Assembly (NCBI GenBank): GCA_937132085.1 | Contig: CAKZNV010000205.1 | Location: 1-40,800, forward strand | Direction: 5' to 3' | DNA: 40,800 nucleotides | DNA from: an uncultured Rubritalea sp. | GTDB taxonomy: Bacteria; Verrucomicrobiota; Verrucomicrobiia; Verrucomicrobiales; Akkermansiaceae | The notes under the pieces: generated by a model | The model's database searches: none | What the model was told of the DNA's origin: nothing | Seen by the model: the letters and a program-made list of their open reading frames with translations, nothing else | In this document: piece after piece, positions 1-40,800 of the stretch | Position numbering within the stretch: the stretch's first letter is position 1 | Layout: each line of letters opens with the position of its first letter | Made by a program: the position numbers and the translations under genes

Positions 1-155
1 GAACTAGAAACAAAATTTGCAGCTTAAAGAAATGAAGTATTCTGTTAGAAATTATTCTTTAGAACTTTGAATTTGCCGATACTAAATGTTTAGATCAACT
101 CCGAGAACAGCTTGCGCCTAGGGCTGATTTAGACAAACTGACTAGTCTATCATTC

Positions 156-1760
156 TTGAGAACCGATAATGACTCTATCTCATACACTCATGATCTGTAT
201 AAGCAAGCCGTCTTGGGTTTAGCTGATTTATCGAACAGCAAACAAACCTACGCTACTATCGCTAGAATAATGTATAAAGAGCAGAACTATGTGAAATCAA
301 TGTGTTTTTGGCATTTAGCTGAGCACAACGAGAGATCCATGGTTTGTAAATATAAAGCTTTTAATAGATATTACGATCAATCAAATACATCTGAAGCATT
401 TGAATTAGCTGACACTCTTTTCGAGCAACTTGATAAAGTTAGAATCAATCCAAATAAAGAAAACACCCTTTTATGGAGGCTCGCTAGCACAAATCAAGCA
501 GCCGGTATTTTAGAAAATGCTGTTAAATACTATAAACGATATTTAGCCAATCATGGATTCAAAATAGGTAAGAGGCACAACTTTCTCATTCTGTTGTATT
601 ACTTTTTCCCGCATAAAAAGCTCAAAACATCTCAATCCTTTGCCTCTTCTAAATATGACAGATTCTCCATTGCGATCATGTGTATCATTGATTTTGTCTC
701 ATTTCAGGACAAACCTCTAACCATTCTAAAAAACGTAACATTAGCCCATCAGATCAACCTTCAAAGCTCCAAAAAATCTCATTATAAAGGATTTACCTAC
801 CTATTTATAGCCTTCTACTACTATCCTTTGGTAAAAGAGCGTGGAACAAAAAAATTCATCCGATTTGCTGAAGAAGCTTCAGCAAATTCAGAAGCTAATT
901 TAGCCGACTTTTGTTTTCTGAAGACTCATTACTACATGTATTCAAAAAACTGGGCTAGCTATTTGAAGGTGCTAGAACATGATTATAACGCATCTATTCT
1001 AGATGGTGATCACGTAGTAGCGGCTCGAATCAGCATGCTCAAATGCGTTATTTTATTGGATTCAGGCCAAGCCCATCAGGTATTAATCTTCTTACAAAAT
1101 GAAGTGAACACACTGATACAATATCTACCTATATGGTTTAGAAGTTGGATTAACCAGCTGAGATATTCCATTTACTTAGAATTGTTCCATCCGAGTAAAT
1201 TGATTTTTATCAAACAAGACAAAATCCCTCACGAGATCAAGGCTGGCGCTTATTTGTTTTTTTCTCATGCTGAGGCCAGTCTCGGTAATTACCATAAGTC
1301 ACTAGAGTATTTGCAACTAGTTCTCCTGTATTTTTCACAAATGCAGTTTTTGAATCAATCGTTCACCATTTGTATTAAATCCTTCGTAGAAACCCCCATC
1401 ATTCTTTACTCCAATGGCTATATCTCTAAAAAGATTTTTAAGAAATTTATACGCTGTGCCAGATTTCATGGAAAATTTGTCTATCGATCCAAACCACTCA
1501 TTGATGGCTATGAAGGTATCATCAACTTACTTTCTTCTAGACCCACCAATGGCAGAGCAATATTAGAACAAGCATGCCAAGACGCTGTTATCCGAGGTAA
1601 CTACTCGGCTAACAGACTATTCAGACTGCATTTGCTCTATCTTTATGGGACTAAAGTAGAGCTACACCCTCAGCCATTTGAAGGTGAATTAGTAAGAGTT
1701 CAAGCTATTTGGAAGAACTCAATTCATCAGGCTCACCCAGACTTTTTAAGTATTCTATAA
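156..1760 (+). CDS. STAND/AAA-type ATPase C-terminal remnant with TPR-like helices
   Basis: The first residues (LRTDNDSISYTHDLYKQAVL) match the end of the winged-helix region of STAND/AAA_16 ATPases, where a 'SFxHDLxREAV' motif precedes the TPR repeats. The remaining ~480 residues are helical and TPR-like without a recognised catalytic motif. No Walker A or B is present, so this is not a complete ATPase. The TTG start at 156 lies inside a conserved motif; the frame is open back to 63, where TAG at 60-62 closes it, and a TGA lies further up at 33-35. The gene is therefore probably a 5'-truncated or frameshifted remnant, or an internal piece of a longer gene broken near the window edge. Its 3' end overlaps the convergent cytochrome gene by 56 nt. 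Family assignment is inference from one motif and the repeat-like helices. Confidence 0.55.
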   Translation: MRTDNDSISYTHDLYKQAVLGLADLSNSKQTYATIARIMYKEQNYVKSMCFWHLAEHNERSMVCKYKAFNRYYDQSNTSEAFELADTLFEQLDKVRINPNKENTLLWRLASTNQAAGILENAVKYYKRYLANHGFKIGKRHNFLILLYYFFPHKKLKTSQSFASSKYDRFSIAIMCIIDFVSFQDKPLTILKNVTLAHQINLQSSKKSHYKGFTYLFIAFYYYPLVKERGTKKFIRFAEEASANSEANLADFCFLKTHYYMYSKNWASYLKVLEHDYNASILDGDHVVAARISMLKCVILLDSGQAHQVLIFLQNEVNTLIQYLPIWFRSWINQLRYSIYLELFHPSKLIFIKQDKIPHEIKAGAYLFFSHAEASLGNYHKSLEYLQLVLLYFSQMQFLNQSFTICIKSFVETPIILYSNGYISKKIFKKFIRCARFHGKFVYRSKPLIDGYEGIINLLSSRPTNGRAILEQACQDAVIRGNYSANRLFRLHLLYLYGTKVELHPQPFEGELVRVQAIWKNSIHQAHPDFLSIL

Positions 1761-4347
1761 GAGCTCTCTTTTCTGGCTCTGTAAAATCCACACCAAATTC
1801 ATGTCCATGGTTCACCCCTTTTGCTTCGAATGTATAGGTTACTAATTTTGCTTCCTTTGTATTTCTATCATAAACATACCTACGAACATCTTGATTCTTT
1901 ATCTCCGTATCTTCGCCTCTGCTAAAATAACCTAGATTCTTAGTATCATAGTCACGAGAGCCTACATAGAACTCGGGTTCACGCTCACTAGCAGGAAGTA
2001 AGAGCTGATAGATAGTTCTTACTGACCCATTATGCAAATATGGTGGACTAGCCCAGACTCCATTGAGTGGTCGTGCCATATAACCTTCAGATCTTTTCCA
2101 TATGATAGGTTTTGGATTGTAACCATCTCTGTAAATGAAGCGGCCTACATTTGTCTCATGAAGCTCAGTAGCTCGTTGCAAAGCCCCCGCTTTACCAGAT
2201 AGAGACTTGAATGCTGCTACTCTATCATCAAAGTTGGTATCATTATAGAATGCCCAGCGCTTTTTATCAGTGCCCACTTTATAGATATCCACCCTTTTTC
2301 CTGCCTTATTTTCATGACAAGTAGCACAGGATGAATTGTGCTCTTTCTGATTACCATCTGCGTCTTGATACAAATACTTGAACTCTTTATTATAAAGTTC
2401 CTTACCTTGTTCAGCTAACGTTTCAGAGTAATGCTGAGGAAATAGTTCAGAAAATGTCGGGATTTTAATCCTGCTATAAAACATTTCAGCTTCATGCACT
2501 TTATCCAGATCTACTCGCGTTAAGAGACTACCTCGCACTAGTGTATCACTCCTGAGAGTCTGATCATCTACACCCACCAATGCTCCAATCGCCAATGCTT
2601 GCAACATATTACGTTGCATCATCGTATTCGTATTACCATCTATATGAAAATAATATTCATTCGTATAACTAGCACTAGCTGTCAAACGCTCATCCTCTAT
2701 TGCTTTCAACTTAGATCGATAATAAAGTGAGTAGCTATATAAATTAGGTATTTTTACCGGAGCTGGCTCACCAAGATAAGATTCTCCAGTCTCCGCAACC
2801 AATCTACTAAGAATATTCCAGGCATCATCTCTACCTGGACCAAAACCTCCACCATTCTTAGTATTATCAAATTCATCTAGTTTCTCTATGATCTTAAGAA
2901 TCTGTTTACTAAAAAAAGTTTGCTCTTGTAACAGCCGATATAACTTCAACAATGAACTATTCGCTTCTAGAGCTCGTTCATTAGGATCTACTATACTTTC
3001 ATTATCACAAAGCGCAGTCTTGTTCCAATCTATCCAACCGTTATCATCTCCCTCTTCAGGGGTTAGTAGATTCTCCAATCGTTTACTACCTGTTTCATAT
3101 GTCTCGTCAGCATCGAGAGCTTGCTTTTTAAGCTCGCTAAGATACGCCTTGTTGAAATCTTCAGTGTCAAATACTTTACCCTTCATCGTTGCATCTAAGG
3201 ATTCTTCTATCGCCTTAGATCTCGCGTATTGTCGTATATGTTCTGCAATTTCATTTAATTCCTCAATAGATAAATCTACTCCACTAGTTGGAATATCTTT
3301 AGTAACATACTTAGTTTGCTTAATATCTTCATCTAACTTTTTAAGATAATCAACAGTCACATCTTCAGGATTAAAGTAAGCTGGTAAATTTTCATTTTTA
3401 ATAGCTCTCATCAAAAATAAAATAAGCTTTGATTTATCAACCAGAGTAGCCTGAACAGAATCGTTAATGTATTTAGCCCACTCCATAGGGTAAACAAGAT
3501 TTCCAGCCCCATCTACATTATACAGTTTCCCATCCACTCTCATCCTTCCTGTATGGCAAGCCGCACAGCTCATCGTAGAAACATCTTTATTCCCTACTAG
3601 TGTGTGTGTGAACCCTATTGGTAGCCCATATTTATTATATTTACTTACTCTACCATCTAAAAAACCATAGAGTTTCATATCATCTATTAAAGGCTTACCT
3701 GAGTGAGCCCCCTCAAGATTTAGTAACACGAATAATGCTAGCTGATCAGCTCCTTGATCAATATGCCTAAAATAGCCAGCGCCTTCATTCAAGACAAGGT
3801 CTTCCCCTAAAATAGGAGGCTCCCTATCCTTTTCTGAAATAAAGATATATACTATTAACCCGACTAACGCTAAACAAGCAGCTCCAATATAGTAGTAATC
3901 GTAACGATTCAACTTAGCTTTCACTGGGCAAGGTTTCTCTAAGATAGCGTCTGCATCTGATTTAGATAATCCAAGTATGCTTCTTCTCTTTTCGCTAGAG
4001 CCACCGAGCATCACTTTAGCATAATTTTTAAAACCCAATGAATACTTAGTCTCACTGCCAGCCCAGGGGAAATCGATCTTATGGATCTCATCGCAGTCAC
4101 TGCATTTAAGTGTCGGGAATTTTGCTGTGATCACACTTTTATAACTAGAAAGATCTAAATGACGCCAATTCTGAACATTACTGTCTATTTCTTCTAGATC
4201 CGATTGACAGTGATAACACTTATTATCATCACAGCCATAGTTCACATGGATCAGAGCTTCCATTTTAGATTCATCAAAAACTACGTTTTCTAGCTCCCAG
4301 TGCTCATCACCCTCAAAGATAGAATTGTCAAATTGATCTACATTCAT
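1705..4347 (-). CDS. Di-haem c-type cytochrome with N-terminal ISL3-like zinc finger/HTH and one TM anchor
   Basis: 880 residues in three parts. Residues ~17-137 resemble the zf-ISL3 plus HTH region of ISL3-family transposases: Cys pairs C44/C47 and C82/C85, the motif WRHLDLSSYKS between them, then PWAGSETKYSLGF and a predicted HTH (~110-135). No DDE transposase domain follows. Residues ~151-170 form one membrane segment. The rest is an exported di-haem domain with haem motifs CAACH (261-265) and CATCH (674-678), GPGRDDAW (~503-510), DGNTNTMMQRN (~570-580) and a late PPYLHNGSVRT motif. These are typical of the RoxA/di-haem cytochrome-peroxidase-like class. Expected topology is zinc finger in the cytoplasm, haems in the periplasm. 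It is the last gene of a five-gene minus-strand locus, 77 nt after the synthase gene. Enzyme activity (peroxidase, oxygenase or sensor only) cannot be read from sequence. Confidence 0.85.
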   Translation of the reverse strand: MNVDQFDNSIFEGDEHWELENVVFDESKMEALIHVNYGCDDNKCYHCQSDLEEIDSNVQNWRHLDLSSYKSVITAKFPTLKCSDCDEIHKIDFPWAGSETKYSLGFKNYAKVMLGGSSEKRRSILGLSKSDADAILEKPCPVKAKLNRYDYYYIGAACLALVGLIVYIFISEKDREPPILGEDLVLNEGAGYFRHIDQGADQLALFVLLNLEGAHSGKPLIDDMKLYGFLDGRVSKYNKYGLPIGFTHTLVGNKDVSTMSCAACHTGRMRVDGKLYNVDGAGNLVYPMEWAKYINDSVQATLVDKSKLILFLMRAIKNENLPAYFNPEDVTVDYLKKLDEDIKQTKYVTKDIPTSGVDLSIEELNEIAEHIRQYARSKAIEESLDATMKGKVFDTEDFNKAYLSELKKQALDADETYETGSKRLENLLTPEEGDDNGWIDWNKTALCDNESIVDPNERALEANSSLLKLYRLLQEQTFFSKQILKIIEKLDEFDNTKNGGGFGPGRDDAWNILSRLVAETGESYLGEPAPVKIPNLYSYSLYYRSKLKAIEDERLTASASYTNEYYFHIDGNTNTMMQRNMLQALAIGALVGVDDQTLRSDTLVRGSLLTRVDLDKVHEAEMFYSRIKIPTFSELFPQHYSETLAEQGKELYNKEFKYLYQDADGNQKEHNSSCATCHENKAGKRVDIYKVGTDKKRWAFYNDTNFDDRVAAFKSLSGKAGALQRATELHETNVGRFIYRDGYNPKPIIWKRSEGYMARPLNGVWASPPYLHNGSVRTIYQLLLPASEREPEFYVGSRDYDTKNLGYFSRGEDTEIKNQDVRRYVYDRNTKEAKLVTYTFEAKGVNHGHEFGVDFTEPEKRALIEYLKSLGEPDELSSSK

Positions 4348-4424
4348 AACGAATAGCTTATGATATATAGTGAACCATCAGCAAGGGTAATTCTCCTTCA
4401 CAGAGTCTTTCCAAGTATGCAACT

Positions 4425-5369
4425 CTATCTAGATTTAAAAAGAGAGCTCACTAGTAATTTATAAACCTCATTCCTAGTGATGATCTTCTTATTCTTAAAT
4501 TCCTCCCAAGTAAGATGCCGCATCTTAGAAAGATACAGCAACCCTATTCTAGCAGGCATACTAATACCTATTCTCAGCTTATAGTTGTTCAAACTCTTCG
4601 CATATTTCAGTCCAGATTGAAGCCCTAACTCTATTTTATGAATGAGTTTCTGACCATTCTCATAGATAGCCGCCTCGGATAACTCATTATCGACAGGAAC
4701 ATAAAATCTCTGGTTATCAAAATCCTGTTTAACATCTCTCAAGATATTTAAATAGTGCAGTGCATTTCCATAATCTCGACCAAGTTTACATAAGGTCGCT
4801 CTTTCTAACTTCGAGTAATTTTCACCTTCTAAACTAATGTCTGTCCAGAACTCTCCAACAACCCCAGACATTTGATACACATAAGAGCCCAGCTCCTCCA
4901 TGCTAGTTAATCTGTATACCCCCGTTTCATTTAAAGAATCTAGTTCTTCTTTCTGTTTCAGTAAAATACACTTCACTACCTTTTCAACATGCCCTCTTTG
5001 AGTGTCAGAAAGCTCAATATAATAAGCCAATATTGACTTCAGTTTTTTAGCCAAATGCAATTCCGCTTCAGACTCAAACTTCAGTAATGTTAGATCACTA
5101 ATTTCTACACTTCCACCTCCATTGATCGCATTCTGAAAGGAATTCTGTAGAGCGATGAAGGCCTTACTTCTCTTTATAGCTGTCTCACCATAGGCATCGA
5201 CAATACTATCCCCCAGCTTAGCCAATAGATAAGCGATTAAAATAGGTTTCTGCTGCTGCTTAGGCAAAAGATAGAAAGTAATCGACAAGCTCCTAGAGAT
5301 GGACTTGACCATGGATTTAAAATCCTTGTCATCCATTGTATGAACTCTATCGTCAGCTATTGATTTCAT
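4425..5369 (-). CDS. Squalene/phytoene synthase family protein
   Basis: 314 residues, the usual length for trans-isoprenyl head-to-head synthases. The first aspartate motif is DSIVD (54-58) in the context LLPKQQQKPILIAYLLAKLG. The second is DVKQD (212-216) in the context YLNILRDVKQDFDNQRFYVP, with the typical YVYQMSGVVGEFW segment near 163-175. These acidic motifs bind the Mg-diphosphate groups of two prenyl diphosphates; family members make squalene, dehydrosqualene or phytoene. Which product is formed here is not decidable. Its ATG overlaps the stop of the upstream protease gene (ATGA, 5366-5369), so the two are translationally coupled. It sits between secreted proteases and RoxA-like cytochromes rather than with other carotenoid or hopanoid genes, which is unusual. 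Confidence 0.85.
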   Translation of the reverse strand: MKSIADDRVHTMDDKDFKSMVKSISRSLSITFYLLPKQQQKPILIAYLLAKLGDSIVDAYGETAIKRSKAFIALQNSFQNAINGGGSVEISDLTLLKFESEAELHLAKKLKSILAYYIELSDTQRGHVEKVVKCILLKQKEELDSLNETGVYRLTSMEELGSYVYQMSGVVGEFWTDISLEGENYSKLERATLCKLGRDYGNALHYLNILRDVKQDFDNQRFYVPVDNELSEAAIYENGQKLIHKIELGLQSGLKYAKSLNNYKLRIGISMPARIGLLYLSKMRHLTWEEFKNKKIITRNEVYKLLVSSLFKSR

Positions 5370-6364
5370 AAGTTATTAATCATATCCTTTAAATGATGAA
5401 TGGGTATAAAAGACTGAAGTATGTTTTCAGACTCCTCTGGGTATTTATAAAGATTCCCATTTTTAAAATCTTTCTTCTTACCTGCTACATAGAGCCCTAT
5501 TAGCTCAATCTCCGGAAATGAAAATACTGGCGACCCTGAATTCCCATGAAAAGAATCTAATGAACATCTATAACTTTTACCTCCTTCTATACCTCCTTCT
5601 CTATCTCTCAGCTCTTTCAGAACCTTTCCCTTCATCGCGATAGTCATAGGCATCCCATCTGGATGACCAATCATAGAAAGTCTCATATTTTTCTGCACGC
5701 TTTTACGTGAAATTTCCAGTATCTTGGCATTTGACACTGGTCTATCCAGTTCTATCACACACCAATCAGTTGACAGCTTTGTCTCTACACTTCCTTTTCC
5801 TAATGCGACTATGCTCGATGCTTTATAAACTTGCTCTGGTGACACTTCCTCCATCACTCCAGTAAATCCGTTATATACTAATGAAGCCTCATCTGATGAT
5901 AAATTATAATCAAAAATAAATCGTAGTTCATCAAAATTGGCTCTTTCGACTACATGTCTGGCTGTTAGCACTTTATTCTCACTTATTAGAAATCCAGTGG
6001 AACTACGAAACTCTTCATCTTTAATTATTGCTGGTATTGATGCCATCTGTTGACCTTCATTCAAATTTTGAACATGCTGATACGGTTTTGTAATCGGCTG
6101 ATCATTCACTATCTTATTTATATTAATAACTAAACAAACACCCTTCCCTTCTTCATACAATTCTTCTATAGCTTGCTCTATAGTCCCTTCTGAGAGATCG
6201 GGGTATAGTTTTGTAATTTTTTTCTTAAAATCAACAGAATTATATAGAGCTAAATCATTAGAACCTATTATAGCTTGAACATCTAGAGTTGGTAAAGACG
6301 TAGTTGAAACTGAAACACAACTAGGTAGAAGTAATAGTAAAGATAGAATCGGATATTTAATCAT
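5366..6364 (-). CDS. Trypsin-like (S1/V8-type) serine protease, lipoprotein
   Basis: 332 residues. The N-terminus is a lipoprotein signal (LSLLLLLPSC, lipidated Cys at 16). The peptidase domain has a complete triad: His137 in TARHVV, Asp200 in STDWCVIELD, Ser276 in SFHGNSGSP. The GNSGSP form is typical of V8-like/HtrA-like chymotrypsin-fold proteases; no PDZ domain is visible. It is expected to be anchored in the envelope. It is paralogous to the upstream gene at 6415-7689, sharing PAIIKD/PSIIKD, GFLI, HPDGMP, SLDSFHGNSGSP and LIGLYVAGKKKD segments. It overlaps the synthase gene by 4 nt. The substrate is unknown. Confidence 0.85.
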   Translation of the reverse strand: MIKYPILSLLLLLPSCVSVSTTSLPTLDVQAIIGSNDLALYNSVDFKKKITKLYPDLSEGTIEQAIEELYEEGKGVCLVININKIVNDQPITKPYQHVQNLNEGQQMASIPAIIKDEEFRSSTGFLISENKVLTARHVVERANFDELRFIFDYNLSSDEASLVYNGFTGVMEEVSPEQVYKASSIVALGKGSVETKLSTDWCVIELDRPVSNAKILEISRKSVQKNMRLSMIGHPDGMPMTIAMKGKVLKELRDREGGIEGGKSYRCSLDSFHGNSGSPVFSFPEIELIGLYVAGKKKDFKNGNLYKYPEESENILQSFIPIHHLKDMINNL

Positions 6365-6414
6365 AATGTTTTTTGTTATTTAGAATTTTTTACATAATCT
6401 CTCGATCTTAAGAA

Positions 6415-7689
6415 TTACAATTCATTTATAATACTAATCAAGTGGCTGATTGAAGTAAATGACTGTATAATTTTATCAGAATTTTCTTCTGATCTAGTAA
6501 TTGCATTATTACGAACATCTTTTTTCTTACCTGCCACATAGAGTCCAATTAGCTCAAAATTAGGATATGTGAATATTGGTGAACCAGAGTTACCATGAAA
6601 AGAATCAAGAGAACATTGATAGCTATGATTAAAAGAACTAGGACCACTCAGTAGTTTGCCTTTCAGAGACACGGTTAGTGGCATCCCATCCGGATGACCA
6701 ACCATCATCAGTTTTTGACCATGATTGATTTTTCTGTCAGAGATTTGAAGAGTCTGACTAGATTCTACTATCCTATCTAGCTCCAGAATACACCAATCAC
6801 GTGTCCTATCTTTAGCATAGCCATCCCCTCCTTGATTCACAACTCTACTTACTTTATAAACATCACTGGATCTAACTCTTTGTGCTTTTAGTGGATTGTA
6901 ATGACTCAGTTTATAGTTAAATATAATCCTTAGATCGTCTAAGTTTACGTCTTTAATAACATGCCTAGCCGTGAGAATTCTATTTTCACCGATTAAAAAT
7001 CCAGTAGCATTTCTGTAATTACCATCCTTAATGATAGAAGGCATATTGAATAGAGGCTCAGTGTCTTTTAATTTATGAATCTTTCCATAGGGAGCTGTAA
7101 GTGGCTGGTTGTTAAATAACTTATTTTTAGAAGTAATTAAACACACACTTTTAGAAATACTGGTGATTTTAGATTCTAGATCGTTCCGTGCAGGTTTACC
7201 TAAATTAGGATAAGCTTTCCCTACTAGTGCTGGTAAAACAGCAGCATTCACTGGCGCTGTATCATCATCCCCTACAATATGGCTATCTCCATTCAGATCC
7301 TTGAGTCTTAATAAGGGCTTCGATCCTAATTTATGCTCAAAATCTATTTCCAGCTTATAACGGCCAAGCTCCTCCATTTGTAGTGAAATATCACGGTCAA
7401 TTCGTTCCAAGTTTAGCCTAGAATTCTGAGCTCTTAAATCTGAAATATTTCCAGATGATTGTCCTGGATTAAATTCACCACTAAAATTTGATAAGTTTTT
7501 AGCCTGTGGACTCAGCATCTCTGGTGGAGCAAACTCTGAGAAACTTTCAATAGTCGGTTCACTCAATTGAGCTTCTTGCGAAATCATTTCCGCAGCATTT
7601 TGATCATTTCTAGATTCTGGTGGTTTTTGTTCTTCTTCCTTAGAACAAGAAAAATGAATGAGGCATAATAAAAGTATGATATATTTCAT
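6415..7689 (-). CDS. Trypsin-like serine protease, lipoprotein, with long linker
   Basis: The preferred start is the ATG at 7689, giving 424 residues. It is followed at once by the signal MKYIILLLCLIHFSC with lipidated Cys15; the longer frame to 7728 adds 13 residues that do not fit a signal peptide. Residues ~16-150 form a polar, Glu/Pro/Ser-rich linker absent from the smaller paralogue, ending in a short LKDLNGDSHIVGDDDT segment. The peptidase domain has His243 (TARHVI), Asp298 (TRDWCILELD) and Ser368 (SFHGNSGSP). Its closest visible relative is the next gene (5366-6364), so this looks like a tandem duplication followed by divergence. It lies 48 nt after the 681-aa cytochrome gene and 50 nt before its paralogue, consistent with one operon. 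Confidence 0.85.
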   Translation of the reverse strand: MKYIILLLCLIHFSCSKEEEQKPPESRNDQNAAEMISQEAQLSEPTIESFSEFAPPEMLSPQAKNLSNFSGEFNPGQSSGNISDLRAQNSRLNLERIDRDISLQMEELGRYKLEIDFEHKLGSKPLLRLKDLNGDSHIVGDDDTAPVNAAVLPALVGKAYPNLGKPARNDLESKITSISKSVCLITSKNKLFNNQPLTAPYGKIHKLKDTEPLFNMPSIIKDGNYRNATGFLIGENRILTARHVIKDVNLDDLRIIFNYKLSHYNPLKAQRVRSSDVYKVSRVVNQGGDGYAKDRTRDWCILELDRIVESSQTLQISDRKINHGQKLMMVGHPDGMPLTVSLKGKLLSGPSSFNHSYQCSLDSFHGNSGSPIFTYPNFELIGLYVAGKKKDVRNNAITRSEENSDKIIQSFTSISHLISIINEL

Positions 7690-7737
7690 AGGGTAATTGG
7701 GTTGAGTTTTGTAATTATTGAGAACCAAAGGTCATAA

Positions 7738-9783
7738 TTATTTTTCTTCTGGGTCCCCTAGAGTCTTGATGTATTCGATGAGATAAAGCTTCTCTTCATC
7801 ACTAAGCTTCGTTCCATATTCGTGGCCCACATTGATTCCATCTACATCGATTTTGTATGTAGTTAGCTTCCCTTCTACATAATGTTTAACATCTTTGTTT
7901 TTATCATCTCCGTAGTTTTTATATCCTAGGTTTTCAGTATCATAATCTCTCGTTCCTACGTAGAAGCTCTTCTCACGTTGTGCTGCTGGTGTAAGTAGTT
8001 GCTGGATTGTTCTAACTGAACCATTGTGTAGATACGGAGGACTAGCCCATACTCCATTGAGAGTTCTAGCCATATAGCCTTCACGAGCGTTGAACCATTG
8101 TGGATTTTCCATCTCGTAGCTACCTCCTCCTGAGTCTCCACCATTAGCGATAATTCTATTGAGCGATAGCCGGTAAACGCTAGCCGTTTTTAATTCAATT
8201 GATTTCAGAACTCCCTCCCTAAGCTCCTTCTTTTCTTCACCATTAAAGAATCGCCACCTTTTAGGATCAGTTTTTACATCTCCTATAGGTATCATTTTCC
8301 CTTCAGGACGGTCATGACAACTCAGGCAATTTTGAGCAAAAATAGCTTCTCCTTTTTTTGCATGATCAGGATTAAAATGCTTAGGGAAAATTTTGCTGAA
8401 ATTAGGGATTTTGATCTGCTGGTAATACATATCCGCATTATGAATCTCATCAATTTTAGCTTCTGATTCATACCCTCCTACATGGTTTGGGCTACTCAAC
8501 GCTCCTACAGCCATGGCTTGTAAGTAGTTTCTCTGCATCAGAGAATTTGTATTTCCATCATAATGAAAATGATACTCTCTTGAATCTGTGCTCTTAGTTC
8601 TAGAGTAATAGGAATAGGAAAATAAATTAGGAATTTTGGTCGGCGCTGGTTCAAAATGCTCCATTACTACATCTGTATTACCACCAACAAGAGCTCCTAG
8701 AACAAACCAAGCATCATCTCTTCCTGGACCGATATTACCAATTTTTTCTATTACAGGAAAAGCCCTATCTGCATACTGTTTCTGGGATAACAATAATTTC
8801 AACAAACTGCTCGAAGACTTCGAAGTGTTACTCCATTTATCTGGAACCAAGAGCTTCTCTGAATTTTGACAGAAGTCAGAGTCTGAATATTTTTTATAGT
8901 AGCTAGTTTTAGCCTCTAATTCATCTTTAAAGAAATCAACATTATCCTCGTTACCTTCTTCATTGTAGTAGTCTTCTAGGATTTTCTTTTTCTTGAGTAA
9001 TTCTTTCAAATACACCTCTTGAAACAATTCTTCAGTATATTTCTCACCGCTGATTGTCTTTTTCAGCATTTCAGCTACTGCTTGAGAACGAGCTAATTCA
9101 CGAGCCTCATCTTCCACCATCTTTTGCGATTCTGCGCTCATTACTCCATTACTATCAGAGGACACAGGTCTTTCGACAGGATCTTTCCCAAATTGCGACT
9201 GGATTTTCTCTATGTCAGCCACACTTGTATTTTCTGGTGTGTATTTTTCTGGTAAGTCATTATTTTTCATTAGACGTATCAGAAAACCAAGCAGCTTAAC
9301 CGGATTCTTAAGATCATCGATAGAATCATTAATAACATGCGCCCATTGACCTGAACTCGTCAAATTACCACCACCTTCTACATTATACAGCTGATCATCG
9401 ACTCTGATTCTCCCTGTGTGGCAACTGGCACAGTTCATCGAACTAATCTCATATTTGCCATGCTGCGCTACACCTATTCCAAGCGGCAGTCCATGAGGAT
9501 TTTCAGTAGTCACAGGTTCTACCAAGAACCCAAAATGTTTCATTTCTTGAATAAGCGGTTTACCTGAATACTTGCTATAAACATTTTTCAAAATGAATAA
9601 AGGAATCTGCTTCGCTCCTTGATCTCGGTGGCGATTTGCTTCAGTCCCTTTATTCTCCACTAACTCCTTCGCCTCTTCTGTTGGCGGTGGTGGGGGTGGG
9701 TCAGGCCAGATAATATAAGTGCCCACTGACACAACTGGCAAGACAGCTAACCATTTTATTTTGGAAGAATTATTTTTAGACAT
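7738..9783 (-). CDS. RoxA/cytochrome-peroxidase-like di-haem c-type cytochrome
   Basis: 681 residues, close in length to the rubber oxygenase RoxA class. An N-terminal membrane segment (~10-26) is followed by a Pro-rich stretch (27-34). Haem motifs are CASCH (118-122, within NCASCHTGRIRVDD) and CLSCH (486-490). Other class motifs are GPGRDDAW (352-359), DGNTNSLMQRN (409-419), SPPYLHNGSVRT (581-592) and a late GHEYG (His654), which could supply a distal haem ligand. It is homologous along its length to the exported part of the 880-aa protein at 1705-4347, including the RHxDQGA and GYMARxLNGVWASPPYLHNG blocks, but lacks the zinc finger/HTH. It probably heads the five-gene locus. Whether it acts on polyisoprenoids, peroxide or something else is unknown; classification by motif only. 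Confidence 0.85.
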   Translation of the reverse strand: MSKNNSSKIKWLAVLPVVSVGTYIIWPDPPPPPPTEEAKELVENKGTEANRHRDQGAKQIPLFILKNVYSKYSGKPLIQEMKHFGFLVEPVTTENPHGLPLGIGVAQHGKYEISSMNCASCHTGRIRVDDQLYNVEGGGNLTSSGQWAHVINDSIDDLKNPVKLLGFLIRLMKNNDLPEKYTPENTSVADIEKIQSQFGKDPVERPVSSDSNGVMSAESQKMVEDEARELARSQAVAEMLKKTISGEKYTEELFQEVYLKELLKKKKILEDYYNEEGNEDNVDFFKDELEAKTSYYKKYSDSDFCQNSEKLLVPDKWSNTSKSSSSLLKLLLSQKQYADRAFPVIEKIGNIGPGRDDAWFVLGALVGGNTDVVMEHFEPAPTKIPNLFSYSYYSRTKSTDSREYHFHYDGNTNSLMQRNYLQAMAVGALSSPNHVGGYESEAKIDEIHNADMYYQQIKIPNFSKIFPKHFNPDHAKKGEAIFAQNCLSCHDRPEGKMIPIGDVKTDPKRWRFFNGEEKKELREGVLKSIELKTASVYRLSLNRIIANGGDSGGGSYEMENPQWFNAREGYMARTLNGVWASPPYLHNGSVRTIQQLLTPAAQREKSFYVGTRDYDTENLGYKNYGDDKNKDVKHYVEGKLTTYKIDVDGINVGHEYGTKLSDEEKLYLIEYIKTLGDPEEK

Positions 9784-9939
9784 AAATCAAAGCGTAAAAC
9801 AAACGATGAACCAGACAAGGTATTATGCCTGTTTCCAAAAAAGAAACTCTCAGCTAACGACCTAGACTAAGTCTAATTTAGATCTGATAATTTGAGTGAG
9901 CATTCTAAAAGAAGAGGAGCTGCATTTTGCAGTCAAGAC

Positions 9940-9970
9940 ACTTTCTCATTACATGATTTGATGAGAAAGT
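9940..9970. repeat. 10-bp perfect inverted repeat across the kinase stop codon
   Basis: ACTTTCTCAT (9940-9949) and ATGAGAAAGT (9961-9970) form a perfect 10-bp stem with an 11-nt loop containing the kinase stop codon. There is no T-run on either side, so it is not a typical intrinsic terminator. It could protect the 3' end of the transcript or bind a protein. Confidence 0.5.
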
Positions 9971-10743
9971 TCCCTTATCATAGAAGCGTATTCAGACAGC
10001 TTTTCCTCAGTGACCTTTAGCTCATACCACTTTTTAGCTTCCTCCTCACTGAGGTGCCGCTTCATATTGGCTAACATCATGGTCACACCGATGATCTCGG
10101 GACAGAGAATATCATGTAGCTCATGCCCTAACTTGACATTACTCTCTGAAAAATCATCACTCAGCCCCTTGATGCTTGGTATATCGATCACTACGACAGT
10201 TCCACTTGAATCCGGCTTATCTAGCCATTGAACTGCCCCATTAAATTTCTCCACTCGGGAGCGCATGTTACCGATTCCTTTGCCATTCTTACTAGTGATT
10301 GATTCGCTCATCCCTATGCCATTGTCTGCAATCGTTATTTTCAGCCCCTCATCTTGGTAAATGACTAATATCTGAATCATCCCCGCTTTACCATGCTTCA
10401 CAGCATTACTACATGCCTCCTGCATCACGCATGCCAGCTCATTCTGGACAACACACGGAAGTGCTATTTTCTCTCCGAGCTCATTAAATGTCACCACCAT
10501 CCCCATAGAGTCATGACGCTCTCTAAAACCGTTTGTCCATTCTTCAAGAGTCTGTTGATGAGTCCTACATTTTACATTAGCTACTGTCTCTGTCAGATTG
10601 TTCATCATCATCCCCAAAGTAAAGCTCGGTTCATTATTCACCGCATCATCTTTCCACCTTTCGAGTTTTTTAGATGCAGACACAAGAAACCCCTCGAGCT
10701 CCTCGAATAAATGTTGCACTGATTGGTAGATAGCTTTGTTCAT
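9949..10743 (-). CDS. Histidine-kinase-like protein, HATPase domain before a HisKA_3-like helix pair
   Basis: 264 residues, no membrane segment. The N-terminal ~75 residues are helical. A HATPase_c domain follows, with N-box QEACSNAVKHGKA (N113), G1 box DNGIG (140-144), G2 box GKGIGNMRSRVEKFNG and GTVVVIDIP. After it comes a segment HELHDILCPEIIGVTMML (His207/His210) that looks like the phospho-acceptor helix of NarL-type (HisKA_3) kinases, ending in RELSHQIM. In normal kinases this helix pair comes before the ATPase domain. The C-terminus therefore looks either permuted or cut off before a second ATPase domain. The start ATG overlaps the stop of a 56-codon ORF (ATGA). No response regulator gene is adjacent; the nearest DNA-binding protein is the divergent XRE gene at 11288. 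Confidence 0.75.
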   Translation of the reverse strand: MNKAIYQSVQHLFEELEGFLVSASKKLERWKDDAVNNEPSFTLGMMMNNLTETVANVKCRTHQQTLEEWTNGFRERHDSMGMVVTFNELGEKIALPCVVQNELACVMQEACSNAVKHGKAGMIQILVIYQDEGLKITIADNGIGMSESITSKNGKGIGNMRSRVEKFNGAVQWLDKPDSSGTVVVIDIPSIKGLSDDFSESNVKLGHELHDILCPEIIGVTMMLANMKRHLSEEEAKKWYELKVTEEKLSEYASMIRELSHQIM

Positions 10744-10910
10744 TTTAATGAAGTGTAGGCTAGAGATGAAATCATATCTATTGAATTAGTCTCTGAATGC
10801 TCTGCTACAGGCATCAGGGAATTCCTCGGTGAATTAAAATGTCTCAGCTCCTTCGCAGTCTCTCTTGAGAGTCTTATTATGGAACGAGCGTCTGTTTCAG
10901 ATAATGTCAT
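10740..10910 (-). CDS. Small coupled ORF, 56 aa, unknown
   Basis: An ATG ORF of 56 codons begins MTLSETDARSIIRLSRETAK and ends TSLK. Its TGA overlaps the ATG of the histidine-kinase-like gene (10740-10743). The overlap and the even amino-acid composition argue that it is translated; the product matches no family I know. No clear Shine-Dalgarno sequence was found. It could be a short regulatory peptide, or simply a leader that couples translation into the kinase gene. Confidence 0.4.
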   Translation of the reverse strand: MTLSETDARSIIRLSRETAKELRHFNSPRNSLMPVAEHSETNSIDMISSLAYTSLK

Positions 10911-10965
10911 TTCAATAGGGGTTTGTTAGAGTATAATTGATTGAATTAATAATGTATAGAATTGT

Positions 10966-11124
10966 TTATCGCACCTTATAGCCACTCGTTTCGGCTTGTT
11001 TACACAGGCTTTCTAATCGATCTCCAGCTACTAATCTAATAGCAGGCACACCACTCTCCTCCAATGCTTTTAAGCATTGCATCAGAGTTATTAGCACTAC
11101 CTGTCTGTAATCGTGTTCGTCCAT
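10966..11124 (-). CDS. Small ORF, 52 aa, unknown
   Basis: An ATG ORF of 52 codons begins MDEHDYRQVVLITLMQCLKA and ends SGYKVR. It is 55 nt upstream of the 56-codon ORF and in the same direction, so the three ORFs (11124 to 9949) may form one transcript divergent from the XRE gene. The helical, charged composition looks protein-like, but no family is recognised and the coding call rests on ORF integrity and position only. Confidence 0.35.
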   Translation of the reverse strand: MDEHDYRQVVLITLMQCLKALEESGVPAIRLVAGDRLESLCKQAETSGYKVR

Positions 11125-11218
11125 TGATCAATTTCACTTGAGTTTGCACTCAAGCAAATTTCAAAGTAGGAATATTTTCACATCAAGCAACAATAAAATA
11201 ATGATTAGACAATTTTCC

Positions 11219-11240
11219 AAGACTACCCTAGTCTTTTTTT
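11219..11240 (+). terminator. Terminator-like hairpin in the XRE leader
   Basis: AAGACTA (11219-11225), loop CCC, TAGTCTT (11229-11235), followed by a run of T. It has the shape of a rho-independent terminator reading on the plus strand, but lies ~50 nt before the XRE start with no plus-strand gene upstream in this gap. It may attenuate the XRE leader. The stem is AT-rich and weak. Confidence 0.4.
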
Positions 11241-11243
11241 GTC

Positions 11244-11268
11244 GTTAGAGAGGTTCAATTTCTCTAAC
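11244..11268. promoter_or_regulatory. Inverted repeat just upstream of the XRE gene
   Basis: GTTAGAGA (11244-11251) and TCTCTAAC (11261-11268) are perfect 8-bp arms around 9 nt, ending 19 nt before the ATG at 11288. Position and dyad symmetry suit an operator for an autoregulated HTH protein, or a leader hairpin that competes with the terminator-like stem just before it. Confidence 0.4.
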
Positions 11269-11287
11269 AACAAAAGCCATTCATCAC

Positions 11288-11719
11288 ATGAGTAGATTAG
11301 CATCAGCACTAAAAGTAGCCATTGAACACACAGGTAACACACGAACGCAAATTTGCGAACGCTGTGGAATTGAACCAGCAGCTCTGTCTAAATACCTCAA
11401 TGGGAAAATCCTACCACGTAAAAATGTGCTCTCTCAGATAGCCGATGCTCTACCAGCGAAGCACCGTGCACAGATCTTTCTAGCCTACGTTAGAGATCAT
11501 CTACCTGAAGAAGCGGAAGATTACATCTATATCAGCGACACAGCGCACCCAGACCTACCAGACCAAGCTACCACTAAAACCAAGAGCCAACTCCCAGCAG
11601 AAGTAGAAGAGGCGTTCACAGAACTCAGAGATCTAGCATCTAAAAGCCCCACAGTAGCCAACTCCATCCTCACTCTATCTAGAGTCATGCTAGGAGTTGA
11701 CCTTGATAAGGTGAAATAG
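11288..11719 (+). CDS. XRE-family helix-turn-helix regulator
   Basis: 143 residues. Residues ~4-60 form an XRE/lambda-repressor-like HTH (SALKVAIEHTGNTRTQICER, AALSKYLNGKILPRKNVLSQ, IADALP). A short helical segment (AQIFLAYVRDHLPEEAEDYI) follows, then a polar tail with no known domain, so effector binding cannot be inferred. The gene is divergent from the small-ORF/kinase cluster, and the ~160-nt shared region holds dyad symmetries, consistent with local regulation. It is also the nearest candidate regulator for the cytochrome/protease locus downstream of the kinase, but that link is a guess. Confidence 0.8.
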   Translation: MSRLASALKVAIEHTGNTRTQICERCGIEPAALSKYLNGKILPRKNVLSQIADALPAKHRAQIFLAYVRDHLPEEAEDYIYISDTAHPDLPDQATTKTKSQLPAEVEEAFTELRDLASKSPTVANSILTLSRVMLGVDLDKVK

Positions 11720-11763
11720 GCGCCTTTGGCGAAGTTTTAGGTTTGTTGTTTTAAGTTTTAGAC

Positions 11764-11960
11764 TGCCGGCTAGTTGTTCCATCATACAGGTTCCGTAAAT
11801 TCAGTGCTTTTCCGTGGTTCAAAAGCTCCATCGTGCACCATTCGAGAAGATTCGTGCACATTCGTGGTAAAGCCTCCAACAACCAGGCTCTAAAATTCTG
11901 TAAATCATGTTAATTCTGTCTAAACAGCACCGTCGTGCACAGAAATACAGTAAATAGCTC
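11764..11960. repeat. Dispersed intergenic repeat: TTCGTG / TTCCGTG / TTCTGTAA phrases, copy 1
   Basis: This stretch is built from short related phrases: TTCCGTGG, CCATCGTGCACCATTCG, ATTCGTGCACATTCGTGG, and a 26-nt block at 11895-11920 (ATTCTGTAAATCATG then TAATTCTGTC). The 26-nt block differs by one base from one at 33283-33308. Similar phrases fill the gaps at ~30060-30290 and ~33225-33400, and a short piece lies near 20832. No ORF of quality crosses it. Such phrases recur between genes in several PVC genomes (recollection, not a search). Confidence 0.65.
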
Positions 11961-12038
11961 ATCAACTGTAGTTTTAGATCCTTAGATCTCCACAAATTGG
12001 TCTCATCAGTCCTATTAGTCGTATAAAAAGGCAACCCC

Positions 12039-12055
12039 GTGGGTGAATCACCCAC
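12039..12055. other. Short GC-rich hairpin
   Basis: GTGGGTG (12039-12045), loop AAT, CACCCAC (12049-12055), followed by AAAAAC on the plus strand. On the minus strand it is preceded by T and not followed by a T-run, so a terminator role is uncertain. The rest of 11961-12320 holds no convincing gene. Confidence 0.35.
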
Positions 12056-12190
12056 AAAAACATTCAACAAAAGATAATAAACAAGCTTAGATACCGTATA
12101 GAAACCCGATCAAGCACCACAGAAAAACAAAACACAACAAACTAACCAAAAATAACTTACACAAACATAATAAGAACACAACTCAATGTG

Positions 12191-12244
12191 TCACATTTGG
12201 AAACATGTCAACAAATCACATTTATCTTGAAATAAATCACACTT
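12191..12244 (+). promoter_or_regulatory. Three TCACATTT-like direct repeats upstream of the lipoprotein gene
   Basis: TCACATTT occurs at 12191 and 12216 and TCACACTT at 12237, spaced 25 and 21 bp, close to two helical turns, about 80-130 nt before the ATG at 12321. They could be regulator boxes for the lipoprotein gene. No clear -35/-10 pair was identified. Confidence 0.3.
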
Positions 12245-12320
12245 GATTGCAAATTACGTTCGTTCAAGGGACCACAACAAAACTCAGGCTCCCAACTCAA
12301 CAACTAAACATAACAAAAAT

Positions 12321-13526
12321 ATGAAAAACGAATTAAAGAAATTCCTTACACTCGGTGCAGCACTTGCAGGCTCAGCCCTCATGGTATCATGTGACGGAGA
12401 CGACGTAACAGTAGCTCCTCCAGGAACGACTACTATTGAACCAAATACACAGACTGTAACGATTCCTACTGGCCCTGAACTTGCCGGACAAAGCTTTTCC
12501 CAGTATGTAATTGCAGGTGCTGACAAAGCTGCTCTCCCTGCAGGATATAAACTTACAGGTATCGATACGTTCGCTGACGCTAACACAATCAATATAGGGG
12601 GAACACTATTTGACTTCACTAAAGTTGACTCTTCTACGGGATTTGCACTACAAAACCTTGCACCACAGGCTGGTCACGCAGGAGCAACCACACAGGCAGT
12701 GGTAGATGCAACCTTGACGAACCTCCCAGCAGGCGTTTTGACACCTGCCCATGTAGACGCAACTCTCGCAAATACAGTTAACACTACAGCTGCTCACTCG
12801 GTCGCAACAGGAAACACACCACTTGCAGGCTTAAACGATCTAGAAGACGCTCTAGTAGCTATATCTCAGAACAACCTATTACTTGCCCAAGTAAACGCCC
12901 TTCTCACAGGTAAAGGCAATAACGCTGGAGGATCTTTATCTATAGTTGGTATAGCACTTCAAGACTCTAATGCAGTAGTGCTAGAAGTGACTGGAACTGA
13001 TTTCAATGATATCACCAAAATTGATAATGCTGATGCATCAAATGCTTTAGCACGTAGTCTAGGAGTAGTATATGCAGCCACACCATTAGACCCGAATCAT
13101 GTCGACTTTGTTGGCTACATGACAATTCTTGATTTCTATAATACTAACATCGGTTACCAGAACGGTAGTTTGGAAAATGACATCAATCAAGCAGTTACAT
13201 ACCTCAACGGTCTTAAAACCGATATTGCAGCAGCTAATGCCGCTCTTCTGAACGCAGTAAACAATGATGCAAATCTATCTCAGTTTGCTGCAGTCAATGA
13301 CTATGATATTACTTTTACTATTGATGAACAGTTCGGAACTGATTTCTCAATCTCTAGACAGGGTAACTTCACATCATCTGTGACCTGCACAATCCCTTCC
13401 ATTGTTACTCTTACAGCAGCAACAAATGGCTTCAATGTAGGAGATTCATACGTTGATGCAGCCACTACTACTACTGTAAGCGGCTCTAATAACGGCGCAT
13501 TCACAATCCAACAGGTAAACCCTTAA
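12321..13526 (+). CDS. Secreted lipoprotein of unknown function, Ala/Asn/Thr-rich
   Basis: The preferred start is the ATG at 12321 (401 residues), because MKNELKKFLTLGAALAGSAL then MVSCDGDD is a proper lipoprotein signal with lipidated Cys24; the longer frame from a TTG at 12243 adds 26 residues with no signal character. The mature protein is rich in Ala, Asn, Thr and Asp, has a Pro/Thr linker just after the lipidation site, and has no motif I recognise. A very strong terminator follows 26 nt later, so it is a single-gene transcript. The combination of long leader, own terminator and low-complexity composition suggests an abundant envelope protein; function unknown. Confidence 0.8.
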   Translation: MKNELKKFLTLGAALAGSALMVSCDGDDVTVAPPGTTTIEPNTQTVTIPTGPELAGQSFSQYVIAGADKAALPAGYKLTGIDTFADANTINIGGTLFDFTKVDSSTGFALQNLAPQAGHAGATTQAVVDATLTNLPAGVLTPAHVDATLANTVNTTAAHSVATGNTPLAGLNDLEDALVAISQNNLLLAQVNALLTGKGNNAGGSLSIVGIALQDSNAVVLEVTGTDFNDITKIDNADASNALARSLGVVYAATPLDPNHVDFVGYMTILDFYNTNIGYQNGSLENDINQAVTYLNGLKTDIAAANAALLNAVNNDANLSQFAAVNDYDITFTIDEQFGTDFSISRQGNFTSSVTCTIPSIVTLTAATNGFNVGDSYVDAATTTTVSGSNNGAFTIQQVNP

Positions 13527-13552
13527 TACAAATAAAGGTTAACCTATTTAAC

Positions 13553-13587
13553 AAAAAGGGCGACAGTCACACTGTCGCCCTTTTTTT
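13553..13587 (+). terminator. Strong rho-independent terminator
   Basis: GGGCGACAGT (13558-13567), loop CAC, ACTGTCGCCC (13571-13580), followed by seven T; five A precede the stem and extend the pairing. It ends the lipoprotein transcript. The following 13588-13867 shows no gene or clear signal. Confidence 0.92.
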
Positions 13588-13867
13588 CCCCTTAAATAAG
13601 GAATCACTTAGCCCTCACCCATCGAGAACAGCTCCAACACAAGTAAAACATCCACCCATAACGTAACTCCCCTCCCCCCCCACCAAGGAACCACTACAAT
13701 CCCCGATGTCATATAGGTTTAAACCCTACACATCAAATCACTCACAACACCAACAGAGAACACAGTCAACTTGATAAGAAAGACTTACAACAAACTTTCA
13801 AAAATAGAAACAAGCCCCCTCTTAAACTAAGCCACATCATATTCTGACCTATTGATATAATTTCCTC

Positions 13868-14731
13868 ATGAGAAAAATATCAATCACAGAAATACTATTC
13901 GTCCTTTTTACTCAATTAAGCCACGCTCAAGGGAGTTATTGGAATCACACAGAAAACCAGGGTGATGTATGGGCATGTCACGCATTCTGCGCCACTGGAC
14001 TGGTAGAAGCAAGTTACAAGAAGGAGACAGGCCACTACATGGACTTATCAGAAGCAGACCTTATGCTAAAGCACTTCAAAGGTAGTCACAAAAACTGGGA
14101 CAACTCACTTAGAGCCTACCTCACGAAAGGCTTAACCACCCAGAACCCAAGATCATTAGAGACTGGAACCATAGCAAAGAGCTTTGCCATTATTAAAAAG
14201 CAAGGGGTCGCCTATGAGAAAGAAATGCCTTATTCCCCTACCTTTAGCATGGACTTCGGAACGGTGATGCAGGTCATGAGACACGAGTATAAGGCCTTTC
14301 AGACCGAAATGAAAACTAGCAGTTCCAAAAGAGCCAAAGTTAATCAAATACTACAAAGTCACATCACACTCATCAAAACCAAACGGGTCCAAAAACTACT
14401 AGAGAAAGAAGCGATAAACTTGCAGAGCCGCAGGGAAGTGAAGAGCTTTCTATCTCACTATAGCCTAAAACAAGATAAAGGCAGCACTAGTCGAACCAAG
14501 TTAATCAAATTACTCCAGAACCAGCCTATCGCAGTAGCCTACAGAATAAAAAACAAGCATGGCCACCTATTATCCATGTCACATGTTTACATCATAGAAA
14601 GCTACAATCCAAAAACGCATAAATTCACCATAAGGAACTCAGATAAGAAAGGCTACTTTGGCCATAAAGGGGAATCTACAGAAGACATCATCAAACGAAT
14701 CCACACGATCTACTATCTGAAACGAAATTAA
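13868..14731 (+). CDS. Secreted papain-like (C1A) cysteine protease
   Basis: 287 residues. A signal peptide (~1-20, ending LSHAQG) leads directly into the catalytic core without a propeptide. The active-site block NQGDVWACHAFCATGLVEA has the oxyanion Gln31 and nucleophile Cys37, with His38 where papain has Trp. VAYEKEMPYS matches the conserved GxxxExxYPY region. The catalytic His is His239 in SMSHVYIIESYN, and Asn257 in FTIRNSDKKGYFG matches the papain FIIRNSWG block. All catalytic residues are present, so it may be active. An insert (~130-215) is helical and lysine-rich. It lies just upstream of the exporter operon but 335 nt away, so co-transcription is not assured. Confidence 0.75.
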   Translation: MRKISITEILFVLFTQLSHAQGSYWNHTENQGDVWACHAFCATGLVEASYKKETGHYMDLSEADLMLKHFKGSHKNWDNSLRAYLTKGLTTQNPRSLETGTIAKSFAIIKKQGVAYEKEMPYSPTFSMDFGTVMQVMRHEYKAFQTEMKTSSSKRAKVNQILQSHITLIKTKRVQKLLEKEAINLQSRREVKSFLSHYSLKQDKGSTSRTKLIKLLQNQPIAVAYRIKNKHGHLLSMSHVYIIESYNPKTHKFTIRNSDKKGYFGHKGESTEDIIKRIHTIYYLKRN

Positions 14732-15066
14732 ACCAACAGAATCGTAGGTGCCCCACCCACAATCAATTAAGAAAAAACATCAAATAACTACAGCACCCAA
14801 AAGAACCACATCTTCACCCACCGCTGAAAAAAAACAGCAAAACAACACAAACAACTAACTAGCTATAAACACAATACAACTTTATTTCCAAAAGTTATAT
14901 TACCCCAAAAGATCATCAAGCTTGTGAAGACTAAGCTTATCTCAGCATACTTCTCAGCATAACGAGTTGTAAATCTATCTCGCTTTAGCAACAGCATAGA
15001 AAAAACCAATGAATACCACTCTGCATTACTAATAAAGACACGAAAATTCGGAGGAATAAATAAGCC
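14732..15066. other. Gap without a recognised gene
   Basis: AT-rich sequence with short A-runs. A GGAGG at 15050-15054 may serve as ribosome binding site for the gene at 15067 (12 nt before the ATG). A 93-codon minus-strand frame crosses this gap into the next gene but looks non-coding. No terminator or repeat was identified. Confidence 0.5.
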
Positions 15067-16641
15067 ATGAAACTCACTAGAAAGATAAAGCAGCTGAGAC
15101 GCTCTGATCAGGAAAAAATCCCTTTTACTCTGGTGACTTTGCATGTTAAAAATTCCCTCATGAAATCAATGTGTCACAAGATAGCAAACGCTTCTTCGGC
15201 TGAACTAGAGTCAAAGCTACAGCGACAGAAGACACCTTCTGCTATCCCAGCCTTTCTATCAAATGGTGTATACGCAACAGCATGCTTACTGACTATTACT
15301 TCATGCGCCTGGATGAAGCCTGCCAACAAACGTGTGGCAGAGACTCGTGATGACATCAGTAAACGATTTCAAAAAGAACTGTATCGCCAAGAAAATAAGA
15401 CTAACCAAGGAGCTCTGAAGATCACTTGGCAGCAGGGTCTGAATAAAATGTATATTCATAATCCGGATCTTATCCAAGCCGACTACCGCATAGCCGATGC
15501 CAAACAGCGCCAAAAGCAAATTTGGCGAGATATGGTGCCAGGCCTAACTCTCGGTGTGAACGATTCATTTACTCTCGGAGAGCTAGGTGATGCATTTGGC
15601 AATCCTACCTATAGAATCAATAGTTACCTGTCTCTAGGAAACTTGCTAGACCTCCCTACTCAAGTCTACGCTCGCAGACTAACCTACATGGGATCCGAGC
15701 TTCAGGCTGAGAATGTTATGCGCCAGCAAGTCATTGCCCTCTATCGCATTTTCCAAGAACAGAGACTACTTAAGCTTGAAAAGCGAGCAATCGATCTCGA
15801 AGGCGAGCTCGTCCGAGGAGTGACAGGTGCAGAAAGCTCTGAAATCATCTCCATGAAACTAAAGCACCGTGAAGCTCTAGAAAAATGGGAAGAAAACCAC
15901 GACAACTGGAACACCAAAGTCGGTGACTTTTTCATGACAGGCTACGACACGATTGACCTCAAAGCCAACGGACTCCCAGACATTTCCTACATACCTAGTG
16001 ACCTGAACTTCACCAACACCAGCCGCTGGGGGCTACTCCAGCTCAACCTTCTCGCTCTCGAAGAAATAGCAGAGAAAGGCCGTGTTCTAGACACCTACTT
16101 CCGCTACCTGCCACAAGCAAACCTCTCAGTATCCGCCCCCCCACTCTATAGTAACTCTAGTGGCCAGAGTTTTGATGCGAAACAGATCCGCCTCAACCCA
16201 TCCGTATATTGGAGCTTAGACTCTCGTGGACACATCGGCCGACAACTCGACAGACTCAAACGTGAAACTCCACTCAAGCAATGGAGAAAAGACAAACGTC
16301 AGCGAGAAGAAATCAAAAAGTTGCTAGATGGTCGAGATGCTCTACAAGAAGTCCAAGAAGAATTAGCAAACTTAAGAAAAGCTATGAATGGTTATCGTGT
16401 AGCAGTCAAATCAGGGCTAGTGAAAGACCCTGAACAGGCAATCCGCACCATGCGTAGCCTCCGAGAACGTGAAGTCAGATTAGCTGCCAGAGAAATCGAG
16501 ATCTGCTCATCGTTCTGGCTCATCGACGAAAGCCGCTGGCGCCCTATCACCAAACGTTGGTTAGCCACTCGTAAAGACCGAGCTCGCGTCCGTGAACAAT
16601 TCACTAAACAGAAGAAGAAATCAGTTCTAAAAAACCTCTAA
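15067..16641 (+). CDS. TolC-like outer-membrane efflux lipoprotein
   Basis: 524 residues. A long N-terminal region precedes a lipoprotein signal core (FLSNGVYATACLLTITSC, lipidated Cys80). The GGAGG at 15050 supports the ATG at 15067; a start at 15160 (MKSMCHK) would shorten the n-region to a more usual size and cannot be excluded. The remainder is long-helical, with paired segments (WQQGLNKMYIHNPDLIQADY, VIALYRIFQEQRLLKLEKRA, later LDGRDALQEVQEELANLRKA) as expected for the outer-membrane factor of a tripartite exporter. Direct similarity is weak; the call depends largely on the adaptor and ABC genes that follow 16 nt downstream. Confidence 0.6.
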   Translation: MKLTRKIKQLRRSDQEKIPFTLVTLHVKNSLMKSMCHKIANASSAELESKLQRQKTPSAIPAFLSNGVYATACLLTITSCAWMKPANKRVAETRDDISKRFQKELYRQENKTNQGALKITWQQGLNKMYIHNPDLIQADYRIADAKQRQKQIWRDMVPGLTLGVNDSFTLGELGDAFGNPTYRINSYLSLGNLLDLPTQVYARRLTYMGSELQAENVMRQQVIALYRIFQEQRLLKLEKRAIDLEGELVRGVTGAESSEIISMKLKHREALEKWEENHDNWNTKVGDFFMTGYDTIDLKANGLPDISYIPSDLNFTNTSRWGLLQLNLLALEEIAEKGRVLDTYFRYLPQANLSVSAPPLYSNSSGQSFDAKQIRLNPSVYWSLDSRGHIGRQLDRLKRETPLKQWRKDKRQREEIKKLLDGRDALQEVQEELANLRKAMNGYRVAVKSGLVKDPEQAIRTMRSLREREVRLAAREIEICSSFWLIDESRWRPITKRWLATRKDRARVREQFTKQKKKSVLKNL

Positions 16642-16657
16642 TCTTTCCACTAAAATC

Positions 16658-17854
16658 ATGAAATCTATTTCAATTATCACCTTCATTCTAGCAGGAATGC
16701 TAGCAATATCACTAATGAGCTGCGACTCAGACAAGGCCACCACTACGATCACCGTAGAAGAGAAAAAGAAGGAAATCATCTGGGACTGGAAAGCATTCCC
16801 ACAAGCCTCAGTGCTCTCACTCAGAAACATGCCACTCGACATCCAGCCTAAGCAATCCTTCCAGATTAAGAGTGAAGCCAGTGGGATTCTTACCCTAGAA
16901 ATCACAGAGAAGACATCGACAGTCAAAAAAGGTGACGTTATCGCCAGAATGGATGTCGATACTCTCTCAGAACAGGAAGAACGACTCAAAATCCAAGAGG
17001 AAAAGCAATTGCTCAGCGAGATGAAAGAGGAAAAACTAGACCGCCCAGAAAAACGTAAAAAAGCTCTAGAAGACCTCAAGGAAGCAAAGCGCAAAGTAAG
17101 GTTGGTAGAGATGATTCTGAAAAACCCTGCAATGTCAGAAATGTCTCAAGAGCTGTTTGGGCCAGGGTTTGACAACATTAATAAAGAATCTCTCAAAGAA
17201 GCTCAAGAGACTCTTAAACTAGCAGAAAAGAAGATGGCATGGGCAGAAGAATTTGAAGAAAGACTCCGTGAAGGACAGAAAAGAATCGAAGAAATGGACA
17301 TGGCGAAAAACAAACGCCAACACCAAGATGTCAAAGACAGATCAGTATACACTGCCCCATTCGATGGTGAGCTCCGCCTAGAAGTCAACCACATCAAGGA
17401 TCAAGTCGAATACACTGTCAACGGTCGTGAAACGATTGCCACTCTAAATGATTACGAAGAAATCTACGCTTACCTCAATGTAGCCAACGCAAAATGGGTC
17501 AGCCTCCAGCCTGAACGCCTCTACATCCAACTCACTGACAAGAACAGAACGTTGATGAATTTCCATGAGGACATCATCGCTAAAGACAAACGCACCCAGA
17601 AGGAAGAACGACAGTATATCTTCTCTATCCCACTTAAATCCAATGAATCACTCAAACGACTAGCTGGCACAAAGATGCAAGGTGAGCTACTCTATAAGCT
17701 ACCTGAGTCATGCTACATCGTTCCAAAGTTTGACCTTTCACTATACTCACTAGGTAAAACTGAGTCACTCGACTGGCAAACTATCGTCAAAGAACTCTGG
17801 CCTAGTGCTCAGGTTCTCGCTGAAGGCCGTAAGCATCTCGCTATCAAATTTTGA
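16658..17854 (+). CDS. HlyD/MacA-like periplasmic adaptor, lipoprotein
   Basis: 398 residues. The lipoprotein signal ends in ISLMSC (lipidated Cys22). A lipoyl-like half (IKSEASGILTLEITEKTSTV then KKGDVIARMD, ~70-105) is followed by a charged coiled coil (~110-225) and the second lipoyl half plus beta-barrel start (YTAPFDGELRLEVNHIKDQV, GRETIATLND). This is the membrane-fusion-protein plan that links an inner-membrane ABC permease to a TolC-type channel. The gene starts 16 nt after the TolC-like gene. Its stop codon (17852-17854) already lies at the edge of a repeat that flanks an inserted gene, so its last residues could have been altered by that event. Confidence 0.8.
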   Translation: MKSISIITFILAGMLAISLMSCDSDKATTTITVEEKKKEIIWDWKAFPQASVLSLRNMPLDIQPKQSFQIKSEASGILTLEITEKTSTVKKGDVIARMDVDTLSEQEERLKIQEEKQLLSEMKEEKLDRPEKRKKALEDLKEAKRKVRLVEMILKNPAMSEMSQELFGPGFDNINKESLKEAQETLKLAEKKMAWAEEFEERLREGQKRIEEMDMAKNKRQHQDVKDRSVYTAPFDGELRLEVNHIKDQVEYTVNGRETIATLNDYEEIYAYLNVANAKWVSLQPERLYIQLTDKNRTLMNFHEDIIAKDKRTQKEERQYIFSIPLKSNESLKRLAGTKMQGELLYKLPESCYIVPKFDLSLYSLGKTESLDWQTIVKELWPSAQVLAEGRKHLAIKF

Positions 17855-17887
17855 ACAATGAACTATCACCAATGAACGATGAACAAT
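17852..17887. repeat. Left AATGAACAATGAAC-type repeat flanking the four-helix-bundle gene
   Basis: Runs of (C)AATGAAC: TGAACAATGAACTATC then ACCAATGAACGATGAACAAT. In reverse complement, the right-hand copy at 18279-18313 reads GCGATGAGCAATGAAC then AATGAACAATGG. The two thus form an imperfect inverted pair around the gene at 17895-18251. Confidence 0.7.
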
Positions 17888-17894
17888 ATACTAG

Positions 17895-18251
17895 TTGAGA
17901 AACAACCCAGGATATGAGAAGGCGTATGCTGTTGCAGTTAGGATTGTAAATGCTTATTAGCATCTTACTACTATCAAAAAAGAATACGTTTTATCTAAAC
18001 AGCTGCTAAGATCTGGAACCTCTATAGGAGCCAACCTGAGTGAAGCTAAAGCAGCAATATCTCTCAACGATTTATCATCAAAAGTCTCAATCGCATACAA
18101 AGAAGCACAAGAAACTAAATACTGGCTCGATCTGTTAAAAGACACCCACTACATAAGCTTAGAATCTCACAGCAGCCTATACAAAGACGTAGACGAAATC
18201 AGTGCCATCTTATTCTCAACTCTAAAAACCACCAGAATCAACAAACAATGA
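17895..18251 (+). pseudogene. Four-helix-bundle protein (23S rRNA intervening-sequence family) with an internal TAG
   Basis: The frame from TTG 17895 reads NNPGYEKAYAVAVRIVNAY, then TAG at 17958-17960, then HLTTIKKEYVLSKQLLRSGT and SIGANLSEAKAAISLNDLSS, KEAQETKYWLDLLKD, ending at TGA 18249-18251. The blocks on both sides of the stop are in one frame and match the four-helix-bundle family found in 23S rRNA intervening sequences and between genes (SYAFAVRIVxLY...LSKQLLRSGTSIGANxxEA). Total length without the stop is ~118 codons, normal for the family. One base change (for example AAG to TAG) explains the break. It sits in the adaptor-ATPase gap of the exporter operon, between inverted repeats. 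No ATG lies in frame before the stop. Readthrough of the TAG is possible but unproven. Confidence 0.8.
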
Positions 18252-18278
18252 ACCAATTCATAAACACCCAAACAGCAA

Positions 18279-18313
18279 ACCATTGTTCATTGTTCATTGC
18301 TCATCGCTCACTG
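18279..18313. repeat. Right AATGAAC-type repeat (inverted) flanking the four-helix-bundle gene
   Basis: ACCATTGTTCATTGTTCATT then GCTCATCGCTCACTGT. It is the inverted partner of 17852-17887. A TTG inside it (18297) creates a false 9-residue extension of the ABC ATPase frame. Confidence 0.7.
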
Positions 18314-18323
18314 TAAAAAAATT

Positions 18324-18983
18324 ATGTTATCCTGTCAAAATATCTACTACCGTTACTCTAGGCGAGCTCCTTGGGTGCTAGAAGATTTTTCGCATGATTT
18401 TGCGCCAGGTATTCACCTCATTAAGGGCTATTCAGGCTGTGGTAAATCCACCCTACTCAGAATACTAGGCGGATATCTCAAGCAACAAAAAGGCAAGGTC
18501 AACGTAGATGGCTACCGTAAGAATAATACCAAATTTAAAAAACAAGACCTAGGCTTCGTCTTCCAACAACTGAACCTCCTCCCACTAGCCAGTGTGCGGA
18601 GAAATCTCCACTTAGCTGCATCACTAGCTGGTGTGAGCAGACAGACTAGAAACGAAAATGTGGACAAATACCTCAACCGTCTCGGTCTACAAGATTTCAA
18701 AAAACGCCTCCCTAAATCCATGTCAGGTGGTCAGCAACAACGTGCAACAATCGCACGAGCACTGATCAAAGAACCAAAAGTGCTCCTCTTAGATGAGCCG
18801 ACCTCTGGACTCGATGACCTCAACACTGAAGTCATCATCAAAGTGCTTAAAGAATTCGTAGACGATGGCAACCGAGTCGCCATCATCTGCACACATGACT
18901 CAAGACTCGATCCTCTAGCAGATGATATCCTCGATTTTAACCGCTTCCTACCTATGGAAGGACACTTGGAAACGCTGGCTTGA
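18324..18983 (+). CDS. ABC transporter ATPase, MacB/LolD-like
   Basis: 219 residues from the ATG at 18324 (MLSCQNIYYRYS). The upstream TTG at 18297 lies in a repeat and is rejected. Walker A GYSGCGKST (35-43), Q-loop FVFQQ (Gln81), signature MSGGQ (133-137), Walker B VLLLDE (153-158) and the D-loop SGLD are all intact, and the late THDSR supplies the switch His. This size and motif set suit the ATPase subunit of MacB/LolCDE-type exporters. It overlaps the permease gene by 62 nt. Its distance from the adaptor gene (469 nt) is due to the inserted four-helix-bundle gene. Confidence 0.92.
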   Translation: MLSCQNIYYRYSRRAPWVLEDFSHDFAPGIHLIKGYSGCGKSTLLRILGGYLKQQKGKVNVDGYRKNNTKFKKQDLGFVFQQLNLLPLASVRRNLHLAASLAGVSRQTRNENVDKYLNRLGLQDFKKRLPKSMSGGQQQRATIARALIKEPKVLLLDEPTSGLDDLNTEVIIKVLKEFVDDGNRVAIICTHDSRLDPLADDILDFNRFLPMEGHLETLA

Positions 18984-20049
18984 ACAGCCTGGCAGTATCC
19001 TAGCACGCTCAGTTGTCACCATCATCATGGTGAGCCTCTCAGTGCTGCTACTCGTCGGCTTCAGAATGCAGATCGAGAAACTTAGATTCGAAGTCGAAAA
19101 ATTCGGCCTCGATAACCTCCTCGTGATCGAAACCGTCACTCCGAAAGATATCGCTCAGGGTATCCCTGCTGACAGATTCCGCAGTATCAAGAACTGGGGA
19201 AATCTCTTCACTGCCAAGAAGATGATCGCCTACGCGAGAAGTAGTAATGGCAAAAACGCTAGTGTAGTCGCTTACTCAGATGATGATTACCGCGGACTAC
19301 TCCCCTACCTTAAATACGGTCATGAAGTCTTCGTCCTCACCCGTAGTCATCCTCAGGGCCTAGTCTTAGATTATGATGTTGATGACCAAAACTTCAGCTG
19401 CGTAGCACTAGAACCTGAAGAGAAAATTTCCCAGCTCATTCAAGGAGACACCCTATTCATCCCTATCAGTTACATCCCGCAGATAGCGAACAGAGGCTAC
19501 TCGATGATTTATTATCTAGAGCGAAATCCTGATTCTCCAAAAATTTCAGAACTGACAGATGCAATCCAGCTAGTCATTCGTGCTGATGGTAATGGTAAAG
19601 TGGATATCAAAAGTGCCGAAGCGATCAAGAAACGCCTCAACAAACTGGAAAGCCAACAGACTGCTATGCGACTCTGGTTAGCAGCTATCCTCGGTGGAGC
19701 TATCGCACTCATCTACGGCGTTCTTTCCGTTCTTGAATTTCGCCAAAGCATGTATGTATCAGCTCTCTTGAAAAGCTTCGGAGTCTCCAGATTCATGCTC
19801 GGACTACGCTCGATCTTTGAGAATATTCTCATCGTAAATGCCGTCACTATTGGACTCATCTACCTACTATCTCTCTATCATGATACTATTTTCCAAGCTC
19901 TCCGAGTCAAAGCGACTAGTGACATCGACTCTCTTTACTGGGGCCAAGAAACTTACTGGATCATAGCAGCAGCTAACATCGGCGTCCTGATCAGCTCGAC
20001 TCCCGTATTCTGGGCACTGCGTAAGCAAGTAGGAAGTATCCTAGAATAG
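18922..20049 (+). CDS. ABC permease, MacB/FtsX-like
   Basis: 375 residues. TM1 (~29-47, ILARSVVTIIMVSLSVLLLV) is followed by a ~200-residue periplasmic domain and three further membrane segments (~248-268, ~297-318, ~347-366), the FtsX/MacB topology. The ATG at 18922 lies 62 nt inside the ATPase gene; the sequence from it (LWKDTWKRWLEQPGSILARS) is permease-like, and the next ATG would remove TM1. With the ATPase, adaptor and TolC-like genes it forms a tripartite exporter, probably for a peptide, lipid-linked or small amphiphilic substrate. Confidence 0.85.
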   Translation: MISSILTASYLWKDTWKRWLEQPGSILARSVVTIIMVSLSVLLLVGFRMQIEKLRFEVEKFGLDNLLVIETVTPKDIAQGIPADRFRSIKNWGNLFTAKKMIAYARSSNGKNASVVAYSDDDYRGLLPYLKYGHEVFVLTRSHPQGLVLDYDVDDQNFSCVALEPEEKISQLIQGDTLFIPISYIPQIANRGYSMIYYLERNPDSPKISELTDAIQLVIRADGNGKVDIKSAEAIKKRLNKLESQQTAMRLWLAAILGGAIALIYGVLSVLEFRQSMYVSALLKSFGVSRFMLGLRSIFENILIVNAVTIGLIYLLSLYHDTIFQALRVKATSDIDSLYWGQETYWIIAAANIGVLISSTPVFWALRKQVGSILE

Positions 20050-20050
20050 T

Positions 20051-20785
20051 ATGACTGATCAAGAGCATCATAAACTCAGCCTACCTCAAGTTGATCACAA
20101 AACTTGGTTCGCCCTAACTTATACAGCTCTCATCATGTCTTTACTATATTACTATGGTAAATCAGACAACAGCTTAACAATATTCCCAGAGTTTTTTGCG
20201 AGCATAGATGACATACCTACACGTTCATTCTATACTAAAACGTATTGGATGACCTTCGGTCTCATCATCTATTTCATCATTCCTTGGATCATCATTAAGA
20301 GTAATAAGGAGAAACTTCGTGATTATGGGCTACGCCTACCTACCAGCTACTCCCATCTCTGGATCTACGCTGTGATGCTGGTGATTGTCATTATTTTAGC
20401 TTACTTTGCTTCATTTAAAATGAGCTTCCAGATGAAATACCCCTACTACAAGTATTTCCAAGAAGCTCCAATGCTATACGGATTATTCTGGATAGGCCGT
20501 GCCATCCGATTCTTCGCTCTCGAGTTTTTCTTCAGAGGCTACCTTCTATTTAGCCTGCGGCCTAAGATGGGTGATTCTGCATTCTTTGTCTCCATGGTTC
20601 CATATTGCATGCTACATTTAGGCAAACCATTCCAAGAAACCATTTTCGCAATCATTGGAGGCATTATTTTCTGTTGGATAGCAACTAGAACTAAATCTAT
20701 CTGGGGTGCAGTCGTCCTACACGTGGCTCTAGCAATGGCAATGGACTTCTTCTCCATAGCCCAAAAGCTAAACTGGATTAGCTAG
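20051..20785 (+). CDS. CPBP-family intramembrane metalloprotease
   Basis: 244 residues with about six to seven membrane segments. CPBP/CAAX motifs: LEFFFRG (Glu158, Arg162; the first Glu of EExxxR is Leu here), His189 in YCMLHLGKP and His224 in VVLHVALAMAMDF. This variant motif occurs in other CPBP proteins, so activity is plausible. It begins one base after the permease stop, so it belongs to the exporter operon. CPBP proteins near peptide exporters often process precursors or give self-immunity; here that role is inference. Confidence 0.85.
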   Translation: MTDQEHHKLSLPQVDHKTWFALTYTALIMSLLYYYGKSDNSLTIFPEFFASIDDIPTRSFYTKTYWMTFGLIIYFIIPWIIIKSNKEKLRDYGLRLPTSYSHLWIYAVMLVIVIILAYFASFKMSFQMKYPYYKYFQEAPMLYGLFWIGRAIRFFALEFFFRGYLLFSLRPKMGDSAFFVSMVPYCMLHLGKPFQETIFAIIGGIIFCWIATRTKSIWGAVVLHVALAMAMDFFSIAQKLNWIS

Positions 20786-20888
20786 AAGAACATCAACGCT
20801 CACTGTAGTCATTCTAAGTTACATAGTAGCTCCATCGTCCACCCCATCTAGCAAATGACCACATGCTAAACGATAAATCCTAAATCCC

Positions 20889-22667
20889 CTAACTCTGCTT
20901 ATCGTATAGACTGCGGTAAATCCCACAGGTTTCATAGATTTCATCATGAGATCCATCTGCTACTATCTTTCCACCATCCGGAGTCTTAGCAAAAACTAAG
21001 ATTCGTTTAGCATCACGAATCGAACTGAATCGGTGCGCAATCATAAAGGTAGTGCGGCCTTCACTCAAGTCTCTGAGCGACTCCTGAATCTGCGCCTCAC
21101 TATCAGTATCTAGCGCACTAGTCGCCTCGTCTAAAATCAATATAGGAGCATCCTTCAAGAACGCTCTAGCGATCGCTACCCTCTGGCGTTGCCCACCAGA
21201 AAGCCCTTCACCACGCTCACCAAGCTCAGTTTCGTAGCCATCTGGAAGTGATAGTATAAACTCATGCGCACTAGCATTCTTAGCAGCAGCAATCACAGCA
21301 TCTCTATCAGCCTCAGGTTTACCAATCAGAATATTCTCAGCAACAGTCCCTCTAAAGAGCAGAGGTTGCTGGCTCACCAAGGCTATATTATGTCTAAGGT
21401 CATGCTTTCTAACATCTCCTACAGAAATACCATCCACCATCACATCGCCCTTTTGAACTTCAAAAAATCTTGGAATCAACGAAACCAATGTAGATTTACC
21501 TGCGCCACTCTCACCAACTAGAGCAACAGTTTCACCTGCATTCACAGTCACATTAATGTCAGATAAGATCACATGTTCACCGTAACTAAACTCACAATTC
21601 CTAAAAGTAATATCACCTTTCACATTACCTAGATCTTTAGCATCCTCAGGATCTAGGATCTCTTCCTTGCTCAGTAACACAAATTCTAATCTATCCAGAG
21701 CAGCCTCACCCTCTTTAATCATCGAACTCAGATTACCGAGCTTCTTAATCGGTGCATAGGCTGTGTAGAGAGCTACCAATAAGGGTAAAAATTTATCCAA
21801 TGTCAGGCCCTGCTGCGAACCAAAGTAAATCGCAATTCCCACACCTACTGCTGAAACTATTTCCACACTAGGGCTGATCAGATAGCGATACTTCAGCACC
21901 CCCATATTATGCTTTAGAAATGATTCAGTATTTTCCTTAAGCTTAGCCACCTGATCATCCTCCATCATGTAAGCTCTCACAGTCGGCTGTGATGCGAGGT
22001 TTTCAGAAACGACCGCAGATACATCTCCTTGCTTCCCCACCATTAAAGCAGCCTTTTTAGCAAGACGCTTAGTCAATGATCGAATAGGAAATACACATAG
22101 CGGAACAGTCATCAGACCGATCAACATGAAAAACACACTGCTATCCTGCAGCGATAAATAAATCAACACACCGATAGAACCAATCAAGGCACCTGGTTGC
22201 ACCACCATTTCAAAAACAACTTTAGACAACACCTGCTGCATTAGCATCGTATCACTCATCACCCGACTCAGTAAATCTCCTCCCTTTTGCTTTCCGTGGA
22301 AGCCTAGAGAAAGCTTCTGTAATCTCCTGAATACATCCAATCTAAGGTCCTCTAACACCTTCAAGCCCACATAGTTTAAAAGTAACTTACCAAAATAGCT
22401 AAATACTCCACTGACTAAAAAGACAGCTGGCAGCATCAAACAAGCCACCATTAGAACATTATTACCTGCAATATAAGAAAGCCACTCTGGAGCTTCTTCT
22501 GTTAGCCCAGTCTTCCCATCTGCAAAGATCACAGGGAATACCTTATCAATCATCAGAGGAAAACCAGCACTCAATGCCGCTCCACCTATTAGACCAGCAA
22601 TGACACCTAGTATCAGCTTAACTCTGACTGGCTTTATATAGTGAAAATAGGGACGAAATCTTTTCAT
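20889..22667 (-). CDS. MsbA-like ABC exporter (fused permease-ATPase)
   Basis: 592 residues, the usual length for half-transporters with fused domains. Six membrane segments lie in ~15-310, followed by the ATPase: Walker A GESGAGKST (385-393), Q-loop VSQQPLLFRGT, signature LSGGQRQR (489-496), Walker B ILILDEATSALD (509-520) and switch His in FMIAHRFSS. The dimer probably flips a lipid or lipid-linked compound across the inner membrane, as MsbA does with lipid A; the exact substrate is not given by sequence. It is convergent with the CPBP gene, with a ~100-nt gap that contains one short phrase of the dispersed repeat (CCATCGTCCACC near 20832). Confidence 0.9.
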   Translation of the reverse strand: MKRFRPYFHYIKPVRVKLILGVIAGLIGGAALSAGFPLMIDKVFPVIFADGKTGLTEEAPEWLSYIAGNNVLMVACLMLPAVFLVSGVFSYFGKLLLNYVGLKVLEDLRLDVFRRLQKLSLGFHGKQKGGDLLSRVMSDTMLMQQVLSKVVFEMVVQPGALIGSIGVLIYLSLQDSSVFFMLIGLMTVPLCVFPIRSLTKRLAKKAALMVGKQGDVSAVVSENLASQPTVRAYMMEDDQVAKLKENTESFLKHNMGVLKYRYLISPSVEIVSAVGVGIAIYFGSQQGLTLDKFLPLLVALYTAYAPIKKLGNLSSMIKEGEAALDRLEFVLLSKEEILDPEDAKDLGNVKGDITFRNCEFSYGEHVILSDINVTVNAGETVALVGESGAGKSTLVSLIPRFFEVQKGDVMVDGISVGDVRKHDLRHNIALVSQQPLLFRGTVAENILIGKPEADRDAVIAAAKNASAHEFILSLPDGYETELGERGEGLSGGQRQRVAIARAFLKDAPILILDEATSALDTDSEAQIQESLRDLSEGRTTFMIAHRFSSIRDAKRILVFAKTPDGGKIVADGSHDEIYETCGIYRSLYDKQS

Positions 22668-22725
22668 GAATTATTGGCTAAACATTCTCAGTATTCCACC
22701 AAACTGCAAGCATAGAATCAATCCC

Positions 22726-23259
22726 TTATTCAGCCGATGCCTCACCGACCAAACTCATTAACTCCACAGCAATGATAAGTCGACCACCTCGCCACTCTGG
22801 ACCGAGGATGAAAAGAGGCTTCCCGATGCTTAAAACAGGCGCATTCTTCATAATCTTTTTATCCTTCTGCCAAAACTCTAAATCTAATTTCACTGAGCGG
22901 TCAACCACTTCACCACTAGGCTGGAAGCTTATCAATATCTGTTTAGATTGCTTCAGTGGCTTAGCCCAGTTTTCATAGCTTCGTAGAAGCTGCTGACTAT
23001 CTTCACCTACCACTTTATAATGAGAAAATTTGATTTTCTTAAGCTTCTTCAGATGTTCAACCTGCTTTGCTGACAGCGCTGTTAGACCTTCACCAGCCTG
23101 AGCCACATCGCCATTAGTTCCGTAGAAGACACTGACTTTCAGCTCGCCTACTGACTCTGCACCCACATCGTTAGTCACACCAACATCTGATGTCTGTGCA
23201 GAAAGACTACACACTATCGCTAAAAAAATGCACGGCAAACTCTGTAAAATTAATCTCAT
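22726..23259 (-). CDS. Secreted protein of unknown function in the sigma/anti-sigma operon
   Basis: 177 residues. A signal peptide (~1-21, ending CSLSAQ) precedes a ~155-residue domain with mixed beta/alpha pattern: VSVFYGTNGD, a Lys-rich helix EHLKKLKKIKFSHYKVVGED, and strands ILISFQPSG and KPLFILGPEWRGGRLIIAVE. No catalytic motif is recognised. It follows the anti-sigma candidate by 22 nt and is last in a three-gene unit, so it may be a periplasmic partner or sensor of that pair. Function unknown. Confidence 0.75.
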   Translation of the reverse strand: MRLILQSLPCIFLAIVCSLSAQTSDVGVTNDVGAESVGELKVSVFYGTNGDVAQAGEGLTALSAKQVEHLKKLKKIKFSHYKVVGEDSQQLLRSYENWAKPLKQSKQILISFQPSGEVVDRSVKLDLEFWQKDKKIMKNAPVLSIGKPLFILGPEWRGGRLIIAVELMSLVGEASAE

Positions 23260-23281
23260 GATTGTTATTTGTTACTTAAAA

Positions 23282-23974
23282 TTAGTAGTAGTAAATCGCA
23301 TCTCTAACAGACTTGGTAAGCATGTATGTCTCTGGCTCAGGATCTGAAACTATATTGAAGATTCTTTCATCTCTAGACCTCTCAGCATAGTTAGCTGGAA
23401 TTAAGGCTGGAAATACATCATTCGAATAACTCATCGCAATATCCAACTCGTCTGACACAGGAGTTAATCCACTAAGGACGATCTCTGTAGCATCACTTGA
23501 TTCAGTCACTGCCGCCACTATTCCAGAGTTCGGTAGATAGACACTATTGTTAGTCACACCAGATTTACTATCTGCCAGAGTATTGCTAGAGTTAGATAAG
23601 ACACTACCAGCGTAGAACGCTGCCACTGCCGCCACTGCAGCAGGAGCCAGCATCCAGCGAAGCTTTTGCCAAAGACCAGGACTAGAAGCATGTTCCAACT
23701 CTTGCCCCTTTACGGACTCCAGCGCATTCTCGTTTTCTTCTTGGATTGTTTGAAGAATCTTATGATTAAAAAACTCTGGGTATGGTGGTTCCTCGCTCGC
23801 AGGCATACTAGCAAAACACTCATCGTTCAGAGCATCCCAGCCGATGTCACATTTGAACTCAGCATCTAGCTCCTCTGGATTCGTTTCAGCCCAGCTTTCC
23901 ACTTCCTGTTTTCTATCACCTTCTAGCTCGCCTTCGAGCCAGAGTCTGAGTGTTTTTTCGCTTGGTTTATTCAT
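23282..23974 (-). CDS. Anti-sigma factor candidate, single TM
   Basis: 230 residues. The N-terminal ~100 residues are acidic and cytoplasmic (LWLEGELEGDRKQEVESWAE resembles the first helix of ECF anti-sigma domains). One membrane segment (~106-126, APAAVAAVAAFYAGSVL) is followed by a ~100-residue periplasmic part ending NIVSDPEPETYMLTKSV. No HxxxCxxC zinc motif is present. The start overlaps the sigma gene stop by 8 nt, the usual sign of a sigma/anti-sigma pair, and the role call depends mainly on that position and topology. Confidence 0.75.
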   Translation of the reverse strand: MNKPSEKTLRLWLEGELEGDRKQEVESWAETNPEELDAEFKCDIGWDALNDECFASMPASEEPPYPEFFNHKILQTIQEENENALESVKGQELEHASSPGLWQKLRWMLAPAAVAAVAAFYAGSVLSNSSNTLADSKSGVTNNSVYLPNSGIVAAVTESSDATEIVLSGLTPVSDELDIAMSYSNDVFPALIPANYAERSRDERIFNIVSDPEPETYMLTKSVRDAIYYY

Positions 23975-24629
23975 GGCTTAATATTGTTTGTAGTTTCTTT
24001 CTCGCATAGTAAAGGCGGCTCATCACTGTTCCCAGTGAGCACTCCATCACCTCTGCTATTTCTTTGTAGTCCATGCCCTGAACCTCTCTGAGGACGATAG
24101 TCTCTCGGTGTTCGGGCGAAATCTTGCTTAAAGCGTCTTCTATCTTCGCTCTTAATTCATGCCCCTCCATTGCCTCGTCCGGTCTAGGACTTAGCTTGGG
24201 GGCTGTTGGGGCAGTCATATCGATACGGTTCGCATCCAGCAGCTGATCATCTAGCTCACCTTCTGATTGGATCTTCTTCTTCCTCATCCAATCATACACC
24301 ACATTGTGAGAAATGCGAAATAACCATGTCGAAAATTTTGATCTGTTTTCAAACTTAGGCAATGCCTTCCATGCCTTGATGAAGGAATCTTGTGCTAGAT
24401 CCCATGCATCTGCATCGTTTTTCACCATATTCATTATCATCGCATATACCTTTCCTCTATGACGAGTCACCAGCGCATCGTATGCCTTCAGGTCTCCAGC
24501 TTGCGCCTTCGTTACTAGCACTGAGTCATCATCTTCTTCAGGGCCATCCCCACCTCCACCAGCATTTATCTGGTCATTAGGTAGGGCTGCCCTCATTATA
24601 TTGGACGATAGTTTTCGGAAAAAATTCAT
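23967..24629 (-). CDS. ECF RNA polymerase sigma factor
   Basis: 220 residues. After a ~35-residue Gly/Asp-rich head comes region 2 (AYDALVTRHRGKVYAMIMNM, DAWDLAQDSFIKAWKALPKF, STWLFRISHNVVYDWMRKKK). A ~40-residue linker leads to region 4 (ALSKISPEHRETIVLREVQG, MDYKEIAEVMECSLGTVMSR). It directs RNA polymerase to its own promoter set and is expected to be held at the membrane by the overlapping anti-sigma product. It is divergent from the acyltransferase gene. No repeated promoter motif for autoregulation was identified with confidence. Confidence 0.92.
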   Translation of the reverse strand: MNFFRKLSSNIMRAALPNDQINAGGGGDGPEEDDDSVLVTKAQAGDLKAYDALVTRHRGKVYAMIMNMVKNDADAWDLAQDSFIKAWKALPKFENRSKFSTWLFRISHNVVYDWMRKKKIQSEGELDDQLLDANRIDMTAPTAPKLSPRPDEAMEGHELRAKIEDALSKISPEHRETIVLREVQGMDYKEIAEVMECSLGTVMSRLYYARKKLQTILSHE

Positions 24630-24762
24630 TGAATCTGCAGAAAGTTTCGATTTATTTTAAATCAGTTAGACTTTGGCCTCTGTCCCTTGACTTGGCAAGG
24701 CTTAGATTGCCTATTCTCTTTTTCTTTACCTCCTCCTCCTGCCTCCTATCATTACTCTGAGC

Positions 24763-25845
24763 ATGAGAATACCTACCTACTATCTCTGGAAAAAGATGTC
24801 ACCGCTAGAGAGTTCCGTTGTCAAAGGCGTAGCCATCGTATTCATCGTGCTACACAACTACCTGCACTGGGTTTCCCCGTCGCCTGAAGAAAACGAATTT
24901 CGTTTTAAATCTCACAATGCTCAAGAACTAATCACTCAACTACAGACTCAGCCTTCTGACTCCTACCGCATCCTCTTCTCCTACTACGGTCATTACGCGG
25001 TCCATATCTTCTTTTTCCTCACTGGCTACGCCTTCATGATGAAGCACAGAGAGCAATCTCCTCATTATTTTAACTTTCAGAAACGTCGCTGGAAAGCCCT
25101 TTACCCAGCGATCATTGCAGCTGCCATTGGCTACTTTATCTACGATGGATTCAGGCTCGGCTGGGCACACACATTTCAGACCGAAGGACTAAACCTCATC
25201 CGCCAAGCCACTGGGATTTCTAACTTTATCCCTGATAACATCTATCATCCCATAGGCCCCTGGTGGTTCATTGGCGTCATTCTCCAAGCTTACCTACTAC
25301 TACCCCTACTCATAAGATGGACACAGCGACACGGAGTCAAAATCATCTACGTCACCATCATCCTATCCTATCTCTGCCAATATTTTATTAGAGACTACAC
25401 TGATCAACAGTTCGATCTCAACCTCTACCACACCATCCTTGGCCATCTCGATGTCCTAGGACTCGGCATGTTATTCGCCTACTCAGGCACATTTAAAATC
25501 CCTATCTGGGGAATAGCACTAGCTATCATCATTTTTTTCATTTCTAGCCTCTCCGCTCCACTCTGGAAGTTCTCTGACCTCATCTTCCTGATCGCATTAC
25601 TCCCACTGCTACGCCAAATCAAAGCCACAGGCAGTCTCGGCAGAGTATTAACCTTCCTAGGCGGGCTCTCCATGTATCTATTTCTCTGCAATGGCTACCT
25701 CCGCAGACCATTAATAAATATAGCCACAGATACGCCTCATTGGCTCACCTCCATCTGGTCCTCCCTCCTATTCCTAGCCCTCGTCATACTCTGGTCACTA
25801 GCTTTAAGATATATTGTAAATAAATTCTCCAAAGTTTCTAACTGA
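24763..25845 (+). CDS. Membrane acyltransferase (acyltransferase_3 family)
   Basis: 360 residues with about ten membrane segments. The N-terminal block VAIVFIVLHNYLHW has the conserved His of this family (His31), FFFLTGYAFMMKHR follows, and PIGPWWFIGVILQAYLLLPL matches the central family block. Such enzymes O-acetylate or succinylate surface sugars or lipids in the cytoplasmic membrane. The substrate is unknown. It is the first gene of a plus-strand run with coaD (31 nt gap) and a moxR-like gene. Confidence 0.8.
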   Translation: MRIPTYYLWKKMSPLESSVVKGVAIVFIVLHNYLHWVSPSPEENEFRFKSHNAQELITQLQTQPSDSYRILFSYYGHYAVHIFFFLTGYAFMMKHREQSPHYFNFQKRRWKALYPAIIAAAIGYFIYDGFRLGWAHTFQTEGLNLIRQATGISNFIPDNIYHPIGPWWFIGVILQAYLLLPLLIRWTQRHGVKIIYVTIILSYLCQYFIRDYTDQQFDLNLYHTILGHLDVLGLGMLFAYSGTFKIPIWGIALAIIIFFISSLSAPLWKFSDLIFLIALLPLLRQIKATGSLGRVLTFLGGLSMYLFLCNGYLRRPLINIATDTPHWLTSIWSSLLFLALVILWSLALRYIVNKFSKVSN

Positions 25846-25876
25846 CAAACCAACAATATTACGCCAATAGTAAACT

Positions 25877-26365
25877 ATGCACACAGCAGTCTATGCAGGG
25901 TCGTTTGACCCCCCTACAAATGGCCACCTCTGGATGATCAAGCAAGGTCTCCAGCTATTCGACCAACTCCACGTCGCAATCGGCTCCAACCCTTCCAAGT
26001 CATACACCTTCTCAGTAGAGAAACGCATCGAGTTACTCCGTGCTGCTCTCCCATCCTGCGAAAGACTCACCATCTCACATTTCGATAATCGCTACCTTGT
26101 AGACTACGCAAACGAAGTCGGAGCAGGCTATATCCTCCGAGGCATCCGCTCACCAGGCGACTACGAATATGAACGTATCATGCGACACATCAACGCAGAC
26201 ATGGCTCCAGAAATCCAAACAACTTTCCTCATGCCTCCTAGAGACATCGCCGAACTTTCATCCAGTATGGTCAAAGGTCTCATCGGCCCTGATGGCTGGG
26301 AAAAGACCGTCCGCCGCTACGTCCCTCCTTCTGTTTTCGAAGCATTAGAGAAACTTCCTTCATAA
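25877..26365 (+). CDS. coaD: Phosphopantetheine adenylyltransferase
   Basis: 162 residues, normal length. The nucleotidyltransferase motif [12 protein letters not shown] (His17) is at the N-terminus. [19 protein letters not shown] (Arg88, Arg91) binds substrate, and [10 protein letters not shown] is the variant of the usual ISSTxVRE motif. It transfers AMP from ATP to 4'-phosphopantetheine, giving dephospho-CoA, the fourth step from pantothenate to CoA, in the cytoplasm. Neighbours give no pathway context. Confidence 0.95.
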
Positions 26366-26416
26366 TTTCTCCCTTCATTTCTAACATTTTTAACTCTCAG
26401 ACGTCTAAACCATCAC

Positions 26417-27400
26417 ATGACTCACGAAGAATTCGCAGACATCATCGCCAAAGAACACACTTGGATCAGCAGCGTCAAAAAAGAAATGGCCAAAGTCCTC
26501 GTAGGACAAGAAGCCCTCATTGACCGACTCATTATTGGATTACTCTGTAATGGACACATTCTCCTAGAAGGTGTCCCCGGATTGGCTAAGACTCTAGCTA
26601 TCAACTCTCTCTCTGGTTGTCTCAAAGCAGACTTTTCACGTATCCAGTTCACTCCAGACCTACTCCCTGCAGATCTACTTGGAACCCTGATTTATAACCC
26701 TAAAGAATCCACCTTTTCTCCAAAACTAGGCCCAATCTTTAGTAACCTCATCCTAGCTGATGAAATCAACCGTGCACCAGCTAAAGTCCAGTCAGCTCTC
26801 CTAGAAGCGATGCAGGAAAAGCAGGTCACCATCGGCGACACCACTTACCCTCTTCCTGATCCCTTCCTAGTGCTAGCCACTCAGAACCCTATCGACCAAG
26901 AAGGAACCTACCAACTACCTGAAGCTCAGCTCGACCGCTTCCTCCTCAAAGTTCACGTAGACTATCCTTCGAAATCTGAGGAACTAGAAATTCTCGACCG
27001 CATGGCTACCACAGCAGACATCACTGAGACCAGTCCAGTCGTCACAGCAGACACCGTCGCCAAGTGTCGTAAACTGGTCAATAAAATCTATATCGACCCA
27101 GCAGTCCGCCAATATATAGTAGAGCTAGTGCACACCACCCGTCGCCCTGGCAAGATAGACACATCACTAGCCCCACTGATCCGCTCAGGAGCATCTCCGA
27201 GAGCTACTATCAATCTCGCGCTCAGCGCCAAAGCTAGAGCCTTCTCGGAAGGTCGTTCATTCGTCACACCTCAGGACATCAAAGATCTCGCTCCTGACGT
27301 ATTCCGTCACCGTATTCTACTTAGCTATGAGGCTGAAGCAGAGAACGTCACTACCGATGAAATCATCGCTAAAATTCTTCAACGAGTTGTAGTTCCATAG
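26417..27400 (+). CDS. MoxR-family AAA+ ATPase
   Basis: 327 residues, typical. Walker A EGVPGLAKT (51-59), Walker B ILADEINRAPAKVQSALLEA, sensor-1 region LATQNPIDQEGTYQLPEAQL then DRFLLKV, and the C-terminal lid region (LIRSGASPRATINLALSAKA). MoxR ATPases act as chaperone-like remodelers and usually sit next to DUF58 and TgpA-like genes. Here a TgpA-like gene is close but on the opposite strand, and no DUF58 gene is present in the window. Confidence 0.92.
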   Translation: MTHEEFADIIAKEHTWISSVKKEMAKVLVGQEALIDRLIIGLLCNGHILLEGVPGLAKTLAINSLSGCLKADFSRIQFTPDLLPADLLGTLIYNPKESTFSPKLGPIFSNLILADEINRAPAKVQSALLEAMQEKQVTIGDTTYPLPDPFLVLATQNPIDQEGTYQLPEAQLDRFLLKVHVDYPSKSEELEILDRMATTADITETSPVVTADTVAKCRKLVNKIYIDPAVRQYIVELVHTTRRPGKIDTSLAPLIRSGASPRATINLALSAKARAFSEGRSFVTPQDIKDLAPDVFRHRILLSYEAEAENVTTDEIIAKILQRVVVP

Positions 27401-27452
27401 TCTAAATCCAAGGCTAAATTAAAATCTAGCCCTAGTTCTGGACAAAAAATAA

Positions 27453-27473
27453 GGGACTTCTCATAGAAGTCCC
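27453..27473. terminator. Bidirectional intrinsic terminator
   Basis: GGGACTTCT (27453-27461), loop CAT, AGAAGTCCC (27465-27473). On the minus strand the stem is followed by a T-rich tract (complement of GACAAAAAATAA); on the plus side ATTAAAAAG follows. It separates the converging moxR-like gene and the 75-aa gene. Confidence 0.85.
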
Positions 27474-27528
27474 ATTAAAAAGTAGCTCTGAAGCTCTCTA
27501 TAGTGAGAACTCATTTGCTAAAAAATGA

Positions 27529-27756
27529 TTACGCAGCGATCTCGTAATGTTTTGTAATATCGCAGAAAATCTTATCTCTACGGTGTCTCGCTTGATCCAC
27601 GTCTCTTGTTTTGAGAGAGAAACGTAATCTTTCTGCTGTAGCGTCTGCTTTATGGACAGTGAGGTGACACCACCAAACTCCCCTATTGTTCCAAAGATGA
27701 TGGTTTGGATTGTCGTCGTTTACTCTTAATGCCAGTTTTGTTTTCTTGGTTGCCAT
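27529..27756 (-). CDS. Small protein resembling an integrase arm-binding domain
   Basis: 75 residues, basic. The pattern NNRGVWWCHLTVHK, then RLRFSLKTRDVDQARHRRDK, follows the N-terminal arm-type DNA-binding domain of tyrosine recombinases (strands, then 'SLxTxDxxxARxRRD' and a helix). No SAM-like or catalytic recombinase domain follows, and no recombinase remnant is visible on either side. It has its own terminator, so it seems to be a free-standing gene, perhaps a DNA-binding protein. It could also be the decayed head of an integrase. Family link is by pattern only. Confidence 0.6.
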   Translation of the reverse strand: MATKKTKLALRVNDDNPNHHLWNNRGVWWCHLTVHKADATAERLRFSLKTRDVDQARHRRDKIFCDITKHYEIAA

Positions 27757-27908
27757 AGGACTTAGTTGTTAGTTGTGATACAGAATTGAATTTCTGAAAT
27801 CGGCAATACATTAGTAAATAAAACAAGAAACGCAACACAAAAATAAAAACACCTCACTGAAAATCATAAAACACTAGAAACAAGCAATTTAAAACATAAG
27901 AACATTAA

Positions 27909-30014
27909 TCACCTTAAAATGCTATTAAGCAACTTCAACATTCTAGACTCCATATTCTGCATACCTTCACAGCTACTTTTGAATCTTAAGCTCTCATGTA
28001 AGTCTATAATCTGACTAATCTGCCCTTGTTTAGATTCTGGCAGGTCTATCGAAGTTTGAGTCAGCCAGTTTCTATAAGTCTGCCCAGTAGACCTAACTCC
28101 ATATTGCTTCGCCCAGGATTTTTCAAATGCCTTCATCTCCTTAGACAAGACATAATCCGAACTCAGCTCGGATTCACCCCGCTCTACTTTATTACGACGC
28201 TTCCACAGCCTCCAGCTATACCAAATAATGACAAGACCACCAATAATGAAGAGCCACCTGTTAAACACAGTGTTGTTCTCCTCCACACTCTTCCAAGCCT
28301 GAAAATCCTCTCTTATTTTCTGAAAGCCATCCTTGAAGCTCTGCCAGAAATCCACACCTTCATCTATCTGCTCTACATCCAGCCAGCTAGGAGGAGTCAC
28401 ATCGACCGTTCTCCATTCACCATCGATCCAAGCCACACACCAGGCATGAGCATGTGCCCCACGCACCACCCACATCTCATCATCCTTCTCCCGCAGCACA
28501 TAGCCCACCGCATAGCGTGCAGGGATTCCTTCATTTCTAAGCAGTAGAGTTGCCACTGTCGCAAAATACTCACAGTGACCACGTCTATCATGCAGCATGA
28601 AAGTCTCTAAATCACTTCCTCCATATCCTGCCTCACTCTCAAAATGCATCGCATACTGGAAATGCTCAATAAAGTATAATCTGATCGCAGCCACCTTCTC
28701 CTGAGGTGACTCATAGCTTGCCAGCTTCATTTGCTTAGCCAGCTCATCCACCACCTCTTTTTGATATTTATGCACCTTCGTGTCTAGAGCATCATTTGGC
28801 TCATTGAGCAAACTTCCACCCAGAGTATCCGTCATGATCAATTGGTAATCAATCACTGTCTCACGATCCACTAGCTTAAGAGACCCTATCGTATTCACCG
28901 CTGGAACAGTGTATTCTCCGCTCACATCAGTAACCGCAGCAAACCCTTCAAACGATGGCACCAAACTCTCTGAAGTCTCTGTATTACCCGCACCACGCAC
29001 CTTCATCCTAGGCGCATCATTCAGACTATCCACTTTAGTTAAATCGACATCTCTAAACACAAACTCTTCCGAATCATCGCCCACACGTTGACCAATCCCC
29101 TTCTCAAATGCCTCACTCATATCCTCAAAACCTTCAGATCTATAATCATAGCGCCAGCCTCTCCCACGAAAAACATTATAGTAGCTCATCGTTAAATACT
29201 GAGGAACCCAGCCTGATGAATCCACCACTCCATCATCAGCCCACACTCTCCACACGATACTCTCACTCTGCTTCACCTTCCCAAGCTTACCAAGATTAGT
29301 CTTCTGCGCTTCCATGTTCGCTCCTCCACCCGCCTCTTCATCATTAAATCCACTCCCATACCTAAGCTTCGTAGCAATCTCATTAAAATCTTTCGCAAGA
29401 AACATATTCAAAGCCATCACTAGTAATAATAATGGACCTGCCCAGATCCACTTTTGCCAGCGCATCTTAGTCGAGACCATCACGGAAAAGAGCAGTGCCA
29501 TAACGATCACCACCATACCAACAATTGCCACCAGATCATGCCTTTCAGAACAACTAGACACCACTAGAACCCCTATAATATAAGGATAACCAGTATTCAC
29601 TGACATCGGATCACTTTGCCTTCCCTCCTTTAAATCTTGGCGCATTCTCTGCCTGGAAAAGTAAAAGAACGTATTCAAATACATCCGATCCTTCTCCCCA
29701 TACCTTTGAGCTAGCTCTATCGGCAGAAAGAACAAAGGTGACCACTTAATCATCTTCCAAAAACTAGTCACATCCACCGTATCCATACGAATCAACACCA
29801 AAGCCACTGCCACCAGGAAAAGACTCACATAAAACGCCTTCACATACCCTACTTCAGAAATCTTCCAGCGAAACTTCACCCAGCTACGAGCCTCTAGTAG
29901 CACCGCCATCACCAGCCCTACAAAAGCCTCCCCCATCATCGCCCCCCAATAAATTACAGCCACCCCAGCCAACAACCGCGGAGGAACTAAAATCGTAGGA
30001 TCAGACTGAGACAT
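27909..30014 (-). CDS. TgpA-like membrane transglutaminase
   Basis: 701 residues. Five to six membrane segments (~10-205) form the N-terminal block. An exported transglutaminase domain carries the Cys-His-Asp triad: Cys481 (RRGHCEYFATVATLLLRNEG), His523 (GAHAHAWCVAWI), Asp538 (WRTVDVTPPSW). A further membrane segment (~608-625) precedes a DUF4129-like cytoplasmic tail. This matches the TgpA plan known from Pseudomonas. Its usual partners are MoxR and DUF58 proteins; only MoxR is nearby, convergent. The family's natural substrate is not established. Confidence 0.9.
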   Translation of the reverse strand: MSQSDPTILVPPRLLAGVAVIYWGAMMGEAFVGLVMAVLLEARSWVKFRWKISEVGYVKAFYVSLFLVAVALVLIRMDTVDVTSFWKMIKWSPLFFLPIELAQRYGEKDRMYLNTFFYFSRQRMRQDLKEGRQSDPMSVNTGYPYIIGVLVVSSCSERHDLVAIVGMVVIVMALLFSVMVSTKMRWQKWIWAGPLLLLVMALNMFLAKDFNEIATKLRYGSGFNDEEAGGGANMEAQKTNLGKLGKVKQSESIVWRVWADDGVVDSSGWVPQYLTMSYYNVFRGRGWRYDYRSEGFEDMSEAFEKGIGQRVGDDSEEFVFRDVDLTKVDSLNDAPRMKVRGAGNTETSESLVPSFEGFAAVTDVSGEYTVPAVNTIGSLKLVDRETVIDYQLIMTDTLGGSLLNEPNDALDTKVHKYQKEVVDELAKQMKLASYESPQEKVAAIRLYFIEHFQYAMHFESEAGYGGSDLETFMLHDRRGHCEYFATVATLLLRNEGIPARYAVGYVLREKDDEMWVVRGAHAHAWCVAWIDGEWRTVDVTPPSWLDVEQIDEGVDFWQSFKDGFQKIREDFQAWKSVEENNTVFNRWLFIIGGLVIIWYSWRLWKRRNKVERGESELSSDYVLSKEMKAFEKSWAKQYGVRSTGQTYRNWLTQTSIDLPESKQGQISQIIDLHESLRFKSSCEGMQNMESRMLKLLNSILR

Positions 30015-30054
30015 ACCTCAACTTACCATAGCTATTTAAACTTAGAAGTTAGAA

Positions 30055-30290
30055 ATTAGATCGTAGAAGTAAAAAGCCCCCATCGTCCACCATTCGTGCA
30101 AATTCAATGAAGTCTGAATAATAAAGGCAGATCACAGAAGCCCCATCATCCAAATTACACAGCCCAAGAAAACCATCAACCAAGTTCCGTGCTTTCAGTG
30201 CTTTCCGTGGTCAAAAAAAATCCATCAACCAAGCCCATCAACCACATTCGTGGAAATTAGTGGTTAAAAATCCATCCTACACCACCTCAA
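30055..30290. repeat. Dispersed intergenic repeat, copy 2
   Basis: Between the transglutaminase and rhomboid genes: CCATCGTCCACCATTCGTGC, TTCCGTGCTTTCAGTG then CTTTCCGTGGTC, CACATTCGTGGAAATTAG, plus repeated CATCAACCAAG. These are the same phrases as at 11764-11960 and 33225-33400, in a different arrangement. No ORF of quality. Confidence 0.6.
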
Positions 30291-30309
30291 AAAACCGCAG
30301 TAAAAAAGA

Positions 30310-31566
30310 TCACCCAAAAAGCTTCACCAATACAATCCCTAGCCCCAATACTATAACCGCTCCAGCCAGCACAGCAATCAACCTATCCTGCTTCATGATC
30401 CTCGGTCTATGTGGAGATTTACTCGGTGGGAAAATAGCACCAGCATATACCATCCCAGCCACTAAACCACCAAGGTGTGCAGCATTATCGATGAAATGAA
30501 ACCCCAACACACCCATCAGAGCCGTCACCACCACACCTGCGATCAAACGGCGACGAGTAGGCTTAGGCACCAATTTCTTATGCAACAGCTCAAACACTAA
30601 CAAAAATCCTAACAGCCCCATGATACCACCACTAGCCCCCACACTAGGAGAATCCACCATCTTGAAAGTGAAGTAACCAGCCACTCCAGCTGAAAAGACC
30701 ATCACAATAATCACATGTGGCCAACGAGCTAGTGACTCCACGCGTTTACCTAGATAACGAATCGCAGCGGCATTCATCACCCAGTGAAGCACATTCCCGT
30801 GTAGCAGCGGACCAGTCAAAAACCTCCACCACTCACTACCTACACTGCCAAATTCATTCTTAAAAAGCCCCGCCTTCAGCACACTCTGACCAGCCCCATT
30901 GCCAGTCCAGTTCGTGCTACGTTCTAAATAAAGCTGAGCCACACCCACGATAATCATCACAACAACAAGAGCTGAAGTCACCGGAGTATTCTGCTTAGAT
31001 AGCCAGCTATCAAACCTAGATTCAGCCACCTCTACTTGCCAATCTTCTTCACTAGCAGGCTTCCCCTTCCGCAGCACCTTCCAGCCATTATACAGCGGCA
31101 CTAGCCCAAAAATCAACATCAGTATCCCGATCACACCCACCGTTGGATTCTGTAGCGACACTAGCACATCACCAGTCACTCGATACGCATTATAAAGAGA
31201 ATACAGCGCCATCAGACCAAACACGATACAGATCTGCCGACCATTATAAATATCATTCCTCGCCCACTTACTCCTACGTTCCCAGAGCTTCGGTCGTAGC
31301 TCCACTAGTTCCTCAGGAGCCACCAAATATTCAGCATCTGGTCCCCAGACTAGATCTAAGCTATGCTTACTAGTTCCGACCTTATCACACAGCTCACTAG
31401 CACTCTCAGCACGCAGCTCATTCCCCTTCACATCGAGGAATCCATACAAAGAAAAAACACCAGCTTCAGGACTGCCAGATGGTTTCTCAGAAAACGCATC
31501 CGATCTAGCCCAAACTGGTGCTTGGTGATCTTCTTTTACTTCTAAATTATCGATATCTTCTGGCAC
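30310..31566 (-). CDS. Rhomboid-family intramembrane serine protease
   Basis: 418 residues. The N-terminal ~100 residues form a soluble domain (VFSLYGFLDVKGNELRAESA, WGPDAEYLVAPEELVELRPK). Two membrane segments (~110-160) and a linker follow, then a six-segment rhomboid core: GNVLHWVMNAAAIRYLG, catalytic Ser312 in GASGGIMG, His364 in NAAHLGGLVAGM. Both catalytic residues and the HxxxN pattern are present, so it should cleave membrane-spanning proteins within the bilayer. The extra N-terminal domain and two added segments set it apart from minimal rhomboids. It lies ~40 nt downstream of secG on the same strand. Confidence 0.9.
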   Translation of the reverse strand: MPEDIDNLEVKEDHQAPVWARSDAFSEKPSGSPEAGVFSLYGFLDVKGNELRAESASELCDKVGTSKHSLDLVWGPDAEYLVAPEELVELRPKLWERRSKWARNDIYNGRQICIVFGLMALYSLYNAYRVTGDVLVSLQNPTVGVIGILMLIFGLVPLYNGWKVLRKGKPASEEDWQVEVAESRFDSWLSKQNTPVTSALVVVMIIVGVAQLYLERSTNWTGNGAGQSVLKAGLFKNEFGSVGSEWWRFLTGPLLHGNVLHWVMNAAAIRYLGKRVESLARWPHVIIVMVFSAGVAGYFTFKMVDSPSVGASGGIMGLLGFLLVFELLHKKLVPKPTRRRLIAGVVVTALMGVLGFHFIDNAAHLGGLVAGMVYAGAIFPPSKSPHRPRIMKQDRLIAVLAGAVIVLGLGIVLVKLFG

Positions 31567-31604
31567 TATGTCAGCTAGACAGCCTAGAGAAAAATGATTA
31601 AGTC

Positions 31605-32270
31605 CTACTGACCGCTATTTCCTTCTGCAGGAGTAGGAGCAGGAATTTCCGCTGGAGGAGTTGCTTCTGGAGCTATTACACCACCTGCAGCTGCGCCAAT
31701 TGCCGCACCTTCGAGAGTTGCTCCTGACTGACCGCCAATAAGAGCGCCTACTGCAGCACCTGTTGCAGTATCTCTCTGAGTTGTATCTTCAGCCGCTGGA
31801 GCTTCTGGAGTCTCTTCCTGAGCAGGAGTCTCTGGTGTTTCTGAATCTGCAGGAGTCTCTTCCAGAGTCTCGCCTTCAATCGCTTTTTTAACGTCAGCTG
31901 AAAGTGAATTGTCATCAGACTCTTCTTCGTCATCATTAAGAATCGCTGCTGCTTCAGAGCTTTGCTTCTCACCATTCGCAGTATTCTCAAGATCGATTGA
32001 GCTATTACGTGACTCAGAACCTACCAGCACTGAGATAACGAACGTGATGATAAAGAGTGCTGTGCCGAGGTAAACTGTTCCTTTTTGGAGAACGTCTGTA
32101 GTTCTTGCACCGAAAGCCTGATCAGTCATACCACCACCAAAAGCGGCACCAAGACCCTCTTGCTTAGGACGTTGCATTAGAACCACTAGGCAAAGCAATA
32201 AACATACTGCAACGTGAATCACTAGGAGCACGGGAGTAAACACGGAAATCATATCTGCTAAAATTGTCAT
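31605..32270 (-). CDS. secG: SecG translocase subunit with acidic and glycine-zipper C-terminal extension
   Basis: 221 residues, about twice the usual SecG. Residues 1-88 are normal SecG: TM1 (~12-32), the cytoplasmic loop LMQRPKQEGLGAAFGGG, and TM2 (~65-84). Residues ~88-165 are a Glu/Ser/Pro/Thr-rich disordered stretch. Residues ~171-199 (GAAVGALIGGQSGATL, GAAIGAAAGGVIA) form a glycine-zipper-like hydrophobic segment, followed by a Pro-rich tail. SecG assists SecYE in protein export. What the tail does is unknown; it might insert in or peripherally bind a membrane. Next upstream is a SecD-head-like secreted protein. Confidence 0.9.
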   Translation of the reverse strand: MTILADMISVFTPVLLVIHVAVCLLLCLVVLMQRPKQEGLGAAFGGGMTDQAFGARTTDVLQKGTVYLGTALFIITFVISVLVGSESRNSSIDLENTANGEKQSSEAAAILNDDEEESDDNSLSADVKKAIEGETLEETPADSETPETPAQEETPEAPAAEDTTQRDTATGAAVGALIGGQSGATLEGAAIGAAAGGVIAPEATPPAEIPAPTPAEGNSGQ

Positions 32271-32358
32271 GAGCGGCAGAACATGCTCACAACACCCTCA
32301 TTTGTAAAGCCATCATTTACCCAAAATCACAGTTTTTTACCCATCCAACACCAAAAAC

Positions 32359-33153
32359 CTACTTTTTCACCTCAGTCACCTTCAACTGATACCCAAAAGG
32401 ACTAAGTAATGCCTCAGCCAACGCCTGAGATTCTTCAGCATTCTGCTGCCCAGAAATCACGAAATTCCTACCTAAACTATCTGTATTAAGAGAAGCTGCT
32501 GAGACAACCTTCCCATCCAAAATGGTCACAATAAGATCACCTCTTTTTAAACTCTTTGTAAAATCCGTCATTCTCTCTCCACCCTTTGCAGTCAGCCGAA
32601 TATACACATTACCCTTCTCAACCTGATCAGGAAAGGCCGCTTCTATGTGCTCACCTGTTAGAGCTGGTTTCCTACGCACTAGATAATAATGGTTAACAAC
32701 CTCATCTTCATCATTCATTCTCTCTTGAACTGCTGCCATAAACCCTGGAACAATTTCCTCCTTATCAAACACAGCCTTAGCCAGCTTTGTATTTGCTCCC
32801 TCTGGATGCGCACTATGAATAGTCAGGTTGCCTGATGCCTTAAATAAACCCACTACAGCCTCCCTTTTAGCATCGGCAAGGTTTTCAAAAACAGCCTCAA
32901 TCTTACCATTCTTTAGAATATTGATTTCAGCATTCATAACCATTATAGAACCTAATCTCTCCGTAATCTGGTTCATCAGCCTTTTCCTGCCTTCAACATC
33001 CACAGGAACAACCTCCCCCACATCATTCACATTCGGCAATATTTCTACCATCAGAGTCAAATCACTCTTCTTCTCAACAGCAGGCTTCACCTGCCCACTA
33101 ACCAAACCACCAAGCACAAAAAAACAACTCAACAAACATCCAAAAATCTTCAT
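32359..33153 (-). CDS. Secreted SecD P1-head-like protein
   Basis: 264 residues from the ATG at 33153. That start is preferred because MKIFGCLLSCFFVLGGLVSG is a clean signal peptide, whereas the frame to 33195 adds 14 Gly/Trp-rich residues. The mature part resembles the periplasmic head of SecD: AEINILKNGKIEAVF, a block YYLVRRKPALTGEHIEAAFP, and GRNFVISGQQNAEESQALAE which matches the SecD ISGxFxxxEAxxLAxxL motif. There are no SecD membrane segments. It lies 88 nt upstream of secG on the same strand. A role in late protein export or folding is suggested by context only. Confidence 0.65.
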   Translation of the reverse strand: MKIFGCLLSCFFVLGGLVSGQVKPAVEKKSDLTLMVEILPNVNDVGEVVPVDVEGRKRLMNQITERLGSIMVMNAEINILKNGKIEAVFENLADAKREAVVGLFKASGNLTIHSAHPEGANTKLAKAVFDKEEIVPGFMAAVQERMNDEDEVVNHYYLVRRKPALTGEHIEAAFPDQVEKGNVYIRLTAKGGERMTDFTKSLKRGDLIVTILDGKVVSAASLNTDSLGRNFVISGQQNAEESQALAEALLSPFGYQLKVTEVKK

Positions 33154-33224
33154 AAGCCAAAACTCCCAAAAACCACCCCATCCCACAAGCCCCAAGTTTA
33201 ACGAAGTTTAAACCATGAAACCGT

Positions 33225-33400
33225 ATCGCAGAAGTTCCACAGCCCAAGAAATCCACCAACCCCAGCCCCATCGTGCACAAAAATTCTGTAAATCATGTAA
33301 ATTCTGTCAAAAAAACCAACCTACCCCCAATCAACCCTAGCAAAATTCTGTCAATTCTCCCCCATTCTGTAAATTCTGTAAAAAAAGCACACCATTCCCC
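33225..33400. repeat. Dispersed intergenic repeat, copy 3
   Basis: CCATCGTGCACAAA, then a 26-nt block at 33283-33308 (ATTCTGTAAATCATG plus TAAATTCTGTC) that differs by one base from 11895-11920, then AATTCTGTCAATTC and ATTCTGTAAATTCTGTAAAA. The region lies between the SecD-like and zinc-ribbon genes (divergent), so promoters for both must be inside or beside it. Confidence 0.65.
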
Positions 33401-33454
33401 ACAAATCCCGCTTGCTTCATCCCTCATTCTGTAGCACTATCATCCCTACAAGAG

Positions 33455-33685
33455 ATGAGTAAACCACTAAACAACGAACGCCTCCAGAAAGCCCAAGAGA
33501 TTGCAGCTAATCCTTCTGCTTACAAGGTATGCGAAGCCTGCGACTCCATCGTAGGCTCAGCAGCTGTAACATGCGCTAATTGCCATGGTTACAGATTCGA
33601 CACCTCAAGCACACGAGTTGTTGACCAAGCTATCTTCCTTGGCACTCGTAAGAAAACTTCTGTCACTGCGGCTGACCTAGCTTAA
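33455..33685 (+). CDS. Small zinc-ribbon protein
   Basis: 76 residues. Two Cys pairs, C26/C29 (KVCEACDS) and C40/C43 (TCANCHGYRF), would bind one zinc ion. The rest is a short N-terminal helix and a polar tail. It precedes pdxA by 30 nt and is likely co-transcribed. Role unknown; such ribbons bind nucleic acid or protein. Confidence 0.75.
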   Translation: MSKPLNNERLQKAQEIAANPSAYKVCEACDSIVGSAAVTCANCHGYRFDTSSTRVVDQAIFLGTRKKTSVTAADLA

Positions 33686-33715
33686 TCCGCTAGCTCGTTC
33701 AGTCCACATCCTGTC

Positions 33716-34609
33716 ATGTCTAAAACCATAGGTATCACCTTGGGCGACCAATCTGGCGTCGGCCCTGAAGTCGTCACCGCCGCTCTCAATGACCCACGCA
33801 CCGCCACTTTTTTAGGCGATGACATTTCTATCCGAATTATTGGCAACAAAATCCCAGCCAGTGAAATCACCCACGGCAGCCCCAATCTCACCACAGCCCA
33901 AGCCTCGCTCGACGCCCTAGAAGAAAGCGTCCGACTTGCCAACTCTGGCGAAATCGACGCCATCGTCACAGCTCCAGTCGCTAAAGAATGGCTGCACCGA
34001 GTAGGATTCCACTACCCAGGCCAGACAGAATTCTTCGCCGATCGGCTCCAATGCAACGACCATGCTATGTGCCTAACAGGCACTCAACTCACCGTCGCAC
34101 TCGTCACTATCCACGTCCCACTTTCCACAGTTCCTGAGTCACTAAGCACCTCGGAGATAGTCAGAGTTGGCCGTCTGTTAGAGACATTCTGCCAGCGCAG
34201 AAAACAAGGTGCAGCTCCACGCATCGCAGTCTGTGGACTCAACCCACATGCAGGCGAAAACGGAGCATTCGGAAACGAAGACATAGAGATCATCACCCCA
34301 GCCATTGAGCTTCTCAATGCCAACACAGACGTAGAAAGCCACGTTTTCACAGGACCACACCCACCTGATACTATTTTCAAACCAGCAGCCGATGGTCACT
34401 ACGATGCCGTCCTCTGCATGTATCACGACCAAGGCCTCATTCCTCTCAAACTGTTAGACTTCGACACCGGCGTCAACACCACTCTGGGGCTGAAAACTCC
34501 CCGCACCAGCCCAGACCACGGCACAGCATTCGACATCGCAGGCAAAGGCCTCGCTAGTCACGAATCCATGCTACACGCTATCAAGCTAGCAGCTGAGCTG
34601 ATCAGATAA
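33716..34609 (+). CDS. pdxA: 4-hydroxythreonine-4-phosphate dehydrogenase
   Basis: 297 residues, at the short end for the family. N-terminal GITLGDQSGVGPEV, then GFHYPGQTEFFAD, and the three metal-binding His in their motifs: His133 (TIHVPLS), His178 (GLNPHAGENGAFG) and His237 (MYHDQGLIPLK). The C-terminal TPRTSPDHGTAFDIAGKG block is intact. It oxidises 4-phosphohydroxy-L-threonine with NAD(P) in the DXP-dependent route to pyridoxal 5'-phosphate. It lies between a zinc-ribbon gene and an M16 peptidase gene; no other pdx gene is in the window. Confidence 0.95.
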   Translation: MSKTIGITLGDQSGVGPEVVTAALNDPRTATFLGDDISIRIIGNKIPASEITHGSPNLTTAQASLDALEESVRLANSGEIDAIVTAPVAKEWLHRVGFHYPGQTEFFADRLQCNDHAMCLTGTQLTVALVTIHVPLSTVPESLSTSEIVRVGRLLETFCQRRKQGAAPRIAVCGLNPHAGENGAFGNEDIEIITPAIELLNANTDVESHVFTGPHPPDTIFKPAADGHYDAVLCMYHDQGLIPLKLLDFDTGVNTTLGLKTPRTSPDHGTAFDIAGKGLASHESMLHAIKLAAELIR

Positions 34610-34634
34610 CTTTCTACCCAAGCACCTTCTCATC

Positions 34635-35918
34635 ATGGAATACCAATACACGCACCATCTAGGCTTTCACATCGCTACCGCAGAAATGTCCCACATGGAG
34701 AGCGTCTCCATCGCCATCTATTTCCCAGTAGGTAGCCGCTACGAGTCTCCAGAGGAAAACGGCATCGCCCACTTCCTAGAGCACATGGTATTCAAAGGCA
34801 CCAGCAAGCGCACCGCTCTCGACATCGCCCTCCAGATCGAAGGCGCAGGAGGCACCATGAATGCCTTCACCACCGAAGACCAGACCTGCCTCGAAACCCG
34901 TGGCCCAGCTGAGCTACTTCCCCTCCTCATAGAGATCATGTCCGACATGCTCTGGAACTCAAATTACGATCCAGAAGAAGTCGAGCGTGAGCGTGAAGTC
35001 ATCGCAGAAGAAATCATCATGTATCAGGAAAACCCTGGTGATCACCTTCATGACCTCCTCTCCGAAGCCCTCTACCCCAGCCATCCACTAGGCAGACCTA
35101 TCACTGGCACAGAAGACTCCATCTCTAACATCCAAGTCGAAGACCTCAAAAACTTCACCCAGAAGCACTACTATTCAGAAGGCATCACCCTCTCAGTAGC
35201 TGGAAAAGTCAAACACACCGAAGTAGTCGCCCTCGCTGAGAAATTCCTGCCTCAACTCTCCGACCATAAAAGCGGCTTCCAGCCCTTCACCCACACACCA
35301 CTTTCAGTCAGAGCATCGACTCGCCCTATCGTCATTCACGATCAGCGAGACATCGAGCAGACCCACCTAGCCATCGCATTCCATACCGATGGACGCCATT
35401 CCGACACTCGTCACATCCTCCGCGTCATGAGCCTCATCATGGGCGAAACCATGAGCTCCCGTCTGTTCCAAGAACTCCGTGAGAAGCGTGGCCTCTGCTA
35501 CCATATAGCTACCGACTACAGCCTCTATCATGACACCGGCACCTTCGAGATCCACGCAGGACTAGACTCCTCCAGACTCCAAGAAAGCATCGACGTCATT
35601 CACCAAATGCTTCGCCAGATTTGCGAACAAGGCTTCACTCAAGCAGAGCTAGACCAAGCCGTCACCTTCGCCACTGCTCAGAGCCGCATCGCACTAGAGA
35701 CACCACCAGCCCACATGAGCTGGATGGGCGATTCCCTACTCTGCTTCGATAAAATCCTCGAACCAAAAGACTCCCGAGAAACTCTCTCCACCACCACCCT
35801 AGCCGAGCTAAAAGAACTAGCCCAGCAGACCTTCAAGCCAGAAAACATGGCCATCGCCACTGTAGGCCCACAAGAGTTCGAAGAAATAAAAGACACCCTA
35901 AAAAGTCTAACAGCGTAA
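34635..35918 (+). CDS. M16-family zinc peptidase (pitrilysin/processing-peptidase-like)
   Basis: 427 residues, a single-chain M16B size. The inverted zinc motif HFLEH (46-50, AHFLEHMVFKGT) and the third ligand in REVIAEEI (Glu125/126) are at normal spacing. The second half has the family block RLFQELREKRGLCYHI. No signal peptide is visible, so it is probably cytoplasmic, degrading short peptides. It begins 25 nt after pdxA. Confidence 0.92.
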   Translation: MEYQYTHHLGFHIATAEMSHMESVSIAIYFPVGSRYESPEENGIAHFLEHMVFKGTSKRTALDIALQIEGAGGTMNAFTTEDQTCLETRGPAELLPLLIEIMSDMLWNSNYDPEEVEREREVIAEEIIMYQENPGDHLHDLLSEALYPSHPLGRPITGTEDSISNIQVEDLKNFTQKHYYSEGITLSVAGKVKHTEVVALAEKFLPQLSDHKSGFQPFTHTPLSVRASTRPIVIHDQRDIEQTHLAIAFHTDGRHSDTRHILRVMSLIMGETMSSRLFQELREKRGLCYHIATDYSLYHDTGTFEIHAGLDSSRLQESIDVIHQMLRQICEQGFTQAELDQAVTFATAQSRIALETPPAHMSWMGDSLLCFDKILEPKDSRETLSTTTLAELKELAQQTFKPENMAIATVGPQEFEEIKDTLKSLTA

Positions 35919-35961
35919 CAGCCCCACTTCGATCATCAGAGCCTTCATATACCTCTAGCTC

Positions 35962-36300
35962 AGGCCTGAAAGGCTAATATATAGTCCAGCCCAGTGTGCC
36001 GCGAAGCAAGCTCTGGGATGCTCATGGACAAACAAACCAAGAGGCCTGAAAGGCTGACACATGCGGATTCGACCTAATATCATCCAACAAGCATCTATCA
36101 GGCTTTCAGCCCTCCCTCATTTGCAAAACCCAATTCCCCATGGCTCCACCATGGGCTGAATTATCTATCACCACTTTGTGGCTGAAAAACTCCCATCCAA
36201 CCAGCCCCCCAACATTTCCCCTTTGGCTGAAGGCCAAATTCATACCAGCACAGGGAAAATAGCGAAGCTATGCATCCCTGTGTCACGATCCACCAACCCC
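35962..36300. repeat. AGGCCTGAAAGGCT / GGCTGAAA repeat cluster
   Basis: Two direct copies of AGGCCTGAAAGGCT (35962 and 36042), an inverted CAGGCTTTCAGCCCT (36099), and further GGCTGAA phrases (36154, 36179, 36225). They alternate with hairpins: CCCATGG-ctcca-CCATGGG (36137-36155) and an imperfect CAGGGA...TCCCTG (~36251-36280). It fills most of the gap between two converging genes. Elements with GGCCTGAAAGGCC phrases are common between genes in Planctomycetes and relatives (recollection). No ORF of quality is present. Confidence 0.65.
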
Positions 36301-36373
36301 AGCGTTCGCTGAAAGTGAACCTTATGCTGTAATTGTCACCGAATCCTCAAAGCCCCCTCTATAAAGAACAGAC

Positions 36374-36961
36374 CTAAAACCTCGCCCTACCCATCCCTGT
36401 ATCATGATACAACTGCACCACTGAATTCCTACACAGCACAATCATCGTAAAAATACCAAGCACAGTCCCAAGCGGAATGCTCAAGCAATTCAGAACAGAA
36501 ATCACCATACAGAACACTCTTCCTTTCCTCGCCTTAAGACAACGCCCTGCCACAATATTGGTAATCACTGCAGCTAAGATCAATATACCTACCACTAAGT
36601 AAAATATCATTAAGCCATCCATCATCGTCGCCATAACGTGAGCTGGCGGAGGACCTGAACTACCTGATGCCCCTGCTGGCGCAGTCATCAAAGCCATCTC
36701 CATCACTCTTTTCATCATCACATAATGCGCTAACAATCCAAGAAATCCCAACGCATTCAAACCTGCTATCACATAGTGAAACACACTCAGTAAATTCAAA
36801 TGCTCTCCATCCTTCATCGTCTGCATCTGAGCTTGTTGCTCAGGCGTCCATTGAGGAGGCTGTGCATATCCTTGCTGCTGAGGGTAAGGATTCTGCTGCT
36901 GATATTGCTGCTGAGGCTGCTGAGTAAAAGGATCTTGCGGAGCTGGGGTTTCGTTATTCAT
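36374..36961 (-). CDS. Small membrane protein with Gln/Pro-rich N-terminus
   Basis: 195 residues. The first ~45 residues are Gln/Pro/Tyr-rich (FTQQPQQQYQQQNPYPQQQG) and disordered. Four hydrophobic segments follow in two pairs (~57-80, ~115-138, ~148-180), with a Gly/Pro/Ala linker between. No catalytic motif. It is 17 nt downstream of the U32 peptidase gene and may share its transcript. Proteins of this plan are common in Verrucomicrobia and Planctomycetes; function unknown. Confidence 0.75.
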   Translation of the reverse strand: MNNETPAPQDPFTQQPQQQYQQQNPYPQQQGYAQPPQWTPEQQAQMQTMKDGEHLNLLSVFHYVIAGLNALGFLGLLAHYVMMKRVMEMALMTAPAGASGSSGPPPAHVMATMMDGLMIFYLVVGILILAAVITNIVAGRCLKARKGRVFCMVISVLNCLSIPLGTVLGIFTMIVLCRNSVVQLYHDTGMGRARF

Positions 36962-36978
36962 TTTTGAGTAGTCTTAAA

Positions 36979-39486
36979 TTATTCAGCTAATGTCCCTTCA
37001 GTCACACCAAGCTTCTCCATCACATCCAGATCCTGCCACAGCATGTGACCGTCCGTCTTGCCCTGCATCAGTTGTTGATACGCTTGGATCGTCATGAACG
37101 ACTCATCGCTAGACTCATTGAGGAAATCAATTCTGAATTTCCCTAGCCCAGCCTTATGAAGCTCATCATAAAATCTCGCACCAGTCTGCGCTCTACCATT
37201 AAACAAAGTATTTCTACAGCCCACATCCGCCTTCAGCGTATGTAACTGACCCACTCTATCCCTGAGCTGGACTTCATGCTTCTCACATGGACTACCGCAG
37301 TTAGTGTAGTCTGTTCCCTCACTCATAAACGTGCAGAACACACAGTGCTCCATATGGAACATAGGCATGTGCTGGTGAATCGTTAGCTCATACCAGTCCT
37401 CCGGTGAGTTATACAGCATCTGCTTCATCTGAGCGATGTTCAGATCGTAAGAAATCGTCAAGTGATCCAGATTCCCCTGTTCCTTGAGAATTTTTGCCGT
37501 GATCGGATTCGCACAGTTCAGAGAGAAATCTCCCGTTCTGTAAAAGTCCTCCCTCTCCTTGAAATACTCGATCGCACCCAAGTTACGTATCAACACACCA
37601 TCAGCTTCCGCCTTATCGATGTATTTGAAATAACCAGTCTCGCTAGGCTTCTGAATCCTCGGAGTAGCCAGATGAATCGTAGCGTCCTGACCGAAATCTC
37701 TCACTATTTTCACCGCATCCTTATATCTGCGAATATCTTCATAGTCAGCATAGATCCTCTTGATCCCAGCCTCTAGCGCAGCTTCCACCTGATGCGGATG
37801 TCTCGTCATCACACTAAGCTCCTGCTCCACATCCTTCTCCTCACCCATGTCAGGCATCAGATCCGATAGACGATTCTTACTCACCTCATAGGTATCATTT
37901 TTAGCAGTCTCTGCCTCCTCAGCTGCATAATCTAGCTTAGTCACCAGACTACGTCTCAGCCTATTCAGAGCAGACATCGGCATCATTACCTCACCGCTTA
38001 GCTCATTCTTCACCGAGCCTAGCTGATACACTGTATCGCCTAGTCTTGAAAATTGTTTCTCTAACACCTCTAGCCCCATTGGACGATTCTGTGCCACCTC
38101 TAGCTTCTCCTCAGAAGTCACTACTATGTCTCCACAGCTCAGAGTCATCACCCCACCAGCAGCTCCACTCACTACCAGATGCAGCGTCTCCTTATTTGGC
38201 GACAGCTTAACATTCTTCCATAGCGCCTTCACCTCTGCATTCAGTTTAGGATCATCTGTCTTCCAGACTCCCTGCCCCACACGCACACGCTTCCAGTCGA
38301 TGTTTGTATGCTTTTCATGGAACTTCACACGCTTGCCATCCACACGGAAGATTCTTCCGCCTTGCTCTAAATTTCTATCCTCACCTGCATCGAAAACTAT
38401 CCCGTCACCAGTATCCAACCCAGTCGTCCCAGACCAGTCTAGCTCTATAAAGTTACGCCCCAGACTCGTGATATTACCCACGAATGCTCCACGCTTCTTA
38501 CCAAATTTACCATGCGTCAGATACGGATGATTCGTTCCCTCTAGCCATCCAGTCGATAGTCCACGGGAGAACGTCATTTCCAGCGCATAGCGGTCTCGCT
38601 CAGTCACTGTGCTCTCACGCTGCGCCACCGCATCATCTATCGCCTTTCGGTAAACTCTCGTCACCGCCGCCACATATTCAGGGTTCTTTAGACGTCCTTC
38701 TATCTTATATGAAACCACACCAGCCTCAACCAAGGCAGGAACCACATCCACCGCTGCCAGATCCTGAGGGCTCAACAAGTAGCGAACCTCCTCCATCTCC
38801 ACAGTCTCACCATCCACCACTAGCTCGTATGGCATACGACATGCCTGCGCACACTCACCACGGTTCGCCGAGCGCTTACCGAGCGACTCACTAGTAAGAC
38901 ACTGACCAGAATACGCCACGCACAGCGCACCATGCACGAACACCTCTAGAGGCACACATTCCTTAGGCTTAAATTTACTAATATCTTTCACCGAAAGCTC
39001 TCTAGACAGCACCGCTCGATCCAGCTGATAGAGCGAATCCACAAACTTCAATCCCTCAGGAGAAGTCAGCGTCATCTGCGTAGAAGCATGGATTTCCAGC
39101 TTAGGAGCCACATGTCTAGCCACCATCGCCAGACCGAGATCCTGCACAATAATCGCATCCACACCACAAAGCTCCAGTAATCTCAACTGAGCCTCCGCAG
39201 CCTCCATCTCACTAGTGAAAATCAACGTATTCATCGTCACGAACCCCTTCACCCCATGAGCATGAAGAAACTTCATCAACTCAGGCAGATCCTCCTCCGT
39301 GAAATTATCTGCTCTCAGACGTGCATTAAACTTCGGCAAACCAAAAAAGATAGCATCCGCCCCATTCGCCACCGCAGCACGAGCACAGTCCCAGTTCCCT
39401 GCTGGTGAGAGTAATTCTGGATCTCTATGGTAGTCTACATTAGGAGCAGAAGAAGCTGGTATCTCAGCTGTGGCGATATTTGTCAT
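36979..39486 (-). CDS. U32-family peptidase/RNA-hydroxylase-like protein (RlhA-type, long form)
   Basis: 835 residues. The N-terminal TIM-barrel-like U32 domain has PELLSPAGNWDCARAAVANG, GADAIFFG, DAIIVQDLGLA, EIHASTQMTLT and the Cys-rich block CLTSESLGKRSANRGECAQA then CR, expected to bind an iron-sulfur cluster. A DUF3656-like middle part follows, then a second U32-like C-terminal part with HCVFC, TNCGSPCEKHEVQLRDRVG and ADVGCRNTLFN. Characterised relatives (RlhA, TrhP) hydroxylate rRNA or tRNA with prephenate; others were called collagenase-like. The long form with the Cys-rich tail is a recognised subtype. The exact RNA target is not deducible. Confidence 0.88.
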   Translation of the reverse strand: MTNIATAEIPASSAPNVDYHRDPELLSPAGNWDCARAAVANGADAIFFGLPKFNARLRADNFTEEDLPELMKFLHAHGVKGFVTMNTLIFTSEMEAAEAQLRLLELCGVDAIIVQDLGLAMVARHVAPKLEIHASTQMTLTSPEGLKFVDSLYQLDRAVLSRELSVKDISKFKPKECVPLEVFVHGALCVAYSGQCLTSESLGKRSANRGECAQACRMPYELVVDGETVEMEEVRYLLSPQDLAAVDVVPALVEAGVVSYKIEGRLKNPEYVAAVTRVYRKAIDDAVAQRESTVTERDRYALEMTFSRGLSTGWLEGTNHPYLTHGKFGKKRGAFVGNITSLGRNFIELDWSGTTGLDTGDGIVFDAGEDRNLEQGGRIFRVDGKRVKFHEKHTNIDWKRVRVGQGVWKTDDPKLNAEVKALWKNVKLSPNKETLHLVVSGAAGGVMTLSCGDIVVTSEEKLEVAQNRPMGLEVLEKQFSRLGDTVYQLGSVKNELSGEVMMPMSALNRLRRSLVTKLDYAAEEAETAKNDTYEVSKNRLSDLMPDMGEEKDVEQELSVMTRHPHQVEAALEAGIKRIYADYEDIRRYKDAVKIVRDFGQDATIHLATPRIQKPSETGYFKYIDKAEADGVLIRNLGAIEYFKEREDFYRTGDFSLNCANPITAKILKEQGNLDHLTISYDLNIAQMKQMLYNSPEDWYELTIHQHMPMFHMEHCVFCTFMSEGTDYTNCGSPCEKHEVQLRDRVGQLHTLKADVGCRNTLFNGRAQTGARFYDELHKAGLGKFRIDFLNESSDESFMTIQAYQQLMQGKTDGHMLWQDLDVMEKLGVTEGTLAE

Positions 39487-39656
39487 AATCGCACCCTATG
39501 TCATAGATAGCTCTAGGTCAATGCTAGTGATGGAAGGTGAAAGATAAAAGTTCAAAGGTCAAAGTAAGCTAGCCTGCGGTATTTATCTACTTGCCTAAAT
39601 CCCACCATCTTTTACTTTGAAAACGCTTTAATAAACGACCTTGTAGCAGCCTTAAA

Positions 39657-40109
39657 ATGAACGAACCAAACCCTTTTTCTAGTCCTCAATCCGAACTATC
39701 AGATCTCCCCCATCTGCCAGCCTCAGACACATCATCGATCGTGGTAAAAGTGCTCATGTGGATTCTGTGGGTGATGACATTGCTGGGTGAGAGTATTCTA
39801 TTGCTTTACGCTTTTATACCCAGATCTGACTCGGAGAAGTGGCAGTTCAGCTTTCAGTGGGTTGTCGCTCTTGCGGTCCTATTAACTGTCGTTCTTGCAA
39901 TAAGGTTCCTCCTCATGAAAAAGATCCAACTACCTTGGCTTCTACTCCTCGTATTTCTGATAGGTATATTCATTGCCAACATGATCACCACTCTTGGCAT
40001 GTTTGCGATGCCACAAGGAGGACAATCATTTATACTAATTGGAATAGTCGCCGTCCTCACCTACTGCCCATATTGGATCAAAGTAAAAACCAAGTCGAAA
40101 CCACTCTAG
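39657..40109 (+). CDS. Small membrane protein, four TM, unknown
   Basis: 150 residues. A polar N-terminus (MNEPNPFSSPQSELSDLPHL) of a type common in PVC membrane proteins is followed by four hydrophobic segments (~29-52, ~64-85, ~93-112, ~122-138). No motif is recognised. It is first of three closely spaced plus-strand membrane-protein genes (9 nt to the next). Confidence 0.7.
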   Translation: MNEPNPFSSPQSELSDLPHLPASDTSSIVVKVLMWILWVMTLLGESILLLYAFIPRSDSEKWQFSFQWVVALAVLLTVVLAIRFLLMKKIQLPWLLLLVFLIGIFIANMITTLGMFAMPQGGQSFILIGIVAVLTYCPYWIKVKTKSKPL

Positions 40110-40118
40110 GTAAATCCA

Positions 40119-40517
40119 ATGAACACCGACGATCAACGCAAAGCCCCAGAAAACAAAGAAGAGTTAAACTCTCTGGTGATAAAATACACTCATGCGGCAA
40201 CCAACGTTCTAAAATGTGGCACTGGCCAAGAAGGTATCGTCAGGTATTTACGTTATGAAAAGTTTTCGGATGATGATTCAGTCAGCCTCTCCTACCCTCT
40301 ATTCAACAAGGCAAAAAAACGACTAAATAGAACTCAAATGCCAAAAGCTATCATTGCAATATCCCTGATGCTCATAGGTATTGTCGGCCCCATTATCCTA
40401 TACTTTTCGAATTTTGGTTTTGTAGTAGCATCTAGTATTCCCATTATTGCAGGCTACGCCTTATGGCGTTCCGTCATCCGAGCTAAGCCACTTCCAGAGG
40501 CTAACAAAATATCATGA
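40119..40517 (+). CDS. Small membrane protein, two TM, unknown
   Basis: 132 residues. A ~75-residue soluble N-terminal helix region (ATNVLKCGTGQEGIVRYLRY) precedes two membrane segments (~78-98 and ~100-118). This plan, a short helical repeat domain followed by paired membrane helices, occurs in uncharacterised bacterial proteins. The stop overlaps the next start (ATGA, 40514-40517). Confidence 0.65.
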   Translation: MNTDDQRKAPENKEELNSLVIKYTHAATNVLKCGTGQEGIVRYLRYEKFSDDDSVSLSYPLFNKAKKRLNRTQMPKAIIAISLMLIGIVGPIILYFSNFGFVVASSIPIIAGYALWRSVIRAKPLPEANKIS

Positions 40518-40741
40518 GATTTTCAACTTGGGTATACTCCTGCAAGCTAGCGACTTTATTATTCATTCTTATTGGCCTAGGAATGCTCTTCGGTGGACGC
40601 TACCCACTACTAGAGAAAATCATGATATACGCACTCGTGATCATAATGCCCATTTGCATCATCGGCGCCATACTCGGAATCTATTTAAGCTTAGGAAAAT
40701 TAAAATTGAAATGCCCATTCTGCAACGTGTTGCCTCATTGA
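40514..40741 (+). CDS. Small membrane protein ending in a half zinc-ribbon, possibly cut short
   Basis: 75 residues with two membrane segments (~12-28, ~36-58) followed by KLKLKCPFCNVLPH. A CPFC pair right after the second membrane segment normally starts a two-pair zinc ribbon, but the TGA at 40739-40741 stops it after one pair. The same frame stays open from there to the window end (SGHRKKSSNAENSSRCLING). The gene may be prematurely stopped, or truly short. Confidence 0.55.
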   Translation: MRFSTWVYSCKLATLLFILIGLGMLFGGRYPLLEKIMIYALVIIMPICIIGAILGIYLSLGKLKLKCPFCNVLPH

Positions 40742-40800
40742 AGCGGACACCGAAAAAAATCTAGTAATGCTGAGAATAGCTCCCGTTGCCTCATAAATGG

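Follow-up and report, generated by a model that had tools for sequence, protein, structure and literature searches.

Di-haem cytochromes occur as a tandem of paralogues in the periplasmic oleate diol synthase pathway of P. aeruginosa, in which PA2077 and PA2078 (FadCcp) are 43.4% identical to each other (PMC4496055). Both proteins keep Phe (F269 and F260) at the position of RoxA F317 (PMC4496055 Table 1), and in RoxA the haem-bound oxygen is stabilised by F317 and F301 (PMC6797691). The window analysed here, a stretch of 40,800 nucleotides from an uncultured Rubritalea sp., contains a di-haem paralogue pair of similar identity (approximately 43%), which appears from gene spacing to lie in one operon, is predicted to be periplasmic, and shares the PY.HNGSV motif. 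In contrast to PA2077/PA2078, the two cytochromes are separated by proteases and a squalene/phytoene-synthase-like gene, are predicted to be membrane-anchored, and carry a residue other than Phe at the F317 position. Judged by its published description, the P. aeruginosa pair would be the best functional analogue. The first-pass annotation of this DNA knew of no described system with this gene set, and none was found in our literature search. All findings come from a single metagenome-type assembly of 254 contigs (98.7% complete, 2.6% contaminated), which is probably a metagenome-assembled genome (MAG), judging from its fragmentation and from its relatives being MAGs.

Organization of the five-gene run

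According to the ORF list, five genes lie in a run on the minus strand, with the transcription order cyt2, tryp2, tryp1, SQS, and cyt1. cyt2 (7738..9783) encodes a 681-aa di-haem cytochrome with a predicted membrane anchor; tryp2 (6415..7728; PF13365, 52.6 bits) and tryp1 (5366..6364; 332 aa; PF13365, 55.6 bits) encode trypsin-fold lipoproteins; SQS (4425..5369; 314 aa) encodes a divergent squalene/phytoene-synthase-like enzyme (PF00494, 73.2 bits vs a cut-off of 26); and cyt1 (1705..4347) encodes an 880-aa protein in which an ISL3 DNA-binding module and one membrane helix precede a di-haem cytochrome predicted to be periplasmic. The spacings of cyt2/tryp2, tryp2/tryp1, tryp1/SQS, and SQS/cyt1 were 9, 50, −4, and 77 nt, respectively, and the tryp1/SQS junction is a 4-nt ATGA overlap. 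The Pfam cut-offs were passed by both cytochromes (PF21419; 54.6 bits for cyt1), by both proteases, and by the fourth gene. Every ORF was thus found where the first-pass annotation had placed its five same-strand genes with gaps of 77 nt or less and one 4-nt overlap. Its statements that the end cytochromes are homologous (43% identity), that the lipoprotein proteases are homologous (44% identity), and that the synthase-like gene is coupled to a protease also held.

A promoter scan gave no excess over shuffled sequences, terminator-like sites showed only a modest excess over shuffles, and scans for Rfam and tRNA features detected neither. A clear AAGGAG motif precedes a nine-codon mini-ORF (TTGCTGATG...TAA) at 4348-4400 (minus strand), immediately 5' of cyt1, and, unlike this mini-ORF, the ATG of cyt1 itself has no AAGGAG-type motif. 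The mini-ORF may be a leader or allow re-initiation. On the same strand as cyt2, 165 nt upstream of it, lies a gene (9949-10743) for a soluble GHKL histidine kinase that has no sensor domain and carries a HisKA_3-like part after the ATPase. Small ORFs are located nearby at 10740-10910 and 10966-11124, and the 56-aa ORF overlaps the kinase start (ATGA). At the contig edge, a plus-strand frame (63-1757) resembles the C-terminal TPR part of a STAND-type protein; it is convergent with cyt1, overlaps the end of cyt1, and gave no family match over the cut-off.

The two proteases have the features of exported lipoproteins. tryp1 contains a lipobox-like LLPSC sequence and the triad H137/D200/S276, and the His-Asp-Ser triad columns are invariant across the three protease paralogues of the genome. 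The listed start of tryp2 is TTG, but an ATG 39 nt further in gives a better signal peptide, and this internal ATG (MKYIILLLCLIHFSC) is likely to be the true start. The third paralogue, on contig C199 (L074, 45-3772), is a protein of 417 aa in which no signal peptide was seen, and its gene is located between a response regulator gene and a FadL transporter gene. The C199 locus is also AT-rich and includes an NB-ARC/STAND gene that is truncated at the edge of the contig. When C199 and C205 were tested as the two sides of a single broken STAND gene, no overlap was found between the contig ends. A role in anti-phage defence was rejected, since the proteases are exported lipoproteins and PADLOC returned no match to a defence protein over the whole length, only weak protease-domain matches of up to 44 bits.

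SQS is a second copy, in addition to a separate housekeeping copy on C171. Both DxxxD motifs are kept (GDSIVD and RDVKQD). SQS reached at most 46.1 bits against a cut-off of 278.6 in the squalene synthase, HpnC, HpnD, and CrtB equivalog models, and the housekeeping copy of the genome was likewise below the cut-offs of these models. SQS-like genes are common; the one in the window sits on a long branch, and no close partner groups with it. Inspection by eye of the genome's PF01593 proteins turned up no recognisable carotenoid desaturase, and a carotenoid role of SQS is therefore not supported.

Family and active site of the cytochromes

cyt1 and cyt2 show 43% identity over positions 13-680. Both belong to the subfamily of di-haem cytochrome c peroxidases described by NF040606: they scored 218.1 and 221.1 bits, respectively, against a curated cut-off of 150, and have the same haem motifs, whereas the N-terminal ISL3 fusion of cyt1 is foreign to the subfamily. 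The first haem motif is CAACH in cyt1 (residues 261-265; 3553..3567, minus strand) and CASCH in cyt2 (residues 118-122; 9418..9432, minus strand), and the second is CATCH in cyt1 (residues 674-678; 2314..2328, minus strand) and CLSCH in cyt2 (residues 486-490; 8314..8328, minus strand). Each protein has, besides the two CxxCH motifs, PYLHNGSV and a C-terminal GHE His, which aligns to the axial His H641 of RoxA.

These proteins had been termed RoxA-like, which is valid at the level of the fold (PF21419, two CxxCH, PY.HNGSV, and the equivalent of H641) and does not extend to RoxA, RoxB, or RoxC themselves, because the models of these three gave only 43-65 bits for cyt1 and cyt2 against curated cut-offs of 900-1000. 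RoxA (4b2n) was aligned through the active site to a nine-sequence profile, and the pairing of residues was read off this alignment (accuracy 0.80). The position of F301 is occupied by a His conserved in this cytochrome group (H407 in cyt2 and H568 in cyt1), that of W302 by Y408 and I569, and that of F317 by V426 and I587, respectively. Some of these RoxA residues are absent from RoxC proteins as well, and the two RoxC proteins tested had no rubber activity (PMC10837239). Since the scores are far below the cut-offs and F301, W302, and F317 are replaced, cyt1 and cyt2 are, by sequence, not rubber oxygenases, and this identity was rejected.

Another reading is modification of a protein substrate, in which the di-haem enzymes would, like MauG or MbnH, oxidise residues of a partner protein, perhaps of the lipoprotein proteases. 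Membership in the same superfamily, the MauG motif PYLHNGSV, and the His at the F301 position, which would allow peroxidase-type chemistry, are consistent with such a role. However, the cytochromes are RoxA-sized and far larger than MauG, no precursor peptide was seen, and the MbnH-family model gave 12 bits against a cut-off of 363. We regard protein modification as very unlikely.

The ISL3 module of cyt1

Membrane-bound regulators of the ToxR/CadC type have a cytoplasmic DNA-binding domain, one helix, and a periplasmic domain. cyt1 would have the same layout if its predicted topology is right; in contrast to these regulators, its putative DNA-binding module is of the transposase type and its periplasmic domain is a di-haem enzyme. 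cyt1 is 200 aa longer than cyt2, mainly because a module corresponding to the DNA-binding part of ISL3 transposases, which the first-pass annotation did not mention, precedes the membrane helix. The module (residues 14-138; 3934..4308, minus strand) consists of a Zn ribbon and an HTH and matched NF033550 (ISL3 transposase) with an E value of 7.8e-8 and an intact ISL3 transposase with 4.5e-15 in phmmer. The Pfam domains of this transposase are the Zn ribbon (61-105), the HTH (110-161), and the DDE domain (from 176), and the match to cyt1 stops at residue 159; cyt1 has thus captured the DNA-binding part minus the catalytic domain. The DDE_Tnp_ISL3 domain was absent from cyt1 in Pfam and NCBIfam searches, and the membrane helix and the cytochrome take its place, unlike in ISL3 transposases.

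All four Zn Cys residues (44, 47, 82, and 85) are kept. The module retains 14 of the 19 columns that are invariant in seven transposases and matches the majority residue in 22 of 105 variable columns. There is no stop in the cyt1 reading frame over the module, compared with 12 and 24 in the other two frames. A GTG (residue 142) or a TTG (residue 146) could start the cytochrome without the module. The membrane helix (residues 148-171; 3835..3906, minus strand; hydropathy peak of 2.33 at residue 153) has positive residues on its N side. Because the helix is single and is preceded by Lys/Arg residues, the predicted topology puts the ISL3 module in the cytoplasm and the haem domain in the periplasm. 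A structure prediction of cyt1 from five sequences had a pLDDT of 37.5, and no reading is based on that model.

No other sampled genome contains an ISL3-cytochrome fusion. Other matches to the module in the family were open frames of 140-444 aa, and those examined were ISL3 transposases or fragments of them; the ISL3 copy of the genome itself is frameshifted and is located on a different contig from cyt1. cyt1 may be a regulator anchored in the membrane and linked to redox state or lipids, or else a captured remnant. Both DNA binding by the module and a regulatory role are putative. The specific proposal that the periplasmic haem domain acts as a sensor of redox state or of an oxidised lipid, with the cytoplasmic ISL3 module regulating transcription, possibly that of its own operon, seems improbable.

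Distribution and proposed joint function

The five-gene set was present in no other genome among 387 Verrucomicrobiota and 260 family genomes, and the cluster is a one-off in the sampled genomes. At the threshold used, five other genomes of the 260 in the family had a cytochrome match, with 29-48% identity over partial stretches and 29-39% in the best long matches. Neither a PF00494 gene nor a protease gene was near the cytochrome in the family loci opened, and a scan of the genome_contigs set yielded only three cytochrome loci, none with partner genes. Within the 387-genome phylum sample, the protease subfamily was confined to the present genome. Cytochrome relatives were not detected in viral contigs; on plasmids, they were found in Rhizobium, Bradyrhizobium, and a few others, and protease relatives were on four plasmids, but none of the plasmid regions opened combined cytochrome, protease, and PF00494. 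On rhizobial plasmids (L070, 7803-16244; L071, 7692-16558), a related serine protease was observed with C25 peptidase, ferritin-like, and radical SAM proteins. Nowhere was a cytochrome relative found adjoining a PF00494 gene. The first-pass annotation had proposed a system built in the envelope and a neighbourhood search as its check. An envelope location, the homologous pairs, and operon-like spacing hold, whereas one built system is weakly supported and conservation speaks against it: the condition that the annotation had named as refuting, scattering of the genes in close relatives, came out against the proposal, the relatives having a lone cytochrome. Since no other sampled genome carries the set, a joint function rests on one MAG.

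The locus is AT-rich, with a GC3 of 0.25-0.39 vs mostly 0.45-0.55 in the neighbouring housekeeping genes, which fits acquisition or a distinct island. It is probably lineage-specific or acquired. The low GC3, the lack of a conserved neighbourhood in relatives, and the very long branch of SQS would all be expected if unrelated acquired or duplicated genes without joint function had come together by chance in an AT-rich island. On the other hand, the genes share one strand, a 4-nt coupling, and two paralogous pairs within one run, and the cytochrome and protease families are linked elsewhere by FadL. A coincidence is doubtful, and it is nearly as likely as the oxidation of a lipid or isoprenoid that we tentatively favor.

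The link through FadL is seen in relatives. In both G008 (same genus) and G021 (same family), two LuxR-type regulators and a FadL/OmpP1 transporter come after the cytochrome homologue, as assigned with Pfam for the G008 copies and with PF03349 for the two genomes. This conserved block spans L046 276-4877 and L045 9872-14654. The two Akkermansiaceae genomes contain only two (one of them partial) and four FadL genes in total, respectively. FadL beside the cytochrome in relatives and beside the third protease suggests hydrophobic substrates, the link between the two families being a weak one. These neighbours would suit oxidation of exogenous fatty acids or hydrocarbons by the cytochromes in series, as in P. 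aeruginosa oleate diol synthesis, with SQS incidental. The tandem of paralogues at 43% identity resembles PA2077/PA2078 (PMC4496055), and on a Rhizobium plasmid (L073, 7197-15226) tandem di-haem cytochromes lie with a third cytochrome-like gene, a GMC oxidoreductase, and a patatin phospholipase. However, Val or Ile replaces the Phe that PA2077/78 have at the F317 position (PMC4496055), and no FadL is inside the five-gene run; we consider this activity rather unlikely.

We tentatively read the locus, with low confidence, as an AT-rich, lineage-specific operon, probably acquired, that would serve lipid oxidation in the envelope. Both di-haem enzymes, members of the cytochrome c peroxidase/RoxA superfamily with a membrane anchor, would be exposed to the periplasm and would oxidise a hydrophobic, unsaturated compound, most likely an isoprenoid from the operon's own second SQS-like enzyme, or else an unsaturated fatty acid. 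The two lipoprotein proteases would act beside them, and the ISL3-type module of cyt1 in the cytoplasm would let the periplasmic state feed back on transcription. We infer this substrate class and joint function from the operon-like spacing, the conserved haem sites and axial His, the FadL neighbours, the tandem PA2077/PA2078, and the retention of the catalytic Asp motifs in an SQS that is present in addition to a housekeeping copy. Against the lipid-oxidation operon, SQS matched no product-specific isoprenoid model, and no cytochrome relative adjoins PF00494.

Should the genes be no more than neighbours, the locus would be an ordinary AT-rich island. A working fusion would represent bacterial transposase domestication into a transmembrane regulator with a haem-enzyme sensor; we know of no report of such a regulator. 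In addition, the presence of a second SQS-like gene next to di-haem oxidases would point to a substrate class of a large and mostly uncharacterised cytochrome family.

Follow-up and report, generated by a model that had tools for sequence, protein, structure and literature searches.

It was asked of this locus whether the front half of a transposase has become part of a bacterial membrane enzyme. The window, a 40,800-nt stretch of DNA from an uncultured Rubritalea sp., contains an open reading frame (ORF) at 1705-4347(-), which begins with ATG at 4347 and encodes 880 aa without internal stops. The original prediction had placed an ISL3-transposase zinc finger and helix-turn-helix (HTH) at 3928-4347, which corresponds to residues 1-140 of this protein, in front of a membrane-anchored di-haem cytochrome. 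The features discussed are:

1705-4347, minus strand: fused gene, 880 aa, with ISL3 head (residues 1-139), membrane anchor (~151-170) and di-haem cytochrome body (~190-880).
3931-4347, minus strand: ISL3 transposase-like head, residues 1-139, with a beta-hairpin (17-37), a zinc ribbon (C44/C47/C82/C85) and HTH-like helices (101-114, 119-125, 129-137).
3910-3924, minus strand: possible internal starts GTG142 and TTG146 (rival start), in frame and just N-terminal to the membrane segment.
3838-3897, minus strand: membrane segment, residues 151-170, predicted N-in/C-out from hydropathy and flank charge.
1705-3780, minus strand: predicted exported di-haem body, with CXXCH at 261-265 and 674-678 and a distal-ligand-like H849; NF040606 and PF21419 matches.
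4425-5369, minus strand: squalene/phytoene-synthase-like protein, the closest model being HpnD, under its cut-off.
5366-6364, minus strand: trypsin-like peptidase with lipoprotein-like N-terminus (Trypsin_2, 1.3e-14).
6415-7728, minus strand: trypsin-like peptidase with lipoprotein-like N-terminus (Trypsin_2, 1.1e-13).
7738-9783, minus strand: paralogue of 681 aa without a head but with its own short N-terminal anchor; its body identity is 42%, and it opens the cluster.

Sequence comparison confirmed that residues 1-139 are homologous to ISL3 transposase heads over their whole length. The head alone (residues 1-153) matched NCBIfam NF033550 (ISL3 transposase) with an E-value of 3.6e-9, over profile positions 2-107 of 370, the part preceding the DDE domain. 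A PHROG transposase was matched at 2e-8. Against full-size transposases (400-430 aa) of related genomes, phmmer reached 2e-14 and blastp 1.6e-15, at 26-28% identity. Plasmid matches amounted to 1,479 records, the named ones being ISEc53, ISCfr12 and ISKox3. On a profile built from 12 ISL3 transposase heads, with the fused protein left out, the head scored 82 bits. The Cys pairs C44/C47 and C82/C85, WRHLD (61-65) and PWAG (94-97) were all at the predicted residues. The Pfam searches of residues 1-145 that had been proposed as a check would alone have missed this homology: Zn_ribbon_ISL3 scored 18.7 bits, under its cut-off of 25.5, and HTH_Tnp_ISL3 gave no match. The HTH region was covered by the full-length alignments and by the 12-head profile; its homology was seen in full-length comparisons only and ended at residue ~139. 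The head alignment comprised 15 sequences.

In agreement with the original prediction, Pfam and NCBIfam searches of ORF 1705-4347(-) found no DDE catalytic domain, and the membrane segment and then the CXXCH motifs come next. No other ISL3 match was found on this contig. The ISL3 terminal inverted repeat (GGTTCTTC...TTTAGTGG) was found neither beside the head nor upstream. Over residues 14-139, the head follows ISL3 transposases (ISEc53/ISCfr12/ISKox3-like; NF033550) in the succession of beta-hairpin, zinc ribbon, WRHLD, PWAG and HTH-region helices. It differs from them by the missing DDE, the loss of R59, R79, E107 and W129, an acidic ribbon, and the membrane anchor and cytochrome that follow.

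The head retained 12 of the 16 fully invariant and 17 of the 28 near-invariant transposase columns. The four zinc cysteines, W17, D55, W61-D65, P78, P94-A96, F106, L125 and I135 were kept, as was the hydrophobic core. The 11 near-invariant positions lost, some of them conservatively, were V19, P45, R59, T71, R79, G86, T90, T103, E107, W129 and R138. R59Q, R79T, E107K and W129K are substitutions at positions where almost every ISL3 head in the comparison has the same residue. The zinc ribbon had a net charge of -4, compared with -1 to +8 in 14 transposases, and the HTH part (net +3, 8 K/R) was within the transposase range. Structure prediction of the head by AlphaFold2, another of the proposed checks, showed three helices besides the hairpin and the ribbon (13-sequence alignment, mean pLDDT 77); the model of the full-length protein was poor (pLDDT 49.7). 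Fold comparison of the head (Foldseek/VIA) returned weak matches, the best with Z 3.7, led by the NrdR zinc ribbon and FlhD; matches of this strength speak neither for nor against kinship with the head. The pattern points to a domain that would still fold, freed from part of its former job, and lowers the DNA-binding reading. The head is probably a captured, folded domain residing in the cytoplasm.

Residues 151-170 were the most hydrophobic stretch of the fused protein (Kyte-Doolittle 2.3). The N-side flank has a net charge of +2 and the C-side flank of -3, and therefore the head is predicted inside and the body outside (type-II anchor). The anchor and two-haem exported body expected after the head were thus recovered: the body matched NF040606 (CytoC_perox) with 3.1e-64 and 218.1 bits (cut-off 150), and carried the haem motifs CAACH (261-265) and CATCH (674-678). 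A RoxA-like signature (PF21419) was found in its C-terminal part, at 7.7e-15, and its best solved structure by sequence was RoxA (4b2n). The body fell outside the RoxA, RoxB and RoxC equivalogs, with 54-65 bits against cut-offs of 900-1000. Family-invariant residues, 46 as defined by eight headless relatives with the paralogue omitted from the count, were retained at 42 positions in the fused body and at 43 in the headless paralogue. This degree of retention is what would be expected of an enzyme rather than of a sensor in decay. YLHNGSV, GHEF and a signal-anchor-like body start are further likenesses to RoxA-like and di-haem peroxidase-like enzymes. Polyisoprene or unsaturated fatty acids are the substrates oxidised by characterised relatives, and Pseudomonas aeruginosa PA2077/PA2078 FadCcp belongs to the same RoxA-like/di-haem group (PMC4496055). 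The fused protein differs from RoxA-like enzymes by the extra 140-residue, transposase-derived head, predicted to be cytoplasmic.

The fused gene is the last in a minus-strand row of five, preceded by the paralogue, two trypsin-like lipoproteins and the synthase-like gene. Intergenic gaps are short, save for 77 bp ahead of the fused gene. The paralogue and all relatives examined were without the head, which supports its addition to one copy. G+C content was 38.5% in the head and 38.0% in the body, 35-39% in the genes at 156-9783, and 41-54% in nearly all genes beyond 11 kb; the ISL3 transposases examined had 42-64%. By its looks, the low-G+C block at 156-9783, which includes the five-gene cluster, was horizontally acquired. 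Since the low G+C of the cluster is found in both parts of the fused gene, the fusion is probably older than the entry of the cluster into the genome, and the cluster was probably acquired with the fusion already present. This fits with the other genomes of the genus (n = 11), which had no comparable gene; a distant headless relative was found in one of them. The join of ISL3 head and haem enzyme looks both real and old.

Searches of ~1,000 distinct genomes with the fused protein, covering the whole family (n = 260) and samples of the order, class and phylum, found head and body together in the window's gene only. The original prediction knew of no protein with this domain pair and had called for a search for others; by homology across these genomes, no second species with the fusion was found. 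Pattern scans of genome contigs with the fused protein (P0001) and with the P0001/P0002 alignment gave no relatives, nor did a scan of viral contigs. Two RoxA-like long-ORF matches (L059 and L066) were both without any extra domain in their ORFs. Limited literature searches found no described ISL3-cytochrome fusion, and we know of no clear bacterial transposase-domain captures joined to a membrane enzyme.

The ISL3-head profile gave ~140 matches over 384 genomes of the class. The matching open frames were ~400-490 aa long or shorter pieces, with three exceptions: the fused gene, a 682-aa frame and a 504-aa MgtE ORF. The 682-aa frame was rejected as a fusion candidate, having turned out to be a transposase. 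The MgtE magnesium transporter (L085:2178-3692(-) in genome G858; TIGR00400, 2e-102) has a C-terminal tail corresponding to an ISL3 head fragment, with 63.5 bits against the ISL3-head profile and 6.6e-4 for the Pfam ribbon. Two zinc-ligand positions and most of WRHLD were lost in this tail. Judged from its sequence, it is an independent second case of an ISL3 head fused to a membrane protein, again in a genome of the same class, and suggests that host membrane proteins have acquired ISL3 heads repeatedly. It differs from the window's fusion in being C-terminal, in covering the ribbon region only, with no HTH, and in its partly lost zinc cysteines. The decay of the tail looks like relaxed constraint, and against it the unbroken zinc site in the head of the window's protein gains weight; the case also shows that ISL3-head fusions can arise by accident. 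In another genome (G390), a 147-aa ORF (L034:1447-1887) consists of a complete ISL3 head that ends right past the HTH, with no DDE, and is either a truncated transposase or a solo head.

Our preferred explanation is an in-frame gene fusion. One of two paralogues, encoding a membrane-anchored RoxA/di-haem-peroxidase-like enzyme, would have captured the beta-hairpin, zinc ribbon and HTH that form the front half of an ISL3-family transposase, with no DDE. The head would be translated and folded around zinc in the cytoplasm, attached to a type-II anchor at its inner end, with the haem enzyme at the outer end. With moderate confidence, we infer that it no longer binds transposon ends and may have been retained in the cytoplasm to anchor or dimerise a periplasmic oxygenase or peroxidase or to bind a partner for it. 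The fused gene is known from one draft genome, on which this interpretation and the proposed function of the head rest. To the reading as a real, translated fusion, in which the head has a modular role in the cytoplasm and not that of binding transposon ends, we tentatively give a probability of about 0.4.

The head might instead be a passive remnant, a piece of ISL3 that stayed in frame ahead of the anchor and is either untranslated (start at GTG142 or TTG146) or tolerated as a slowly decaying extension. Both internal codons lie right ahead of the anchor. The 11 lost near-invariant positions can also be read as the onset of decay, the MgtE tail shows that such accidents occur, and truncated ISL3 pieces are common in relatives. 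No clear Shine-Dalgarno sequence was present at either candidate start or at most starts in the window, for which reason this scoring was unable to choose the start codon. However, the internal start codons are GTG and TTG, and neither an ISL3 end repeat nor a DDE remnant lies nearby. The frame is entirely open, the indels between head and transposases are all in frame at ~27% identity, and four of four zinc cysteines are retained. Pure decay was rejected by a neutral simulation, in which 13 real genes for transposase heads accumulated unselected mutations up to the point at which their variable-column match equalled that of the head. A mean of 4.8 stops was expected, compared with none in the head; 2.1% of the runs were stop-free, and 0.08% were both stop-free and equal to the head in conserved-column retention (17/28). 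The simulation presumes ancestors like the sampled transposases; a closer ISL3 lineage outside the sample would weaken its result, and part of the divergence of the head may have accrued in such a lineage. Because of the simulation and the in-frame indels, the head appears to have been under constraint, and translated, during most of the time in which it diverged, and an untranslated relic is unlikely as its origin. The head sequence also argues against a start at GTG142 or TTG146. Taken as a whole, the remnant explanation is unlikely.

The original prediction had also drawn a parallel to ToxR/CadC-type regulators. Domain identity, layout and topology stood: a single membrane segment separates a domain of DNA-binding type at the N-terminus from an exported C-terminal domain, as in those proteins (PMC10269533). 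In a one-component membrane regulator, the zinc ribbon/HTH would bind operator DNA, and the periplasmic di-haem domain would sense redox, O2, H2O2 or lipid. Domain order and predicted N-in topology are consistent with this, as in transmembrane transcription regulators, which are widespread with >100 kinds of DNA-binding domain (PMC10269533). The charge of the HTH part is transposase-like, and the gene sits inside a five-gene cluster that its product could control. The regulator role is disfavoured by the lost R59, R79, E107 and W129, the acidic ribbon and the enzyme-like body (42/46 invariants). In contrast to ToxR/CadC-type proteins, the fused protein has an ISL3 zinc ribbon/HTH in place of a winged helix, and on the outside what seems to be an intact di-haem enzyme. 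No inverted repeats were found in the upstream or intergenic DNA of the cluster (9700-9960, 4340-4440 and 1600-1800), and the text of the regulator survey (PMC10269533) is without transposase, zinc or cytochrome. A site in the paralogue gene, GGTTCTTGGTAGAAC at 9516-9530(-), was rejected as an operator: it encodes a conserved GFL motif, and the rest of the ISL3 repeat is missing. It matches 14 of 15 bases of the end tip of a same-subfamily ISL3 element, with three such sites in the 4.46-Mb genome, and the likeness is probably due to chance. A ToxR-like redox regulator is thus possible, but not favoured. We regard a one-component regulator in general as doubtful, and its narrower form, a redox- or oxygen-sensing one made from a transposase head on a di-haem enzyme as a bacterial host-transposase fusion, as quite unlikely. 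An assembly chimera of unrelated sequences would be conceivable in a metagenome-type draft of 254 contigs with 2.58% contamination, the join being present in no second genome. However, low-G+C cluster genes lie on both sides of the head, two false joins would be needed, one of them exactly in frame, and head and body are alike in G+C; this explanation is very improbable.

Transposase-domain capture itself is known from eukaryotes, in which host-transposase fusion genes join the DNA-binding region of a transposase to a host protein domain. The fused gene differs from these in being bacterial, a single case and joined to a membrane enzyme; the surprise lies in this partner, a membrane haem enzyme. 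If the head still binds DNA, the fusion would be a new route for bacteria to a membrane-bound regulator. If it does not, the fusion would still show a transposase domain whose fold was preserved as the cytoplasmic part of a haem enzyme.

The surroundings of the fused gene gave some further observations. The two di-haem oxygenase-like genes enclose the squalene/phytoene-synthase-like gene and those of the two trypsin-like lipoproteins (4425-9783), an unusual set that might make and oxidise an isoprenoid lipid. No convincing defence-system match was found for the cytochromes or the synthase-like protein, and PADLOC matches of the two trypsin-like peptidases were set aside as reflecting the trypsin fold. 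Two headless RoxA-like cytochromes in other genomes (L006 and L007) are both followed by two convergent genes, whose products have LuxR-like HTH ends, as seen by eye. This conserved neighbourhood may hint at regulation of headless RoxA-like cytochromes. In the window, a 264-aa ORF at 9949-10743(-) has a histidine-kinase ATPase domain (101-189) ahead of a weak HisKA_3 match (205-262), whereas the two usually come the other way round; two kinase pieces have perhaps run together here.
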